Both the position numbers and the translations under genes were made by a program. Below the pieces are notes generated by a model. The model made no database searches. It was given only the letters and a program-made list of their open reading frames with translations, and was not told the DNA's origin. DNA of 64,000 bases, from positions 186,001-250,000 of the forward strand of contig NZ_VOPY01000002.1 in the NCBI RefSeq assembly GCF_007995095.1, in the 5' to 3' direction. Positions 1 to 64,000 of this stretch are shown in pieces (positions within the stretch are counted from its first letter, which is position 1; each line of letters starts with the position of its first letter). This DNA comes from Flavisphingopyxis soli. GTDB lineage: Bacteria > Pseudomonadota > Alphaproteobacteria > Sphingomonadales > Sphingomonadaceae.

Positions 1-1
1 C

Positions 2-412
2 GACCGATCGACGCTCGCGCAGCTCGGCGCGCCCGACATGCGCATTCCCATCGCCAGCGCGCTCGCCTGGCCGCGACGGATCGATACGCCGTGCGAGCCG
101 CTCGACCTTGCCAGCATCGGCAGTCTTTCGTTCGAGGCGCCCGACGAGACGCGCTTCCCCGCGACGCGCATTGCGCGCGAAGCGGCCAAGGCCGGCGGCG
201 GACGCCCGGCGCAGCTCAACGCGACCAACGAGATCGCGGTCGCCGCCTTCCTCGCCGGCAGAATCGGCTTTCTCGACATTGCCGAGATCGCGCTGCGTGC
301 GCTCGATGACTGGTCGCCTGCGACGCCCGCGGCGCTCGACGACATCTACGCAATCGATGACGAGGCGCGCCGCCGCGCCGCCGACCTGACCGGACTAGCG
401 GCCAATGCCTGA
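2..412 (+). CDS. dxr: 1-deoxy-D-xylulose 5-phosphate reductoisomerase, C-terminal part
   Basis: C-terminal 136 residues of DXR, the NADPH-dependent enzyme that converts 1-deoxy-D-xylulose 5-phosphate to 2-C-methyl-D-erythritol 4-phosphate, the committed step of the MEP isoprenoid pathway in the cytosol. The frame is open from base 2 and begins LAQLGAPDMRIPIASALAWP, the DXR segment just after the catalytic domain. PAQLNATNEIAVAAFLAGRI, in the helical C-terminal domain, is also family-typical. The start lies outside the window. The stop overlaps the rseP start by 8 bases, so the two are very likely cotranscribed, as in many proteobacteria. Confidence 0.95.
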   Translation, partial: DRSTLAQLGAPDMRIPIASALAWPRRIDTPCEPLDLASIGSLSFEAPDETRFPATRIAREAAKAGGGRPAQLNATNEIAVAAFLAGRIGFLDIAEIALRALDDWSPATPAALDDIYAIDDEARRRAADLTGLAANA

Positions 413-1538
413 CGCGCCCGGCCTGCCGCTGACCCTGCTCGCCTTCGTCCTCGTCTTGGGGCCGCTCGTCTTCCTGCACGAGTACGGCCATTACTGGGTC
501 GGGCGCTGGTGCGGGGTAAAGGCCGACGCCTTTTCGATCGGTTTCGGACGCGAAATCATCGGCTGGACCGACAAAAACGGGACGCGCTGGAAGATCGGCT
601 GGCTGCAGCTGGGGGGCTATGTCCAGTTCGCCGGCGACATGAGCCCCGCGAGCCAGCCCGATGCCGCCTGGCGCCAGCTGCCGCCAGAAGAACAGGCGCA
701 AACCTTTCCCGCGCAGCCGCTGTGGAAACGCGCGGCGATCGTCGCGGCGGGGCCGGTGACCAACTTCATCGTCGCGCTGCTGCTGATCGGCGGCCTCGGC
801 ATGGCCTATGGCCAGCCCTATAGCCCGCCGGTCGTCGAGACGATCCAGCCGGGATCGGCGGCGGCGGAGGCGGGCATCATGCCCGGCGACCGCGTCGTGT
901 CGGTCGCGGGCAAGCCGGTCGACAGTTTCGAGGATATCCAGATGGGTATCTTCTACCGCCCCGGCGAGCGGGTGCCGCTTGCGATCGAACGCGGCGGCCG
1001 TCAGCAGGCGATCGTCATCGTCCCGCGCGTCTCGATCGAGCGCGACCGCTTCGGCAACGAATACCGCATCGGCATCATCGGCGTCGGCCGCGCGGGTGCC
1101 GAGCTCGCGCCCGTCTCGCTGGTGCAGGCGCCCGGCTATGCGATCGGGCGGACGGGGGACATATTGTCGCTGACGATGAGCACGATCGGCCAGGTCGTGT
1201 CGGGGCGCCGTTCGGTCAAGGATTTCGGCGGGCCGCTGAGGATCGCCAAGATATCGGGCGAACAGGTCACTCTGGGACTTTTTTCGTTCCTATCTTTCGT
1301 CGCGCTGATGTCCATCAATCTCGGGTTCATCAATTTGTTGCCAATCCCGATGCTTGATGGAGGTCATCTGATGTTTTACGCGATCGAGGCGACGCTGCGG
1401 CGCCCGCCGAGCCGGCGGGTGCTCGACTGGGCGTTCGGCGGTGGTTTCGCCTTCGTCGCACTGATCATGGTCCTGTTTACCTTCAACGACCTGCATTCGT
1501 TCGGCTGGCTCAACGCATTGGCGGGGCTGGCAGGCTGA
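405..1538 (+). CDS. rseP: RseP-type site-2 zinc metalloprotease
   Basis: Intramembrane zinc protease of the M50B family. It performs the second cut of membrane-anchored anti-sigma factors in the envelope stress response and can clear signal-peptide remnants. The 377-residue length is normal. The zinc motif HEYGH lies in the first membrane segment near residue 25. A single PDZ domain follows at about residues 135-215 (VVETIQPGSAAAEAGIMPGD). The second metal motif is NLLPIPMLDGGHL near residue 305, followed by C-terminal membrane segments. The ATG at 405 overlaps the end of dxr. The position before bamA is the conserved envelope-biogenesis arrangement. Confidence 0.96.
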   Translation: MPDAPGLPLTLLAFVLVLGPLVFLHEYGHYWVGRWCGVKADAFSIGFGREIIGWTDKNGTRWKIGWLQLGGYVQFAGDMSPASQPDAAWRQLPPEEQAQTFPAQPLWKRAAIVAAGPVTNFIVALLLIGGLGMAYGQPYSPPVVETIQPGSAAAEAGIMPGDRVVSVAGKPVDSFEDIQMGIFYRPGERVPLAIERGGRQQAIVIVPRVSIERDRFGNEYRIGIIGVGRAGAELAPVSLVQAPGYAIGRTGDILSLTMSTIGQVVSGRRSVKDFGGPLRIAKISGEQVTLGLFSFLSFVALMSINLGFINLLPIPMLDGGHLMFYAIEATLRRPPSRRVLDWAFGGGFAFVALIMVLFTFNDLHSFGWLNALAGLAG

Positions 1539-1620
1539 ATTTCATGGGCAAGGGGCTGGCTTGTCGGGCCGCTTGTCGGTAATGCGACACAAATTTTCAA
1601 GCATGTGAGGGTCCAAGCGC

Positions 1621-4278
1621 GTGAGCGGCTATAAAAAGACTGAAAACATCCGCCGGATGGCGGCATTGCTGATGGCTGGATCGATGCTTGCGGGCAGCGG
1701 CGCGGCGTTCGCGCAGGACGCGACGCCGGTCCAGGTTGCCCCTGCAACCGCACCCGCCGAGGCCGCGCCCGTTCCCGGCGGCGTCATCCGCAGCATCACC
1801 GTCGTCGGCAACCAGCGGCTCGAGGCGCAGACCGTCCTGTCCTACATCGCCCTGCGCGTCGGCGATCGCTACGACCGCGCCGCGCTCGACCAGGCGCTCA
1901 AGGAGCTCGCCGCGACCGAGCTGTTCACCGATTTCCAGATCCGCGACGATGCGGGTAACCTGACCGTCCAGGTCGCCGAGAACCCCGTCGTCAACCGCAT
2001 CCTGGTCGAAGGCAACAAGCGGCTCAAGGACGAGAAGATCAGGCCCGAGATCAAGCTTGCACCGCGGCAGATCTACACGCGCTCCAAGGTGCGTGCCGAC
2101 GTCGCGCGGATCATCGAACTGTACAAGCGCCAGGGCCGCTTTGCCGCGACCGTCGAGCCCAAGCTCGTCAAGCTCGACCAGAACCGCGTCGATGTCATCT
2201 TCGTCGTCGAGGAAGGGTCCAAGTCCAAGGTCCGCCAGATCAACATCATCGGCAACGAAGAGTTTTCCGACGGCAAATTGCGCGGCGAGATGGCGACCAA
2301 GCAGGCGCGCCTGACCTCGATCCTGTCGTCGAACACGAGCTACGATCCCGATCGCCTGGCCTATGACCAGGCCAAACTTCGCGAATTCTATCTGTCGCAA
2401 GGCTATGCCGATTTCCGCGTCGTTTCGGCGGTCGCCGAGCAGACCAGCGACAAGCAGGATTTCATCATCACCTATGTCGTCGAAGAGGGCAAACGCTACA
2501 AGTTCGGCGATGTGACGGTCGACAGCTCGATCCGCGACTTCGACAACAAGGCGATGGAATCGCGCCTGCAGATCAAGCCGGGCGACTGGTTCAACGCCAA
2601 GCGCGTCGAGGACACCGTCGACGGCCTGACCGAAACCGCCGGCCTGTTCGGCTATGCCTTCGCCAAGGTTTCACCGCGCTACACGCGCAACCCCGACGAC
2701 CTGACGATGGGGATCACCTTCCAGATCGCCGAAAGCCCGCGCGTTTACATCGAACGCATCGACGTCAACGGCAACACGCTGACCGAAGACAAGGTCGTGC
2801 GCCGCGAATTCCGCCTTGCAGAAGGCGATGCGTTCAACAGCTTCCTGCTCAAGCGTTCGGAAAACCGCATCAAGTCGCTCGGCTTTTTCCAGGAAGACCT
2901 CAAGATCGACCAGAAAGAGGGCAGTTCACCCGACCGGATCGTGCTCGAAGCCAATGTCGAGGAAAAATCGACCGGCCAGCTGAGCCTGTCGGCCGGCTTC
3001 TCGTCGATCGAGAACTTCCTGTTGCAGGGTTCGATCCAGCAGAAGAACTTCCGCGGCAAGGGACAGATCCTCGGCGCCAGCGTCAACTATTCGTCCTATT
3101 CCAAGTCGGCCGAAATCAGCTTTACCGAGCCCTATTTCCTCGACCGGACGATTTCGCTCGGCGGCAGCATCTACCGCCGCGATCTCAACTCGTTCAACTT
3201 CATCAACAACAATCGCCAGACGACGTTCAAGCAGACGACGACGGGCCTGTCGGTCCAGGCGGGCACGCTGCTCAACGAATATCTCAGCGCGTCGCTGCAG
3301 TACCGGCTCAACATCGACAACGTGTCGCTCGACGAATCGACCTACTTCTTCAACGGCCAGTGCGATCCGTTGCGCGCCGGGCGTTTCCTGTGCGACGCGA
3401 TCGGCAATCGCACGACATCGCTGGTCGGCTACACGCTCAATCTCGATCACCGGAACAACAGGTTGAAACCGACCGCGGGCTATTTCGTCAGCGTCGGTCA
3501 GGATTTTGCCGGTCTTGGCGGGAGCGTCAAATACCTCAAATCGCGCCTCAATGCGGGTAAATATATCCCGCTTACCGGGCAGTTCGTCCTCGGCCTGACC
3601 GCGGAGGCCGGCTATATCTTCGGCTATGGCGGCAACGACGTGCGCCTGACCGATCGCTTCTTTCTCGGCGAACCGCAGTTTCGCGGCTTCGACATCCGCG
3701 GCGTCGGACCGCGCGTGAAGCGCTATTCGAGTGTCAATGTCACCGACCCGGCCAACCCGGTTGTGGATTTTTCAAATTCGGCGGCGTCGGATGACTCGCT
3801 GGGCGGCAGCGCCTATTATCTCGCTCATGCCGAGGTCGAGATTCCGCTTGGATCAGGTGCGCGCGATCTTGGCCTGCGCCCCTCGGTCTTCCTCGACGTC
3901 GGCTCGCTGTTCAAGGTCAAGCAGCCCAATCTGACGACCCTGAGCAATACGTTCACCGACACCGACGGCAACGTAAAGGCGGTCTGCCGAGATATTGCCA
4001 ATGGTACATCGCAATTCGCCGTCAGGCCTTCGGCGGGCGATCCGCCTGTCCCGGCGACAGCCGGCCCCTTCACCAGCTGCCCAACGGGTTTCCAGACGAT
4101 CCTGCCCTTTACCGAGCAGTTCTTCGGCAATTCGTACAAGCCGCGGGTCTCGATCGGCTTCGGCGTCAACTGGAATTCACCCTTCGGCCCGTTCAGGATC
4201 GATATAGCGCGCGCCCTGCTAACGCAGAAGGGCGACGACACCAAACTGTTCACCTTCAACGTAGGAACCCAATTCTAA
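1621..4278 (+). CDS. bamA: Outer-membrane protein assembly factor BamA
   Basis: Core of the BAM complex, which folds and inserts beta-barrel proteins into the outer membrane. The 885-residue precursor has a signal peptide ending near AFAQ. Periplasmic POTRA domains cover roughly residues 55-435 (first: GGVIRSITVVGNQRLEAQTV). A C-terminal Omp85 barrel ends in the typical aromatic strand FTFNVGTQF. In the barrel, FRGFDIRGVGPR matches the conserved RGF/Y lid-loop motif. The start is a GTG at 1621 with a GAGG about 12 bases upstream; an internal ATG at 1657 would shorten the signal peptide. The stop overlaps the next ATG by one base (TAATG), implying translational coupling with skp. Confidence 0.96.
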   Translation: MSGYKKTENIRRMAALLMAGSMLAGSGAAFAQDATPVQVAPATAPAEAAPVPGGVIRSITVVGNQRLEAQTVLSYIALRVGDRYDRAALDQALKELAATELFTDFQIRDDAGNLTVQVAENPVVNRILVEGNKRLKDEKIRPEIKLAPRQIYTRSKVRADVARIIELYKRQGRFAATVEPKLVKLDQNRVDVIFVVEEGSKSKVRQINIIGNEEFSDGKLRGEMATKQARLTSILSSNTSYDPDRLAYDQAKLREFYLSQGYADFRVVSAVAEQTSDKQDFIITYVVEEGKRYKFGDVTVDSSIRDFDNKAMESRLQIKPGDWFNAKRVEDTVDGLTETAGLFGYAFAKVSPRYTRNPDDLTMGITFQIAESPRVYIERIDVNGNTLTEDKVVRREFRLAEGDAFNSFLLKRSENRIKSLGFFQEDLKIDQKEGSSPDRIVLEANVEEKSTGQLSLSAGFSSIENFLLQGSIQQKNFRGKGQILGASVNYSSYSKSAEISFTEPYFLDRTISLGGSIYRRDLNSFNFINNNRQTTFKQTTTGLSVQAGTLLNEYLSASLQYRLNIDNVSLDESTYFFNGQCDPLRAGRFLCDAIGNRTTSLVGYTLNLDHRNNRLKPTAGYFVSVGQDFAGLGGSVKYLKSRLNAGKYIPLTGQFVLGLTAEAGYIFGYGGNDVRLTDRFFLGEPQFRGFDIRGVGPRVKRYSSVNVTDPANPVVDFSNSAASDDSLGGSAYYLAHAEVEIPLGSGARDLGLRPSVFLDVGSLFKVKQPNLTTLSNTFTDTDGNVKAVCRDIANGTSQFAVRPSAGDPPVPATAGPFTSCPTGFQTILPFTEQFFGNSYKPRVSIGFGVNWNSPFGPFRIDIARALLTQKGDDTKLFTFNVGTQF

Positions 4279-4925
4279 TGAAAACTTTGTTCAAAGCCGC
4301 CGCCCTCGCCAGCGTCACCCTTGCCGGCATGACCGTTGCCGCTCCCGCCGTGATGGCTCAGTCGCGCACTTCGATCGCGGTCGCCGATTACGAAGGCGCG
4401 GTCACCAAGTCGGCCGCATTCACCACCGCGATGACGCAGATGCAGACCACCTATGCCGCGCAGATCAAGGCGGTCCAGGACCGTGCCGCCCAGCTCCAAG
4501 CCGACGCTCAGCCGGCGGTCGATGCATATAACGCGGCTGCCAAGGCACCAGGCGCAACCGATGCGAGCATCCGTCCCGCCGCCGAAGCGTTGCAGCGCAA
4601 GCAGACCGCTGCACAGCAGGAGATTGGCCGACTCAACCAGCCGATCCTCCTTGCGCGCGCCTATGTAGAGGACCAGATCGTCGTCCAGCTCGACGCTGCC
4701 GTGAAAGCGGCGATGACGGCCAAGAAGGTCGACCTGCTGATCCAGCCCCAAGCGGTGCTGGCGCGCGAGCCCTATGTCGACATCACCGATGCTGTCGTCG
4801 CCGAGCTTAACCGTCGCGTGCCCAGCGTCGGGATCGTTCCGCCGGCTGGCTACGAGCCCGGCAAGTTGCAGAAGGACGCGCAGCAGAGGCAGGCACCCGC
4901 CGCAGCGCAGCCCCAGGGACGCTGA
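4278..4925 (+). CDS. skp: OmpH/Skp-family periplasmic chaperone
   Basis: Periplasmic holdase that escorts unfolded outer-membrane proteins to BamA. The 215-residue product has a clear signal peptide ([20 protein letters not shown], cleavage near VMAQ). Skp-type order follows: a short beta segment ([19 protein letters not shown]), a long Gln/Ala-rich helical arm at about residues 50-130, a second strand region near [12 protein letters not shown], and a Gln/Pro-rich tail. The ATG is embedded in the bamA stop codon. In most Gram-negative bacteria lpxD would come next; here fabZ follows after 7 bases. Confidence 0.9.
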
Positions 4926-4932
4926 TCCTACG

Positions 4933-5436
4933 ATGACGAGCAGCACGGACGGTACGGACGGGAACGGGGCAACCGCGAACACGATCGATATTGGCGGTAT
5001 CCTCGCGCTTCTTCCGCATCGCTATCCCTTGCTGCTCGTCGATCGGGTCGTTTCATACGAGACCGACACGTCGATCCACGCGGTCAAGGGCGTGACGATG
5101 AACGAACAGTTCTTCCAGGGTCATTTCCCCGGTCGGCCGATCATGCCCGGCGTCCTCCAGATCGAGGCGCTGGCGCAGGCTGCCGGCGTGCTCGCGATGC
5201 AGTCGCTGCGTGAGAAAGACCCGGAAAGCGGCAGCGGCAAGCTCGTCTATTTCATGGCGATCGAGAACGCCAAGTTCCGCAAGCCCGTCGAACCCGGCTG
5301 CCTGCTCGACCTGCATGTCGATATCGTCCAGAACAAGGGCCGCGTGTGCAAGTTCAAGGGACAGGCCAAGGTCGATGGCGCGGTCGTGTCCGAATGCAGC
5401 TTCACCGCGATGATCGCCGACGCCCCGGCGGGCTGA
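4933..5436 (+). CDS. fabZ: 3-hydroxyacyl-ACP dehydratase FabZ
   Basis: Hot-dog-fold dehydratase that removes water from 3-hydroxyacyl-ACP in cytosolic fatty-acid elongation. The 167-residue product starts at ATG 4933, just after the skp stop. Longer in-frame translations would overlap skp and are not convincing. Diagnostic motifs are [14 protein letters not shown] near residue 26 and [20 protein letters not shown] near residue 60, containing the catalytic His and Glu. It sits in the envelope operon, but its usual lipid-A neighbours (lpxD, lpxA, lpxB) are absent on both sides. A short poly-acidic/Thr N-terminal extension precedes the core. Confidence 0.95.
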
Positions 5437-5562
5437 CGCCGCCGAATAAGACTCTCGCCGACTTGCATTGGTCGCGGCTCCGCGCTAGGGGGCCGCTTCC
5501 GCTTTTAATGCGATCCATCTCTCGCGCGCCGGTCGGTAACCGGTCCGCCCCAGGAGCATGAC

Positions 5563-5790
5563 ATGAAGACCGACACGCATCCCCAATATCACACCATCAA
5601 CATCAAGATGACCGACGGTACCGAGTACCAGACGCGCTCGACCTGGGGTAAAGAGGGCGACACGATGACGCTCGAAATCGACCCCACGTCGCACCCGGCA
5701 TGGACCGGCGGCAACGGCCGCATGCTCGACGCTGGCGGCCAGGTCGCACGCTTCAACAAGCGTTTCGGCGGGCTCAGCCTCAAGCGCTAA
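5563..5790 (+). CDS. rpmE: 50S ribosomal protein L31
   Basis: Small protein (75 residues) of the large ribosomal subunit, located at the intersubunit bridge. It starts [20 protein letters not shown] and includes the family segments [15 protein letters not shown] and RFNKRFGGL. It lacks the CxxC zinc-binding cysteines of the zinc form, so it is a zinc-independent L31; this is read directly from the sequence. A purine-rich CAGGAG precedes the ATG. It is preceded by a 126-base intergenic stretch and followed by a hairpin with a T-rich run, so it is probably transcribed on its own. Confidence 0.93.
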
Positions 5791-5815
5791 GCGCTCAGGC
5801 ATCGCAGAAATTCGA

Positions 5816-5845
5816 AAGGGCGGTCCTCGGGCCGCCCTTCTTCGT
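5816..5845 (+). terminator. Probable intrinsic terminator after rpmE
   Basis: An 8-base stem AAGGGCGG / CCGCCCTT with an 8-base loop, followed by the pyrimidine-rich TTCTTCGT, 25 bases after the rpmE stop. The geometry fits a rho-independent terminator, although the T-tract is imperfect. Confidence 0.6.
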
Positions 5846-5998
5846 GTGCTTTCGCGGCATGGGGTCCGAACATAGTTTGTAGGGCGAACGTCCGATGATG
5901 GGTGGGTTACTGACATCCGCATCGCGGGTGTGAATGACAACTGCCGGGTGCGGCGCTCGCTCGCCAAGCCTTGGAGGCAAATTTGGCCGCTTCAACCG

Positions 5999-7168
5999 TC
6001 AGCGGGCGTCAAGAACAATCTGCGACAACTGCCATTCCAATTGGCCAGCGGCGCCGCTCGTGTTGGTCAGGACGATGATGGTCATATCGTCGTCAGGGTA
6101 GACGTTCATCACGGCGTCGAAGCCGGGCAACGAGCCATTGTGTCCCACCACACGGTGACCATTGATCGAGTAATGGTCCAGCCCGAAGGCATACGGCCCT
6201 GGTATCAGCCCCTCAGGCGGAACGCCGGGCTCGCCCGGCCAGTAGACCGCCGTCTGCGTCTCGGCCCCGTTACGCAATAGTCCGGGACCAGTCATCTGCG
6301 CAAGCGAAGCGGCTGACAGTAGCCGTCCGCCGTAAAGCGCGGCGTTCCAACGCGCGAGATCCGCGACCGTAGAGCGTATGGCACCGGCGGCGTAAGGCAC
6401 ACTCATGTCCAGATGGCCGGCATGGCGATAGGCGCCTGGCTGACCCCCGGTAAGGCTGTAGCCGGAGGCGCGTCGCGGCGCGATCGCGCCGTTATCGTCG
6501 ACGGCCGTGTCCGCCATGCCCAGGCGGTCGAAGATAGTGACCTTCATGAACTGCGCATAGGTCTGGCCAGAAACCTTCTCAATCACTGCGCCGAGCAAGG
6601 CGTAGTTGGAATTACTGTAGTGCCACATTGTGCCGGGCGCGAAGTCGTAAAGCGGGTCTTGGCCGGCAATGGCAGATATCAGCTCTGGCACGGTCGCGCC
6701 GGTGTCACTGATTCGGTCGGCGGCGTCGGATTCCGTGTAGTTGTGAACACCAGCCGTGTGGTTGATAAGGTCGCGCAGCGTCACCTCATCCGCTCTCGGG
6801 AAGTCGGGCATGTAAACTGACAGCTGGTCATCGATCGACAGTCTACCCTGTTCGGCCAGCAGAAGGACGCCAGCGGCGGTGAACTGTTTGGTCAGGGAGG
6901 CGATACGGTAGACGGTGGCCGATGTCGCAGAGGCGTTCCGCTCGAGGTCGGCCAGACCCGCGCTGTGGCTGAACACCAAGTGCTCGTCGTGCAGGACGGC
7001 GACCGAGACGCCGGCGGCGCGGCCCTCGGCCACGGCGCTGTCGATTGCGGCTTCGAGGCGCGCCTGTCTGTCGGCGGGCAACTCGCACGCTTGAACCGGG
7101 CTGCCCGCAATGGTCAGGCACAGGGTGAGAGCTGCGACGCCCTCCTGTATCGCTCTCAGTCCGATCAT
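5999..7168 (-). CDS. Exported serine hydrolase (class C beta-lactamase / PBP fold)
   Basis: A 389-residue secreted serine hydrolase of the beta-lactamase-related family (Pfam Beta-lactamase, S12-like). The start at 7168 is chosen because AAGGA lies just upstream and it gives a clean signal peptide (MIGLRAIQEGVAALTLCLTI, cleavage near VQAC). All three catalytic motifs are visible: SLTK at residues 91-94, YSN in HYSNSNYALLG, and HNG in GHNGSLPGFDA. The family includes D-aminopeptidases, esterases and beta-lactamases, and sequence alone does not choose among them. The stand-alone gene has no AmpR-like regulator beside it, so a resistance role is not implied. Confidence 0.82.
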   Translation of the reverse strand: MIGLRAIQEGVAALTLCLTIAGSPVQACELPADRQARLEAAIDSAVAEGRAAGVSVAVLHDEHLVFSHSAGLADLERNASATSATVYRIASLTKQFTAAGVLLLAEQGRLSIDDQLSVYMPDFPRADEVTLRDLINHTAGVHNYTESDAADRISDTGATVPELISAIAGQDPLYDFAPGTMWHYSNSNYALLGAVIEKVSGQTYAQFMKVTIFDRLGMADTAVDDNGAIAPRRASGYSLTGGQPGAYRHAGHLDMSVPYAAGAIRSTVADLARWNAALYGGRLLSAASLAQMTGPGLLRNGAETQTAVYWPGEPGVPPEGLIPGPYAFGLDHYSINGHRVVGHNGSLPGFDAVMNVYPDDDMTIIVLTNTSGAAGQLEWQLSQIVLDAR

Positions 7169-7184
7169 GTGGTGGTCCTTCGGT

Positions 7185-7202
7185 ATTGGCGAGATTGCCA
7201 AT
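7185..7202. promoter_or_regulatory. Small palindrome upstream of the serine hydrolase
   Basis: Inverted repeat ATTGGC-6 bases-GCCAAT lying 17 bases upstream of the serine hydrolase start. It could be an operator or a leader hairpin. No regulator gene adjoins it, so the role is open. Confidence 0.3.
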
Positions 7203-7295
7203 CGGTCGTCCGCAATACGAAGGCGGCCGGAGCTCCGCAAGCTAGATCCGTTCGCGGGTGAACGTCCGCTCCTGGGTCGTTAGCGGTCGTTCATC

Positions 7296-8777
7296 TTATA
7301 CCTTAAAACCGCGTCGCAGAACGCTGGCGAGTGCGCCGTCCCATGCCGCCAGCCGCGCGGTGCGTGTAGCGGCGGGCATTGCGGGCTCGAACTTTTCGAC
7401 GTCGCCGCGCATGGCCTTGGCCGCTGCGGCGAGCGTGGGGTACAGCCCCGCACCGGTCGCCGCGAGCATTGCCGCGCCGATCGCGGTCGTTTCGACATAG
7501 AGCGGCCGTTCGACGGTGAGGTCGAGGACATCGGCAAGGTCCTGCGCGAGCCAGTCGTTGCGAACCATGCCGCCGTCGATCCTGAGGTCGGCCCAGTCGG
7601 CGCCATCGCCGACGAACGCGGTTTTAAGGTCGCGCATCTGGTGCGCCATCGCCTCCAATGCGGCGCGAACGATCTGCGCCTTGCCGCTGGCGAAGCTCAA
7701 CCCAGTGATTGCGCCGCTGACATCTGGGCGCCAATGCGGCGCGCCGAGCCCGGCGAGCGCGGGCACGACGACGACGCCGCCGCTGTCGGGTACCGAGCGG
7801 GCGAGCTTTTCGCTCTCGGCGGCGTCGACGATCATGCCGAGGCTGTCGCGCAGCCACTGGATCATGCTGCCCGCGACGAAAACCGATCCTTCGAGCGCAT
7901 AGCAGCGCTGCCCGCCCGCCTGGTGGAGGATTGTCGTCAGCAGCCGGTGCTGCGAGACGGGTGCGGCGGCGCCGGTATTGGCAAGGACGAAGGCGCCGGT
8001 GCCGAAGGTCGCCTTGACCTGTCCGGGATCGAGACACGCCTGGCCGATCGTCGCCGCCTGCTGGTCGCCGGCAAGACCGGTGATCGGGATTGCGCCCCCG
8101 AACAGTGCAATGTCGGTCGTCGCGATCGCGCCGCTGCAATCGACGATTGCGGGCAGAATGCCGCGCGGCACGCCGAACAACGCGCACAGCCCGTCGTCCC
8201 AGCCGCCTGCATGAATGTCCATCAACGCGGTGCGCGACGCGTTGGTCGCGTCGCTGACGTGCAAGCCCCCCGTCAGGCGATAGACGAGATAGGATTCGAC
8301 CGTGCCGCAGCGCAGCCGATCGCCCGCCGCGCGCAGGGCGGGCCAGTGGTCGAGCGCCCAGGCGATCTTGGTCGCGCTGAAATAGGGATCGAGCAGCAGC
8401 CCGGTCTTTGCCTGGACCGCGTCCTCATGCCCCGCCGCGCGCAGCTCGGCGCAGCGGTCGGCGGTGCGCCGGTCCTGCCAGACGATCGCGCGCGACAGCG
8501 GTTCGCCGCTGACGGCATCCCAGAAGACGACGGTTTCGCGCTGGTTGGTGATGCCGATCGCGGCGATCCGCTCGGCCCCGCCGGCGGCAGCGACCATCTC
8601 TTGCGCGCAGGCGAGGCTGCGCTCCCAGATCTCGGTCGCGTCGTGCTCGACGAGGCCGGGGGCAGGGTAATATTGCGTCAGATCGCGCTGCGCGACCGCG
8701 ATCTCGCGCCCGTCGGCGCCGAACAGGATCGCGCGCGTCGACGTCGTGCCTTCATCGATGACGAGAATGCGTTCCAT
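7296..8777 (-). CDS. glpK: Glycerol kinase (FGGY family)
   Basis: ATP-dependent cytosolic kinase that makes sn-glycerol 3-phosphate from glycerol. The 493-residue product starts RILVIDEGTTSTRAILF; most glycerol kinases have DQGTTS at this phosphate-binding loop. Substrate-contact motifs NQRET and WQDRRT are present near residues 80-105, with FGTGAFVLANTG in the ATPase core and a GLGAPHW segment in the C-terminal FGGY domain. The second ATG (8777) is preferred over 8789 because GGGGG precedes it at SD distance. No glpF or glpD lies beside it, so another FGGY sugar kinase remains a minor alternative. It diverges from cydA. Confidence 0.85.
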   Translation of the reverse strand: MERILVIDEGTTSTRAILFGADGREIAVAQRDLTQYYPAPGLVEHDATEIWERSLACAQEMVAAAGGAERIAAIGITNQRETVVFWDAVSGEPLSRAIVWQDRRTADRCAELRAAGHEDAVQAKTGLLLDPYFSATKIAWALDHWPALRAAGDRLRCGTVESYLVYRLTGGLHVSDATNASRTALMDIHAGGWDDGLCALFGVPRGILPAIVDCSGAIATTDIALFGGAIPITGLAGDQQAATIGQACLDPGQVKATFGTGAFVLANTGAAAPVSQHRLLTTILHQAGGQRCYALEGSVFVAGSMIQWLRDSLGMIVDAAESEKLARSVPDSGGVVVVPALAGLGAPHWRPDVSGAITGLSFASGKAQIVRAALEAMAHQMRDLKTAFVGDGADWADLRIDGGMVRNDWLAQDLADVLDLTVERPLYVETTAIGAAMLAATGAGLYPTLAAAAKAMRGDVEKFEPAMPAATRTARLAAWDGALASVLRRGFKV

Positions 8778-8940
8778 GTCGGCCCCCATAAACCGAACCT
8801 ATCGCGCTTCGCTCCCCGCGACCAGCGCTTGCTGCTTGCGCGGCGTGCAAGTGCGATGAAGCGGTTTGCACCCCGTTCGCTTTGACGTGGGCAGGGCAAG
8901 CCTATAGTCAGGCTGCACGGCACAGGAGGTGCCGAGATCC

Positions 8941-10380
8941 ATGACCATCGATGCCACCGCATTGATCCTCGCGCGCGCGCAGTTCGCGTTTACCGTCAGT
9001 TTCCATTTCATCTTTCCGGCGTTTTCGATCGGTTTGGCGAGTTACCTTGCCGTGCTCGAGGGGCTGTGGCTCAAAACGGGCAAGCCGCTCTATCTCGACC
9101 TGTTCAAATACTGGCTCAAGATCTTCTCGGTCGCGTTCGCGATGGGCGTCGTCTCGGGTATCGTCATGAGCTACCAGTTCGGTACCAACTGGGCGGTGTT
9201 CTCCGACAAGGCGGGCCCGGTGATCGGGCCGCTGATGGCCTATGAAGTGCTCACCGCCTTCTTCCTCGAGGCAGGCTTCCTCGGCGTGATGCTGTTCGGC
9301 ATGAACAAGGTCGGCAAGAAGCTCCACTTTGCCGCGACCTTGATGGTCGCGCTCGGCACCGCGGTGTCGGCATTCTGGATCATCTCGGTCAACAGCTGGA
9401 TGCAGACGCCGGTCGGCTATGAAATCGGCGCCAATGGGCAGTTCCTGCCGGGACCGAGCTGGTGGGCGATCGTGTTCAACCCCAGCTTCCCCTATCGCCT
9501 CGTCCACACGGTTATCGCCGCGTACCTGACCACCGCGCTCGTCGTCGGCGGCGTCGGTGCGTGGCATCTGCTCAAGGACAAGGGCAATGCGCACGCGCGA
9601 AAGATGTTCTCGATGGCGATGTGGATGGCCGCGCTCGTCGCGCCGGTCCAGATTTTCGTCGGCGACCTGCACGGGCTCAACACGCTCGAGTATCAGCCGG
9701 CCAAGGTGATGGCGATGGAAGGGCATTTCGAGAGCCACCCCGACGGCGCGCCATTGTACCTGTTCGGCATTCCCGACCAGGCCAACCAGCGGCTCGACTA
9801 TGCGATCGGCATTCCCAAGGCCTCGTCGCTCATCCTCAAGCACGATCCCAATGCCCCGCTCGCCGGTCTCGACACGATCAAGCGTGCCGACCAGCCGCCC
9901 GTTGCGATCGTCTTCTGGACCTTCCGCATCATGGTCGGGATCGGTTTCGCGATGCTCGGCCTTGGCCTGTGGAGCCTGTTCGCGCGCGCTCGCGGGCGGC
10001 TGTACGACTGGCGCGGCCTGCACCGCGCGGCGATCGTCATGGCGCCGATGGGCTTTGTCGCGGTGATCGCGGGCTGGGCGACGACCGAGGTCGGTCGCCA
10101 GCCATTCACCATCTATGGCCTGCTGCGCACCGCCGACAGCGTCAGCCCGCTGAGCGCGCCCGCTGTCGCGGTCAGCCTGGCCGCCTTCGCGATCGTCTAT
10201 AGCGCGGTGTTCGGCGTTGGCGTCTGGTACATATTGCGCCTGATGGCCTCCTCGCCGCACACCGGCGAAATGGGGGTCAAGCGCACCGAGCGTGGCCCGA
10301 CGCGGACGGCGGGGATCACCCCGGGGCCTGCGCAGGGGCCGCGCGAGCGCCCGATCGACCCGCCGACGGGAGACGCGTGA
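8941..10380 (+). CDS. cydA: Cytochrome bd ubiquinol oxidase subunit I
   Basis: Catalytic subunit of the cytochrome bd quinol oxidase, which reduces O2 to water in the inner membrane without pumping protons. The 479-residue product has a short Q-loop of the cyanide-insensitive (CioA) kind. Likely haem ligands are visible: His22 in SFHFIFP, His in RLVHTVIAAYL, and Met in FWTFRIMVGIG. The usually conserved GRQPW motif reads GRQPF here. The ATG at 8941 is supported by a strong AGGAGGT ten bases upstream; a GTG at 8929 overlaps that SD and is rejected. The C-terminal tail is Pro/Arg-rich. The stop overlaps the cydB ATG by one base. Confidence 0.95.
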   Translation: MTIDATALILARAQFAFTVSFHFIFPAFSIGLASYLAVLEGLWLKTGKPLYLDLFKYWLKIFSVAFAMGVVSGIVMSYQFGTNWAVFSDKAGPVIGPLMAYEVLTAFFLEAGFLGVMLFGMNKVGKKLHFAATLMVALGTAVSAFWIISVNSWMQTPVGYEIGANGQFLPGPSWWAIVFNPSFPYRLVHTVIAAYLTTALVVGGVGAWHLLKDKGNAHARKMFSMAMWMAALVAPVQIFVGDLHGLNTLEYQPAKVMAMEGHFESHPDGAPLYLFGIPDQANQRLDYAIGIPKASSLILKHDPNAPLAGLDTIKRADQPPVAIVFWTFRIMVGIGFAMLGLGLWSLFARARGRLYDWRGLHRAAIVMAPMGFVAVIAGWATTEVGRQPFTIYGLLRTADSVSPLSAPAVAVSLAAFAIVYSAVFGVGVWYILRLMASSPHTGEMGVKRTERGPTRTAGITPGPAQGPRERPIDPPTGDA

Positions 10381-11387
10381 TGACCGCCAATTTCGACCTG
10401 ACCGTCATCTGGGCGTTCATCATTGCCTTTGCCGTGATGATGTACGTCGTCATGGACGGCTTCGACCTCGGCATCGGCATTCTCTTCCCGAGCTTTCAGG
10501 TGGGTGAAGAGCGCGACGCCGCGATGAACGCGATCGCGCCCGTGTGGGACGGCAACGAAACCTGGCTCGTGCTTGGCGGTGGCGGCCTGCTTGCAGCCTT
10601 TCCGCTCGCCTATGCCGTCGTCCTGCCGGCGACCTATCCGCTGATCATCGCGATGCTGCTCGGCCTCGTCTTTCGCGGCGTGGCGTTCGAATTTCGCTGG
10701 CGCGATCCGCGCCACCGCCGCTTCTGGGACTTCGCGTTCTGCGGCGGTTCATTCGTCGCGGCGCTGAGCCAAGGCATGGTCCTCGGCGCGCTGCTGCAGG
10801 GGATCACCGTCGCCGACCGCGCCTATGCCGGCAGCTGGTTCGACTGGCTGACGCCCTATACGCTGCTCACCGGGCTCGGCACCGTTGCGGGCTATGCGCT
10901 GCTCGGCTCGTGCTGGCTGGTGTGGAAGACGCAAGGGCGCGGGCAGGACCATGCCTATCGCCTCGCGCGCTATGCCGCCTTTGCGACATTGGCGCTGATG
11001 GCGGCGGTCAGCCTCTACAATCTCGGCCTTCACCCCGATTATCGCGCCCGCTGGCTGTCGATGCCCGCGCTCGCCTTTGCCGCGCCGGTACCGATCGTGA
11101 CGGGGATATTGGCGTGGCAGCTGATCCGCGCGCTGGCCAAAAGGCGCGAGGCGACACCCTTCTGGCTGTCACTCGGGCTGTTCCTGCTCGGCATGGCGGG
11201 GCTCGGCGTGACGATCTGGCCCTATGTCGTGCCCAATGCGCTGACGATCTGGGACGCCGCCGCGCCCGAACGCAGCCAGGTCTTCATGCTCGTCGGCGTC
11301 GCGATCATCATGCCCGTGATCCTTGCCTATACCGGCTGGGCGTACTGGGTGTTCCGCGGCAAGGTCGATGCCGACGGCTATCACTGA
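10380..11387 (+). CDS. cydB: Cytochrome bd ubiquinol oxidase subunit II
   Basis: Second membrane subunit of the bd oxidase, which stabilises the complex. The 335-residue product is polytopic, with the family-typical first helix (FAVMMYVVMDGFDLGIGILF) and WDGNETWLVLGGG near residue 55. The ATG overlaps the cydA stop (TGATG), so the pair is translationally coupled. A DUF2474 microprotein follows 13 bases later. The bd oxidase is relatively resistant to inhibitors and often serves under low O2 or metal stress. Its placement beside the copper genes may be functional or chance. Confidence 0.95.
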   Translation: MTANFDLTVIWAFIIAFAVMMYVVMDGFDLGIGILFPSFQVGEERDAAMNAIAPVWDGNETWLVLGGGGLLAAFPLAYAVVLPATYPLIIAMLLGLVFRGVAFEFRWRDPRHRRFWDFAFCGGSFVAALSQGMVLGALLQGITVADRAYAGSWFDWLTPYTLLTGLGTVAGYALLGSCWLVWKTQGRGQDHAYRLARYAAFATLALMAAVSLYNLGLHPDYRARWLSMPALAFAAPVPIVTGILAWQLIRALAKRREATPFWLSLGLFLLGMAGLGVTIWPYVVPNALTIWDAAAPERSQVFMLVGVAIIMPVILAYTGWAYWVFRGKVDADGYH

Positions 11388-11400
11388 TGGGCCGGCATTG

Positions 11401-11547
11401 ATGCGCTGGGAACCGAAACTCGAGGGCGGCGATCGCGGCGATGCCCGGCCGCTGTGGCAGCGGCTCGGCTGGCTCGTCCTCATCTGGGTCGCGAGCGTCG
11501 CCGCATTGGGGGCGGTCGCCTACCTCCTGCGGCTGTGGATCGCCTGA
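11401..11547 (+). CDS. DUF2474 small membrane protein of the bd oxidase operon
   Basis: A 48-residue protein starting MRWEPKLEGG at ATG 11401, with a short polar N-terminus and one transmembrane helix (LGWLVLIWVASVAALGAVAY) ending LLRLWIA. This matches the DUF2474 pattern, a family regularly found downstream of CioAB-type cydAB. By analogy with CydX, a one-helix stabilising subunit of the E. coli bd oxidase, it may be an accessory subunit; that role is inference. It lies 13 bases after cydB on the same strand. Its stop is 16 bases from the convergent copB stop. Confidence 0.75.
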   Translation: MRWEPKLEGGDRGDARPLWQRLGWLVLIWVASVAALGAVAYLLRLWIA

Positions 11548-11563
11548 CGCACCAGCTGCGCCA

Positions 11564-12838
11564 TCAGAACCAGAAGCGCACGCCCGCGACATAATTGGTA
11601 ACGCTGGGGTCGTGGCCGGCTGCGCGCGCGAAATCTGCGCTGCCGCCAAGCTTCCATTCCTGTTCGACGCCGATATAGGGCGCGAATTCGCGGGCGAATT
11701 CATAGCGCAGGCGCACGCCCAGTTCGAGCGAGTCGATCCCGGCGCCGATGCCGAGAGCGGGGATGTCCTGAGCGGCCAGATTGACCTCGCCGCGCGGCTG
11801 GAGGATCAGGCGCTGCGTGATGCGCTGGTCGTATTCGGCCTCGATCCGCGCGGTGACGTCACCCTTGTTCGACAGGAATGCGGCCGCGTCGATGTCGAAC
11901 AGATAGGGCGCCAGCCCCTGGACGCCGATGACTGCGTGCGTCCGGTCGGGACCTGCCAGGTCCTGCCGCACGCCCGCCTGGAGGTCGAACCAGGGGCCGA
12001 TCGCGTGGCTCCACAGCGCCTGGACCTCGGCCTGCTCGGGCTTTTCGCCGAAGCTGCCTTCGCCCTCGCTCTTGAACCAGAATTTGTCGATGTCGCCGCC
12101 ATAATAGCCCTGGACGTCCCACAAATAGCCGTCGCGGCCCTGGCGCGCGCGGTATTCGGCGCGGTCAGCCATGAACCAGGCAAAGGACTGACCGCCGGTG
12201 TCATGCTTCAACGCCTCGCGTGCTTCGCGCATCGCTTCGGCTCCGTAGATCGCCTCGGCGGCGCGCGCCGGGCCGCTGCCAGCCTCGGGAGGTGGCGGCG
12301 CAAGCGGGATCGGCGCAAGCGGGACCGGCATGGCCATCGCATCGCCGCCCGTTGCGGCGTGATCCATCGGCATGGCGGGATCCATCGCCCCGTGATCCAT
12401 CGCTCCATGGTCCATCGCCATCGCGGGATCCATCGCCCCGTGGTCCATCGCGCCGTGGTCCATCGCTCCATGGTCCATCGCCCCGTGATCCATCTGGTCC
12501 ATCGGCATCGTCGGATCCATCGCGTCACCCATCGGCATCGCCTCGCCCATACTGCCATGGTCCATCGCCGCAGTGGGCGTCGTCGGAGCCTGGGCGGCAG
12601 CCTTCGGCTTGGCGGGCGCCGGTTTCCTGACCGGAGCGGGCGCTTTTTTGACCGGAGCCGCAGCCTTCTTGGCAGGGGCCGCCGGCTTCTTCGCCGGTGC
12701 GGGCGCGGGCTTCTTGGCCGGAGCCGGAGCCGGCTTCTTCGCCGGAGCGGGCATCGGCATCGTCATCGTATGGCCGCTGTGCTGCGCCAGCGCCGGGCTC
12801 GCGACGCCGAGCATCAGGATCGTGATCAGCGTTTTCAT
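11564..12838 (-). CDS. copB: Outer-membrane copper resistance protein CopB
   Basis: CopB/PcoB-family copper protein of 424 residues. The order is a signal peptide (MKTLITILMLGVASPALAQ), a Lys/Ala/Pro-rich stretch at about residues 28-85 built from PAPAKK-like units, a Met/His-rich segment at about 95-170 with repeated MDHGA units, and a C-terminal CopB domain predicted as an outer-membrane barrel (GYLWDVQGYYGGDIDKFWFK) ending in aromatic YVAGVRFWF. Met/His repeats of this kind bind copper. The Lys/Ala/Pro stretch is unusual for the family. The start overlaps the copA stop by 4 bases (ATGA), so the two are coupled. Confidence 0.9.
   Translation of the reverse strand: MKTLITILMLGVASPALAQHSGHTMTMPMPAPAKKPAPAPAKKPAPAPAKKPAAPAKKAAAPVKKAPAPVRKPAPAKPKAAAQAPTTPTAAMDHGSMGEAMPMGDAMDPTMPMDQMDHGAMDHGAMDHGAMDHGAMDPAMAMDHGAMDHGAMDPAMPMDHAATGGDAMAMPVPLAPIPLAPPPPEAGSGPARAAEAIYGAEAMREAREALKHDTGGQSFAWFMADRAEYRARQGRDGYLWDVQGYYGGDIDKFWFKSEGEGSFGEKPEQAEVQALWSHAIGPWFDLQAGVRQDLAGPDRTHAVIGVQGLAPYLFDIDAAAFLSNKGDVTARIEAEYDQRITQRLILQPRGEVNLAAQDIPALGIGAGIDSLELGVRLRYEFAREFAPYIGVEQEWKLGGSADFARAAGHDPSVTNYVAGVRFWF
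12345..12560 (-). repeat. Degenerate tandem repeat encoding MDHGA units in copB
   Basis: About ten imperfect copies of a 15-base unit, encoding MDHGA or MD-PAMP variants of the copper-binding segment of CopB. Near-identical neighbouring copies (12395-12490) suggest the array can expand or contract by slippage. Confidence 0.8.
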
Positions 12839-14685
12839 GCGCTTGCTCCCGTCGGGGATTCAACGGTGACGATCTGGAACATCCCGGCGTGCATGTGGAA
12901 CAGCAAGTGACAGTGGAATGCCCAGTCGCCGGGCTCGTTCGCGGTGAGATCGAAGGTAACGCTGCTACCCGGCTGGACGTTGACGGTGTGCTTGCGCGGC
13001 TGGTGCGCGGGATCCTGGCCATTGACGACTTCGAAGAAATGGCCGTGGAGATGGATCGGGTGCACCATCATCGTGTCGTTGATCAATTTGACCCGGACCC
13101 GCTCGTCATAGGCAAAGCGGATCGGCTGCTCCGACACCGCGGCGAACTTCTTGCCGTCGAACGACCACATGAAGCGTTCCATGTTACCGGTGAGGTGGAT
13201 TTCCATCGCGCGGCTGGGCGTGCGCCGGTCCGTGTTGGCTTCGAGTGCAGACAGCTGGCGATAATTGAGGACGCGGTGGTCGACCTTGTCGAGACCGAGC
13301 CCGGGATAGCCCGTGCGGTCCTGCGGGTTCATCGCGACCATGTCGAGGCCGGGGCCGACCTTGACTTGCGGCGGCAGCATCGACGTGTCGCGCATGTTCA
13401 TGCCCGCCATCGATCGCATCGCCATATCGCCCCCCGCCATATCGCCCCCCGCCATATCGCCCATCGCGTCGTCGGGCTTGGCGGCCGGTGCGGGCGTATG
13501 CCCCATCGCAGCGTGATCCATCGCCGGGTCGGCAGCAGGAGCGCCGCCCATCTGCATATCGCCATGACCGCCGCCCATGCCCATGTCGGCCATCGTCAGC
13601 AGGATCGGTTCGCGCAGCGCGGGCACAGCGGCACGCATGCCGGCCGCCGGGGTCAGCATCGCAATGCCCATGCCCGAACGGTCCATCGCCTCGGCGACGA
13701 TCGCAAAGGCCTGTTCGCGCGTCGGTTCGACGATCACGTCGTAGGTTTCTGCGGTGCCGATCTGGAATTCGTCGATCTCGACCGGGCGGATATTCTGCCC
13801 GTCGGCGGCAACGACGGTCATCGCGAGGCCGGGAATGCGGATGTTGAAAAAGCTCATCGCGCTGCCGTTGATGAAGCGCAGCCGGACGCGTTCGCCGGGG
13901 CGGAACATCAGTTCGTGATTGTCGTCGGGGCCGTGGCCGTTGAGCAGATAGGTGTAGGTCGAACCCGACACGTCGAGGATGTCGGTCGGCATCATCCGCA
14001 TCTTGCCCCACATCAGCCGGTCCGCGGCCGAGAGCGGATAATCGTCGGTCAGCGTCGTCTTTTGATGATTGAAATAGGCATCGCCCTTCTTGAGCTTGGC
14101 CATGATCGAGTGCGGATGCATCGGCGTGAATTCGCTGAGCAGCACGACATAGTCGCGGTCCGCCGCATAGGGGTCGGCGCCGGCGGGATCTACGACGATC
14201 GGCCCGTAATGGCCGGCCTGTTCCTGCAGGCCCGAGTGACTGTGCCACCAATAGGTGCCGTTCTGGCGCACCTTGAAGGCGGCGGTATAGGTCTCGCCGG
14301 GCTTGATGCCCGGAAAGCTGACGCCCGGCACGCCGTCGAACTGGAACGGGAGCAGAATGCCGTGCCAGTGGATCGAGCTGTCGATCGCGAGGTTGTTGGT
14401 GACGTTGAGCGTGACCTCCTGGCCTTCGCGCAGGCGGATCAGCGGGCCGGGCACCGAGCCATTGACCGCAAACGCATGGCCAACACGCCCGCCGGTCGCG
14501 AACATGCCTTCCCCGATCGCAAGATCGATCGACGCACCAGAGACCTGATCGAATCCCTGGCGGACGGTACCATGCGCCAGGTTGGCGCCGCGCGCCCAGG
14601 CCGGCATGGGAGCGGTCAAGGCAAGGCCGCCGAACAGCGCGGAAGCGCGCAATATCGAGCGGCGGTCATACGGGTCGTTTAACAT
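12835..14685 (-). CDS. copA: Periplasmic multicopper oxidase CopA (copper resistance)
   Basis: CopA/PcoA-type multicopper oxidase, which oxidises Cu(I) and sequesters copper in the periplasm. The 616-residue product starts at 14685, giving a twin-arginine signal (DRRSILRASALFGGLALTAP). All four copper-site motifs are present: HWHG near residue 95, HSHSG near 140, HPIHLHGH near 550, and HCHLLFHMHAGM near 595. A Met/His/Gly-rich insert at about residues 365-450 contains MAGGDMAGGDMAM repeats. In-frame codons upstream cross the operator and are not used. It diverges from the CsoR-like gene across a shared 68-base control region and overlaps copB by 4 bases. Confidence 0.94.
   Translation of the reverse strand: MLNDPYDRRSILRASALFGGLALTAPMPAWARGANLAHGTVRQGFDQVSGASIDLAIGEGMFATGGRVGHAFAVNGSVPGPLIRLREGQEVTLNVTNNLAIDSSIHWHGILLPFQFDGVPGVSFPGIKPGETYTAAFKVRQNGTYWWHSHSGLQEQAGHYGPIVVDPAGADPYAADRDYVVLLSEFTPMHPHSIMAKLKKGDAYFNHQKTTLTDDYPLSAADRLMWGKMRMMPTDILDVSGSTYTYLLNGHGPDDNHELMFRPGERVRLRFINGSAMSFFNIRIPGLAMTVVAADGQNIRPVEIDEFQIGTAETYDVIVEPTREQAFAIVAEAMDRSGMGIAMLTPAAGMRAAVPALREPILLTMADMGMGGGHGDMQMGGAPAADPAMDHAAMGHTPAPAAKPDDAMGDMAGGDMAGGDMAMRSMAGMNMRDTSMLPPQVKVGPGLDMVAMNPQDRTGYPGLGLDKVDHRVLNYRQLSALEANTDRRTPSRAMEIHLTGNMERFMWSFDGKKFAAVSEQPIRFAYDERVRVKLINDTMMVHPIHLHGHFFEVVNGQDPAHQPRKHTVNVQPGSSVTFDLTANEPGDWAFHCHLLFHMHAGMFQIVTVESPTGASA
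13420..13470 (-). repeat. 15-base tandem repeats within copA
   Basis: Two perfect copies and one diverged copy of a 15-base unit encode GGDMA in the Met-rich insert of CopA. This is the same kind of in-frame expansion as in copB. Confidence 0.7.
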
Positions 14686-14688
14686 CAC

Positions 14689-14743
14689 GCTTGTAATCTC
14701 CTGCAAGTCTGCGCATATATACCCCCCTAGGGTATTTACAAGC
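14689..14743. promoter_or_regulatory. CsoR-type operator between copA and the repressor gene
   Basis: The 68-base gap between the divergent genes holds a central G/C-block palindrome ATACCCCCCTAGGGTAT (14719-14735). It is flanked by an 8-base inverted repeat, GCTTGTAA (14689-14696) and TTACAAGC (14736-14743). Palindromes with a C-run, a short TA-containing centre and a G-run, bordered by A/T, are the known operator type of CsoR/RcnR repressors. Its position lets one repressor control both arms of the island and itself. Repressor binding here is inferred, not shown. Confidence 0.72.
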
Positions 14744-14753
14744 AGGGATTTCG

Positions 14754-15026
14754 ATGGCTCACCACTCAACCAGCACGCTCAATCGGTTCAAGCGGATCGA
14801 AGGGCAGGTACGCGGCGTCGCGCAAATGGTTGCAGACGATCGCTATTGCATCGACATCCTGACGCAGATCCAGGCGGTCAAGGCGGCACTGGCAAAAGCC
14901 GAAAGCGAAATCCTCAAAAACCACGCCGCCTGTTGTGTCGCCGAGGCGATCGGTTCGGGCGACCCGGCCGAACAACGCGCGAAATTCGACGAGCTCGTTG
15001 AGCTGTTCGAAAGGGTAAAGCGATGA
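14754..15026 (+). CDS. CsoR-family copper-sensing repressor
   Basis: All-helical repressor of the CsoR/RcnR/FrmR family (DUF156), 90 residues. The Cu(I)-type ligand set is visible as Cys32 (DRYCIDIL), His57 and Cys61 (NHAACCV). The 25- and 4-residue spacings match CsoR, not the His-rich Ni/Co-type RcnR. The family binds operator DNA when metal-free and releases it when Cu(I) binds. LNRFKRIEGQVRGV is the conserved N-terminal DNA-binding helix. The gene starts 19 bases from the palindrome and overlaps the cytochrome c gene by 4 bases. Copper as ligand is inferred from the residues and the neighbours. Confidence 0.88.
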   Translation: MAHHSTSTLNRFKRIEGQVRGVAQMVADDRYCIDILTQIQAVKAALAKAESEILKNHAACCVAEAIGSGDPAEQRAKFDELVELFERVKR

Positions 15027-15706
15027 CCGCGACCCCGGAGCCTGACATGAAGCCATTGCGCAAATTCGACCACCGCTACCATCTGCCCAGCCCGCATTTC
15101 ATCGGCGTGGCATCGATCGTCGTCCTCGTGCTTGGCGCGATCTTCATTTACGCGGGCGTCTATAATATCGGCGCCGATGCGCACCACGCGAGTGGCACCA
15201 CGGCCATGATCGAGCACATGCGCGAGCGTTCGATCGCGGTCCGCGCAGGCGATATCAAGCCTCCTGCCGATCTCGGCAGTGCCGAACGTATTGCCGCCGG
15301 TGCGGGCCTTTATGCCGAAATGTGCACCGGCTGCCATCTTGCGCCGGGCATGGCGCCGACCGAACTGAGCCAGGGCCTCTATCCCAAGGCGCCGGTGTTC
15401 AAGGGCGAGCCCGAACATGGACCGGGCGAGCAGTTCTGGGCGATCAAGCATGGCATCAAGATGACCGCGATGCCTGCCTGGGGCGTGACGCACAATGATG
15501 AGCTCATCTGGAACATGGTTGCCTTCGTGCAGAAACTGCCGGGCATGTCGCAGGCCGATTACGATCGTCTCGTCGCCAGCGCCCCCGCCGACCACGACGA
15601 AATGATGGAAGGCATGGCAGGCTCGCATCATGATGCCGCCGGCGAGGGCGCGATGCCGACACCCGCCGCCCATGCCGACCATGGCGCCGACGGCCACACC
15701 CACTAA
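15023..15706 (+). CDS. Membrane-anchored cytochrome c with His-rich tail
   Basis: A 227-residue monohaem c-type cytochrome. One N-terminal transmembrane helix (about residues 26-47) anchors a periplasmic domain with the haem motif CTGCH at 101-105 and a downstream Met (KHGIKMTAMPAWG) as the probable second axial ligand. The C-terminal 35 residues are rich in His, Asp and Met (HHDAAGEGAMPTPAAHADHG), which suggests metal binding. The ATG overlaps the repressor stop by 4 bases. An electron-transfer role with CopA or copper redox cycling is inferred from context; no characterised partner can be named. Confidence 0.85.
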   Translation: MTATPEPDMKPLRKFDHRYHLPSPHFIGVASIVVLVLGAIFIYAGVYNIGADAHHASGTTAMIEHMRERSIAVRAGDIKPPADLGSAERIAAGAGLYAEMCTGCHLAPGMAPTELSQGLYPKAPVFKGEPEHGPGEQFWAIKHGIKMTAMPAWGVTHNDELIWNMVAFVQKLPGMSQADYDRLVASAPADHDEMMEGMAGSHHDAAGEGAMPTPAAHADHGADGHTH

Positions 15707-15727
15707 CCCCCATCGCAGGAGCATATC

Positions 15728-16183
15728 ATGGCAAATATTCGGATCAGGCGTTTGACGACCGTGATGGCGGCATTGCTCGCCGCCGCGGGCACCACCGCGG
15801 CGCAGGCAGCGACCTACACGATGTTCCGCGATCCCGGCTGCGGCTGCTGCGAACAATGGGCGGCGCACGCGCAAAAGGGCCTGAGCGCTACGATCAGGGT
15901 GGTCAATGCCGCCGACATGGCCGCGGTCAAGGCGAAGTACAAAGTCCCCGTCGCGCTGCAATCGTGCCATACCGCGATCGTCGCGGGCTATGTCATCGAA
16001 GGCCATGTCCCCGCCGCCGATGTCGCGCGCCTGCTCAAGACGAAACCCAAGGGCGTCACCGGCCTCGCTGTTGCGGGCATGCCGATGGGGTCGCCCGGAA
16101 TGGAGCATGGCAACCATCGCCAGCCCTACAAGGTCATCGCCTTCGGGCCCGGGGGACAGAAGGTTTTCGCCAGTTACAATTAG
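15728..16183 (+). CDS. DUF411 periplasmic metal-binding protein (CopG-like)
   Basis: A 151-residue exported protein of the DUF411 family, which includes the copper-resistance protein CopG. The signal peptide ends near AAQAA. A thioredoxin-like core begins YTMFRDPGCGCCEQWAAH with a C-x-C-C cluster, followed by a second metal-ligand region (QSCHTAIVAGYVIEGHVP) and MPMGSPGMEHG near residue 120. These Cys, His and Met residues fit copper binding. It lies 21 bases after the cytochrome c gene with GGAGCA as an SD, between repressor and ATPase genes, so co-expression is expected. Confidence 0.87.
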   Translation: MANIRIRRLTTVMAALLAAAGTTAAQAATYTMFRDPGCGCCEQWAAHAQKGLSATIRVVNAADMAAVKAKYKVPVALQSCHTAIVAGYVIEGHVPAADVARLLKTKPKGVTGLAVAGMPMGSPGMEHGNHRQPYKVIAFGPGGQKVFASYN

Positions 16184-16232
16184 GTCGTGGCCCCCATCCG
16201 ACCGCTGAAACACATAAACCGGGAATCACATC

Positions 16233-18599
<2,367 letters not shown>

Positions 18600-18657
18600 A
18601 TCGCGCGTTGACCCTGTTGTTCGGGCAATTGTTACTAGGCAAGAAACAGGAGGAAAC

Positions 18658-19182
18658 ATGAACCAGGAACAGGGAAAGCCGCAGGGCAGCGCGATGAAAT
18701 ATCGCCGCTTCCTCGCGATGATCGCGACGTCGACCGTGGTGATGTTCGCGCTGATGTATTTGAACACCTACGCGTTCGATCACATCTTCTTCAGCCAGAC
18801 GCGGATGTGGATGGCGTTCCTGATGGGCGCGGCGATGGCGGTGATCATGCTCGCCTTCATGCTCGGCATGTACAAGGACCCGAAGAAGAACCTTGCGATC
18901 GTCGTCGCCTCGGTCGTGATCTTTGGCGGTTCGCTGTGGCTCGTGCGCAGCCAGGAGACCGTCGCCGACGTCGCCTACATGAAAGCGATGATCCCGCACC
19001 ATTCGATCGCGATCATGACCAGCGAGCGCGCGCACCTTCGCGATCCGCGCACGCGTGCACTGGCCGAGGGCATCATCGTCGCGCAGCGCCGCGAGATCGC
19101 CGAGATGAAATACCTGATCGAGGATATCGAGAAGAACGGGCCGCGCCCGACCGAAAAAAAGAAACAGGAGGCCGCACGATGA
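18658..19182 (+). CDS. DUF305 membrane protein
   Basis: A 174-residue protein with three predicted transmembrane segments (about residues 18-38, 45-65, 72-90). A DUF305 domain follows, with the signature MKAMIPHHSIAIMTSERA and a C-terminal helix rich in Lys and Glu. DUF305 proteins are ferritin-like four-helix proteins, and some, such as cyanobacterial CopM, bind copper. The start is the ATG at 18658, preceded by CAGGAGG; upstream in-frame codons are rejected. It lies 58 bases after the ATPase gene, and its stop overlaps the lipoprotein start by 4 bases. A copper role is inferred from neighbours. Confidence 0.85.
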   Translation: MNQEQGKPQGSAMKYRRFLAMIATSTVVMFALMYLNTYAFDHIFFSQTRMWMAFLMGAAMAVIMLAFMLGMYKDPKKNLAIVVASVVIFGGSLWLVRSQETVADVAYMKAMIPHHSIAIMTSERAHLRDPRTRALAEGIIVAQRREIAEMKYLIEDIEKNGPRPTEKKKQEAAR

Positions 19183-19673
19183 CCCGCACGCTGACCATTC
19201 TGGCCGCCAGCGCGGGCCTCGCGCTCGCTGGCTGCAACAGCAACACCGCTCCGGGCAATGACAAGGAAGCCGCGCTCGAAGCACCCGCCAAGGCCGTGCC
19301 ACACGTCACCGCAGGCAAAGCGCTGGCGGGTGTCGCCAACGCGACGCTCCAGCCCGAAACGATGACCCCCGCCGATCTCGCCAGCCTCGGCGGCATCAAC
19401 GGCCGCTGCGTCTTTCGCATGACCGAGATCGGCGCACCGTCCTTCGTCTACGGCGGTAGCAGCGACAGCGGCACGATCAAGCTCAACGGAAAGCTCATTA
19501 CGCTCGCGTCGGCGGGCGAAGGCCTTTATTCGGCCGACGGCCTGCGTCTTGGCCTCAAGCCGGTCGATGCCAAGGCCAAGCCCGGCGAGCGCCGTGAAGC
19601 CGAACTGGTCGTCATCCTGCCCGGCGCGAAAGACGAGCTGGGATTCCGCGGCTATTCGCAGTGCCCCTCGTAA
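19179..19673 (+). CDS. Lipoprotein of an unnamed family (copy 1 of 3)
   Basis: A 164-residue exported lipoprotein with lipobox LALAGC near residue 19. I do not recognise a named domain. The conserved region begins MTPADLASLGGINGRCVF and ends GFRGYSQCPS, so two cysteines bracket a beta-rich stretch and probably pair. The same layout (T..DLA...G..CxF ... Y.G...C) occurs in the lipoproteins at 29441 and 30012. It is coupled to the DUF305 gene by a 4-base overlap and closes the copper cluster, so a link to copper stress is possible but unproven. Confidence 0.7.
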   Translation: MTRTLTILAASAGLALAGCNSNTAPGNDKEAALEAPAKAVPHVTAGKALAGVANATLQPETMTPADLASLGGINGRCVFRMTEIGAPSFVYGGSSDSGTIKLNGKLITLASAGEGLYSADGLRLGLKPVDAKAKPGERREAELVVILPGAKDELGFRGYSQCPS

Positions 19674-19685
19674 CGACCGTTTAGC

Positions 19686-21017
19686 ATGAAGCCGCAATAC
19701 AGAGCCAATAGCCTGTCGCTCGTCGGTGCCGTCGCAATGGGCACCGGGGTCATGATCGGCGCGGGCATATTCGCGCTCACCGGACAGGTGGCGGAGCTGG
19801 CGGGAACGCTCTTCCCGCTGGCTTTCCTGCTGGCCGCGATCATCAGCGGGTTCAGCGCCTATAGCTATATCAAGGTATCCGACAAATATCCGTCGGCGGG
19901 CGGGATCGCGATGATCCTCAAAAAAGCCTATGGCGAAACCACCGTCACCGGTGCTGCTGCGCTCCTGATGGCGTTTTCGATGATCATCAACGAGAGCCTG
20001 GTGGCGAGAACCTTCGGCACCTATACGCTTCAGCTGTTCAATGTCGGCAAGGACACGGCGCTCGTTCCGGTCCTCGCCGTCGGGCTGATCGTGCTCGCAT
20101 TCCTCGTAAATATCGCGGGCAACAAGGTCATCGGAACCGTCTCGAAAGTCACGGCGATCGCCAAGATCGGCGGCATCCTGGTGTTCGCAGTGGTCGCGTT
20201 GTGGGCGGCGAAGTTCAACTTCCAGGCGGCACAGGCTAGCAGTGCGACGAACGGCGATCCGGCCATCGGATTTCTGGCGGCGGTGGCGCTCGCCATCCTC
20301 GCCTATAAGGGCTTTACGACGATCACCAACAGCGGCGGCGAAGTCGTCGATCCGAAAAAGAATGTCGGACGCGCGATCATGATTTCGCTGGCGATCTGCC
20401 TGGTCGTATATTTGGCTGTCGCCTTCGCGGTCGGCTCAACGCTGACGATCGGCGAAATCGTTGCCGCGCGCGATTATTCGCTGGCCGAGGCGGCGAAACC
20501 TGCTCTTGGGCAATATGGCCTCTGGTTCACGGTCGCCATCGCGATCATCGCGACTGCGTCGGGGGTGTTGGCCAGCATTTTTGCCGTATCGCGCATGCTC
20601 ACGATGCTGACTGAAATGAAATTGATCCCGCACCGCCATTTCGGAATGCCGGGGGATATCCAGAAACATACGCTGGTCTACACCGTCGTCGCGGCCGGAT
20701 TGCTCGCGGCTTTTTTCGACCTGAGCCGGATCGCTGCGATGGGCGCGATCTTTTATCTGATTATGGACATCATCATCCATTGGGGCGTCTACCGACATCT
20801 GCATGAGGATGTGAACGCCAGCCGGAAAGTCCTTGTAACGGCAATCCTGCTCGACCTTATCGTACTCGGCGCATTTCTTATCATGAAGGCGATGAGCGAT
20901 CCGACGATCATCGCCATCTCGCTGGGCGGCATCGCGTTTATCTTCGGTTTGGAAAAACTCTATCTGCGTCCCGCCCGCAATCGTGAAGCGTCCGTATCGG
21001 ACAACGCTCATTCGTGA
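19686..21017 (+). CDS. APC-superfamily amino acid permease
   Basis: A 443-residue integral membrane transporter with about 12 hydrophobic segments. The N-terminus (SLVGAVAMGTGVMIGAGIFA) carries the unwound-helix glycine motif G.G.MIGAGIF of the amino acid-polyamine-cation superfamily. GFTTITNSGGEVVDPKKNVG in the middle is also family-typical. The substrate cannot be read from the sequence. It begins 12 bases after the preceding lipoprotein gene on the same strand and may be cotranscribed with the copper genes, though no known copper function fits. Parts of the gene are slightly less GC-rich than their neighbours. Confidence 0.85.
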   Translation: MKPQYRANSLSLVGAVAMGTGVMIGAGIFALTGQVAELAGTLFPLAFLLAAIISGFSAYSYIKVSDKYPSAGGIAMILKKAYGETTVTGAAALLMAFSMIINESLVARTFGTYTLQLFNVGKDTALVPVLAVGLIVLAFLVNIAGNKVIGTVSKVTAIAKIGGILVFAVVALWAAKFNFQAAQASSATNGDPAIGFLAAVALAILAYKGFTTITNSGGEVVDPKKNVGRAIMISLAICLVVYLAVAFAVGSTLTIGEIVAARDYSLAEAAKPALGQYGLWFTVAIAIIATASGVLASIFAVSRMLTMLTEMKLIPHRHFGMPGDIQKHTLVYTVVAAGLLAAFFDLSRIAAMGAIFYLIMDIIIHWGVYRHLHEDVNASRKVLVTAILLDLIVLGAFLIMKAMSDPTIIAISLGGIAFIFGLEKLYLRPARNREASVSDNAHS

Positions 21018-21064
21018 TTCCGGTCGCCGGCATCCGCACGGGGTATCGAAGTCGTGGGAGAAAA

Positions 21065-21140
<76 letters not shown>

Positions 21141-21291
21141 ACTGCTGTTTCGACAGCGTGCCCCCGAAGGGGCGCATCGCGGCGAGGTTTTCCTCTCCGG
21201 CGAAGCGAGCGGTGCGGCTATCACGGGCTTTGCTGCATTGCAACGCGAAAAATGCCCGGCCGTGCAGATCGGCTGCATTTTGCTGCCCGCG

Positions 21292-22407
21292 TCAGCTCAG
21301 TCCGCTCATCCCGCTGTGCCCGCGCCTGGCCTTGCGATCGATCGACAGGATGATGCCGATGCAGATCATGATCGTCATCATCGACGATCCGCCGTACGAC
21401 ATGAAGGGCAAAGGGATGCCGACGACGGGGGCGAGGCCCATCACCATCATCAGGTTGATCGCGACGTAGAAGAAGATCGTCATGGTCAGGCCGGCGGCGG
21501 TATAGCGGCCGAACTTGGTCTGCGCGCGCAACGCCACCCCGGTCGCCCAGCGCAGCAGCAGGAAAAAGCCGAGCAGCAGCATCAGCCCGCCGAACAGGCC
21601 CCATTCCTCGGCCATCGTCGCAAAGACGAAATCGGTATGGCCTTCGGGCAGGTACTGGAGGTGGCTCTGCGTGCCGTTGAGGAAGCCCTTGCCGAACAAT
21701 CCGCCCGATCCGATCGCGATCTTCGACTGGACGATGTGGTAGCCCGAACCGAGCGGATCGGCCTCGGGCGTCAGGAAGATCAGGATCCGCTTCTGCTGGT
21801 AATCGTGCAGCATCGAAAACAGGATCGGCGCCGCCGCCGCGCCCGCACCCGCGGCGCCGAGGAAATAGCGCAGCGGCAGGCCGGCGATGAACATCACGAT
21901 GACCCCGCTGGCGACGATCGCCAGTGTCGTGCCGAGATCGGGCTGGAGCAGCACAAGCGCGCTCGGAATGCCGATCAGCACGAGCGCGGGCCAGACCGCG
22001 GCGAAGCGCGTCGTCTCGCCGGCGGGCAGCATCGCATAGAATCGCGCGAGCGCGAGGACGATCGCGATCTTCATCAGCTCGGACGGCTGCAGGTTGAACG
22101 CGCCAAGGCTGATCCAGCGCTGGCTGCCGCCTTTCACCTGGCCGACGACCTCGACGAACAGCAGCAACAGCGCGACGCCGGCGTAACCGGGAAACGACAG
22201 CGACTTGATGAAATCCTCGTCGAACCGGCTGATGACCAGCGCCATGACGAGGAAGATGACGAAGCGGATGAGATGCATCCCCGCCCACGGCGTCATGCTC
22301 CCACCGGCGGCCGAATAGAGAACGACACCGGCAAAGCAGGCGAGCGCGCTGGTCAGTGCCATGATCCGCCAGGGCAGGCCGGCAACGGGGGCGGGGATCA
22401 CGCTCAT
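21292..22407 (-). CDS. rodA: Rod-shape peptidoglycan glycosyltransferase RodA
   Basis: SEDS-family polymerase (371 residues) that makes glycan strands from lipid II during lateral wall growth in the inner membrane. About ten transmembrane helices are visible. SEDS motifs include GSQRWISLGAFNLQPSELMK near residue 95, LVLLQPDLGTTLAI near 150, and GIPLPFMSYGGSSM near the C-terminus. The ATG overlaps the mrdA stop by 4 bases (ATGA). This pairs it with its cognate class B penicillin-binding protein at the end of the mreBCD-mrdA-rodA operon. Confidence 0.95.
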   Translation of the reverse strand: MSVIPAPVAGLPWRIMALTSALACFAGVVLYSAAGGSMTPWAGMHLIRFVIFLVMALVISRFDEDFIKSLSFPGYAGVALLLLFVEVVGQVKGGSQRWISLGAFNLQPSELMKIAIVLALARFYAMLPAGETTRFAAVWPALVLIGIPSALVLLQPDLGTTLAIVASGVIVMFIAGLPLRYFLGAAGAGAAAAPILFSMLHDYQQKRILIFLTPEADPLGSGYHIVQSKIAIGSGGLFGKGFLNGTQSHLQYLPEGHTDFVFATMAEEWGLFGGLMLLLGFFLLLRWATGVALRAQTKFGRYTAAGLTMTIFFYVAINLMMVMGLAPVVGIPLPFMSYGGSSMMTIMICIGIILSIDRKARRGHSGMSGLS

Positions 22408-24350
22408 CGCGGATTGTCGCCGGGCGGCGGTGGCGGCGTGTCGGGTGCGGGCGTCGCGACGGGCGATTTGAAGCGCGCCATCGCCGATGCCATGCGCTGT
22501 TCGACGGTCCCGCCCCAGGCGGCCTCGAGCGGGAGCAGGACGTCCATCGCCTTTTGCCGGTCATAGAGGAAGGTCATGACATCGCGCGCGATCGGATAGG
22601 CGGCGCCCGAGCCGCCGCCATGCTCGATCACCACCGAACAGGCGAAGCGCGGATTGTCGAACGGCGCGAAACAGATGAACAGGCCGTGGTCGCGATATTT
22701 CCACAGGCCGCCCTTGCCGCTGCCGCGGTCGAGGCTGACGACCTGCGCGGTCCCCGTCTTGCCCGCGAGCAGGACGTTGTCGACCGGGATGCGCGCGCGT
22801 CCCGCGGTGCCGCGACCGTTGACGACCTCGCTCATCGCGGCGCGCACATAGGAAATGTGTTCGTCGGTAAAGCCGAGCGTCTCGGCCGCCTTGCGCTTGG
22901 GATCCATCAGCAGGTGCGGCATCAGCTTCTTGCCCGTCGCGAGACGCGAGGCCATCACTGCGAGCTGGAGCGGGTTGAACAGCATGTACCCCTGGCCGAT
23001 CGTCGCATTGACCGTGTCGTACGGTTGCCACGCCTGCTTGTACTTCTTCATCTTCCATTCGGGATCGGGCACGGTGCCGTAGAACTGGCTCGATACCGGC
23101 AGCGGGAATTCCTGGCCGAGGCCGAGCCGCTTGGCCATCGCGGCGATCACGTTCATCCCCATTTTCTGCGCGAAATAATAGAAATAGACGTCGCAGCTCT
23201 GGTAGATTCCCTTGGCCATGTCGACGCGGCCGTGGCCGCGCCGCTGCCAGCAATGGAAGACGCGGTTGCCGACGCGCAGCCCGCCGTTGCAGGTGACAGA
23301 TTCGTCGGGTGAAAGACCCGCTTCGAGGAACGACATCGCGACCATCGGCTTGACCGTCGATCCGGGCGGATAGAGGCCCTTCAATACCTTGTTGCGCAAC
23401 GGGACGTGGTCGTCGTTCGACAGCAGGTTCCACTCGTCGTGGCCGATCCCGTTCGAGAAGCTGTTGGGGTCGAACGACGGCATCGACGCCATCGTCAACA
23501 GGTCGCCGGTCAGGCAGTCGATAACGACGACCGAGCCCGATTCGCGCCCCAGCCGCCGCGCGGCATAGGCTTGCAGGTCGGCATTGAGCGTCAGGTGGAT
23601 CGGATGGCCGGGGACGTCGGGGGTGGTGGTCAGTTCGCGCACCACCTTGCCGCGCGCGGTCACCTCGACGCGCTTGGCGCCGGGTTTTCCGCGCAACTGC
23701 TGTTCGAACTGCTTTTCGAGCCCGTCCTTGCCGATCTTGAACCCCGGCGTGATCAGCAGCGGGTCTTTCGACTCCTTGTATTCTTCCGCCGAGGCGATGC
23801 CGACATAGCCCATCAGATGGCCGACCGCGGCGCCGCTGGGATAGTTGCGCGTGAAGCCGCGCAGCGGCGAAACGCCGGGCAGTTCGGGCAGGCGGACCGA
23901 TATCGCGGCGAACGCCTGTTCGGATATGCCATCGGCGACCTGGACCGGCTGGAAGCTCGTCGCGCGGTCGAGCTCGCCGCGGATCCGCTCCATTTCCTCG
24001 GGTTCGAGCGCGAGGATATTCTGCAGCGTCGCGAGCGTCTGTTCGGGCCGCTTGAGCCGCTCGGGAATGATATCGACGCGCAGATCGACGCGGTTGTTGG
24101 CGATCGCGGCGCCATAGCGGTCGATCACCCAGCCGCGCCGCGGCGGGATCAGCGTCATGTTGAGCCGGTTGCTCTCCGACAGCATCCGGTAATGTTCGTT
24201 ATCGGCGATCGAGATATACGCCATGCGCGCCGCGAGCAGCGCGCCGATGCCGATCTGCGCGCCGCCGACGAGCATCGTCCGGCGCGTGAAGCTGAGCGAT
24301 TGCGTCCCTTCGGTCAGGATCGGTCGCGTGCGTTTGGTCCGCCGCTTCAT
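22404..24350 (-). CDS. mrdA: Penicillin-binding protein 2
   Basis: Class B transpeptidase (648 residues) that crosslinks peptidoglycan in the elongasome. It has a short cytosolic Arg/Lys-rich N-terminus, one membrane anchor near residues 28-45, a PBP dimerisation domain beginning RRGWVIDRYG, and a transpeptidase domain. Catalytic motifs are STVKP (PPGSTVKPMVAM), SCDVY and KTGT (AGKTGTAQVV). The tail is Pro-rich. The ATG at 24350 is chosen; more upstream codons would run into the end of mreD. It partners with RodA, and the gene order matches other rod-shape operons. Confidence 0.95.
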   Translation of the reverse strand: MKRRTKRTRPILTEGTQSLSFTRRTMLVGGAQIGIGALLAARMAYISIADNEHYRMLSESNRLNMTLIPPRRGWVIDRYGAAIANNRVDLRVDIIPERLKRPEQTLATLQNILALEPEEMERIRGELDRATSFQPVQVADGISEQAFAAISVRLPELPGVSPLRGFTRNYPSGAAVGHLMGYVGIASAEEYKESKDPLLITPGFKIGKDGLEKQFEQQLRGKPGAKRVEVTARGKVVRELTTTPDVPGHPIHLTLNADLQAYAARRLGRESGSVVVIDCLTGDLLTMASMPSFDPNSFSNGIGHDEWNLLSNDDHVPLRNKVLKGLYPPGSTVKPMVAMSFLEAGLSPDESVTCNGGLRVGNRVFHCWQRRGHGRVDMAKGIYQSCDVYFYYFAQKMGMNVIAAMAKRLGLGQEFPLPVSSQFYGTVPDPEWKMKKYKQAWQPYDTVNATIGQGYMLFNPLQLAVMASRLATGKKLMPHLLMDPKRKAAETLGFTDEHISYVRAAMSEVVNGRGTAGRARIPVDNVLLAGKTGTAQVVSLDRGSGKGGLWKYRDHGLFICFAPFDNPRFACSVVIEHGGGSGAAYPIARDVMTFLYDRQKAMDVLLPLEAAWGGTVEQRMASAMARFKSPVATPAPDTPPPPPGDNPR

Positions 24351-24375
24351 GCCGCGCCTGTGGGGTTCGCGCCGG

Positions 24376-24885
24376 TCACTTGCGCAACCGCCAGCGATCG
24401 AGCATCGCAACGAGCCGCGCGACGAGCGGATAGGCCAGCACCGACCAGCCGAATTGCGGCAGGACGACCGCATAGCTGACCGACACCCCGGTCAATGACA
24501 GCAGGAACACCCCGCCGAAAATCGCGAGCGCGATCGCGACGGCGGAGAGCAGCCAGTCGATCCACTGGTCTTGGAACAGCATGCGATATTCGACCGCCTC
24601 GAAAAACAGCACGATGATCGTCCACAGCGCCATCGCGCTGCCGACCGGCTGGCCGCTGAACAGATCGTCCCACAGGCCGAGCGGCAGGCCGATCCAGGCG
24701 GGCCACAGGTCCGAGCGCAGCCGACGCCAGGCGACGAACAGCAACAGGCCGAGCGGCGGCAGGATCGGGAAGGTCGCGATCATCGGCAGCATCGCCGGCA
24801 GCGCCGAGGCGAACATCACCGCCGCGATCGGCGTCACGCGCATGCGAAGCGTAGAAGGCCGCGCGAAAGAAACCCCGCGCGCCAT
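24376..24885 (-). CDS. mreD: Rod shape-determining protein MreD
   Basis: A 169-residue inner-membrane protein with about five transmembrane helices, part of the MreBCD elongasome scaffold. Sequence conservation in this family is weak. The call rests on length, hydrophobic pattern (LPMIATFPILPPLGLLLFVA), the typical GLPLGLWDDLFSGQPVGSAM motif, and position between mreC and mrdA. Its ATG overlaps the mreC stop by one base. There is a 25-base gap to mrdA. Confidence 0.88.
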   Translation of the reverse strand: MARGVSFARPSTLRMRVTPIAAVMFASALPAMLPMIATFPILPPLGLLLFVAWRRLRSDLWPAWIGLPLGLWDDLFSGQPVGSAMALWTIIVLFFEAVEYRMLFQDQWIDWLLSAVAIALAIFGGVFLLSLTGVSVSYAVVLPQFGWSVLAYPLVARLVAMLDRWRLRK

Positions 24886-25781
24886 CAGTTGTCGCGCGGC
24901 TGCTCGCCCTCGGCGGGGGGCAGGGCCTTGACGTCGGCGCTGTCGCGAAAGGCGCGCTCGACCAGCACCGCACTGACGCGGGCGGGATGGGCGAGCGGCC
25001 GCGCGATCGCGCCGTCTGATTGGGTCGCGACGATGATCGCGACGGGGATGTTGGGCTGGTAGAGGCCGCCAGTGCCCGAGGTAACGAAGATATCGCCGCG
25101 TTCGAAATCGTTGATCCCGACGTTGAGCGCGCGAATGTCGAGATTGCCGTCGCCGCGACCGCTGGCGAGCGCGGGCAGGCCGTCTCGCGAGCGGCGGACG
25201 GGGACGACGGTGGCAACGTCGCTCAACAGCAGGACGCGCGACACGCTCGGCCCGACGTCGAGGACGCGGCCGATCAATCCTTCTGGCGCGCGCAGCGGCA
25301 TGCCGCTTTCGATGCCGCGATTGCGTCCCGCGTCGAGCGTCGCATAGCGCCGCGCGCTCGATCCGGTCGACCCGAGCAGGCGCGTTACCGCGACCGCTTC
25401 GGAATTGTCCTCGCCGATCTTGAGCAGCGCCTTCAGCTCGCGGTTTTCCTGGCGCAGCGCGCGCGCCTCGAGCAGCTCGCTGCGCGCCTTGTCGAGCGCG
25501 CGGCGCAGTTCGAGGTTCTGCGAGCCGGCGCGCAGATAGGCGGTGACATTATCATCCATCGATCCGACCGAGCCGGTGACGTTGCCTGATCCGCGCGCCA
25601 CCGGCGCGAAAATCTCGGCTGCGCCCTGGCGCAGCGCCTGGAAAGCGCTCGGATCGAAGCGGGAGAGCAGGACGAGCAGCAGCGCGATGACCGCGCCGAC
25701 GACGGCGACGACATAGCTGGCGAACAGGCCCATCTGGGCCTTGCGCGAATATCCCGGTCGCCTGTGTCGGGGCGGGGCCAT
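24885..25781 (-). CDS. mreC: Rod shape-determining protein MreC
   Basis: A 298-residue bitopic protein: a cytosolic Arg-rich N-terminus, a transmembrane helix at about residues 18-40, a periplasmic coiled coil at about 75-115 (LELRRALDKARSELLEARAL), then the MreC beta-domain (RNRGIESGMPLRAPEGLIGR; GDIFVTSGTGGLYQPNIPVA). It links cytosolic MreB filaments to the wall synthases MrdA and RodA. The gap after mreB is 19 bases. The Glu/Gln/Asp-rich tail is short. Confidence 0.93.
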   Translation of the reverse strand: MAPPRHRRPGYSRKAQMGLFASYVVAVVGAVIALLLVLLSRFDPSAFQALRQGAAEIFAPVARGSGNVTGSVGSMDDNVTAYLRAGSQNLELRRALDKARSELLEARALRQENRELKALLKIGEDNSEAVAVTRLLGSTGSSARRYATLDAGRNRGIESGMPLRAPEGLIGRVLDVGPSVSRVLLLSDVATVVPVRRSRDGLPALASGRGDGNLDIRALNVGINDFERGDIFVTSGTGGLYQPNIPVAIIVATQSDGAIARPLAHPARVSAVLVERAFRDSADVKALPPAEGEQPRDN

Positions 25782-25800
25782 GGCTAAGCGACCGCCGCCG

Positions 25801-27027
<1,227 letters not shown>

Positions 27028-27041
27028 CTAAGGCCCCCGAT

Positions 27042-28844
27042 ATGTCAATACGCCGCCTCCCCGAAACGCTGGTCAATCGCATCGCAGCGGGTGAAGTGGT
27101 CGAAAGACCCGCCAGCGCGTTGAAGGAACTGGTTGAAAACGCGATCGACTCGGGCGCGAGCCGGATTTCGGTGACGCTGACACGCGGCGGCATCGACCGG
27201 ATCGAAGTGACCGACAATGGCTGCGGCATGGCGGCGGGCGAAATGCGCCTCGCGGTCGAGCGCCACGCGACCTCGAAACTGCCCGGCGACGACATCGATC
27301 ACATCGTCACGCTCGGCTTCCGCGGGGAGGCGCTGCCGTCGATCGCCAGCGTGTCGCACTTCACGCTCGAAAGCCGCCCGATGAGCCCCGCCGATGCCGA
27401 CGGCTGGGCGCTCGCCATCGACAACGGCGCAGCGGCGCGCGAAGGCCCCGCCGCGCTGCCGCCGGGCACGCGCGTCATCGTCGCCGGCCTGTTCGCCAAC
27501 ATCCCCGCGCGGCGCAAGTTCCTGCGCTCCGAACGCTCCGAATATGCTGCCTGTCTCGACGTCGTCAAACGCCTCGCGATGGCGCGCCCCGACATCGCCT
27601 TTGCGCTCCACCACGACGGCAAGGCGAAGCTGCAGTTGCAGGGCGGGCAGGACCGCCCCGCGCGCGTCGCCGCGCTGACCCAGCCGGGCTTTGCCGAAAA
27701 CAGCATCATCGTCGATGTCGCGCGCGAAGGCATGGCATTGGGCGGCGTCGCCGGCCTGCCGACCTTCAACCGCGGCGTTGCCGATCACCAGTATCTCTTC
27801 GTCAACGGGCGGCCGGTGAAGGACCGGTTGCTCGTCGGCGCCTTGCGCGGCGCCTATGCCGACCTGCTCGCGCGCGATCGCCACCCGGTCGTCGCGCTGT
27901 TCCTCGACATCGATCCGGGCCTCGTCGACGTCAACGTCCACCCCGCCAAGACCGAGGTGCGCTTTCGCGAACCCGGCGTCGTCCGCGGCCTGATCGTCGG
28001 GGGCTTGCGACGCGCACTCGACGAGGCCGGCTTCCGCAGCGTCCAGCGTCCCGCCGCCGGCGCACTCGGCGCGTGGCAGCGCGAGACGATGGCGCCGCAA
28101 CCGTCGCGCGCCGGCTTCTTCACCCAACCCGTCGGTTTCGGCGAAGCGGCGGTGATGGAACGCCGCCCCGAGTTTGCGCAACGCTTCGACCAGCCCAGCC
28201 CGCTCGGTCGCGCCGAGGTGGCAAGCGAGGCCGTACCGGTCGCGCGCGACCATCCGCTCGGTGTCGCGCGCGGGCAGGTGGCGAAAACCTATATCGTCGC
28301 CGAGGCCGAGGACGGACTCGTCATCGTCGACCAGCACGCGGCGCACGAACGGCTCGTCCTCGAACGGATGCGCAAGGGCGTGGCCAAGGCGCAAGAGGGC
28401 GGGCAGGGCGTCGCGTCGCAGGGCCTGCTGCTGCCCGACGTCGTTGAACTCGAGGAGGCCGCCTGCGACCGGCTCGAAGCGCGCGCCGAGGAGCTCGCCG
28501 CCTTCGGGCTCGAGATCGAGCGTTTCGGTGCCTCGGCGATGCTCGTGCGCGCGACCCCCGCGATGCTCGGCCAGGTCGATTGTGCCAAATTGCTTACCGA
28601 TCTCGGCGACGAACTCGGCGCCTATGACGAAGCGCTCAGCCTCAAGGAACGCATCGACCTCGTCGCCGCGACGATGGCCTGCCACGGCTCGGTCCGCGCG
28701 GGACGCGTATTGTCGGTCGCCGAAATGAACGCGCTGCTGCGCGAAATGGAAGTCACCCCGCACTCGGGCCAATGCAACCACGGCCGTCCGACCTGGGTCA
28801 AGATGGGGTTGGGCGACGTCGAAAAGCTGTTCGGGCGCAAGTGA
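27042..28844 (+). CDS. mutL: DNA mismatch repair protein MutL
   Basis: A 600-residue mismatch-repair ATPase and matchmaker. The N-terminal GHKL ATPase motifs are ELVENAIDSG, DNGCGM and GFRGEALPSI. The C-terminal domain carries DQHAAHERLVLE, which fits the DQHA-x2-E-x4-E nuclease motif, plus ACHGSVRAG and CNHGRPT. It should therefore nick DNA itself, as in bacteria without MutH; that function is inferred from the motifs. A long Pro/Ala-rich linker (about residues 345-410) separates the domains. The ATG at 27042 gives the standard MSIRRLPETLVNRIAAGEVV start. Confidence 0.96.
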   Translation: MSIRRLPETLVNRIAAGEVVERPASALKELVENAIDSGASRISVTLTRGGIDRIEVTDNGCGMAAGEMRLAVERHATSKLPGDDIDHIVTLGFRGEALPSIASVSHFTLESRPMSPADADGWALAIDNGAAAREGPAALPPGTRVIVAGLFANIPARRKFLRSERSEYAACLDVVKRLAMARPDIAFALHHDGKAKLQLQGGQDRPARVAALTQPGFAENSIIVDVAREGMALGGVAGLPTFNRGVADHQYLFVNGRPVKDRLLVGALRGAYADLLARDRHPVVALFLDIDPGLVDVNVHPAKTEVRFREPGVVRGLIVGGLRRALDEAGFRSVQRPAAGALGAWQRETMAPQPSRAGFFTQPVGFGEAAVMERRPEFAQRFDQPSPLGRAEVASEAVPVARDHPLGVARGQVAKTYIVAEAEDGLVIVDQHAAHERLVLERMRKGVAKAQEGGQGVASQGLLLPDVVELEEAACDRLEARAEELAAFGLEIERFGASAMLVRATPAMLGQVDCAKLLTDLGDELGAYDEALSLKERIDLVAATMACHGSVRAGRVLSVAEMNALLREMEVTPHSGQCNHGRPTWVKMGLGDVEKLFGRK

Positions 28845-28894
28845 TGCGCTGCCGGCGTCTGAGGCTCACCTGCTAACGACCCATTCGCGGCCAT

Positions 28895-29368
28895 TCAGCA
28901 TCGCGTGGAAGCGGCACGAGCTTGAAGTGCAAAATATTCCCCGAAGTGGCCACGACCTTCGAAGTGCTCTGGAGAATAGCCTTCTGGACTAAGTTCAATT
29001 GAGCGCGACCTCATTCGCTTAGCGGTTACCTCCCAAGCGCCCTCATCTCCGAGCGCCCAAGGGAAGATGTGGGCCATCAAGCCCGCAACATGAAGAAACT
29101 CGGCGTCAGATGAGTTTTCACCTCCGAAGTAAGCGTAAATTTCGTGCCAAAGCTCGTTTGCGCGGGCGTCTTCGGACAGTCCAGTCACGAACGGTGGGTC
29201 GGCCCAATGCATCCACGCGAGAAAGAGCAAGCGCAAAGCGTGCTCTCTAATTCGCTCCCCCGCGTTCCAACTGTCACGAAGTCGCCCGTAAGCCTCTTCC
29301 ATTCTGTCTGCTCCAAAATTGAATAAGCTTTCGCATAACAAGGTAAGCCGCTGATGTCTGCTTTCCAC
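28895..29368 (-). CDS. Hypothetical protein in lower-GC DNA
   Basis: A 157-residue protein I cannot assign. It is probably cytosolic: no signal peptide or membrane segment, and rich in Glu, Ala, Arg and aromatic residues (LFLAWMHWADPPFVTGL, GGENSSDAEFLHVAGLMAHI). Its base composition is clearly less GC-rich than that of mutL or the lipoprotein genes around it, and its codon use includes many AT-ending codons, suggesting recent acquisition. It is convergent with mutL and divergent from the next lipoprotein gene. The ATG at 29368 is the first candidate; no strong SD marks it. Confidence 0.55.
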   Translation of the reverse strand: MESRHQRLTLLCESLFNFGADRMEEAYGRLRDSWNAGERIREHALRLLFLAWMHWADPPFVTGLSEDARANELWHEIYAYFGGENSSDAEFLHVAGLMAHIFPWALGDEGAWEVTAKRMRSRSIELSPEGYSPEHFEGRGHFGEYFALQARAASTRC

Positions 29369-29440
29369 CCATAAGTAGACATTCGCGTCCGCGCGATATG
29401 GTTCAGGGAACTGCAGGCCGCTTCATACCGTTGAAGCACT

Positions 29441-29965
29441 ATGAAATACTTCGTCCTTGCCGCTCTTCCACTCGCAGCGCTTGTCGCGTGCAACGTCACG
29501 CCGGCCGATTCCGAACCGCGCGAGTCGGTCGCAAATGCCGATCAGCCGGTCCAATCCGACGCGCCTCTCGCAGCTCAACCCGCCGCCCAAGAGCCGATCC
29601 GCCTGCGGCCCCTGACCGCCGCCGACCTCGCCGCCAATCCGCTCGACGGTGAACTCGGTTGCAGCTTCGTTGCGACCGGCGGGGCGGGGGCTTTGCTCGT
29701 CGCCTCGGGCGTCGTCGAAGTCGGCACGCGGATCAACGGCATCGTCAAACCGGGTGATCGCGTCGCCCGCGTCGATGCCACCGGCGATTTTGCGCAGCTC
29801 GAACGCGGGCTGATGCTGATCGGCGACGGGATCGAAGTCACGCTGTCGCGCGGGGGCAAGCGCGCCATCGCCAGCGAGGCAACACACTATGATGCCACGT
29901 TGCGCGTCGCGCGGAGCGACGGCGAACGCCACAGCTATGCGGGAAGCTGGACCTGCGGCCCGTGA
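29441..29965 (+). CDS. Lipoprotein of an unnamed family (copy 2 of 3)
   Basis: A 174-residue exported lipoprotein with lipobox AALVAC at residue 17, a Gln/Ala/Pro-rich linker to about residue 50, and a domain beginning LTAADLAANPLDGELGCSFV and ending YAGSWTCGP. No named domain is recognised. The two domain cysteines and the start and end motifs match those of the lipoproteins at 19179 and 30012, so the three are probably distant paralogues. It lies 46 bases before copy 3 on the same strand, so the pair is likely one operon. Confidence 0.7.
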   Translation: MKYFVLAALPLAALVACNVTPADSEPRESVANADQPVQSDAPLAAQPAAQEPIRLRPLTAADLAANPLDGELGCSFVATGGAGALLVASGVVEVGTRINGIVKPGDRVARVDATGDFAQLERGLMLIGDGIEVTLSRGGKRAIASEATHYDATLRVARSDGERHSYAGSWTCGP

Positions 29966-30011
29966 CCGCCGCCGCGCCGTCCCTCGCCACGAATATTCGA
30001 TCGGAGGATCC

Positions 30012-30593
30012 ATGAAGACCATCATCGCCATCGCCGCCGCGTGTATTCCGCTCGCCGCGTGTCAGCCCGCCGCACCCACCGGCAACGAGATCGATCCCGC
30101 CGTCTCGGCCGAAGGCAGCGATGCGCTGCCCGACCTTGGCAACGGTGAAATGCGCCTGCCGGTCGAACCCGATGGCGGCATTGGCGACACGCCGGGCACG
30201 GTGCGCCCCGATCCCGCCGGGCCGCTGCTTCAGCCGATGACCTATGGCGAATTCTCACCGGTCGTAGCGTCGGGTACGGGGTGCAGCTTCTCTGCCGATG
30301 ACCAGTTACTGTTCGTCGCCACTGCGCCCGACGATCGCGCCGCGCGCGCGCAGGGCGCGGTTAAGTACGGCGGCACCGTCGGTACCCTCAACGCGACCAG
30401 GCCGGGCGGATATCGCGCATTGCGCCAGGGCGGCATCTTCGCCGGCAGCGACATCACGCTCAATGTCGGGCGCGGCACGGGCAAGGGCAGCGCCGACGCC
30501 ATCGAATCGACCAGATGGCCCGCGACGCTGACCGTCACCGAACTGTCGGTCGGCGATCGCAGCTACCAGGGAACGTGGAGCTGCGGCGCGTAA
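30012..30593 (+). CDS. Lipoprotein of an unnamed family (copy 3 of 3)
   Basis: A 193-residue exported lipoprotein with lipobox PLAAC at residue 17. An Asp/Glu/Pro-rich linker of about 70 residues is followed by MTYGEFSPVVASGTGCSFSA and a beta-rich domain closing in YQGTWSCGA. The ATG at 30012 has GGAGGATC just upstream. It shares the CxF...Y.G.W.C frame with its neighbour (copy 2) and the copper-island lipoprotein (copy 1). No function is known to me; an envelope-surface role is a guess from the lipobox. Confidence 0.7.
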   Translation: MKTIIAIAAACIPLAACQPAAPTGNEIDPAVSAEGSDALPDLGNGEMRLPVEPDGGIGDTPGTVRPDPAGPLLQPMTYGEFSPVVASGTGCSFSADDQLLFVATAPDDRAARAQGAVKYGGTVGTLNATRPGGYRALRQGGIFAGSDITLNVGRGTGKGSADAIESTRWPATLTVTELSVGDRSYQGTWSCGA

Positions 30594-30606
30594 GGCACAG
30601 TCGGCC

Positions 30607-31065
30607 TCAGTCGGTGGCGGGCTGGCGGCGCTGCATCAGCACCTTGGCGACATAGCTCATCACCGGCTTGTCGTCCTGGTTGAAGACTACCGTCTTCGAT
30701 TGGAAAACCCCCATTTCGGGCCGTCCGGGCCACGGCGCTTTGCCGATAATCTCGGTCTCGACGCGCAGCGTGTCGCCGGGAAACACGGGGCGGATCCAGC
30801 GCAGGTCGTCGATCCCCGCCGCGCCCAGGCTTTTGACGCTGGCGGTGTCGTCCATATTGTCGACGATCATCCGCATGGTCATCGCCGCGGTGTGCCAGCC
30901 GCTGCACGACAGGCGCCCGAAATGCGTCGCCGCCGCCGCATCATCGTCGAGATGGAAGGACTGCGGGTCGTATTTGTTCGCAAACTCAAGCGCTTCCTCG
31001 CGCGTGACGTGATAGGATCCGAAGCTGTTCTTGGCCCCGATCTGGAGGTCTTCATAATAGGTCAT
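30607..31065 (-). CDS. MaoC-like (hot-dog fold) dehydratase
   Basis: A 152-residue single hot-dog-domain protein of the MaoC family, which includes (R)-specific enoyl-CoA hydratases. Starts MTYYEDLQIGAKNSFGSYHV. The hydratase-type motif is visible as FANKYDPQSFHLDDDAAA with the catalytic Asp/His pair, then FGRLSCSGWHTAAM and LRWIRPVFPGDTLRVETEI. The ATG at 31065 matches the family start; longer versions add an unlikely Arg-rich leader. It lies 39 bases downstream of the phosphodiesterase gene on the same strand. The acyl substrate cannot be told from the sequence. Confidence 0.85.
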   Translation of the reverse strand: MTYYEDLQIGAKNSFGSYHVTREEALEFANKYDPQSFHLDDDAAAATHFGRLSCSGWHTAAMTMRMIVDNMDDTASVKSLGAAGIDDLRWIRPVFPGDTLRVETEIIGKAPWPGRPEMGVFQSKTVVFNQDDKPVMSYVAKVLMQRRQPATD

Positions 31066-31104
31066 GCGGGTCGGTTTCGTTTCGCAACGCGATTTTTGCA
31101 AGCC

Positions 31105-32355
31105 TTATTTGGCGATGACCGCATCGGCCAGCGCGCCAGTCGCGTCGCTCGCCAGCGGCGCAACGCCGACCAGTCGCGCGACGAGTGGATAGACCTCGAC
31201 GATGTCATAGCGCTTGGCGAGCTTCGCTTTCGCGATGCCGGGTCCTGCCGCGATGAACAGCGCCGCCATGTCGGGATCGTCAGGATCGAAGCCGTGGTCG
31301 CCCTTGTTCGTCGGGCGACCCGGCATCACTTCGCCGCCATGCGAAGCAAGGCAGATGATAGCCGCGACGCGCGGATTGCGGCCATAGCGATAGCGTGTCG
31401 GGACAGCGTCGCGCGGCCAGCATTGCATGTCGCGATGCGGCCGGAGCAGCGCGGTTCGCACCTCGGCCTCGTGCCCGGCCACCGGGTCGATCGTCGCAAA
31501 CGGACCATAGCTTGCGAGCCGATAGCTGGCGCGCGGCAACAGTGTATCGAGGTCGTTCGTCCGGTCGGGATCGACTTGCGCCATGCCATGGTCGGACACG
31601 ATGACGAGGTTGGCAGGCTGCCCCATTGCGGCGAGCGCACTGTGCAGATCGCCAATCGCGGCATCGACGGAACGCACCGCGTCGGCGGTTTCGGGCGCGG
31701 TGATGCCGTTTGCATGCGACGCGCGATCGACTGCGTCGAGGTAGACGACGACAAGGCTATCGCGGCTTTCCGCCGGCCGCCGGATCCAATCGAGTGCGAA
31801 GCGCAGCCGCGTTTCGCTATCGAAGGCGGGATCGAAATGCAGCCAGTCGGACGGTCGCAGCCCCTGCCGTTCGCTCTCGCTGCCCGGCCACAGAACGGTG
31901 CCGGCACGCACCCCGGCCTTTTGCACGGTCACCCATAGCGGCTCGGCACCCTGCCACCAGCGCGGATCACGGGGGCTCACGGGGTCCTTGTTGTAGAATC
32001 GCTGATCGGGGATCGCGGGGTCGTACATCGTGTTGGCGACAATGCCGCTGTGGTCGGGCTCGCGACCGGTGATCAGCGCCTCGTGATTGGGAAAGGTCAA
32101 CGTGGGGAAGGCGGGCCGAAGCTGCGTTTCGCTGCCCTGTTCGGCCAGCGTATCGAGGTTGGGGCTGTTGCCGCGGCGTAGATAATCGGGGCGAAAGCCG
32201 TCGATCGAGATGAGGATCGTTACCGGCGCGCGCACCTCCGCGGGCTGCGGCGCTGCAGCACTCGTTACCGTCGTCGCGGCAGGCGTGGCGACACAGGCGG
32301 CGAGCGCGAAGGGCAGGGCGAAAGCGGCGATCGCGCCGTGGACGAGTCGGGTCAT
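31105..32355 (-). CDS. Exported nucleotide pyrophosphatase/phosphodiesterase-like enzyme
   Basis: A 416-residue alkaline-phosphatase-superfamily protein of the ectonucleotide pyrophosphatase (NPP) type. A lipoprotein-like signal ends at LAAC near residue 21. Metal and catalytic residues are visible: Asp in SIDGFRPDYL, the nucleophile Thr in PTLTFPNH, Asp and His in YLDAVDRASHANG, SDHGM, and His in KGDHGFDP. The family hydrolyses phosphodiester or pyrophosphate bonds of nucleotides outside the cytosol. Exact substrate is unknown. Likely cotranscribed with the MaoC gene. Confidence 0.87.
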   Translation of the reverse strand: MTRLVHGAIAAFALPFALAACVATPAATTVTSAAAPQPAEVRAPVTILISIDGFRPDYLRRGNSPNLDTLAEQGSETQLRPAFPTLTFPNHEALITGREPDHSGIVANTMYDPAIPDQRFYNKDPVSPRDPRWWQGAEPLWVTVQKAGVRAGTVLWPGSESERQGLRPSDWLHFDPAFDSETRLRFALDWIRRPAESRDSLVVVYLDAVDRASHANGITAPETADAVRSVDAAIGDLHSALAAMGQPANLVIVSDHGMAQVDPDRTNDLDTLLPRASYRLASYGPFATIDPVAGHEAEVRTALLRPHRDMQCWPRDAVPTRYRYGRNPRVAAIICLASHGGEVMPGRPTNKGDHGFDPDDPDMAALFIAAGPGIAKAKLAKRYDIVEVYPLVARLVGVAPLASDATGALADAVIAK

Positions 32356-32427
32356 GCGCTAAGGCGTAGCGGAACTCGATGACAACGCGAAGTCGTCGCG
32401 GCGGCACCGGCGCAGGGCGTCATCGCC

Positions 32428-33528
32428 TCAGACGTTGAACTTGAAATGGAGCACGTCGCCGTCCTTGACGACATATTCCTTGCCCTCCTGGCGCAGCTTG
32501 CCCGCGTCGCGCGCGGGGGTTTCGCCGCCGAGCGTGATGTAATCGTCATAGGCGATCGTTTCGGCGCGGATGAAGCCGCGTTCGAAGTCCGAATGGATCT
32601 CGCCCGCCGCCTGCGGTGCCTTGCGCCCCTTTTCGAGCGTCCATGCGCGCGCTTCCTTGGGCCCGACGGTGAAGAAGGTGATCAGGTGGAGCAAGTCGTA
32701 GCCCGATCGGATGACCCGCGCGAGGCCGGTTTCGGAAAGGCCGATCTCGCTCAGGAACTCGATCCGCTCGTCCATCGCCATGCCGACGAGGTCGGCCTCG
32801 ATCGCAGCCGAGACGACGACCGCGTTGGCGCCCTCGGCCGCGGCCTTGTCGAACACGCGCGCCGACATCGCGTTGCCCGAAGCGGCCTCGTCCTCGTTGA
32901 CGTTGCAGACGTAGAGCACCGGCTTGGCGGTCAGCAGCTGCGCCTGTTCGAAAATCCGCGCCTCTTCCTCGTCCTTGGGTTCGACGAGGCGCGCGGGCTT
33001 GCCTTCGCGCAACAGGTCGAGCGCCTGGCCGAGCACCGATGCGGCGATCTTGGCCTCCTTGTCGCCGCCGGTCGCCTTCTTCTGGAAGGCGGGGACACGC
33101 TTTTCGAGGCTTTCGAGGTCGGACAAAAGCAGTTCGGTCTCGACCGTCTCGGCGTCGGCGATCGGATCGACCTTGTTCTCGACATGCTGGATGTCGTCGT
33201 TTTCAAAGCAGCGCAGGACGTGGACGATCGCATCGACTTCGCGGATGTTGCCGAGGAACTGGTTGCCCAGGCCCTCGCCCTGAGACGCGCCGCGGACCAG
33301 CCCGGCGATATCGACAAAGGCGAGCTGCGTCGGGATGATCTTGGCGCTGCCGGCGATCCTGGCGAGCTCTTCAAGCCGCGCATCGGGCACCGCGACCTGG
33401 CCGACATTGGGCTCGATCGTGCAGAACGGATAGTTCGCCGCCTGCGCCGCCTGCGTGTCGGTCAGCGCATTGAACAGCGTCGACTTGCCGACATTGGGCA
33501 GGCCCACAATTCCGCATTTGAAACCCAT
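32428..33528 (-). CDS. ychF: Redox-regulated ATPase YchF
   Basis: A 366-residue Obg-related P-loop NTPase that prefers ATP and associates with ribosomes. N-terminal motifs are GLPNVGKSTLFNAL and DIAGLVRGASQGEGLGNQFL; the usual NKxD is replaced by NVNED, the change that gives ATP preference in this family. A helical coiled-coil insert covers about residues 130-200, and a C-terminal TGS domain is recognisable (LEKGRKAPQAAGEIHSDFER). It usually sits next to pth. Here about 3.2 kb of other genes separate the two on the same strand. Confidence 0.96.
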   Translation of the reverse strand: MGFKCGIVGLPNVGKSTLFNALTDTQAAQAANYPFCTIEPNVGQVAVPDARLEELARIAGSAKIIPTQLAFVDIAGLVRGASQGEGLGNQFLGNIREVDAIVHVLRCFENDDIQHVENKVDPIADAETVETELLLSDLESLEKRVPAFQKKATGGDKEAKIAASVLGQALDLLREGKPARLVEPKDEEEARIFEQAQLLTAKPVLYVCNVNEDEAASGNAMSARVFDKAAAEGANAVVVSAAIEADLVGMAMDERIEFLSEIGLSETGLARVIRSGYDLLHLITFFTVGPKEARAWTLEKGRKAPQAAGEIHSDFERGFIRAETIAYDDYITLGGETPARDAGKLRQEGKEYVVKDGDVLHFKFNV

Positions 33529-33607
33529 ATCCGTGTCTTTTCCATTGTCTGTGGTCGCTCGCGCTGCGCCTTAGGCGCTGCGCCGCGATTTCGCCAGTCC
33601 CCAGCGG

Positions 33608-34998
33608 CTAATGCCCGACCGTGCCCATCGTGGTGAACGGGCGTTCGAACGCGCCATAGCGATCGACCAGCGTCGCGCTCGCCTCGTTGAGCCCGCTGAC
33701 GTGAACCGCCTTGCCGCCGCGCTCCAGCCGCGCGACGATCTTGTCGAGCACGCCGGTCGCCGAAATGTCCCAGAAATGCGCGTGGGTCAGGTCGATCTCG
33801 ACGCGTGGCGCGTCATCATCATAGAGGATCGCCCGCTCGACCCGGTCGATCGAGGCGAAGAACACCTGGCCCGAGACGATGTAGCTGCGCAGATCGCCGT
33901 CGATGCGGGTCTCGACGGTCATCAGGCGGCGGACCTTGTAGGCGAAGAAGATGCCCGACAGCAGCACGCCGACAAGCACGCCCTGTGCGAGATCGTGCGT
34001 CCAAACGACGACGACGACCGTCGCCATCATGACGACGCTCGACGGCCATGGGTGGCTCTTGAGATTGGCGAAGCTGCCCCAGCTGAAGGTGCCGATCGAC
34101 ACCATGATCATCACCGCGACGAGCGCGGGCATCGGCACCTGCGCGACGAGCGGGCCGAGCACGACGACGAGGATCAGCAGCGCGATGCCCGCAACCAGCG
34201 TCGACAGGCGCGTGCGCCCGCCCGATTTCACGTTGATCACCGACTGGCCGATCATCGCGCAGCCGCCCATGCCGCCGAGCAAACCGGTGATGAAATTGGC
34301 GATGCCCTGGCCGCCGACTTCGCGCTGCTTGTCGCTGCCGCTGTCGGTCAGCTCGTCGACGATTTGAGCGGTGAGCAGCGATTCGAGCAGGCCGACAGCC
34401 GCCATCGTCAGCGAGAACGGGGCGATGATGCGCAGCGTTTCCCATGTCATCGGCACGTCGGGCCAGGCGAAGAACGGCAGCGAGGACGGCAATGTCCCCA
34501 TGTCGCCGACGGTGTTGACGTCGAGCCGCATGCCGATCGAGATAGCCGACAACACGATGATCGCGATCAGCGGCGACGGGATCGCGGTGGTCAGGCGCGG
34601 GAGGATGTAGATGATCGCGAGGCCGCCTGCGACCATCGCATAGGTGATCGGCGTGACATTGGTCAGCTGCGGCAGCTGCGCCATGAAAATGAGGATTGCG
34701 AGCGCGTTGACGAAGCCGGTGACGACCGATTGCGAGACGAAGCGCATGAGCAGGTCGAGCCGTAGCAGCGCGGCAATGATCTGGAACACGCCCATCAACA
34801 GCGTCGCGGCAAACAGGTACGACACGCCATAATCGCGCACCAGCGGGATGACGACGACCGCGACCGCGGCGGTCGCGGCGGAAATCATCGCCGGGCGGCC
34901 GCCGGTAAAGGCGATGATCGTCGCGATCGAGAACGACGCGTAGAGCCCGACGCTTGGATCGACACCGGCGATCAGCGCGAAGCCGATCGCTTCGGGGA
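33608..34998 (-). pseudogene. SulP-family anion transporter, 5'-truncated
   Basis: Most of a SulP transporter: a frame open from VIPEAIGFALIAGVDPSVGL through GRPAMISAATAAVAV and the membrane domain, ending in a C-terminal STAS domain (VEIDLTHAHFWDISATGVLD). The first transmembrane helix starts abruptly at 34998, where the preceding gene (COG4705 type) ends. No ATG or GTG lies in frame upstream. The first usable ATG (34888) would start inside the second helix, after the VIPEAIGF segment. About 20-30 N-terminal residues and the start codon are missing, so I call it a pseudogene. A junction-spanning frameshift or a sequencing error is the alternative. Confidence 0.7.
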
Positions 34999-35376
34999 TT
35001 ACCAGGCGGCAAAGGTGGCGATCAGCACGATCGTGAAGGCGATCGTCGTGACGATCAGCGGGACGCCGTAATTGTCGCTCAGATTATCGGTGATCAGCGT
35101 CCCGAACACGCTCAGGAAGACGACCGCGAGCCAGTATTTCCACGGCACATAGCGCGCCGCGGCAAACTGGATCAGCAGCGCTATGACGAGCGCTCCCGCC
35201 ATGATCCAGGACGTCTTGCCCAGCCCGAGGTGCATGTTGAAATTGAGATAGTCGGCGCCCGTCTCGCCGACCGTCGTCGCGAGGATCTTGATGATCCAGA
35301 AATACAGCGTGACCAGCGGCACCTTGCTTGCGGTTATGATGCTCGCAGGCGTTCGGTCGGTGTGCGTCGGGTCCAT
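34999..35376 (-). pseudogene. COG4705 membrane protein, 3'-truncated
   Basis: First half of a COG4705-type integral membrane protein: ASKVPLVTLYFWIIKILATT, VGETGADYLNF, then YWLAVVFLSVFGTLITDNLSD and ATFAAW, where a TAA ends it at residue 125. Full members have a second, similar half (about 250 residues in total) continuing WY...; here the DNA passes directly into the SulP frame. One deletion event seems to have removed the end of this gene and the beginning of the next. The start ATG is 35376. The fragment could still be translated, but is unlikely to be functional. Confidence 0.65.
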
Positions 35377-35431
35377 GCGGAGGCTCGCTTTTGTCGGGAT
35401 CTGCGGATGGTGTCGCGAGGGACGGGGCGGA

Positions 35432-36160
35432 TTAGCGATGGTCGAACTGCTGTTCGAGGACATCGACCAGGTCGAGCTCGGCAGCGACGTTTTCGGCGGC
35501 GCTCTTGGCATCGCGATCGGTCACTGCGCTCGACATGCCGTCGATGGCCGCGCTGACCTTGCCGGCCGTCTCGGGGTCGGCGACGCGTGGCTGAACCACA
35601 TCCCATTGCGACCGGGCGAAATCGACCGCGGCGGCCATGTCGTCCCAACGCATCGGCCGCGCCTTGAGGTCGGCGGTATAGCGGAAGCCCGCATAATCGA
35701 GCAGGCTGACCTCGGACGGCACCGGTGATGCGCCCGCCGCTTCGGTGACCAGCGTGCGATAGATTTCGACCGATGCGATCGCCAGGTCGGCAGGCTCCTG
35801 CGCACCGTGCGCCACCTCGATCGCGGTGAGATTGCGATCGAGGTCGCTCTGGCCTTTGGGGCTCAGCAACGGGCGGACCTTGGGGGCCATCGCCTTGGCC
35901 GCGTCGAGCGCGCTGTCGAGCCGGTCGGTCGACGGTGAGAATGCCAGTTCGGTCAGGTTCTCGAACGGCTCTGCACCGGCCAGCAGCGTTGCCTTGGCAC
36001 CATTGCCCGGCGTGCTGGGGACGATGTCCCTGGCTTGCGACACCTGCGGCGCGCTCGACGTTTCGTTCGATGGCGCCTGATGGCACGCCGCGAGCGATAG
36101 CGCGGCGGCCAGCGCGGCGGCCAGGGTAGCGGGTTTGGGGATCGACGATATGCGGGTCAT
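35432..36160 (-). CDS. Putative lipoprotein, unknown function
   Basis: A 242-residue exported protein starting MTRISSIPKPATLAAALAAA with lipobox LSLAAC near residue 26. The mature part is mostly helical and charged, with TDRLDSALDAAKAMAPKVRP, RYTADLKARPMRWDDMAAAV and a C-terminal AENVAAELDLVDVLEQQFDH. I recognise no named domain. It lies 55 bases upstream of the truncated COG4705 gene on the same strand and may once have formed an operon with it and the SulP transporter. The Met at 36160 is preferred because it places a basic n-region directly before the hydrophobic core. Confidence 0.65.
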   Translation of the reverse strand: MTRISSIPKPATLAAALAAALSLAACHQAPSNETSSAPQVSQARDIVPSTPGNGAKATLLAGAEPFENLTELAFSPSTDRLDSALDAAKAMAPKVRPLLSPKGQSDLDRNLTAIEVAHGAQEPADLAIASVEIYRTLVTEAAGASPVPSEVSLLDYAGFRYTADLKARPMRWDDMAAAVDFARSQWDVVQPRVADPETAGKVSAAIDGMSSAVTDRDAKSAAENVAAELDLVDVLEQQFDHR

Positions 36161-36294
36161 GGCAGGGCCTCGGGCGCTTTGGGACATTGCCTCTTGGACG
36201 CCGCGCCCCGGCATTTACCGCAGCCTGCCTGCGCAATTTTTGTCGCGTGCCGTGCGACTTGCCGCCCTGCGCAGCGCGCCGCGCGCGTATCGGG

Positions 36295-36741
36295 TCAGCC
36301 CAGCGGATCTTCGCTCGGGATGATCGGCAGCAGGCGCGAATCGGCGATCGCGGCGCTGCGGTGGCCGACGATCTTGAGATATTCGGGATCGCTGGCAAAG
36401 GCCATGAAGGCCTGGCGACTGGCCTGTTCGACCAGCATGACGAAATCCCAGTCCTCGTCTTCCGGACCGATCAGGAACGACCCGGCGCTCCCCGCGAACA
36501 GCAGCTGTCCACCCGATGCCGCGAGAAACGGTGCGGTCGCCTTCATATAGCGGTCATAGGCCTGCGCTCCGCTGATCGGCGCGTCGGGGGCAAGATCGGG
36601 AAAGTCCGCGTAATCGGCGACGTCGCGGAACTTGAGCAGGTTGAGCATCACGACGCGCCCGCTGTCGGGATTGCCGAAGAAGCGCATCCCCGCCTCCTGC
36701 GTGACATCGATATGGGCTGGGCGCTCGTTAGCAGCGGTCAT
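36295..36741 (-). CDS. DUF1330-family protein
   Basis: A 148-residue cytosolic protein of the DUF1330 dimeric alpha/beta-barrel type. Recognisable segments are VVMLNLLKFRDVADYADFPD, YDRYMKATAPFLAASGGQLL, and the C-terminal WDFVMLVEQASRQAFMAFAS with SDPEYLKIVGHRSAAI. The family is structurally similar to small monooxygenases, but no catalytic function can be read here. It follows pth with a 1-base gap on the same strand, so it is cotranscribed with it. Confidence 0.8.
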   Translation of the reverse strand: MTAANERPAHIDVTQEAGMRFFGNPDSGRVVMLNLLKFRDVADYADFPDLAPDAPISGAQAYDRYMKATAPFLAASGGQLLFAGSAGSFLIGPEDEDWDFVMLVEQASRQAFMAFASDPEYLKIVGHRSAAIADSRLLPIIPSEDPLG

Positions 36742-36742
36742 G

Positions 36743-37321
36743 TCATTCCTCGTTATCGTGCATCCTCATCGCGATATCGCTCATGAAGCGCGGGTCGTCG
36801 CCGGCCGCCAGCCAGCCCGCTTCGGCGGCGATCGCGCCGAGCAAATCGGACAGCGGCTCGAATTCGGCCTTGGCATAGTTCGACAGGACATAGCCGTGGA
36901 CGCGGGCCTTGTCGCCGGGATGGCCGATGCCGATGCGCACGCGGCGATAATCCTGGCCGATATGCGCGTCGGCCGAGCGCAGGCCGTTATGCCCCGCCGC
37001 GCCGCCGCCAGTCTTCACTTTCACCTTGAACGGCGCGAGATCGAGCTCGTCGTGGAACACGGTGACGTCGCCGGGCTCGAGCTTGTAGAAATCGAGCGCG
37101 GCACGAATGCTCTCGCCGCTGCGGTTCATGAAGGTCGCGGGTTTCAGCAGGACGATCTTGTCCGATCCGATGCGCCCCTCGCGCGTCCAGCCCTTGAACT
37201 GCTTGCGGTCGGCGGTGAAGCCGTGCGTTTCGGCAATGGCGTCGAGCGCCATGAAGCCGACATTATGTCGGTGGAGCGCATAGTCCGCGCCCGGATTGCC
37301 GAGACCTACCCACAGTTGCAT
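36743..37321 (-). CDS. pth: Peptidyl-tRNA hydrolase
   Basis: Recycles tRNA by cutting the ester bond of peptidyl-tRNA released by stalled ribosomes. The 192-residue product starts MQLWVGLGNPGADYALHRHN. The catalytic His is in HNVGF, the catalytic Asp in FHDELDL, and FMNRSGESI is also conserved. A slightly earlier ATG at 37333 adds four residues (MPRV); neither has a clear SD. The gene normally adjoins rplY upstream. Here a rightward transglutaminase-like gene lies between them. Confidence 0.94.
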   Translation of the reverse strand: MQLWVGLGNPGADYALHRHNVGFMALDAIAETHGFTADRKQFKGWTREGRIGSDKIVLLKPATFMNRSGESIRAALDFYKLEPGDVTVFHDELDLAPFKVKVKTGGGAAGHNGLRSADAHIGQDYRRVRIGIGHPGDKARVHGYVLSNYAKAEFEPLSDLLGAIAAEAGWLAAGDDPRFMSDIAMRMHDNEE

Positions 37322-37599
37322 GACGCGGGGCATAAGGATTGCGCCGCATTTGCCAAGCCTCGTCGTCGGTTGATGCGAAATAGGCCCAACTGCGTCCGCC
37401 ATTGACCGACGGCCAATCTCGACCCGTGGAACCCAGTCGTCCGCAAGTGCGAAAGGATTTGCCGGTCCCGCGATGCATCGCAAGTCAATCTAATATGTTC
37501 AAAACGATGCATTAATATAACAAAAATGGGTTCGTATCGTGTTGACACCCGCAAGTCTCAGACTTAGCGCCTGCCGGTGTTCTCACTGATGGCGATACG
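37322..37599. other. AT-richer divergent control region
   Basis: A 278-base gap between pth (leftward) and the transglutaminase-like gene (rightward), distinctly AT-rich around 37480-37545. It contains a TTGACA box at 37542-37547 that could be a -35 element for the rightward gene, though no good -10 box follows at the right spacing. No gene was found in it. Confidence 0.4.
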
Positions 37600-38487
37600 A
37601 TGTTCGACTGGCTACGACTGCTTCTGCTGGCTGCTACCCTGTTCGCCGGCGCGATGACCGGATGGGCGCAGACCAAGACCTGTATACCCGAAATCTCGCG
37701 ATTTACTGACGACGTCTACGATCCCGCGCTGGGCAACGTCGATACGCTCGACAAGGCCGAATTCTACATCCGCGGACAGTTGCCGAAAAACTCTACCAAA
37801 GCCGATGCAGCCGAAGCGATTGGCCGCTTCCTGCGCCAGCGCTTCTACCACGGCTTTTCCGAATATCGCATCTGCGAAAACTGGATCAGCCATTATGTCG
37901 GATTGATCAACCATCAGTGGATCAGCCCGATCAGCCCCGACGAGATCATCCGCTACCGAAGCGCAGGATGCAGCCAGAACACGCTCGTCTACCAGTCGCT
38001 ATTGAGCCGTTTCGGGATAGATTATGCGACCGTCTCGTTCTGGCATCCCGAACACCGCGCCACCGCGGCAAAGATCGACGGTACCTGGTACTATTTCGAT
38101 GCCGATATCGAACCGCACCGTGACCGGCTGGTCAGGTTCGACGAGGTGATGCGCGGCCACGTACTGCGCGAAATGTATCGCGGAAAAGCGGGCGCTCCGG
38201 GCTTTGGCCACGGCGACGATCTCGGCCTCCAGTTCGAGGAAGCGGCGCAGCTCGGCAAGATCACCTTTACCGATATCGACCGCTATCCGGCCGAACGAGG
38301 CGCTTTTATCCACCGGCTGACTGGCTGGCTGAGTGTCTATGGCTGGCTGGTCGGACTGGCGATCTCGCTGTTCGCGGTGGTAGTCGGGCCGCCATCGCGC
38401 TTCGCCGTCCTGCGTCGCGTGCAAGCCGCCTTCCGCTTCACCAGGCCCGGTAACAACCGATCCGCCGCGAAATCGTTCGCGGCATAA
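37600..38487 (+). CDS. Membrane-anchored transglutaminase-like protein
   Basis: A 295-residue exported protein with a signal peptide (LLLLAATLFAGAMTGWAQ) and one C-terminal transmembrane helix (about 243-265), followed by a basic cytosolic tail. In between is a transglutaminase-like pattern: Cys124 in SAGCSQNTLVYQSLL followed by the FGIDYATV strand, His152 in HPEHRATAAKIDG, and Asp167 in WYYFDADIEP. This Cys-His-Asp order and spacing fit the papain-like transglutaminase fold, whose members include proteases and amidases. Activity and substrate are unknown. It lies alone between pth and rplY on the opposite strand. The transglutaminase assignment is my inference from the motif. Confidence 0.65.
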   Translation: MFDWLRLLLLAATLFAGAMTGWAQTKTCIPEISRFTDDVYDPALGNVDTLDKAEFYIRGQLPKNSTKADAAEAIGRFLRQRFYHGFSEYRICENWISHYVGLINHQWISPISPDEIIRYRSAGCSQNTLVYQSLLSRFGIDYATVSFWHPEHRATAAKIDGTWYYFDADIEPHRDRLVRFDEVMRGHVLREMYRGKAGAPGFGHGDDLGLQFEEAAQLGKITFTDIDRYPAERGAFIHRLTGWLSVYGWLVGLAISLFAVVVGPPSRFAVLRRVQAAFRFTRPGNNRSAAKSFAA

Positions 38488-38539
38488 TGCCTCACTAGGC
38501 CGGAGCCACCGGGCAAGTTTGCCCCGGCCCGGACCCAAA

Positions 38540-38578
38540 CGCAAAGCGCCGGCCGCGGATGTCTCCGGGCCGGCGCTC
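38540..38578 (-). terminator. Intrinsic terminator after rplY
   Basis: Read on the minus strand, a strong stem AGCGCCGGCC / GGCCGGCGCT (38545-38554 with 38567-38577) and a loop of about 12 bases is followed by TTTGCGTTT, about 20 bases beyond the rplY stop. On the plus strand the same hairpin lies about 55 bases after the transglutaminase-like gene and may serve both. Confidence 0.7.
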
Positions 38579-38597
38579 GTAGCGTATTGTGGAGGGC

Positions 38598-39299
38598 TTA
38601 TTCGCCCTTGGCGTCGTCCGATGTCTCGGCATTTTCGCCGCCTTCGGCATCGTCGGTCTGCTCGGTCGCAGGAACGTCGCCGGCATCGACTTCGTCGTCT
38701 GCGCCTTCGGCTTCGTCGTCCTGGCTCTTGAGTGCCGACGGTGCGACGAGCGTTGCGATGGTGAAGTCGCGATCGTCGATCGCCGAGACCGAACCTTCGG
38801 GCAGGGTGACGTTCGAGATGTGGATCGAATCGCCGATTTCGAGGCCGGTGAGGTCGATGTGGATCTCGTCGGGGATTTTCGACGCGTCGCACATCAGTTC
38901 GAGCTCATGGCGCACGACGTTGAGCACGCCGCCACGCTTGAGGCCGGGCGCTGCTTCTTCGTTCTCGAACACGACGGGAACGTTGACCGCGACGGTCGAA
39001 CCCTTGGCAAGGCGATAGAAATCGACGTGCATCGGGCGATCGGTGACGGGGTGGAAGGCGACGTCCTTGGGCAGGGTCCGGTGGGTCTTGCCGCCGGCGT
39101 CGACCATGACGACCGAGTTCATGAAATGGCCGGTCATCAACTGCTTGACGAGCGCCTTTTCCTCGACGTGGATGGTAATCGGGTCTTCCTTGCCGCCGTA
39201 GATAACGGCGGGTACGCGGCCTTCACGACGTAGCGCACGGGAGGCTCCCTTGCCTGCCCGATCGCGAGTCTCGGCCGACAGCGTCAGCTGATCGCTCAT
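38598..39299 (-). CDS. rplY: 50S ribosomal protein L25 / general stress protein Ctc
   Basis: A 233-residue 5S-rRNA-binding protein of the long Ctc type. The N-terminal L25 domain starts [20 protein letters not shown] with [12 protein letters not shown]. The C-terminal TL5 domain contains [10 protein letters not shown] and [15 protein letters not shown]. An acidic tail ([15 protein letters not shown] onward) follows, common in alphaproteobacterial forms. The ATG at 39299 follows AGACAC with a modest SD. It usually leads an rplY-pth operon; in this genome that order is interrupted. Confidence 0.95.
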
Positions 39300-39404
39300 A
39301 ATGTGTCTCCAAATGGTTGGTTCATGCCGCCACGCCTCCAGGGATGACCATGGCTTGGCAAGCGCGCGCCTATAGTCGGCAAGCGCGCTTTATGCAAGCG
39401 GCGG

Positions 39405-40352
39405 CTACTCGATCCGCTCGACGGTGAGGCCGGTCTGCCGGGCAAGGCGCGCCTGGACCGATTGCGTGCCGGCGAGGTGCGCGATGCCGACCGCGACGAA
39501 GATCGTGCCGGGTCGTGCGAGCCGCGCTTCGAGCTGGTCGGCCCAGCGCGCGTTGCGCTGGTCGAGCAGCGGTCCCGCCAGCCCGTCGACCGAGCGCAGG
39601 TCGTCCGAAACGAGCCGGTCGATCGTCGCGACATCGCCGGTTTCCCACGCCCGCGCCAGCGCCGTCGCCTGCGCCGCATCGCTCTCGGCGCCGGTGATCG
39701 CCTTCACCAGAAAGGCGTTCTGCGTCGCTGGCGGCAGCGCGTCGAAAATGCCGAGCTGGCTGGCGGTCGTCTCAAAGCCTGCGACCGGCTTTCCGGCACT
39801 GCGAAAGCGCGCATCGAGCGCGGGTTCGACACCGCGCGCGGGGTCGAAGCCGGCGCGCGCGCCGACCGCATTGCCGATGACCAGCGCGGCGGCCCAGTCC
39901 TCCATGTCGTCGAGCTGCGAGCGGCGCAGCTTGGCGCGTTCGACGACATGGTCGAATGCCAGCGACAGCTTGCGATCGATCCGCGCGGCGATCGGTGTGT
40001 TCGGCGCATGGTCGCTCGCCATCGCGGCGAACAGGCTGAGTTCGTCGACGCTGTCGCTATCGGCGATTTCCATGATCAGCTCGTCCGACGCATCGATCGC
40101 GCGTTCGACCGCCGGGGTGCGCCACGCGACATCGTGCGGCAGCGCGTGGATCGTGCCGAAGAAATAGATCGTCGTGTCGCCATCGGCGATCCGCCACAGC
40201 GCCGGCCTGGCGACCGCTGCGGGGGTGCTGGCCGCCTGCGGCTGCGGCCGGTCGTGCAGCAGCGCGAAGACGAGCACGCCGATCGCCGCGGCGAGCGCGA
40301 GCGTCACGCTCAGCCACAGGCCACGCGACGATCTGGCCAGCGCGCGCCGCAT
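39405..40352 (-). CDS. TraB/GumN-family protein (tandem copy 2)
   Basis: A 315-residue TraB/GumN (COG3735)-family protein. It has an N-terminal membrane or signal segment (about residues 12-35) and an ATG at 40352. The family signatures are ALWRIADGDTTIYFFGTIHA with GTIH, ELIMEIAD with the conserved Glu, and VGIAHLAGTQSVQARLARQT near the C-terminus. Members of this fold are suspected metalloproteases (Tiki-related), but no activity has been shown for most bacterial ones. It directly follows a paralogue, separated by 5 bases, so both are probably in one transcript. Confidence 0.82.
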   Translation of the reverse strand: MRRALARSSRGLWLSVTLALAAAIGVLVFALLHDRPQPQAASTPAAVARPALWRIADGDTTIYFFGTIHALPHDVAWRTPAVERAIDASDELIMEIADSDSVDELSLFAAMASDHAPNTPIAARIDRKLSLAFDHVVERAKLRRSQLDDMEDWAAALVIGNAVGARAGFDPARGVEPALDARFRSAGKPVAGFETTASQLGIFDALPPATQNAFLVKAITGAESDAAQATALARAWETGDVATIDRLVSDDLRSVDGLAGPLLDQRNARWADQLEARLARPGTIFVAVGIAHLAGTQSVQARLARQTGLTVERIE

Positions 40353-40357
40353 GCCGA

Positions 40358-41278
40358 TCAGTAATCGATCCGCGTGGCGACGATGCCGCGCTGGGCGAGA
40401 TACGCCTGGACGCTGGCGTCGCCCGCCAGGTGTCCCGCGCCGACCGCCATGAAGACCGTGCCCGGCTGCTTCATCCGCTCGTCGAGCCACGCCGCCCAGC
40501 GCGCATTGCGGTCGGCGAGCAGGATCTTGCCGAGCGTCGGCGTCGTCTTGAGCCCCTCGTTGAGCAGAGCGGCGAGGTCGGCGACATCGCCTGTCGCCCA
40601 GTCACGCTCCATCCGCGCGGTTTCCTTGGCGAGATCGGGCAGGCCGTCGATTGTCGCCATCAGGAAGGCTATCTGGTCGGCGACCGGCAGCGCGTCGAAA
40701 AACCCGATCTGTTCGTCGAAGGTTTCGACCGCGGCGATTTTCTTGCCTCCGGATTTCGCGCCGTTCGCGACGATCTTCTCGACCCCGGCGTCGGGATCGA
40801 AGCCGAGCTTCTGCATCGGCATCGTCGACAGCGTGATCGCGGCCGCCCACGGCTTCAATTTGTCGAAGGTCGCGGGCGCCATACCCATCTGGCCCAACGC
40901 CGCGTCGTAACGCGTGCGCTGCGCGTCATCCAGCCGGTCGCGCAGCGCGATTCCGTCGCTCGCCATCGCGCGCGCCATGATCACCTGCTGCATCGTCGCT
41001 GCATCGGGCTCGACCATCTCGAGGACGAGCTCGTCCGACGCGTCGAACGCGGTCTTCACCGCGTCGTCGAACCAGACGAGGTCGGGCTTGAGCAGGTGGA
41101 TCGTGCCGAACAGGTAGATCGTCGTGTCGGCGTCCTTGATCACCCAGATCGCCGGATCGGCATCGCCGCGATCGAACGCGGCAGCGCCGTTTGCGGCGAG
41201 GTCGCCGGTCGTCGCACAGCCCGCCAGGCCGAGCATCAAGGGCAGGGCGGCGAGGCGAAGGACTTTGCGGAAGGTCAT
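40358..41278 (-). CDS. TraB/GumN-family lipoprotein (tandem copy 1)
   Basis: A 306-residue paralogue of the gene below it, starting MTFRKVLRLAALPLMLGLAG with lipobox GLAGC at residue 20. The same family signatures are present: IWVIKDADTTIYLFGTIHLL, ELVLEMVEPD, and MAVGAGHLAGDASVQAYLAQ. Unlike copy 2 it is a predicted lipoprotein. A 5-base gap to copy 2 on the same strand suggests a two-gene operon. It diverges from glyQ over 110 bases. The likely role is envelope proteolysis or metal-dependent hydrolysis by family analogy only. Confidence 0.83.
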   Translation of the reverse strand: MTFRKVLRLAALPLMLGLAGCATTGDLAANGAAAFDRGDADPAIWVIKDADTTIYLFGTIHLLKPDLVWFDDAVKTAFDASDELVLEMVEPDAATMQQVIMARAMASDGIALRDRLDDAQRTRYDAALGQMGMAPATFDKLKPWAAAITLSTMPMQKLGFDPDAGVEKIVANGAKSGGKKIAAVETFDEQIGFFDALPVADQIAFLMATIDGLPDLAKETARMERDWATGDVADLAALLNEGLKTTPTLGKILLADRNARWAAWLDERMKQPGTVFMAVGAGHLAGDASVQAYLAQRGIVATRIDY

Positions 41279-41388
41279 GATCGTCGTTTCTCCAGGGCCG
41301 AAAGGGGCGGGCCGGGCGCATCTATATCGTTCGCCGGGTCGATGCCCAGCCTTGATTTGCGCCGCCTGCTCCGCCAAAGCCCTCGCCC

Positions 41389-42300
41389 ATGCCGCACCCT
41401 GCGCCCAAACGACCGTCCGATGCTCCTCCGCTCAGCTTCCAGGACCTGATCCTGACGCTGCACGCCTATTGGGGAGCGCATGGCTGCGCGATCCTCCAGC
41501 CGTACGATCTCGAAATGGGGGCGGGGACGTTCCACACCGCCACCACGCTGCGCGCGCTCGGCCCCGATCCGTGGAACGCCGCCTTCGTTCAGCCGTGTCG
41601 CCGCCCGACCGACGGCCGCTATGGCGAGAATCCCAACCGGCTCGGCGCCTATTACCAGTATCAGGTGATCCTGAAGCCCAGCCCGCCCGATCTGCAGGCG
41701 CTCTATATCGGCAGCCTCGCCGCGATCGGCATTGATCCCCTGAAGCACGACATCCGCTTCGTCGAGGACGACTGGGAAAGCCCGACGCTCGGTGCCTGGG
41801 GTCTCGGCTGGGAGGTCTGGTGCGACGGCATGGAGGTCACCCAGTTCACCTATTTCCAGCAGATGGGCGGCTATGACTGCAAGCCGGTTTCGGGCGAGCT
41901 GACCTACGGGCTCGAACGCCTCGCAATGTATATCCAGGACAAGGATTCGATCCTCGACCTCGCCTACAACACGCCGCAACCGGGCATGCCCGCTTTGACC
42001 TATGGCGACATCTTCCTCGAGAACGAGAAGCAGATGTCGAAATGGAATTTCGAGGTCGCCGACACCGACACATTGTTCGACCTGTTCAGGAAGGCGGTCG
42101 CCGAGTGCGAGAACTGCCTCGCGCACAAGCTGCCGATCCCCGCGTACGAACAGGCGATCAAGGCGAGCCACGTCTTCAACACGCTGCAGGCGCGCGGCGT
42201 GATCTCGGTCCAGGAACGCGCCGCCTACATGGCGCGCGTCCGCGACCTCGCCAAGGGCGCGTGCACCGCGTGGATGGACCATAACGGGTGGGCAGCATGA
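41389..42300 (+). CDS. glyQ: Glycyl-tRNA synthetase alpha subunit
   Basis: Class II aminoacyl-tRNA synthetase catalytic subunit (303 residues) of the alpha2-beta2 bacterial type, which charges tRNA-Gly. It starts with a short Pro-rich leader, then [20 protein letters not shown] and [20 protein letters not shown]. Other conserved stretches are [37 protein letters not shown] and [14 protein letters not shown]. The stop overlaps the glyS ATG (ATGA), keeping the subunits in step. Confidence 0.97.
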
Positions 42301-44693
42301 CCGATTTCCTGCTCGAACTGCGCTCCGAGGAAATCCCTGCACGGATGCAGGCGAAGGCCGCCGCCGACCTCGCCCGCCTGTTCACCGAACAGCTCGCCGC
42401 CGCCGGCCTGGCCGCCACTGAAACGCAGACCTTCGTCACCCCGCGCCGCCTCGCGCTGATCGCGCGCGGCCTGCCCGAAGCCACAGAGGCGCAGTCCGAA
42501 GAGATCAAGGGCCCGCGCACCTCGGCCCCGCCACAGGCGCTCGAAGGATTCCTGGGCAAGACCGGCCTGCAGCAGTCCGATCTCGAGGACCGCGACGGCA
42601 TCTGGTTCGCCTCGAAACAGACCCCCGGCCGCGACACGCGCGACGTCCTTGCCGAGGCGATCCCCGCCATCGTCCGCGCCTTTCCCTGGCCAAAGTCGAT
42701 GCGCTGGGGCGCCGCGAGCACCAGCACCGAATCGCTCCGCTGGGTTCGCCCGCTCCACGGCATCGTCGCGATCTTCGGCAGCGATCTCGTGCCGTGCACG
42801 ATCGGCGATGTGACCTCGGGCTATGAAACGCTCGGCCACCGCTTCCATCACCCCGGTGTGATTACCATCGGCGGCGCCGACGATTACGCCGAAAAGCTGC
42901 GCGCCTGCCACATCATCGTCGATGCAGAGGAACGCCGCGCGATCATCCGCGACGGTGCGAAACAGCTTGCCGCCGATCAGGGCCTCGACTGGATCCTCGA
43001 CGAAGCCCTCGTTGCCGAAAATGCCGGGCTGACCGAATGGCCGGTGCCGCTGATCGGCAGCTTCGACCCCGATTTCCTCAGCGTCCCGCGCGAGGTTATC
43101 CAGCTCACGCTCGCCACCAACCAGAAATACTTCGTCCTAGAGTCTCCTCCCCATGCAAATGGGGAGGGGGACCGCCCGCAAGGTGGTGGAGGGGGCGCCG
43201 AAGGCGCTGCTCAGCGCCTGCCCCAGCTCGCCCCCGCCTTCATCTGCGTCGCCAATATCGATGCGAACGACGGCGGCGCTGCGATCGTCGACGGCAACCG
43301 AAAGGTCCTCGCCGCCCGCCTCTCCGATGCGCGCCATTTCTGGGACCAGGACCGCAAGAAAACGCTCGCGCAGCACGCCGGGGGCTTGGCGCGCATCACC
43401 TTCCACGAAAAGCTCGGCACCGTGGCCGACAAGGTCGATCGCGTCGCCAGGCTGGCGCGCTGGCTGGTGGAAGAAGGGATCGTCAAAGTTCCTCCCCGGA
43501 ACGGGGAGGGGGACCATGCGAAGCATGGTGGAGGGGTAGTCTCCCCAAGCGCCACCCCCGACGAAACGCGCCCTTCCGTCACGTCGGCTGACGCCGCCGC
43601 GCCACCTCCCCGTACCGGGGAGGAATTGTCCCGCGCCCAACTCGCCACCCTCGTCGAACAGGCCGCGCGGCTCGCCAAGGCCGATCTCGTCACCGAAATG
43701 GTCGGCGAGTTTCCCGAGCTGCAGGGCGTCATCGGCGGCTATTATGCCCGCGCCGAAGGCCTCGACCCGCAAGTCGCCGACGCCATCCGCGACCATTACA
43801 AGCCGGTCGGCCAAGGCGACGACGTCCCCACCGCGCCGGTGACGGTGGCGGTGAGTTTGGCGGACAAGCTGGATACTCTGGTCGGCTTCTTCTTGATCGA
43901 TGAACGGCCGACCGGATCGCGTGACCCGTTCGCCCTTCGACGGGCTGCGCTGGGCGTTCTCGAGATTCTCAATCGGAACGCTTTGCGCATGGGCTTGTGG
44001 GAAGCGATCACCCGATCGCTTGGGGGCTTCGCGCCACAGAAGCTCTCACCCGAGACGGGTGACGAGAATTACGAGGCGTACATCGCCGCGCAGAATGACG
44101 TGTTCGCGAAATTGCCCAATTTCCTCGCCGACCGCCTCAAGGTCCAGCAGCGCGAAGCGGGCGTCCGCCACGACCTCATCGACGCGGTGTTCGCACTCGG
44201 CGGCGAAGACGATCTCGTCCGCCTCCTCGCGCGCGTAAAGGCGTTGCAGGCGTTCATCGAAACGCCCGAAGGCACCAACCTGCTCGCCGGCTACAAGCGC
44301 GCCGCGAACATCCTCAAGAAAGAGGACTGGGGCGACCCTGACACCAACGGCGCTCACCCTGAGCCTGTCGAAGGGTCATCTGAGGGGCTTCGACAGGCTC
44401 AGCCTGGGCGCGAGCGAGATAATTCGCTTTCCTACACATTGGAAAATGCCGAAGCTGCCCTCGTCGCCGCGCTCGATTCGGCTGAACCCGCCGCGCGCGA
44501 CGCGATCGCAAACGAGGATTTCGCCGCCGCGATGGCCGCACTGGCATCGTTGCGCGCACCGATCGACACGTTTTTCGAGGAGGTCATCGTCAACGATCCC
44601 GATCCTGACAAACGCGCCGCCCGCTTGCGGCTGCTCGCGCGCATCCGCAGCGCGGTCCACGCCGTCGCCGACTTCTCGCGGATCGAAGGATGA
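42297..44693 (+). CDS. glyS: Glycyl-tRNA synthetase beta subunit with inserted repeat peptides
   Basis: A 798-residue tRNA-binding subunit. Starts [20 protein letters not shown]; core motifs include [30 protein letters not shown] and [11 protein letters not shown], and the C-terminal DALR-type anticodon-binding end is present. It is about 100 residues longer than usual. Three in-frame segments encoded by palindromic repeat DNA account for the excess: about residues 282-300 ([13 protein letters not shown]), 398-443 ([15 protein letters not shown] and the distal PPPRTGEEL) and 684-705 ([16 protein letters not shown]). Family sequence resumes after each, so the protein is probably still functional. 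Confidence 0.93.
43145..43197 (+). repeat. Palindromic repeat element in glyS (family B, copy 1)
   Basis: CCTCCCCATGCAAATGGGGA begins a hairpin (CTCCCCAT / ATGGGGAG), followed by GGGGACCGCCCGCAAGGTGG. It encodes [18 protein letters not shown] in the GlyS frame. It shares its core layout with the element at 43491. Confidence 0.8.
43491..43625 (+). repeat. Paired palindromic repeat element in glyS (family B, copy 2)
   Basis: A composite element: CCTCCCCGGAACGGGGAGG (hairpin), then GGACCATGCGAAGCATGGTG (second hairpin), a spacer of about 90 bases, and the inverse-type hairpin CCTCCCCGTACCGGGGAGG at the far end. The whole stays in frame with glyS and adds about 45 residues. Confidence 0.8.
44359..44402 (+). 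repeat. Palindromic repeat element in glyS (family A)
   Basis: Perfect 15-base inverted repeat CTGAGCCTGTCGAAG (44359-44373) and CTTCGACAGGCTCAG (44388-44402) with a 14-base loop, in frame with glyS. The same sequence type recurs in ppdK. Confidence 0.85.
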
Positions 44694-44834
44694 GCGGCCC
44701 GCGAGGCGAGAGTGACTTCGCATTAGGTCACAGCCGTGAACCTGCCCCTGGACGGTGTGAACCGCATGAACTTGTCAGCTCGAAGGCCGCCCGTGGGAAA
44801 ACAGTCGTGAGCAACCAGAAGTGAGCAAGCAGGC

Positions 44835-47678
<2,844 letters not shown>

Positions 47679-47746
47679 GCACGATTCAGGGGTTGCGCCG
47701 CCGCGGCGATCCGCCTATTTCGCCCCCTCTGCCGCCCGTCGGCAGT

Positions 47747-47823
47747 GCGCCCGTAGCTCAGCTGGATAGAGTGCTTGACTACGAATCAAGGGGTCGGAGG
47801 TTCGAATCCTTCCGGGCGCACCA
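47747..47823 (+). tRNA. tRNA-Arg (anticodon ACG)
   Basis: A complete 77-base cloverleaf: acceptor GCGCCCG pairs with CGGGCGC, D-arm GCTCAGCTGGATAGAGT, anticodon loop CTACGAA gives ACG (Arg), T-arm GGTTCGAATCC, CCA end encoded. A decayed recombinase gene begins about 100 bases downstream, consistent with this tRNA having been used as an integration site. Confidence 0.96.
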
Positions 47824-47927
47824 ATTTACCATAGAAGTGCGCACCGGTGGCGCATCGGCCTCGGGCGTGCTTTCTGCCTGGGCCAGACTGGCCACAGGGC
47901 CACGCACGATCAGATCCACTTTCGTCA

Positions 47928-48755
47928 TCACGACCTCTGCACGGACGCCTGAACGTAGTTCTTGCGGAGGCCCGGGCGGTCGGGATCGGTGAGCTTCTTC
48001 TTGAGGCCATCGGCAAACACTGCGATCGTTTTGCAGTCGATCCGATCAAGCTTATCGCCGCACTGTCGTTCTATGAGGTCGATCTCCTGGCTGAGAGCAG
48101 CGCGCCGATCCTGATGACTGGCCAGACGCTTCTTGAGGTCTTTGTCCTTGGGATCGACGAGACCTGCCTCGAACGATTCGAACAGCCGCTGGATCGCCGT
48201 CTCAGCGGCGGTGCGCTCAATGCGCAACGTAGCGATGTCGTGCTTGCATCTCACATCTGCACCGGCGGAACGTTCAAGGAGCTGCGCGAGCAGTTTCTCG
48301 AGGCGAGCAGGATCGAGCAAGCGCTTTTCCAGGACGGTGACAACAGCGTCGTCAACCTGCGCCATCGAGACGTTGTTGCCGCCGCACGAGCGATCCTTCT
48401 TCCTGCGCACGTTTGAGCATGAATATTAGCGATACTGACCACCTTTGCCGATCATGAGCGTCATGGTGCCATTGCAACCGGGCTTGCCGCGCCGGCCGCG
48501 ACCTGACCGCAGAACGGGGCTCGAATGCGAGCGCCCAGGTGCCATCTCCGGATCACGGGATTTGAGGATCGCCTGGACCTTGCCGAAGGTCTTCTCTGGA
48601 ATAATTGCGGGCACCGCGACCTCGATCCGCTCCTTGCGTGGACGCTTTTCGCCGGTACGGCTGTCTTTAACGTGGTAATAGTGGCGACCGATATATGTCT
48701 CGCGGGTCAGAATGGTGTGCACCAGCGCGGGTGAGAACGGACTGCCGCCCTTCCG
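47928..48755 (-). pseudogene. Large serine recombinase remnant
   Basis: C-terminal part of a resolvase/invertase-type large serine recombinase. It has the Recombinase domain (FSPALVHTILTRETYIGRHY, then VAVPAIIPEKTFGKVQAILK), the start of the zinc-ribbon (KPGCNGTMTLMIGKGGQYR), and a C-terminal coiled coil (QVDDAVVTVLEKRLLDPARL). A TAA at 48426-48428 interrupts the frame where relatives have Tyr; the frame stays open on both sides. Some expected zinc-ribbon Cys are changed. The N-terminal catalytic Ser domain is missing upstream of 48755. It is inactive and adjacent to tRNA-Arg, so it marks a decayed integrated element. Confidence 0.78.
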
Positions 48756-49121
48756 GCAGCAAGGCCTGGTACAATTGCGACAAAGCGTGATTGACCAATG
48801 TCCAAATGATAAAGCGTACCTAACAGACAGGCGTCGTTGAGAACTGCCCCGAACGTGATCGTGATCGATCCGGTGATAAGCGGAAGACCTGTCCGCAAGG
48901 CCGGAGCCAGCGCGAATTCCTGTCCAAGCCAGAAGTGAAGCGGCACAACGACGATGGTCGCGCATCCCGAAGCTATGGCGTAACCGATTCAGAGCGAGAA
49001 GACGCTATCGCGAAGCACTTCCTTCGCCGCGGTGATGGCGCAGGTCGTGCCTTGCTTGGCAGCTTAGCCGAAAACGAATGCGGAGATTATGCCGGCGATG
49101 AGCAAGTGAAGATCCACGGCA
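48756..49121. other. Degenerate intergenic stretch
   Basis: A 366-base stretch with no gene I can support. On the minus strand a stop-interrupted frame gives a hydrophobic run (FALAPALRTGLPLITGSITI and neighbours) that could be a relic of a membrane protein. It is probably leftover DNA from the same decayed element. Confidence 0.4.
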
Positions 49122-49868
49122 TCAGAATTTACGGGCGGAGACGATCGGGCCGCCTGGGCCTTGCTGCAGAAGCACGGCAATCTTGTAGTTGGGATCGGCC
49201 AGCGGAGGAATCTTGAGCATCAACTCGCTTCCTTTCCATTCCCCCAGATCAATGAGGCTGTGAACGACGTCGCGATGCGGCAAGGTCCGACCGTTGTTCT
49301 CGCCAGCAGAAATGGGCACCTCGACTGCACGTGGATCATAACTGACCAGCAACACGCGGGCCGCCTGGTCGCGGCGGCCGGTTCCTACCACCAGTGTATC
49401 TCCCATGCGCTCGATTGACGGACCGGCGACGAGCGCCCCGCCGGCGACTATAGCCCGTTCAAGCTCATCCTTCTTGTGTCCAATCAGCCCGCTTCGACCA
49501 TTAATGACGACTTGCGGTGTGGCGACATCGAAATTGCTCGCCCTTTTGGCATAGTCGCGTTGGCGTTGGGTGTACTCGGGCTTGGCGAATGTGTCCTTCC
49601 AGCCTAGCTTGTCCCAGTAGGTCACAGCGAAGCTCAGGGCGAGAATGTCGTCGCGGTCGACGATTGCATTGACGTTTGCATTGGCGGGCGGACACGACGA
49701 ACAGCCTTGGCTCTGGAACAGCTCGACGACAACCGGATGGCGCGCATCGCCCCCGCTGGTGCGCGGAGCGGTGGCTTCGGCCTGCGCCATCGGCATGGGG
49801 CTATCGGACGATTCCGAACATCCAGCCAAAAACATCGAAACGAGCGCAACGAGCATAATGCTTTTCAT
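49122..49868 (-). CDS. DUF1223 thioredoxin-like lipoprotein
   Basis: A 248-residue exported protein of the DUF1223 family, which has a thioredoxin-like fold. Lipobox FLAGC near residue 17. The redox-type motif GCSSCPPAN follows VVELFQSQ at about residue 50, then ALSFAVTYWDKLGWKDTFAK and the FDVATPQVVINGR segment with the cis-Pro loop. Both Cys are present. The ATG at 49868 is chosen since it gives the signal sequence; longer versions run into the upstream gene. It follows the molybdoenzyme gene with a 1-base gap, so the two are coupled. Confidence 0.85.
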   Translation of the reverse strand: MKSIMLVALVSMFLAGCSESSDSPMPMAQAEATAPRTSGGDARHPVVVELFQSQGCSSCPPANANVNAIVDRDDILALSFAVTYWDKLGWKDTFAKPEYTQRQRDYAKRASNFDVATPQVVINGRSGLIGHKKDELERAIVAGGALVAGPSIERMGDTLVVGTGRRDQAARVLLVSYDPRAVEVPISAGENNGRTLPHRDVVHSLIDLGEWKGSELMLKIPPLADPNYKIAVLLQQGPGGPIVSARKF

Positions 49869-49869
49869 G

Positions 49870-50637
49870 TCAAATCCCCGCATACCATTCGTAGCCGGCC
49901 GCATCTTCCCAATAGCCGCCCTTGCCATCGTAGAGGTTGTCGATCCGGTCCCGCGCCTCGATACGCATGACATATTTCGCCTGTTTGTAGCCGAGCTGGC
50001 GTTCCACACGCAGGCGGATGGGCGCACCATGCGCCACCGAAATCATCTCGTCGTTCATTCGCCAGGCGAGGATCGTCTGAGGATGTAGGGCATCGATCAT
50101 GTCGATCGATTCGTAGTACGGTCTCGCCCCGAAATTGTCGGCGCAATGGAAGACAATGTATCTTGTCCGGCCGGAGACACCGGCCTGACGCAGCAACATC
50201 GACAGCTGCGGGCCCGACCATTTGCCGATCGCGCTCCACCCCTCGACGCAATCGTGTCGGGTTATCTGAGTCCGCGTCGGCAAGCTGATCATCTGGGAAT
50301 GGGTCAACTTGAGCGGGTTGGCGACCAAGCCGCCGATCTCCAGGCTCCAGTTTGTGAAATTTTCGGTAGCGTGCATCTGGTAAGCCGCAGATTCCGGCAT
50401 GGTATTGCCATTGGTTCTGAAGACCGGCGACATCTGGCTGGGCGCAAATTCCTTTGCCAGCGCCATACGATCGGTGACCAGCCGTTGTCCGCCATAATGC
50501 AGTTTTTCGCCAACCTTCAAAACCGAGCGGAATCGTTCGCTATCATTTAGCTTGTCGCATCCGGACAACAGCAGTCCGCCCACGGAGGCCCCCATCCCGG
50601 CGAGAATTCGACGGCGGGGATAAAGAAGTTCGCTCAT
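49870..50637 (-). CDS. Sulfite-oxidase-fold molybdopterin oxidoreductase
   Basis: A 255-residue exported enzyme of the sulfite oxidase / YedY (MsrP) fold. The Tat-like signal has PRRRILAG, with a possible lipobox LLLSGC. The Mo-ligand Cys lies in TRHDCVEGWSAIGKWSGPQL. Other family segments are NFTNWSLEIGGLVANPLKLT, HGAPIRLRVERQLGYKQAKY and GYWEDAAGYEWYAGI. The last matches the family C-terminus. A substrate cannot be named; MsrP-type enzymes reduce methionine sulfoxide with a membrane cytochrome, but no such partner gene is adjacent. Its composition is less GC-rich than neighbouring housekeeping genes. Confidence 0.85.
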   Translation of the reverse strand: MSELLYPRRRILAGMGASVGGLLLSGCDKLNDSERFRSVLKVGEKLHYGGQRLVTDRMALAKEFAPSQMSPVFRTNGNTMPESAAYQMHATENFTNWSLEIGGLVANPLKLTHSQMISLPTRTQITRHDCVEGWSAIGKWSGPQLSMLLRQAGVSGRTRYIVFHCADNFGARPYYESIDMIDALHPQTILAWRMNDEMISVAHGAPIRLRVERQLGYKQAKYVMRIEARDRIDNLYDGKGGYWEDAAGYEWYAGI

Positions 50638-50666
50638 GCTTCGATCCCCTTCGAGCCGCCGCTGGG

Positions 50667-51236
50667 TCAGGGGGCCTTGGCAACCCCGACGAGCGCCGGA
50701 CGCAGCAGCCGGTCCTTGATCATGTAGCCCGACTGCATTTCCTGGACGATCGTCCCCGGCGTGGCTTCGGCATCGGGGATCTCGACCATCGCCTGGTGGC
50801 GGTTGGGGTCGAGCGGTTCGCCGATCGTGTCGATTCGCTTGATCCCGTGGCGTTCGAACACCGTTTCGATCTCGCGCCCCGTCGCCTCGATCCCGGCGAT
50901 GACGCCTTTCAGCTTGTCGTCCGACTTGAGATCTGCGGGAATGGCGGCAAGGCCGCGCGCCAGGTTGTCGGCGACCGACAGCATGTCGCGGGCGAACTTG
51001 GTCGCCGCATAGCTGTGCGCCTCGGCCAGCTCGCGCTCGTGGCGGCGGCGGACGTTCTCGGTCTCGGCGCGGGCATAAAGCAGGTCCTGGCGCATCTTGT
51101 CGAAATCGGCCTCAAGCTCGGCAAAGCGATCGTGCTCCTCGAGCTCGGGGGCCTCAGCGGCGGTTTCCTGGCGCAGCTCTTCGGCTCCGTTTTCAGGCTT
51201 TTCGGTTTCGTTTTCGGGCATTTCGTTTTCGGTCAT
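50667..51236 (-). CDS. grpE: GrpE, nucleotide exchange factor of DnaK
   Basis: A 189-residue cofactor that releases ADP from the DnaK chaperone. The acidic N-terminus (MTENEMPENETEKPENGAEE) is typical, followed by a long coiled coil at about residues 40-85 (LEADFDKMRQDLLYARAETE) and the C-terminal beta-domain with RHQAMVEI, PGTIVQEMQSGYMIKDRLLR. The ATG at 51236 overlaps the hrcA stop by one base (TAATG), so it is coupled to the heat-shock repressor gene. It ends 30 bases after the start of the molybdoenzyme gene region on the same strand. Confidence 0.95.
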   Translation of the reverse strand: MTENEMPENETEKPENGAEELRQETAAEAPELEEHDRFAELEADFDKMRQDLLYARAETENVRRRHERELAEAHSYAATKFARDMLSVADNLARGLAAIPADLKSDDKLKGVIAGIEATGREIETVFERHGIKRIDTIGEPLDPNRHQAMVEIPDAEATPGTIVQEMQSGYMIKDRLLRPALVGVAKAP

Positions 51237-52291
51237 TACGTAATCAATCTCGACAGCATTTGAGCGGTGAAATCTACCATGGGCACGATGCGGGCATAGT
51301 TCAAGCGAATGGGGCCGATCACGCCGACGACGCCGACGACGCGATCCTCGCTGTTGCGATAGGGCGCAGCGATCACGCTCGACCCCGACAGCGAGAACAA
51401 TTCGTTCTCCGCACCGATGAAAATCCGCGTCGCCTGGCCGTCGCGCGTCAGGCCGAGCAACCGGGCGATCTCCTGCTTGCTCTCGAGCGCGTCGAGCAGC
51501 CCGCGGACGCGCTCGATGTCGCTGGCTGCCGCGGCGTCGATCAGGTTCGCCGCACCGCGCACGATCAGCACCGGGCGATCGGCGGCATCCTCGCTCCACG
51601 TCGCCAAGCCGCGCGTGATGAGCTCGCTTGCCGCGCGGTCGAGCGCGATCCTTTGGCTTTCAAGCTCGCCGCGCAGGCGCGCCTGCGCCTGCGGCAACGT
51701 CAGCCCGGCAAGCATCGCGGTGACGTAGTTGCCGGCCTCGACCAGCGCCGAGGGCGGAATCGGCTCGGTAAGTTCAATCACCCGGTTCTCGACGCTGCCG
51801 TCGCTGCCGACCAGCACCGCAAGCGTCTGCGTCTCGGACAGCGGAACAAAGCTCATCTGCTTCAGCACCGGCTCGCTTTTCGGTACGAGTACCAGGCCCG
51901 CACACGACGACAGGCCAGACAGCGCCATCGTCGCCGCCGCCAGCGCGTCCTCGACCGGGCCATCGCCGCCGAGCTGTGCCTCGATCTGCGCGCGCACCCC
52001 GGCATCGGGCTCATCGACCTGCATCATGCCGTCGACAAACAGGCGGAGGCCGCTGATCGTCGGCATCCGACCCGCGCTGGTATGCGGCGCGGCGAGCAGG
52101 CCGAGCCCTTCGAGATCCTGCATCACGCCGCGGATCGAGGCGGGCGACAGGTTGAGCCGTCCGGCCTGTGAGATCGTTCGTGACCCCACCGGTGCACCCG
52201 TCGCGAGATAGCTTTCGACAACCAGCCGAAAGATATCGCGGGCACGATCGTTGAGGTCGCCAATATCATAAGGTGCGGCGGGCGGGGTCAT
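51236..52291 (-). CDS. hrcA: Heat-inducible transcription repressor HrcA
   Basis: A 351-residue repressor of class I heat-shock genes, which binds CIRCE operators and uses GroEL for folding. The N-terminal winged helix has YLATGAPVGSRTISQAGRLN and SPASIRGVMQDLEGLGLLAA. A GAF-like middle domain and the C-terminal RNSEDRVVGVVGVIGPIRLNYARIVPMVDF are typical. I found no CIRCE palindrome in the 76 bases shared with the divergent rph, nor groESL in this window, so its targets lie elsewhere. The start at 52291 (MTPPAAPYDIGDLNDRARDI) is chosen; longer versions extend into rph control DNA. Confidence 0.95.
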   Translation of the reverse strand: MTPPAAPYDIGDLNDRARDIFRLVVESYLATGAPVGSRTISQAGRLNLSPASIRGVMQDLEGLGLLAAPHTSAGRMPTISGLRLFVDGMMQVDEPDAGVRAQIEAQLGGDGPVEDALAAATMALSGLSSCAGLVLVPKSEPVLKQMSFVPLSETQTLAVLVGSDGSVENRVIELTEPIPPSALVEAGNYVTAMLAGLTLPQAQARLRGELESQRIALDRAASELITRGLATWSEDAADRPVLIVRGAANLIDAAAASDIERVRGLLDALESKQEIARLLGLTRDGQATRIFIGAENELFSLSGSSVIAAPYRNSEDRVVGVVGVIGPIRLNYARIVPMVDFTAQMLSRLIT

Positions 52292-52367
52292 GTCAGCGAT
52301 GTAAGGTGGCTGGCATGCTCGGCGCAAGGTCGCTAGGGCGTGGGCATCATTCACAGGAGACGAATTC

Positions 52368-53096
52368 ATGCGACCATCGGGCCGTGCGCCAGACGAAATG
52401 CGCGCCATCACCATCGAGACGGGCTATACCCGCCATGCCGAAGGGTCGGTGCTGGTCAGCTTCGGCGACACGCGCGTGCTGTGCACCGCGAGCGTCGAAA
52501 AGGGCGTGCCGCCGTGGCTGCGCGGCAAGGGCGAGGGCTGGGTAACGGGCGAATACGGCATGCTGCCACGTGCCACGCATACGCGCGGCAATCGCGAGGC
52601 AGCGCGCGGCAAGCAGTCGGGCCGGACGCAGGAAATCCAGCGCCTGATCGGGCGTTCGCTCCGTTCGGTGGTCGACCTCAAGGCGCTCGGTGAACGCCAG
52701 ATCACGCTCGATTGCGACGTGCTCCAGGCCGATGGCGGCACGCGGACCGCCTCGATCAGCGGCGCGTGGGTCGCATTGCGCCTCGCGGTTGACGGGCTGC
52801 TGCGCGACAAGCTTATCAAGACCGACCCGATCGCACAGAAGATCGCCGCGATCAGCTGCGGTATCCATAACGGCACGCCCGTCCTCGATCTCGATTACGA
52901 CGAGGACAGCAATGCCCAGGCCGACGCCAATTTCGTCCTGACCGGCGACGGCAAGCTCGCCGAAGTGCAGGCAACCGCCGAGGGCGCGACCTTTGACGAA
53001 GAGGAACTGTTGCGCCTGCTGCGCCTCGCGCGGATCGGCTGCAACGGCATCTTCGCGGCGCAGGACGCCGCGGTCGACAAGGTGCGCGCAGCATGA
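52368..53096 (+). CDS. rph: Ribonuclease PH
   Basis: Phosphate-dependent 3' exoribonuclease (242 residues) that trims tRNA precursors. Starts [20 protein letters not shown]. Conserved segments are [60 protein letters not shown] and [22 protein letters not shown] at 52368 preceded by CAGGAGA. The start of rdgB overlaps its stop by 4 bases. It diverges from hrcA, a conserved arrangement in alphaproteobacteria. Confidence 0.97.
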
Positions 53097-53728
53097 GCGC
53101 CGGGGCGGGAGAGCAGGCGATCCGCAAACTCGCCCCCGGTCGGCTGGTGATCGCCAGCCACAATGCGGGCAAGGTGCGTGAAATCGGCGCCTTGCTCGCG
53201 CCTTACGGCATAGAGACGGTCTCGGCCGCAGCGCTCGACCTGCCCGAGCCGGTCGAGAACGGCACGACCTTCATCGCCAACGCCGAACTCAAGGCGCTCC
53301 AGGCTGCCGATCTGTCGGGTCTGCCCGCGCTCGCCGATGACAGCGGCCTGTGCGTCGCGGCATTGGGCGACGAGCCGGGAATATTCTCGGCGCGCTGGGC
53401 AGAGCTCGACGACGGCAGCCGCGATTTCGCCGAGGCGATGCGCCGCGTCGAGGCGCGCCTGCAGGACGCGGGGCCCGACGCGCCGCGCGATGCGCACTTC
53501 ACCTGCGCGCTGACGCTCGCCTGGCCCGACGGGCACAGCGAAAGTTTCGAAGGGCGCATCGATGGCCTGCTCGCCTGGCCACCGCGCGGGCGGAATGGCT
53601 TCGGCTATGACGCGATGTTCGTGCCCAATGGCCATCAGCAGACCTTCGGCGAGATGGATGCTGCGGCGAAGCATGCAATGAGCCATCGCTCGCGCGCATT
53701 TGAAATGCTCGTTGCCACCGTTTTCTGA
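53093..53728 (+). CDS. rdgB: Non-canonical purine NTP pyrophosphatase (RdgB/HAM1)
   Basis: A 211-residue house-cleaning enzyme that hydrolyses ITP, dITP and XTP to the monophosphates and so keeps deaminated purines out of nucleic acids. Family motifs: [15 protein letters not shown] near residue 22, [33 protein letters not shown] and [13 protein letters not shown], then MSHRSRAF at the end. The ATG overlaps the rph stop by 4 bases (ATGA). Confidence 0.96.
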
Positions 53729-53838
53729 TCGCTCGCAGTCGCGTGATTGCGCGATTTGCCACGCAAACCCGCCGTTCGCGCTAGCCAGCGGCGCGCAATG
53801 CTTGGCTCGACGGGCGCAATGCGCCTAGGCGATAGGGC

Positions 53839-55122
53839 GTGAAGCCCAAGATCCTCACCACGATGGTCGGTTATACACCGCGCCAGTTCGCCGCCGACGG
53901 CCTTGCCGGCATAACCGTTGCGCTGGTCGCGCTGCCGCTCAGCATCGCCATCGCGATAGCATCGGGCGCGCCGCCGGCGGCGGGCCTGATCACGGCGGTC
54001 GTCGCAGGGTTCCTGATATCGGCGCTCGGCGGCAGCCGGGTCCAGATCGGCGGCCCGACCGGAGCGTTCATCGTCGTTGTCTATGGCATCATCCACACGC
54101 ACGGTTTCGACGGCTTGCTCGTCGCGACACTGATGGCAGGCGTCATATTGCTGGCGGCTGGCCTGATGCGCGCGGGACGGCTGATCCGCCACATTCCAGA
54201 GGCGGTGATCGAAGGCTTTACGATTGGCATCGCGATCGTCATCGCGGTCGGCCAGCTGAAAGACCTGTCGGGGATGACCGGCGCTGCGCTGCCGGCTGAT
54301 TTCCTTCCCAAACTCTCCGCATTGTGGGCGGCGAAGGCGACGATCGATCCGGTTGCGCTGGCAATGGGCGTGGGCTGTGTCGCCGCCATCCTCATCCTGC
54401 GCCGGATCGCGCCGAGATTGCCGTGGCTCGTCGTGATCGTCGCGCTGGCGAGCGGAATCGCCTATTTCGGCCTGCCGTCGATCGAGTCGGTCGCGGGGCG
54501 CTACGGTGCGCTGCCGCAGGGCCTGCCAGTGCCGCATCTTCCGACGATCGACGGCGCAAGGCTCGTTGCGCTGCTCCCTGCGGCGGTGACGATCGCCTTT
54601 CTCGCCGGGATCGAATCGCTGCTGTCGGCGATCGTCGCTGACCGGATGATCGGCGCGGCGCACCGGTCAAACGCCGAGCTGATCGCGCAAGGCGCGGCCA
54701 ACATCGCCTCGCCGCTGTTTGGTGGCCTGCCGGCGACGGGCGCGATTGCACGCACCGCGACCAACGTCAGCGCGGGCGGACGGACGCCGGTTGCGGGGAT
54801 GGTCCACGCTGCGGTGATCCTGGCCGTCCTGCTGCTCGCGGCACCTTTGGCGGGCGCGCTTGTCCTGCCGGCGCTGGCGGCGCTGCTGATCGTGACGGCG
54901 TGGACGATGAGCGAACCGCACCGCTGGCCCGAGCGCCTACGCCTGCGCCGGTCCGATCTCGCATTGATGCTGCTGACGGCGGGGCTCACCGTCTTTGCCG
55001 ATCTGACGCTGGCGATCGCGATTGGCACCGCCATTGGTCTCGCGCTCAAGCTGGCGCGGGGCGAGATCGACCCGCCCGACTGGCATACGCCGTTTCGCTG
55101 GGGCGGCGGCGGACCGCGATAG
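53839..55122 (+). CDS. SulP-family transporter without STAS domain
   Basis: A 427-residue membrane transporter of the SulP (SLC26-like) family. The start is a GTG at 53839. Conserved family segments are LAGITVALVALPLSIAIAIA, GGSRVQIGGPTGAFIVVVYG, and GLPATGAIARTATNVSAGGR; about 10-12 helices follow. It ends shortly after the last helix (WHTPFRWGGGGPR) with no STAS domain, unlike the other, truncated SulP gene in this window. The substrate (sulfate, bicarbonate or other anion) cannot be read. It lies between rdgB and hemW, genes often adjacent in relatives. Confidence 0.85.
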   Translation: MKPKILTTMVGYTPRQFAADGLAGITVALVALPLSIAIAIASGAPPAAGLITAVVAGFLISALGGSRVQIGGPTGAFIVVVYGIIHTHGFDGLLVATLMAGVILLAAGLMRAGRLIRHIPEAVIEGFTIGIAIVIAVGQLKDLSGMTGAALPADFLPKLSALWAAKATIDPVALAMGVGCVAAILILRRIAPRLPWLVVIVALASGIAYFGLPSIESVAGRYGALPQGLPVPHLPTIDGARLVALLPAAVTIAFLAGIESLLSAIVADRMIGAAHRSNAELIAQGAANIASPLFGGLPATGAIARTATNVSAGGRTPVAGMVHAAVILAVLLLAAPLAGALVLPALAALLIVTAWTMSEPHRWPERLRLRRSDLALMLLTAGLTVFADLTLAIAIGTAIGLALKLARGEIDPPDWHTPFRWGGGGPR

Positions 55123-55139
55123 CCGCGAGCGGTCGGCGC

Positions 55140-55730
55140 CTAGAGCGGCGATTGCCCGAAGACATTGCCCACCGGGGTATAGCGGCAGACGAGGTAATCG
55201 TCGCTCGCATTGCTCGCCAGCGCGCAACCGACGCGCGTCGAGCTGCGCCAGATGATCTGCGTGTAATGCGCGACGTCGCCAAATCTTCCAGTGCTGCTGG
55301 TGTCGGGAATCCTGCCCGCGCGGTAATAGCGCCGCTCGGCGACCCAGGCGCCGACCATGTCGCCGTATGCATAGGCACCGCGCGTGCCCATCCACAGATT
55401 CTCGCCCTCGAGCCTCGCCGGATCGTGCGGCGCATGGGCGAAGCGGCGAGTCCTTGCCATCTCCTGCGCATAGCGCGCGGCATCGGCGACCAGTCCCGGA
55501 TCCCAGACGAGCGGTGCTACTCCGACCGCGCGGCGCGCTTCGTTGTGGGCACTCAGCATCGCGCTACGCAACGCCGCATCGCCACGCGGGGCGGGGCGCG
55601 TGTCGGTCCAGCGTTTGGTGACAACGGGCGCGCCGCCGGCGGAGGCGACGCTGCACGCACTCAGCGCCACGAGGCCGAGCAGGGCTGGCAGCACGGCGGC
55701 GGTGCGCCTAAGGGCTTTACGATGAACCAT
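55140..55730 (-). CDS. CAP (SCP/PR1) domain lipoprotein
   Basis: A 196-residue exported protein with a signal peptide and lipobox LVALSAC near residue 26. A CAP domain follows: LSAHNEARRAVGVAPLVWDP with the conserved HNxxR, RRFAHAPHDP, GENLWMG, and HYTQIIWRSSTRVGCALAS, ending with CRYTPVGNVFG. The metal/catalytic-site His and Glu of CAP proteins are visible. Bacterial function is poorly known. The start at 55730 overlaps the divergent hemW start region by 9 bases. The gene is head-to-head with hemW and converges on the SulP gene. Confidence 0.87.
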   Translation of the reverse strand: MVHRKALRRTAAVLPALLGLVALSACSVASAGGAPVVTKRWTDTRPAPRGDAALRSAMLSAHNEARRAVGVAPLVWDPGLVADAARYAQEMARTRRFAHAPHDPARLEGENLWMGTRGAYAYGDMVGAWVAERRYYRAGRIPDTSSTGRFGDVAHYTQIIWRSSTRVGCALASNASDDYLVCRYTPVGNVFGQSPL

Positions 55731-56903
55731 GCGGCAATCCTCGATGAGCAGCGAAGCGATAGCGTGAACCCGTTGGCGCTCTATGTCCATTGGCCCTTTT
55801 GTGTTTCGAAATGCCCCTATTGCGATTTTAATAGCCATGTCCGCGATGCGGTCGATATCGACGCATGGCGTGATGCGATCATCGCCGACCTGGTTCATGA
55901 GGCGGCGCTGACGCCCGGACGCCCTCTGTCGTCGATATTCTTTGGCGGAGGCACGCCTTCTCTCATGCCGCCCGCGCTCGTCGCCGACATTCTCGCCGCC
56001 GCCGATCGCCACTGGGGCTTTGCCGCGGGCATCGAGATCACGCTCGAAGCCAATCCGTCATCGGTCGAGGCCGCGCGCTTCGGTGATTTGGCCGCTGCCG
56101 GGATCAATCGCGTCTCGCTCGGCCTGCAGGCGCTCGACGACGGCGCGCTCGCGTTTCTCGGCCGCGCGCATGATGTCGGTGAAGGCCTCGCCGCGCTCGA
56201 TGTCGCGCAGGATGCGTTCGATCGCGTCAGTTTCGACCTGATTTACGCGCGTCCCGATCAGAAACTCGCCGATTGGGAGACCGAGCTGGCCCGCGCGCTG
56301 GCGTTCGGCACGGGGCATCTGTCGCTCTACCAGCTGACAATCGAGCCGGGCACGCGCTTTTCCACGCTGGCGGCAAAGGGCGAGCTGACGATTCCCGGCG
56401 GCGATGAAGCCGCCGACCTGTTCGAAACGACGCGCGCGATGACGACGGCGGCGGGGCTGCCCGCTTATGAGATCAGCAACCACGCGCGCATCGGCGAGGA
56501 AAGCCGCCACAACCTGACCTATTGGCGCTATGGCGATTATGTCGGCATCGGCCCCGGAGCGCACGGGCGGCGCGGCAAGGCGGCGAGCGAGCGGCACAAG
56601 AAGCCCGAAAACTACCTCGCCGCGGTCGCGCGCAATGCCCACGGGATCAAGGCTGAGGCCGATCTCGACCCCGCGACGCGCGCGACCGAGGCGCTGCTGA
56701 TGGGCCTGCGGCTTGCCGAGGGCGTCGATCTCGCCGCGATCGCCGCCGACAGCGGCATTGCGCAAGGTAATCTGATCGACGCCCGCGCCGCTGATCAGTT
56801 GGCGGCGCTGGGGCTGCTGACGCGCGACGGCACGCGGGTCACCGTGACCGAGGCCGGAATGATCCTGCTCGACGCGATCCTGCCCAGGCTGGTGGCGATT
56901 TAG
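55722..56903 (+). CDS. hemW: HemW-type radical SAM protein
   Basis: A 393-residue radical SAM protein that binds haem and acts as a haem chaperone. It was formerly annotated as coproporphyrinogen III oxidase-like. The iron-sulfur motif CVSKCPYC fits C-x3-C-x2-C near residue 27, followed by FFGGGTPSLMPP and EITLEANPSS of the radical SAM core. YQLTIEPGTRF, NHARIGEESRHNLTYWR and GIGPGAHGR are HemW-typical, with a C-terminal HemW domain. The ATG at 55722 overlaps the CAP gene start; a GTG at 55764 would avoid it. Confidence 0.92.
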   Translation: MNHAAILDEQRSDSVNPLALYVHWPFCVSKCPYCDFNSHVRDAVDIDAWRDAIIADLVHEAALTPGRPLSSIFFGGGTPSLMPPALVADILAAADRHWGFAAGIEITLEANPSSVEAARFGDLAAAGINRVSLGLQALDDGALAFLGRAHDVGEGLAALDVAQDAFDRVSFDLIYARPDQKLADWETELARALAFGTGHLSLYQLTIEPGTRFSTLAAKGELTIPGGDEAADLFETTRAMTTAAGLPAYEISNHARIGEESRHNLTYWRYGDYVGIGPGAHGRRGKAASERHKKPENYLAAVARNAHGIKAEADLDPATRATEALLMGLRLAEGVDLAAIAADSGIAQGNLIDARAADQLAALGLLTRDGTRVTVTEAGMILLDAILPRLVAI

Positions 56904-56983
56904 CGCGACGATCCCCCTCGCGCATGCTCGCGGGGCGAGAGGAGGGGTCTTCACCCCGCCGCCAAAGTCGCTACGCTGTTCGC

Positions 56984-57883
56984 ATGACGCCTGCATCCGC
57001 CTTGATCGACCGCTGGCGCGACCATCTCGCGATCGAACGACGGCGCTCGGCGCATACCGTGCGCGCCTACACGACGACCGCCCAGCGATTGTGCGCATTC
57101 GTCATGGCGCATCGCGGCGAGGCGGTGACCGCAGCGCATATCGCCGCGCTGACCCCCGGCGACCTGCGCGCCTATCTTGCCGCGCGGCGTGGTGACGGCC
57201 TGTCGAACGCCTCGGCGGCGCGCGAACTGTCGGCGGTGCGCGGCTTCCTGCGCTTCGTTGGCGGCGAGGATGCGGTCGTGCCGCTGGTCAAGGGACCCAG
57301 GGTCAGCAAAGGCGTGCCACGCCCGGTCACGCCCGACGAGGCGGTCGCGCTTGCCGACGATCTCGCCGAGAGCGCTACCGATGCATGGACCGGCGCGCGC
57401 GATTGGGCGGTGCTGATGCTGCTCTACGGCGCGGGTTTGCGCATCGGCGAGGCGCTGTCGCTGACCGGATCCGTCATGCCGCTCGGCGATAGCCTGCGCG
57501 TTACCGGCAAGCGCGGCAAAACGCGTATCGTCCCGTTGCTCGCCACCGTGCGCGAAGGCATCGAGGCATATGTCGCTCTGTGCCCCTATGATCTCGTCGG
57601 CAACGCGCCGCTGTTTCGTGGCCAACGGGGCGGACCGCTGTCGCCCGCGATCATCCGCCGCGCAGTCCAGGCCGCGCGCACGCGGCTCGGCCTGTGCGAT
57701 CGTGCCACTCCGCACGCGCTGCGCCACAGCTTTGCGACGCATTTACTGGCGGGAGGTGCCGATCTGCGCAGCCTGCAGGAACTGCTCGGCCATGCCAGCC
57801 TGACGTCGACGCAGGTCTATACCGCGGTCGACGCGGCGCACCTGCTCGACGTCTATCGCAGCGCGCACCCGCGCGCCGAGTGA
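56984..57883 (+). CDS. xerC: Tyrosine recombinase XerC
   Basis: A 299-residue site-specific recombinase that resolves chromosome dimers at dif with XerD. An N-terminal core-binding domain (IDRWRDHLAIERRRSAHTVR) is followed by the catalytic domain with the RKHRH-Y set: Arg in GAGLRIGEAL, Lys in TGKRGKTRIV, HALRHSFATHLLAGG, LLGHASLTSTQVYT with His and the Tyr nucleophile. The length and the lack of an adjacent element favour the housekeeping XerC over a phage integrase. The ATG at 56984 is preferred to 56924. XerC rather than XerD is inferred from the sequence pattern. Confidence 0.87.
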   Translation: MTPASALIDRWRDHLAIERRRSAHTVRAYTTTAQRLCAFVMAHRGEAVTAAHIAALTPGDLRAYLAARRGDGLSNASAARELSAVRGFLRFVGGEDAVVPLVKGPRVSKGVPRPVTPDEAVALADDLAESATDAWTGARDWAVLMLLYGAGLRIGEALSLTGSVMPLGDSLRVTGKRGKTRIVPLLATVREGIEAYVALCPYDLVGNAPLFRGQRGGPLSPAIIRRAVQAARTRLGLCDRATPHALRHSFATHLLAGGADLRSLQELLGHASLTSTQVYTAVDAAHLLDVYRSAHPRAE

Positions 57884-57894
57884 GCCCGGGCGGG

Positions 57895-58851
57895 CTAGGC
57901 CATCGCCGCCAGCCGCCGATCGATCGCGTCCCAGATCATGCCGGGCGTATCGGTGCCGTTGAATGTATCGATTGCGACGATGCCGGTCGGCGAGGTGACG
58001 TTGATTTCGGTCAGCCACTCGCCGCCGATCACGTCGATGCCGGTGAAGATCAGCCCGCGGCGCTTGAGCTCGGGGCCCATCGCGGCGCAGATTTCCTCTT
58101 CGCGCGCGGTCAGCGTCGTCGCCTCGGCATGGCCGCCGGCGGCGAGGTTCGATCGGAACTCGCCTGCGCCGGGCTTGCGGTTGATCGCGCCGGCGATCTC
58201 TCCGTCGACCAGGACGATGCGCTTGTCGCCCTCGGCGACGCTCGGCAGGAACGCCTGGACCATGAACGGCTCGCGCCAGACCTGGCCAAACAGTTCGACC
58301 AGCGCGGAGAGGTTCATGCCGTCGTCGCCGATGCGGAACACCGCCTTGCCGCCGTTGCCGTGGATCGGCTTGACGACGATCGACCCGTGCTTGGCGTGAA
58401 ACGCGCGCACTTCGTTCAGGTCGAGCGTGACGAGCGTCGGCGGCATGAAGCGCGCATAATCGAGCACCATCACCTTTTCGGGCGCGTTGCGGACCTGGAC
58501 CGGGTCGTTGACGATCAGCGTGCGGTCCATGATCCGTTCGAGCAGGTGCGTCGCGGTGATATAACCGAGGTCGAACGGCGGATCCTGTCGCATCAGGACG
58601 ACGTCGATGTCCCTGCCGAGGTCGATCACCTCCGCGTCGCCAAAGGCAAACCAGTCGGCCGCGTCGCGTTTGACCGTGACCGGATGCGCGCGCGTCGTCA
58701 GCGTATCGCCCTGCCAGGTCAGGTTGCGAACGTCATAATGCCACAGCCTGGCCCCGCGATCCTGCGCCGAAAGCATCAGCGCAAAGCTCGAATCGCCCGC
58801 GATGTTGATTCCATCGAGGGGGTCCATCTGGACGGCGACATTCAGGGTCAT
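57895..58851 (-). CDS. gshB: Glutathione synthetase
   Basis: ATP-grasp ligase (318 residues) joining gamma-glutamylcysteine and glycine in the cytosol. Starts MTLNVAVQMDPLDGINIAGD, then VVLMRQDPPFDLGYITATHL. The ATP-grasp loop is HGSIVVKPIHGNGGKAVFRI, and WLTEINVTSPTGIVAIDTFN is a conserved end motif. The ATG at 58851 lies 8 bases from the yraN stop. The leftward rsmI-yraN-gshB order matches relatives. Confidence 0.96.
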   Translation of the reverse strand: MTLNVAVQMDPLDGINIAGDSSFALMLSAQDRGARLWHYDVRNLTWQGDTLTTRAHPVTVKRDAADWFAFGDAEVIDLGRDIDVVLMRQDPPFDLGYITATHLLERIMDRTLIVNDPVQVRNAPEKVMVLDYARFMPPTLVTLDLNEVRAFHAKHGSIVVKPIHGNGGKAVFRIGDDGMNLSALVELFGQVWREPFMVQAFLPSVAEGDKRIVLVDGEIAGAINRKPGAGEFRSNLAAGGHAEATTLTAREEEICAAMGPELKRRGLIFTGIDVIGGEWLTEINVTSPTGIVAIDTFNGTDTPGMIWDAIDRRLAAMA

Positions 58852-58859
58852 GGGCGTTC

Positions 58860-59222
58860 CTATCCTATCCACGCGTTGGCGATGTGGCGTGGCCAGCGGC
58901 GCGGCGCAAGGAGCAGTACGTCGATCCGCACGTCTTCGCCATGCGGGGCATAGCGCGGGGCGAGCGCATTGGCAGCGGCAGCGACGCGGCGCAGGCGGTT
59001 GCGGTCGATCGCACGGTCGAGCTCGGCATCGGTTGCGCGCCACTTGACCTCGACAAAGGCGACGGTGCGCGCCCGCCGGGCGATCAGGTCAACTTCGCCG
59101 CCGGGCGCGCGCACGCGCCGCGCGACGATCCGCCAGCCGTGGAGACGCAGGTACCAGGCGGCGAGGCTTTCGCCCTTGCGCCCGCGTTGCTCAGCGAGTT
59201 CGCGGCTTGGCGCGCGGCTCAT
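58860..59222 (-). CDS. yraN: YraN-family (UPF0102) nuclease-like protein
   Basis: A 120-residue protein of the UPF0102 family with a restriction-endonuclease-like fold. RGRKGESLAAWYLRLHGWRI is followed by GGEVDLIARRARTVAFVEVK with the conserved D...EVK catalytic-type motif. A role in DNA or recombination has been suggested for the family but is not established. The start overlaps the rsmI stop by 4 bases (ATGA), so it is in the rsmI-yraN-gshB operon. Confidence 0.88.
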   Translation of the reverse strand: MSRAPSRELAEQRGRKGESLAAWYLRLHGWRIVARRVRAPGGEVDLIARRARTVAFVEVKWRATDAELDRAIDRNRLRRVAAAANALAPRYAPHGEDVRIDVLLLAPRRWPRHIANAWIG

Positions 59223-60064
59223 TGACCGCCTTTCAGTGCCACCGCGCGGTCATAGGCGCGTTTGCGTTCGACACCGTGGTTGCGCGCTGCCTCCCGTGCC
59301 GCCTTGGCAACGGGCATATCGGATAGGAGATCGGTAAGGAGCGCATCGAGCGCCGCGTCGTCGAGATCGGCTGCGACAGCGGTGATCGGCGGCGCGATGA
59401 CAATGACAATCTCGCCCTTGGGCGGCGCATCGACATAGCGGTCGGCAAGCGCAGGCAGCGTGCCCGTCACGCACTCCTCGTGCATTTTGGTGATCTCGCG
59501 CGCGACCGCCGCCTCGCGCGGGCCGAGAACATCGGCGAGATCGGCAAGGCTGGCGGCAAGGCGCGGACCGGTTTCGTAAAAGACGAGCGTCGCGCGCAGA
59601 GCGGCGAACTCGGCCGCGACATCGCGCCGCGCCTTGGTCTTGTTGGGCAGGAAGCCGGCAAAGACGAAGCGGTCGGTCGGCAGACCGGCGAGCGTCAGCG
59701 CGGCGATCGCGGCGCTCGGCCCCGGCAGTGTGGCAATCGTGATCCCCGCGGCTCGCGCGGCGCGCACCAGCTTGTAGCCCGGATCGGATATCAGCGGCGT
59801 GCCCGCATCGCTGACCAGCACGACAATGCCGCTTGCCGCGCGCGCGATCAGGGCATCCCTCGCGGCATCGTCACTATGGTCGTGATAGGCGACCATCGGG
59901 CGCTTGATGCCGAGGTGGTTGAGCAGCTTGCCGGTGACGCGCTTGTCCTCGCAGGCGACGAGATCGGCGAGCGCGAACAAGGATTTCGCACGATCGGACA
60001 AGTCTCCCAGGTTGCCGATTGGCGTCGCCACGATATAGAGACCTGAAGAGGGAGACGATTTCAT
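59219..60064 (-). CDS. rsmI: 16S rRNA 2'-O-methyltransferase RsmI
   Basis: A 281-residue tetrapyrrole-methylase-fold enzyme that methylates C1402 of 16S rRNA at the 2'-O position, using SAM. Conserved stretches are SGLYIVATPIGNLGDLSDRA, LLNHLGIKRPMVAYHDHSDD, VSDAGTPLISDPGYKLV and LPGPSAAIAALTLAGLPTDR. The C-terminal domain has LSDMPVAKAAREAARNHGVE. The start at 60064 abuts the divergent LpoA-like gene, whose own ATG shares CATG with it. First gene of the leftward operon. Confidence 0.94.
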   Translation of the reverse strand: MKSSPSSGLYIVATPIGNLGDLSDRAKSLFALADLVACEDKRVTGKLLNHLGIKRPMVAYHDHSDDAARDALIARAASGIVVLVSDAGTPLISDPGYKLVRAARAAGITIATLPGPSAAIAALTLAGLPTDRFVFAGFLPNKTKARRDVAAEFAALRATLVFYETGPRLAASLADLADVLGPREAAVAREITKMHEECVTGTLPALADRYVDAPPKGEIVIVIAPPITAVAADLDDAALDALLTDLLSDMPVAKAAREAARNHGVERKRAYDRAVALKGGQ

Positions 60065-61280
60065 GAGTACGGTCTTGGCAGATAGGCGATATGCGCCGCA
60101 AGCGCAGAGCGAATCGATGGGCCTGAAACGGCTTTGGCAGGCGCTGATGATCGCGTTTCTCGCGGTCCTCGTGACGGGGTGCCAGACGCTCCTGCCCAAG
60201 GGGCCGCAACGGACCGACCAGACGCCGACGACGCAGCCGACCGGACCCGGTGTAACCCCGGGCCTGCCAGGCGACGAAACGCGCCACCGCGTCGCCTTGC
60301 TCGTCCCGCAAAGCGGCGAGAATGCTGGCGTCGGTACCTCGATCGCCAACATGGCGACGATGGCGTTGCTCGATTCCAAGTCCGAAAGCGTGCGCATCAC
60401 GACCTATGACACCGCGATGGGTGCCGCCAATGCGACGCGCCAGGCCATCGCTGACGGCAACAAGCTGATCCTCGGCCCGTTGCTCGCCTCCGACGTCAAG
60501 ATCGCCGCGCCGATCGCGCGTGCTGCCAACGTCCCGCTGTTGAGCTTTTCGAACGACACGTCGGTTGCCGGCAACGGCACCTTCCTGCTCGGCTATGTCC
60601 CGTCGCAATCGGTCGAGCGCGTTGTCACCTTCGCCCGCTCCAAGGGCTATAAGAGCTTCGCTGCGCTGGCACCTGCGGGTCCCTATGGCGAACGTGCGCT
60701 CGCCGCGATGCGAAGCGCGGTCAAGGACCATGGCGGGGCGGTCATCGCCGCCGAACGCTACGACCGGTCGGCCGCGTCGATCACCGGTGCGGTGCGGCGG
60801 CTTGGACGCGTCTCGGGCTATGACGCTGTGCTGATCGCCGATGGCGGCCGCGTCGCGGTGCAGGCAGCGCCGATGCTGCGCGAGGCGGCGGGAGCTGACA
60901 TGCGTTTCCTCGGCACCGAATTGTGGAACACCGACAGCTCGCTCGCGGGCGCGCCGGCGTTGCGCGGATCATGGTTCGCTAGCGTGTCGGACGGCTATTA
61001 CGGCCAGCTCGCAAGCAAGTACCGCGCACGGTACGGCGAAACGCCGTTCCGCCTGTCGGCGCTGGGCTATGACGCGGTCCTGCTGACGGTGCGCGTGTCG
61101 CGCGACTGGAAGCCGGGAACGACCTTCCCGATCAACCGGCTGTTCGCCAGCGACGGCTTCGGCGGGATCGACGGCATCTTCCGCTTCGACAATCTCGGCA
61201 TCGCCCAGCGCGCGCTCGAAGTCAGCGAAGTCGGCGCCGGCGGTTTCAAGGTCGTCGACCCGGCACCGACGAAATGGTGA
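60063..61280 (+). CDS. LpoA-like penicillin-binding protein activator lipoprotein
   Basis: A 405-residue lipoprotein with a periplasmic-binding-protein type 1 fold, related to the N- and C-domain layout of LpoA activators. Lipobox VTGC is near residue 40 from the first ATG. HRVALLVPQSGENAGVGTSI starts the fold; ADGNKLILGPLLASDVKIAA, NVPLLSFSNDTSVAG and ERVVTFARSKGYKSFAALAP follow. The ATG at 60063 has GAGGGAGACG upstream; a second ATG at 60117 would give a standard-length signal peptide. LpoA activates PBP1a in enterics; whether this homologue does so is unknown. Confidence 0.82.
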   Translation: MSTVLADRRYAPQAQSESMGLKRLWQALMIAFLAVLVTGCQTLLPKGPQRTDQTPTTQPTGPGVTPGLPGDETRHRVALLVPQSGENAGVGTSIANMATMALLDSKSESVRITTYDTAMGAANATRQAIADGNKLILGPLLASDVKIAAPIARAANVPLLSFSNDTSVAGNGTFLLGYVPSQSVERVVTFARSKGYKSFAALAPAGPYGERALAAMRSAVKDHGGAVIAAERYDRSAASITGAVRRLGRVSGYDAVLIADGGRVAVQAAPMLREAAGADMRFLGTELWNTDSSLAGAPALRGSWFASVSDGYYGQLASKYRARYGETPFRLSALGYDAVLLTVRVSRDWKPGTTFPINRLFASDGFGGIDGIFRFDNLGIAQRALEVSEVGAGGFKVVDPAPTKW

Positions 61281-61290
61281 TCTAGCCGTT

Positions 61291-61351
61291 ACCGTCATTG
61301 CGAGCGGCCAAGCCGCGCGGCACTCCTTGCGCCGCTTAACGCAATGACGGT
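61291..61351. repeat. Intergenic palindromic repeat (family C)
   Basis: Perfect 12-base inverted repeat ACCGTCATTGCG (61291-61302) and CGCAATGACGGT (61340-61351), enclosing 37 bases (GAGCGGCCAAGCCGCGCGGC onward). It lies between the convergent LpoA-like gene and the transaldolase gene, and may form a terminator-like hairpin. Confidence 0.75.
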
Positions 61352-61367
61352 GGCATAGCGTCTTGGC

Positions 61368-62021
61368 TTAGCCGATCGACTGACCGGTCTGCGCCCAATC
61401 CTTCATGAAGCCTTCGATGCCCTTGTCGGTCAGCACGTGCTTGAACAGGCTCTTGATCACAGCGGGCGGCATCGTCGCGACGTCGGCACCGATCTTGGCC
61501 GATTCGAGGACGTGGATCGGGTGGCGGATCGAGGCGACGAGGATCTCGGTGTCGAAATCGTAATTGTCGTAGATCAGGCGAATGTCGCTGATCAGCGCCA
61601 TGCCGTCGAAGCCGTTGTCGTCGTGGCGGCCGACGAAGGGCGAGATGAATGTCGCCCCCGCCTTGGCCGCGAGCAGCGCCTGGTTGGCCGAGAAGCAGAG
61701 CGTGACGTTGACCATCGTGCCGTCGCTGGTCAGTTTCTTGCACGTCTTGAGCCCGTCGATCGTCAGCGGAACCTTGATCGCGACATTATCGGCGATCTTG
61801 CGCAAGATTTCGGCCTCGCGCATCATTCCGTCATGGTCGAGCGCGACGACCTCGGCGCTGACCGGTCCGTCGACCAGGCCGCAGATTTCCTTCGTCACCT
61901 CGATAAAATCGCGCCCCGCCTTCTTGATCAGCGACGGGTTGGTGGTGACGCCGTCGAGCAGGCCGGTGTCGGCCATTTCCTTGATGTCGGCGATGTCGGC
62001 GGTGTCGACGAAGAATTTCAT
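61368..62021 (-). CDS. Transaldolase-family protein (TalC/fructose-6-phosphate aldolase type)
   Basis: A 217-residue small transaldolase of the TalC/FSA subfamily. Starts [20 protein letters not shown] with [14 protein letters not shown]; the Schiff-base Lys83 lies in NVAIKVPLT, equivalent to the catalytic lysine of E. coli [23 protein letters not shown] and the C-terminal tail are typical. Members act either as transaldolase in the pentose phosphate pathway or as an aldolase for fructose 6-phosphate. The two cannot be separated by eye. Confidence 0.9.
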
Positions 62022-62126
62022 GGTGCGGCTCCCGTGGCGCGGTGGATCGATTCGCCATCGCTATAGCGGGCAGGGACCGTGGGCGCACCCCACCGGGCCT
62101 TTCATCTCCCCCTCCCAACCCCGTAT

Positions 62127-62224
62127 GTCCTGAGTAGCGCCGCAGGCGCGTATCGAAGGACCTGTTTCAACCCTACCTACCCCGCGAGAGTCCTTCGATA
62201 CGGCTCTTCGAGCCTACTCAGGAC
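62127..62224. repeat. Long intergenic inverted repeat (family D)
   Basis: Imperfect inverted arms: GTCCTGAGTAG...CGTATCGAAGGAC (62127-62161) and GTCCTTCGATACG...CTACTCAGGAC (62190-62224), each about 35 bases, with a 28-base centre. It is upstream of the transaldolase gene and downstream of the DUF4197 gene, in a 259-base gap that contains nothing else I recognise. Confidence 0.8.
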
Positions 62225-62280
62225 GAACGGATGGGGAGAGAATTGCCCGCGTAAACAGGGGAACTGGCGAGGAGTGGCGT

Positions 62281-62967
62281 TTACAGCACCCCGAATACCC
62301 CTTGGATCAGCGCGCTGTTGCTGCTGCGCGGATTGGCGCGGATGGCGGCTTCCTCCTGGCCGATCGCGGCGTAGATGCCGTCGGATGCCTTGCGCGAAAT
62401 ATCCTGCGACAGGCCGTTGAAATCGATCCCGGTGGCGAGCCGCAAGGCTTCGCTGACGACTGCCGAATCGGCGAGGCGCAGTCCTTCGCCGATCGCGGGG
62501 AACATCGCGCTGACGAGGCTTTGGCCCATCACGTTGCGGAGCAGGCCGGTCGCGGCGGTCGGCCCGCCTCGAACGATTCTCAGCGCATCGGTGATGCTCA
62601 TCGTGCGGATCGCGTCATAGACGAGCGGCGCAGCGCGCTCGGCACCGCGTTCGGCGGCACGATTGACCTGTAGGGTGAGGCGGTCCTTGACCGGCCCCGA
62701 GGTGAGCACGCGCGACAAAATCGATCCCGCGCCGTCGCCGCCGAGCTGCGCTGGCAGCGTGATGCGTGCGACCTCGCTGTCGAAAAATCCGTTGGGCCGC
62801 AGCAGATTGGCAAAGGCACGCTGCGACGAAAGCGTCAGCAGTTCGCGGATCGCATCGACCAGGCCAAAGCCGCCAAGGCCGGTCGTGCAACCGGGCAGGG
62901 CAAGGATCGGCAGCGCGAGCGCGCCGCTCATCAGGCGGCGGCGTGTGAGGATTGGCAATTCGGTCAT
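62281..62967 (-). CDS. DUF4197 lipoprotein
   Basis: A 228-residue exported protein of the DUF4197 family. The signal is TRRRLMSGALALPILALPGC, Arg-rich with a lipobox-like ALPGC, so it could be a Tat-exported lipoprotein. The rest is helical, with LLTLSSQRAFANLLRPNGFF, YDAIRTMSITDALRIVRGGP and the C-terminal RKASDGIYAAIGQEEAAIRA, all characteristic of the family. Function is unknown. It diverges from radA over a 65-base gap. Confidence 0.86.
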   Translation of the reverse strand: MTELPILTRRRLMSGALALPILALPGCTTGLGGFGLVDAIRELLTLSSQRAFANLLRPNGFFDSEVARITLPAQLGGDGAGSILSRVLTSGPVKDRLTLQVNRAAERGAERAAPLVYDAIRTMSITDALRIVRGGPTAATGLLRNVMGQSLVSAMFPAIGEGLRLADSAVVSEALRLATGIDFNGLSQDISRKASDGIYAAIGQEEAAIRANPRSSNSALIQGVFGVL

Positions 62968-63032
62968 AGGGTCATTTCCTTTTCGGTGGGGAAGGGCTGG
63001 CGTTCCGCCTTTGTTCCCGTTACACGCTGTGC

Positions 63033-64000
63033 ATGGCGAAACTGAAACGCAGATATGTCTGTCAAAGTTGCGGCAGCGAATCGAATCGCTGGCAGGGCCA
63101 GTGCGCCGACTGCGCCGAATGGAATTCTCTGGTCGAGGAAAAGCCCGCCACCGTCTTCGCCGCCAAGCACGATCTGCGCGCCGGCGGACGCGCGGTTACG
63201 CTCGAAGGTCTCGACGGCGATATCCCGCTGCCCGACCGGCTGCCGACCGGCATTGCCGAGCTTGATCGCGCGCTGGGTGGCGGCCTCGTCGCGGGATCGG
63301 CGACGTTGATCGGCGGCGATCCCGGCATCGGTAAATCGACGCTGCTGCTCCAGGCGGCGGCGAAGCTCGCCAGCGCGGGCCATGCGGTCGCCTATATTTC
63401 AGGCGAAGAAGCGGCCGGACAGGTGCGTATGCGCGGCGTCCGCCTCGGCCTCGGCAAGGCGCCGGTCCAGCTCGCCGCGGCGACATCGGTGCGCGATATC
63501 CTGACGACTTTTGCGAACCGGCCCGCGCCCGCGATGCTGGTGATCGATTCGATCCAGACGATGCATAGCGACCTGATCGAGGGCGCGCCCGGGACGGTCA
63601 GTCAGGTCCGCGCATCGGCGCACGAGCTGATCCGCTTTGCCAAGGAGCGCGGGACCGCGTTGATCCTCGTCGGCCATGTCACCAAGGACGGCAGCATTGC
63701 CGGGCCACGCGTGCTCGAACACATGGTCGACACGGTGATGAGCTTCGAAGGCGAACGCAGCCACCAGTATCGCATCCTGCGCGCGCTCAAGAACCGCTTC
63801 GGCGGCACCGACGAGATCGGCGTGTTCGCGATGGGCTCCGACGGGCTCGACGAAGTCACTAACCCGAGCGCGCTGTTCCTGACCGACCGGACGAGCGACG
63901 TCGCCGGCGCAACGGTGTTTCCTGCGCTAGAAGGCACGCGCCCCGTCCTCGTCGAGGTGCAGGCGCTGACCGTGCGGCTGGCGAGCGGCGCGACCCCGCG
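63033..64000 (+). CDS. radA: DNA repair protein RadA, N-terminal part
   Basis: First 322 residues of RadA, a RecA-like DNA helicase that supports branch migration in recombinational repair. Starts MAKLKRRYVCQSCGSESNRW; the N-terminal zinc finger is CQSCGS...CADCAEW with two CxxC pairs. The Walker A is GGDPGIGKST near residue 95, and MLVIDSIQTMHSD is Walker B. The RadA-specific KNRFG motif is in RALKNRFGGTDEIGVF. The beginning of the Lon-like C-terminal domain follows (VEVQALTV). The window ends before the stop. Confidence 0.96.
   Translation, partial: MAKLKRRYVCQSCGSESNRWQGQCADCAEWNSLVEEKPATVFAAKHDLRAGGRAVTLEGLDGDIPLPDRLPTGIAELDRALGGGLVAGSATLIGGDPGIGKSTLLLQAAAKLASAGHAVAYISGEEAAGQVRMRGVRLGLGKAPVQLAAATSVRDILTTFANRPAPAMLVIDSIQTMHSDLIEGAPGTVSQVRASAHELIRFAKERGTALILVGHVTKDGSIAGPRVLEHMVDTVMSFEGERSHQYRILRALKNRFGGTDEIGVFAMGSDGLDEVTNPSALFLTDRTSDVAGATVFPALEGTRPVLVEVQALTVRLASGATP

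Follow-up and report, generated by a model that had tools for sequence, protein, structure and literature searches.

A small, scattered family of probable membrane-anchored transglutaminase-like enzymes, with a member encoded between pth and rplY in a sphingomonad genome

The locus and its features

The window, by which is meant the whole stretch of 64,000 nucleotides that was analysed, belongs to a host genome of 2,587,073 bases in 4 contigs. It carries the genes for peptidyl-tRNA hydrolase (pth) and ribosomal protein bL25 (rplY), both on the minus strand, and between them an open reading frame on the opposite strand (Table 1). The preliminary description had placed a 295-residue reading frame here, opposite in strand to two translation genes, and both the frame, at the same coordinates, and its setting were confirmed, the flanking genes being identified by their PF01195 and PF01386 matches.

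Table 1. Coordinates and basis of the features discussed (positions in the window unless a locus is named)
Feature	Position	Strand	Basis or remark
pth (peptidyl-tRNA hydrolase)	36743..37333	-	PF01195, E 1.7e-58; start provisional
AT-rich upstream region	37334..37599	+	TTGACA at 37542-37547, also in the upstream region of the orthologue
ORF of the membrane-anchored transglutaminase-like protein (predicted)	37600..38487	+	295 aa; ATG at 37600, stop at 38485-38487
N-terminal hydrophobic segment, residues 1-23	37600..37668	+	Hydropathy, 6/6 members; putative signal peptide or signal anchor
Predicted periplasmic catalytic domain, residues 46-237	37735..38310	+	Sub-cut-off DUF553/Transglut_core matches, hhalign, low-confidence domain model
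Trp95, invariant	37882..37884	+	Six-row alignment
Cys124 (TGC), predicted nucleophile, invariant C-S-Q motif	37969..37971	+	Alignment, hhalign
His152 (CAC), predicted catalytic His	38053..38055	+	Alignment, hhalign
Asp167 (GAT), predicted catalytic Asp	38098..38100	+	Alignment, hhalign
C-terminal hydrophobic segment, residues 244-262	38329..38385	+	19-residue hydropathy 2.24
GC-rich inverted repeat between the ORF and rplY	38545..38577	-	Conserved in orthologue L004
rplY (ribosomal bL25)	38598..39299	-	PF01386, E 1.6e-26
Orthologue in a second species	L004:3636-4481		Start and synteny as in the window ORF; 72-73% identity

The AT-richer control region of the preliminary description was also recovered: the upstream region has a GC content of 53.0%, compared with 65.3% for the window, a value as low as that of 0.3% of 3187 same-length windows, and within it the stretch 37480-37545 falls to 31.8%. 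A consensus scan reported no promoter site in this region, despite the TTGACA hexamer. The inverted repeat downstream of the reading frame is a possible rplY terminator; it was not listed by a terminator scan in which a T run is required. No Rfam match at the gathering score was found in 36700-39500.

The nearest named relative found is a Sphingomonadales MAG (L004, JAACTG010000048.1), which encodes the orthologue listed in Table 1. A dN/dS (omega) of 0.14 was obtained for this orthologue pair at a dS of 1.34, showing that purifying selection is acting. The pS of the gene between the window and L004 is 0.62 (bootstrap interval 0.55-0.71), against 0.20-0.49 for six other genes in the stretch, and its GC3 is lower (0.74 in the window and 0.68 in L004, compared with 0.79-0.91 in the six compared genes). 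The high pS may stem from codon bias being weaker in this gene or from the gene having been replaced by a diverged copy, two explanations that are indistinguishable here. On the far side of rplY, at 39405-41377 on the minus strand, two adjacent genes of the TraB/PrgY/GumN family are fast-evolving between the two species (identity 0.57 and 0.67; dN/dS 0.48 and 0.45), with well conserved genes alongside.

Insertion between pth and rplY

The site was compared in 30 genomes, namely the window's own, the second species (L065) and 28 of other genera, and pth was found in all 30. The gene is present between pth and rplY in the second species and absent from this site in all 28 genomes of other genera. 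In 27 of these 28 relatives the fetched stretch includes bL25 upstream of pth and in the same orientation, and in 26 of the 27 the two matches are at most 521 bp apart, so that the earlier statement that pth and rplY are normally adjacent holds for 26 of the 28 relatives that lack the gene at this site. The wider spacing was found in L068 (G007, of a genus other than that of the window), where 1.18 kb separates pth from bL25 and encloses other small reading frames (L068:2078-3134); as these are frames other than the gene described here, insertions seem to be tolerated at this site. The pth flank of L062, in which no bL25 was found, holds a reading frame resembling acetyl-CoA synthetase (named by eye). 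The gene is accessory and, since both examined genomes of the genus carry it at this site, it was inserted between pth and rplY before the two species split.

Protein architecture

The signal peptide and C-terminal anchor of the preliminary description correspond to the two hydrophobic segments at residues 1-23 and 244-262, as judged solely by hydropathy. The C-terminal segment lies above threshold in five of the six family members and below it in L039. In the window protein it is followed by a tail of 33 residues containing 7 Lys/Arg and 0 Asp/Glu, whereas the tails of homologues are less clearly positive (3 Lys/Arg versus 3 Asp/Glu in L005, and 1 versus 2 in L034). By the positive-inside rule a positively charged tail lies on the cytoplasmic side of the membrane, and the 7 Lys/Arg without Asp/Glu would place the tail of the window protein on that side and the domain on the periplasmic side. 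We infer from these features an inner-membrane protein whose two hydrophobic ends flank a periplasmic domain.

Family size and distribution

The family comprises six homologues: the window protein, the 72% identical orthologue at the same site in the second species, two members from other genera (27% and 33% identity) and two from outside the class (19% and 22%). As L003, L004, L038 and L065 seem to represent a single contig of one genome, they were counted once. The genome sets searched overlap and are samples, and the counts given below include the window's own genome except for the searches around the order of G939 and the genus of G195.

Using the single window sequence, the gene was found in 2 of 59 genomes of relatives and, among 397 genomes of the family Sphingomonadaceae, in the same two and in G195 (E 9.5e-25). 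At E up to 0.1 the latter search matched 31 genomes, from which G000, G001 and G195 were kept and 28 were dropped as short and weak; the best of those dropped, G100, matched at E 1.6e-4 over residues 165-222 with an internal stop codon. Alignment-based searches found the gene in 3 of 296 genomes of the order (adding G501) and 3 of 397 of the taxonomic family, and gave 2 of 385 in the class (the window's own genome and G660) and 4 of 299 in the phylum (the own genome, G939, G956 and G958). G660 was dropped, its match (E 4.1e-5) covering residues 224-277 only; G958 (L041, E 4.7e-4) differs in the architecture of its reading frame and was not counted as a member, being kept as a Transglut_core comparator. 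In these four alignment-based searches scoring was limited to the 6 to 8 top first-look candidates of each genome, which makes their absences less certain, whereas scoring covered all first-look candidates in the order of G939, where the gene was found in 2 of 48 genomes (G939 and G956), and in the genus of G195, where it was found in 1 of 41 (G195 itself). The distribution is therefore scattered: the gene is present in both examined genomes of the window's genus and rare elsewhere.

A defence or phage origin was rejected. No tblastn match was obtained in plasmids for the window protein, L005 or L039, nor in phages for the window protein; no relative was found in viral contigs from alignment A1 or from L039; the four of six members scanned with PADLOC gave nothing at E up to 0.1; and PHROGs gave weak rows only, in two of four members scanned (best E 0.015).

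The suggestion that the protein represents an uncharacterised family was upheld, as no Pfam model was reached at its cut-off by any of the six members and no NCBIfam model by any of the five scanned, L004 lying outside that scan; the one weak NCBIfam row of the window protein (11 of 300 bits) was taken as chance. An open-access literature search returned no title or abstract start concerning the family. A 2023 classification of papain-like proteinases discusses PF01841, PF04473, PF06035, PF13369 and PF13471, and in the part of it that was available no family of matching architecture appears (PMC10318531; this and the other papers cited by PMC number are cited from the parts available to us). 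We regard the six sequences as a small new family of a well-known superfamily, conserved and probably enzymatic.

Invariant residues

Ten columns are invariant in the six-row alignment (A3), namely W95, C124, S125, Q126, G139, H152, W163, D167, W249 and R267, the five other rows being 72, 27, 33, 19 and 22% identical to the window protein. Cys124, His152 and Asp167 had been singled out as a catalytic set before any homologue was known; all three are among these ten columns and are retained in six of six members, down to 19% identity. Because the same three residues are invariant in six homologues, the triad is not a matter of chance. Rows L034, L039 and L040 were found with profiles that already held the triad residues, so that some selection is built into their agreement; L004 and L005, found with the single window sequence alone, carry all three. 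In the window protein 28 residues separate Cys124 from His152 and 15 separate His152 from Asp167.

Relationship to the transglutaminase-like superfamily

The best Pfam row of the window protein is DUF553 (PF04473, Transglutaminase-like domain; E 0.003, 17.4 of 20.5 bits), and in all six members the top row is transglutaminase-like (DUF553, Transglut_core or Transglut_core2; E 0.0025 to 0.13). The gathering cut-off was reached by none of the six, the best PF01841 score being that of L039 (18.5 of 23 bits). Other weak rows over the same place, to choline-binding repeats, DUF1285, CUB and ApbE, were taken as chance.

Profile comparison was carried out with hhalign. Aligned to the comparator L041, which itself matches Transglut_core at E 8.9e-14, alignment A3 gave a probability of 89, an E value of 2e-6 and a score of 47.7, with the C/H/D residues in register; the transglutaminase/papain-like catalytic order read from the single sequence in the preliminary description was thereby borne out. 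As controls, 60 shuffles of L041 scored at most 19.9, and among 104 translations of window reading frames (150-500 aa, six frames) the best besides the frame itself scored 22.3. Against the host's own DUF3857/Transglut_core protein the C/H/D residues align weakly (probability 6.9, E 0.005).

No transglutaminase was found in sequence searches of the PDB, whether made with the single sequence or with profiles. The only phmmer row there, over residues 82-130 (37843-37989), is the yeast histone deacetylase HOS3 (E 0.0025); it was not repeated with family profiles, one of which gave a nucleocapsid row at E 0.84 and another none, and the match is probably due to chance. On this evidence the window protein belongs to the broad transglutaminase-like superfamily and not to PF01841 or PF04473 as curated. 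With those two families it shares the Cys-His-Asp order and an alignable stretch from His to Asp; it differs in falling below their gathering cut-offs, in having a hydrophobic segment at each end and in its invariant CSQ motif and W95.

Structure models

AlphaFold2 models were built from two sequences only (window and L004), and the pLDDT values of both the full-length model (52.6) and the model of the domain at residues 46-237 (56.4) mark them as low-confidence. The full-length model has a helix at 126-137 and strands at 140-146, 153-159 and 162-166; in it Cys124 would immediately precede a helix, and His152 and Asp167 would lie at the ends of strands, an order consistent with that of the superfamily. 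In VIA-align of the domain model 58 chains reached a Z of at least 2 and 46 rows were listed, all at Z of at most 4.0, the best being 8k56 (Z 4.0, rmsd 4.5, 129 aligned). By our assignment, 44 of the 46 rows are papain/transglutaminase-type enzymes, many of them entries of few proteins, which we take to be arylamine N-acyltransferases, GdmF, vasohibins, PNGases, SseI, CPR-C4 and PeiW/PeiP; 7rto_B and 6iy0_E presumably lie outside this type. The best rows of the full-length model are unrelated proteins (Kap114, Z 5.0), and Foldseek returned nothing at E 0.001 or better (best E 0.67 in the PDB and 0.18 in viral models). The models and their matches are consistent with the superfamily reading and are not taken as proof of it.

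Neighbourhoods of the homologues

A glycosyltransferase-like gene, with EpsE as its best NCBIfam match (E 5.2e-32, below the model's own cut-off), follows the distant homologue L039 in the same orientation after a gap of 47 bp, and on the opposite strand a PIG-L deacetylase gene lies about 2 kb away. The region L042:6777-14936, around the distant homologue in G939, has the look of an unusual biosynthetic cluster: it contains glycosyltransferase-like and methyltransferase/PIG-L deacetylase reading frames and a methylaspartate mutase E-like protein, together with a decarboxylase-like frame and an acyl-CoA-ligase-like fragment (both named by eye). Upstream of L040, the other distant homologue, a large membrane protein is encoded, for which no Pfam or NCBIfam match was found.

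In G195 (L036:8008-15255) NAD-synthetase-like and GGDEF-type reading frames are present, the latter adjoining the homologue, and a YadA-like (trimeric autotransporter-like) frame lies about 5 kb from it; in L037 the neighbours are thioesterase-like and nitronate-monooxygenase-like frames (all assigned by eye). A function drawn from neighbourhood was rejected for the sphingomonad homologues, as each lies in different surroundings and no agreed substrate emerges. Neither the glycan hint of L039 nor the GGDEF/YadA-like hint of G195 was seen in a second genome.

Proposed mechanism and alternative explanations

We consider it probable that the gene encodes a membrane-anchored, periplasm-facing Cys-His-Asp enzyme of the transglutaminase-like class, an estimate that covers class and location and overlaps the protease reading weighed below. 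Within the transglutaminase-like (papain-type) superfamily the domain would be a compact member, its triad formed by Cys124, His152 and Asp167; His152 would activate Cys124 for attack on an amide (or ester) carbonyl, giving a thioacyl intermediate. In human TG2 the oxyanion is stabilised by Trp241, 36 residues before Cys277 (PMC13073648); by analogy, Trp95, which lies 29 residues before Cys124, is a candidate for this role and would perhaps stabilise the oxyanion here. The distance from Cys to His differs, at 28 residues in the window protein and 58 in TG2 by the numbering of the same source. The acyl group would finally be handed to water, making the protein an amidase, deamidase or peptidase, or alternatively to an amine; overall we favour an amidase or acyltransferase. 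Since the protein would be tethered to the membrane, its substrate is most likely an envelope component, either a glycan bearing amidated uronic acids or N-acyl groups, or else a peptide or protein of the envelope.

A more specific account, in which the protein would be a periplasmic cysteine protease like LapG/HvyA (BTLCP, peptidase family C93) that governs adhesion or capsule by cleaving or restraining an envelope protein, is judged rather improbable. HvyA and LapG (PF06035) are exported transglutaminase-like Cys-His-Asp proteins of Gram-negative bacteria, as the window protein is predicted to be; HvyA belongs to Caulobacter, also an alphaproteobacterium, and its C192, H226 and D241 are needed to restrain capsulation (PMC4241560). 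The distance from His to Asp is 15 in both HvyA and the window protein, whereas that from Cys to His is 34 in HvyA and 28 in the window protein, and HvyA, as described in the available part of that paper, is a periplasmic protein with a signal sequence and without a membrane anchor. PF06035 was absent from the Pfam rows of the window protein, L004, L005 and L034 at E up to 10, and from those of L039 and L040 at E up to 1. The GGDEF-type and YadA-like frames of G195 would suit an adhesion-related protease; however, the GGDEF neighbour was seen in that one genome only. The VIA list of the full-length model includes, at rank 10 (Z 2.8), the LapD-type complex entry 4u65_E, a chain that we assume to be LapG.

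Genuine protein crosslinking by transglutaminase activity, which has been reported in vitro for TgpA of Pseudomonas aeruginosa, is very unlikely for the window protein. TgpA (PA2873) resembles it in triad order and, given the topology predicted here, in being an inner-membrane protein with a periplasmic transglutaminase-like domain; however, TgpA is a PF01841 member more than twice as long, with six predicted membrane helices and DUF3488 before the PF01841 domain (PMC3507681). The window protein has two hydrophobic ends and matches neither DUF3488, for which it gave no Pfam row, nor PF01841 above its cut-off. Many prokaryotic members of the superfamily are thought to be hydrolases, which also counts against crosslinking. 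There is only a slim chance that catalysis has been lost and that the fold now serves as a binding or scaffold protein: the sparse distribution suggests a dispensable role, whereas the invariance of the triad over six sequences, down to 19% identity, speaks against such a loss. Finally, the sub-cut-off Pfam scores, the poor structure models and the PDB sequence matches, in which transglutaminases are absent, are what would be expected if the triad were coincidental and the frame encoded an unrelated membrane protein, a reading regarded as extremely unlikely given that exactly Cys124, His152 and Asp167 are invariant and that the hhalign score stands well above its controls.

Substrate and significance

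For the preferred enzyme reading, the neighbours of L039 and the precedent of WbmE of Bordetella bronchiseptica are hints of a glycan substrate. According to PMC3507681, WbmE is a periplasmic transglutaminase that takes part in modifying the LPS O-antigen after its assembly, and it serves here as a functional precedent for glycan modification, likened by description and not by sequence; unlike in the setting of that precedent, the window gene is not beside recognised polysaccharide genes. A fuller proposal, which we hold to be speculative and unlikely, is that the family is a dedicated group of horizontally spread, membrane-tethered transglutaminase-fold enzymes that would modify nascent surface glycans in the periplasm, for example by removing or exchanging uronic-acid amides, and that are carried as a single cassette gene at unrelated sites in a few scattered Proteobacteria.

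Nothing established is overturned by the family, which brings to a large enzyme superfamily a small, uncurated group in which a Cys-His-Asp set is invariant. The six-sequence profile (Trp95 ... C-S-Q ... H ... D) allows others to find further members and names the residues to mutate. If the glycan hint is true, polysaccharide tailoring in the periplasm of the type described for WbmE would be extended to a membrane-tethered family.
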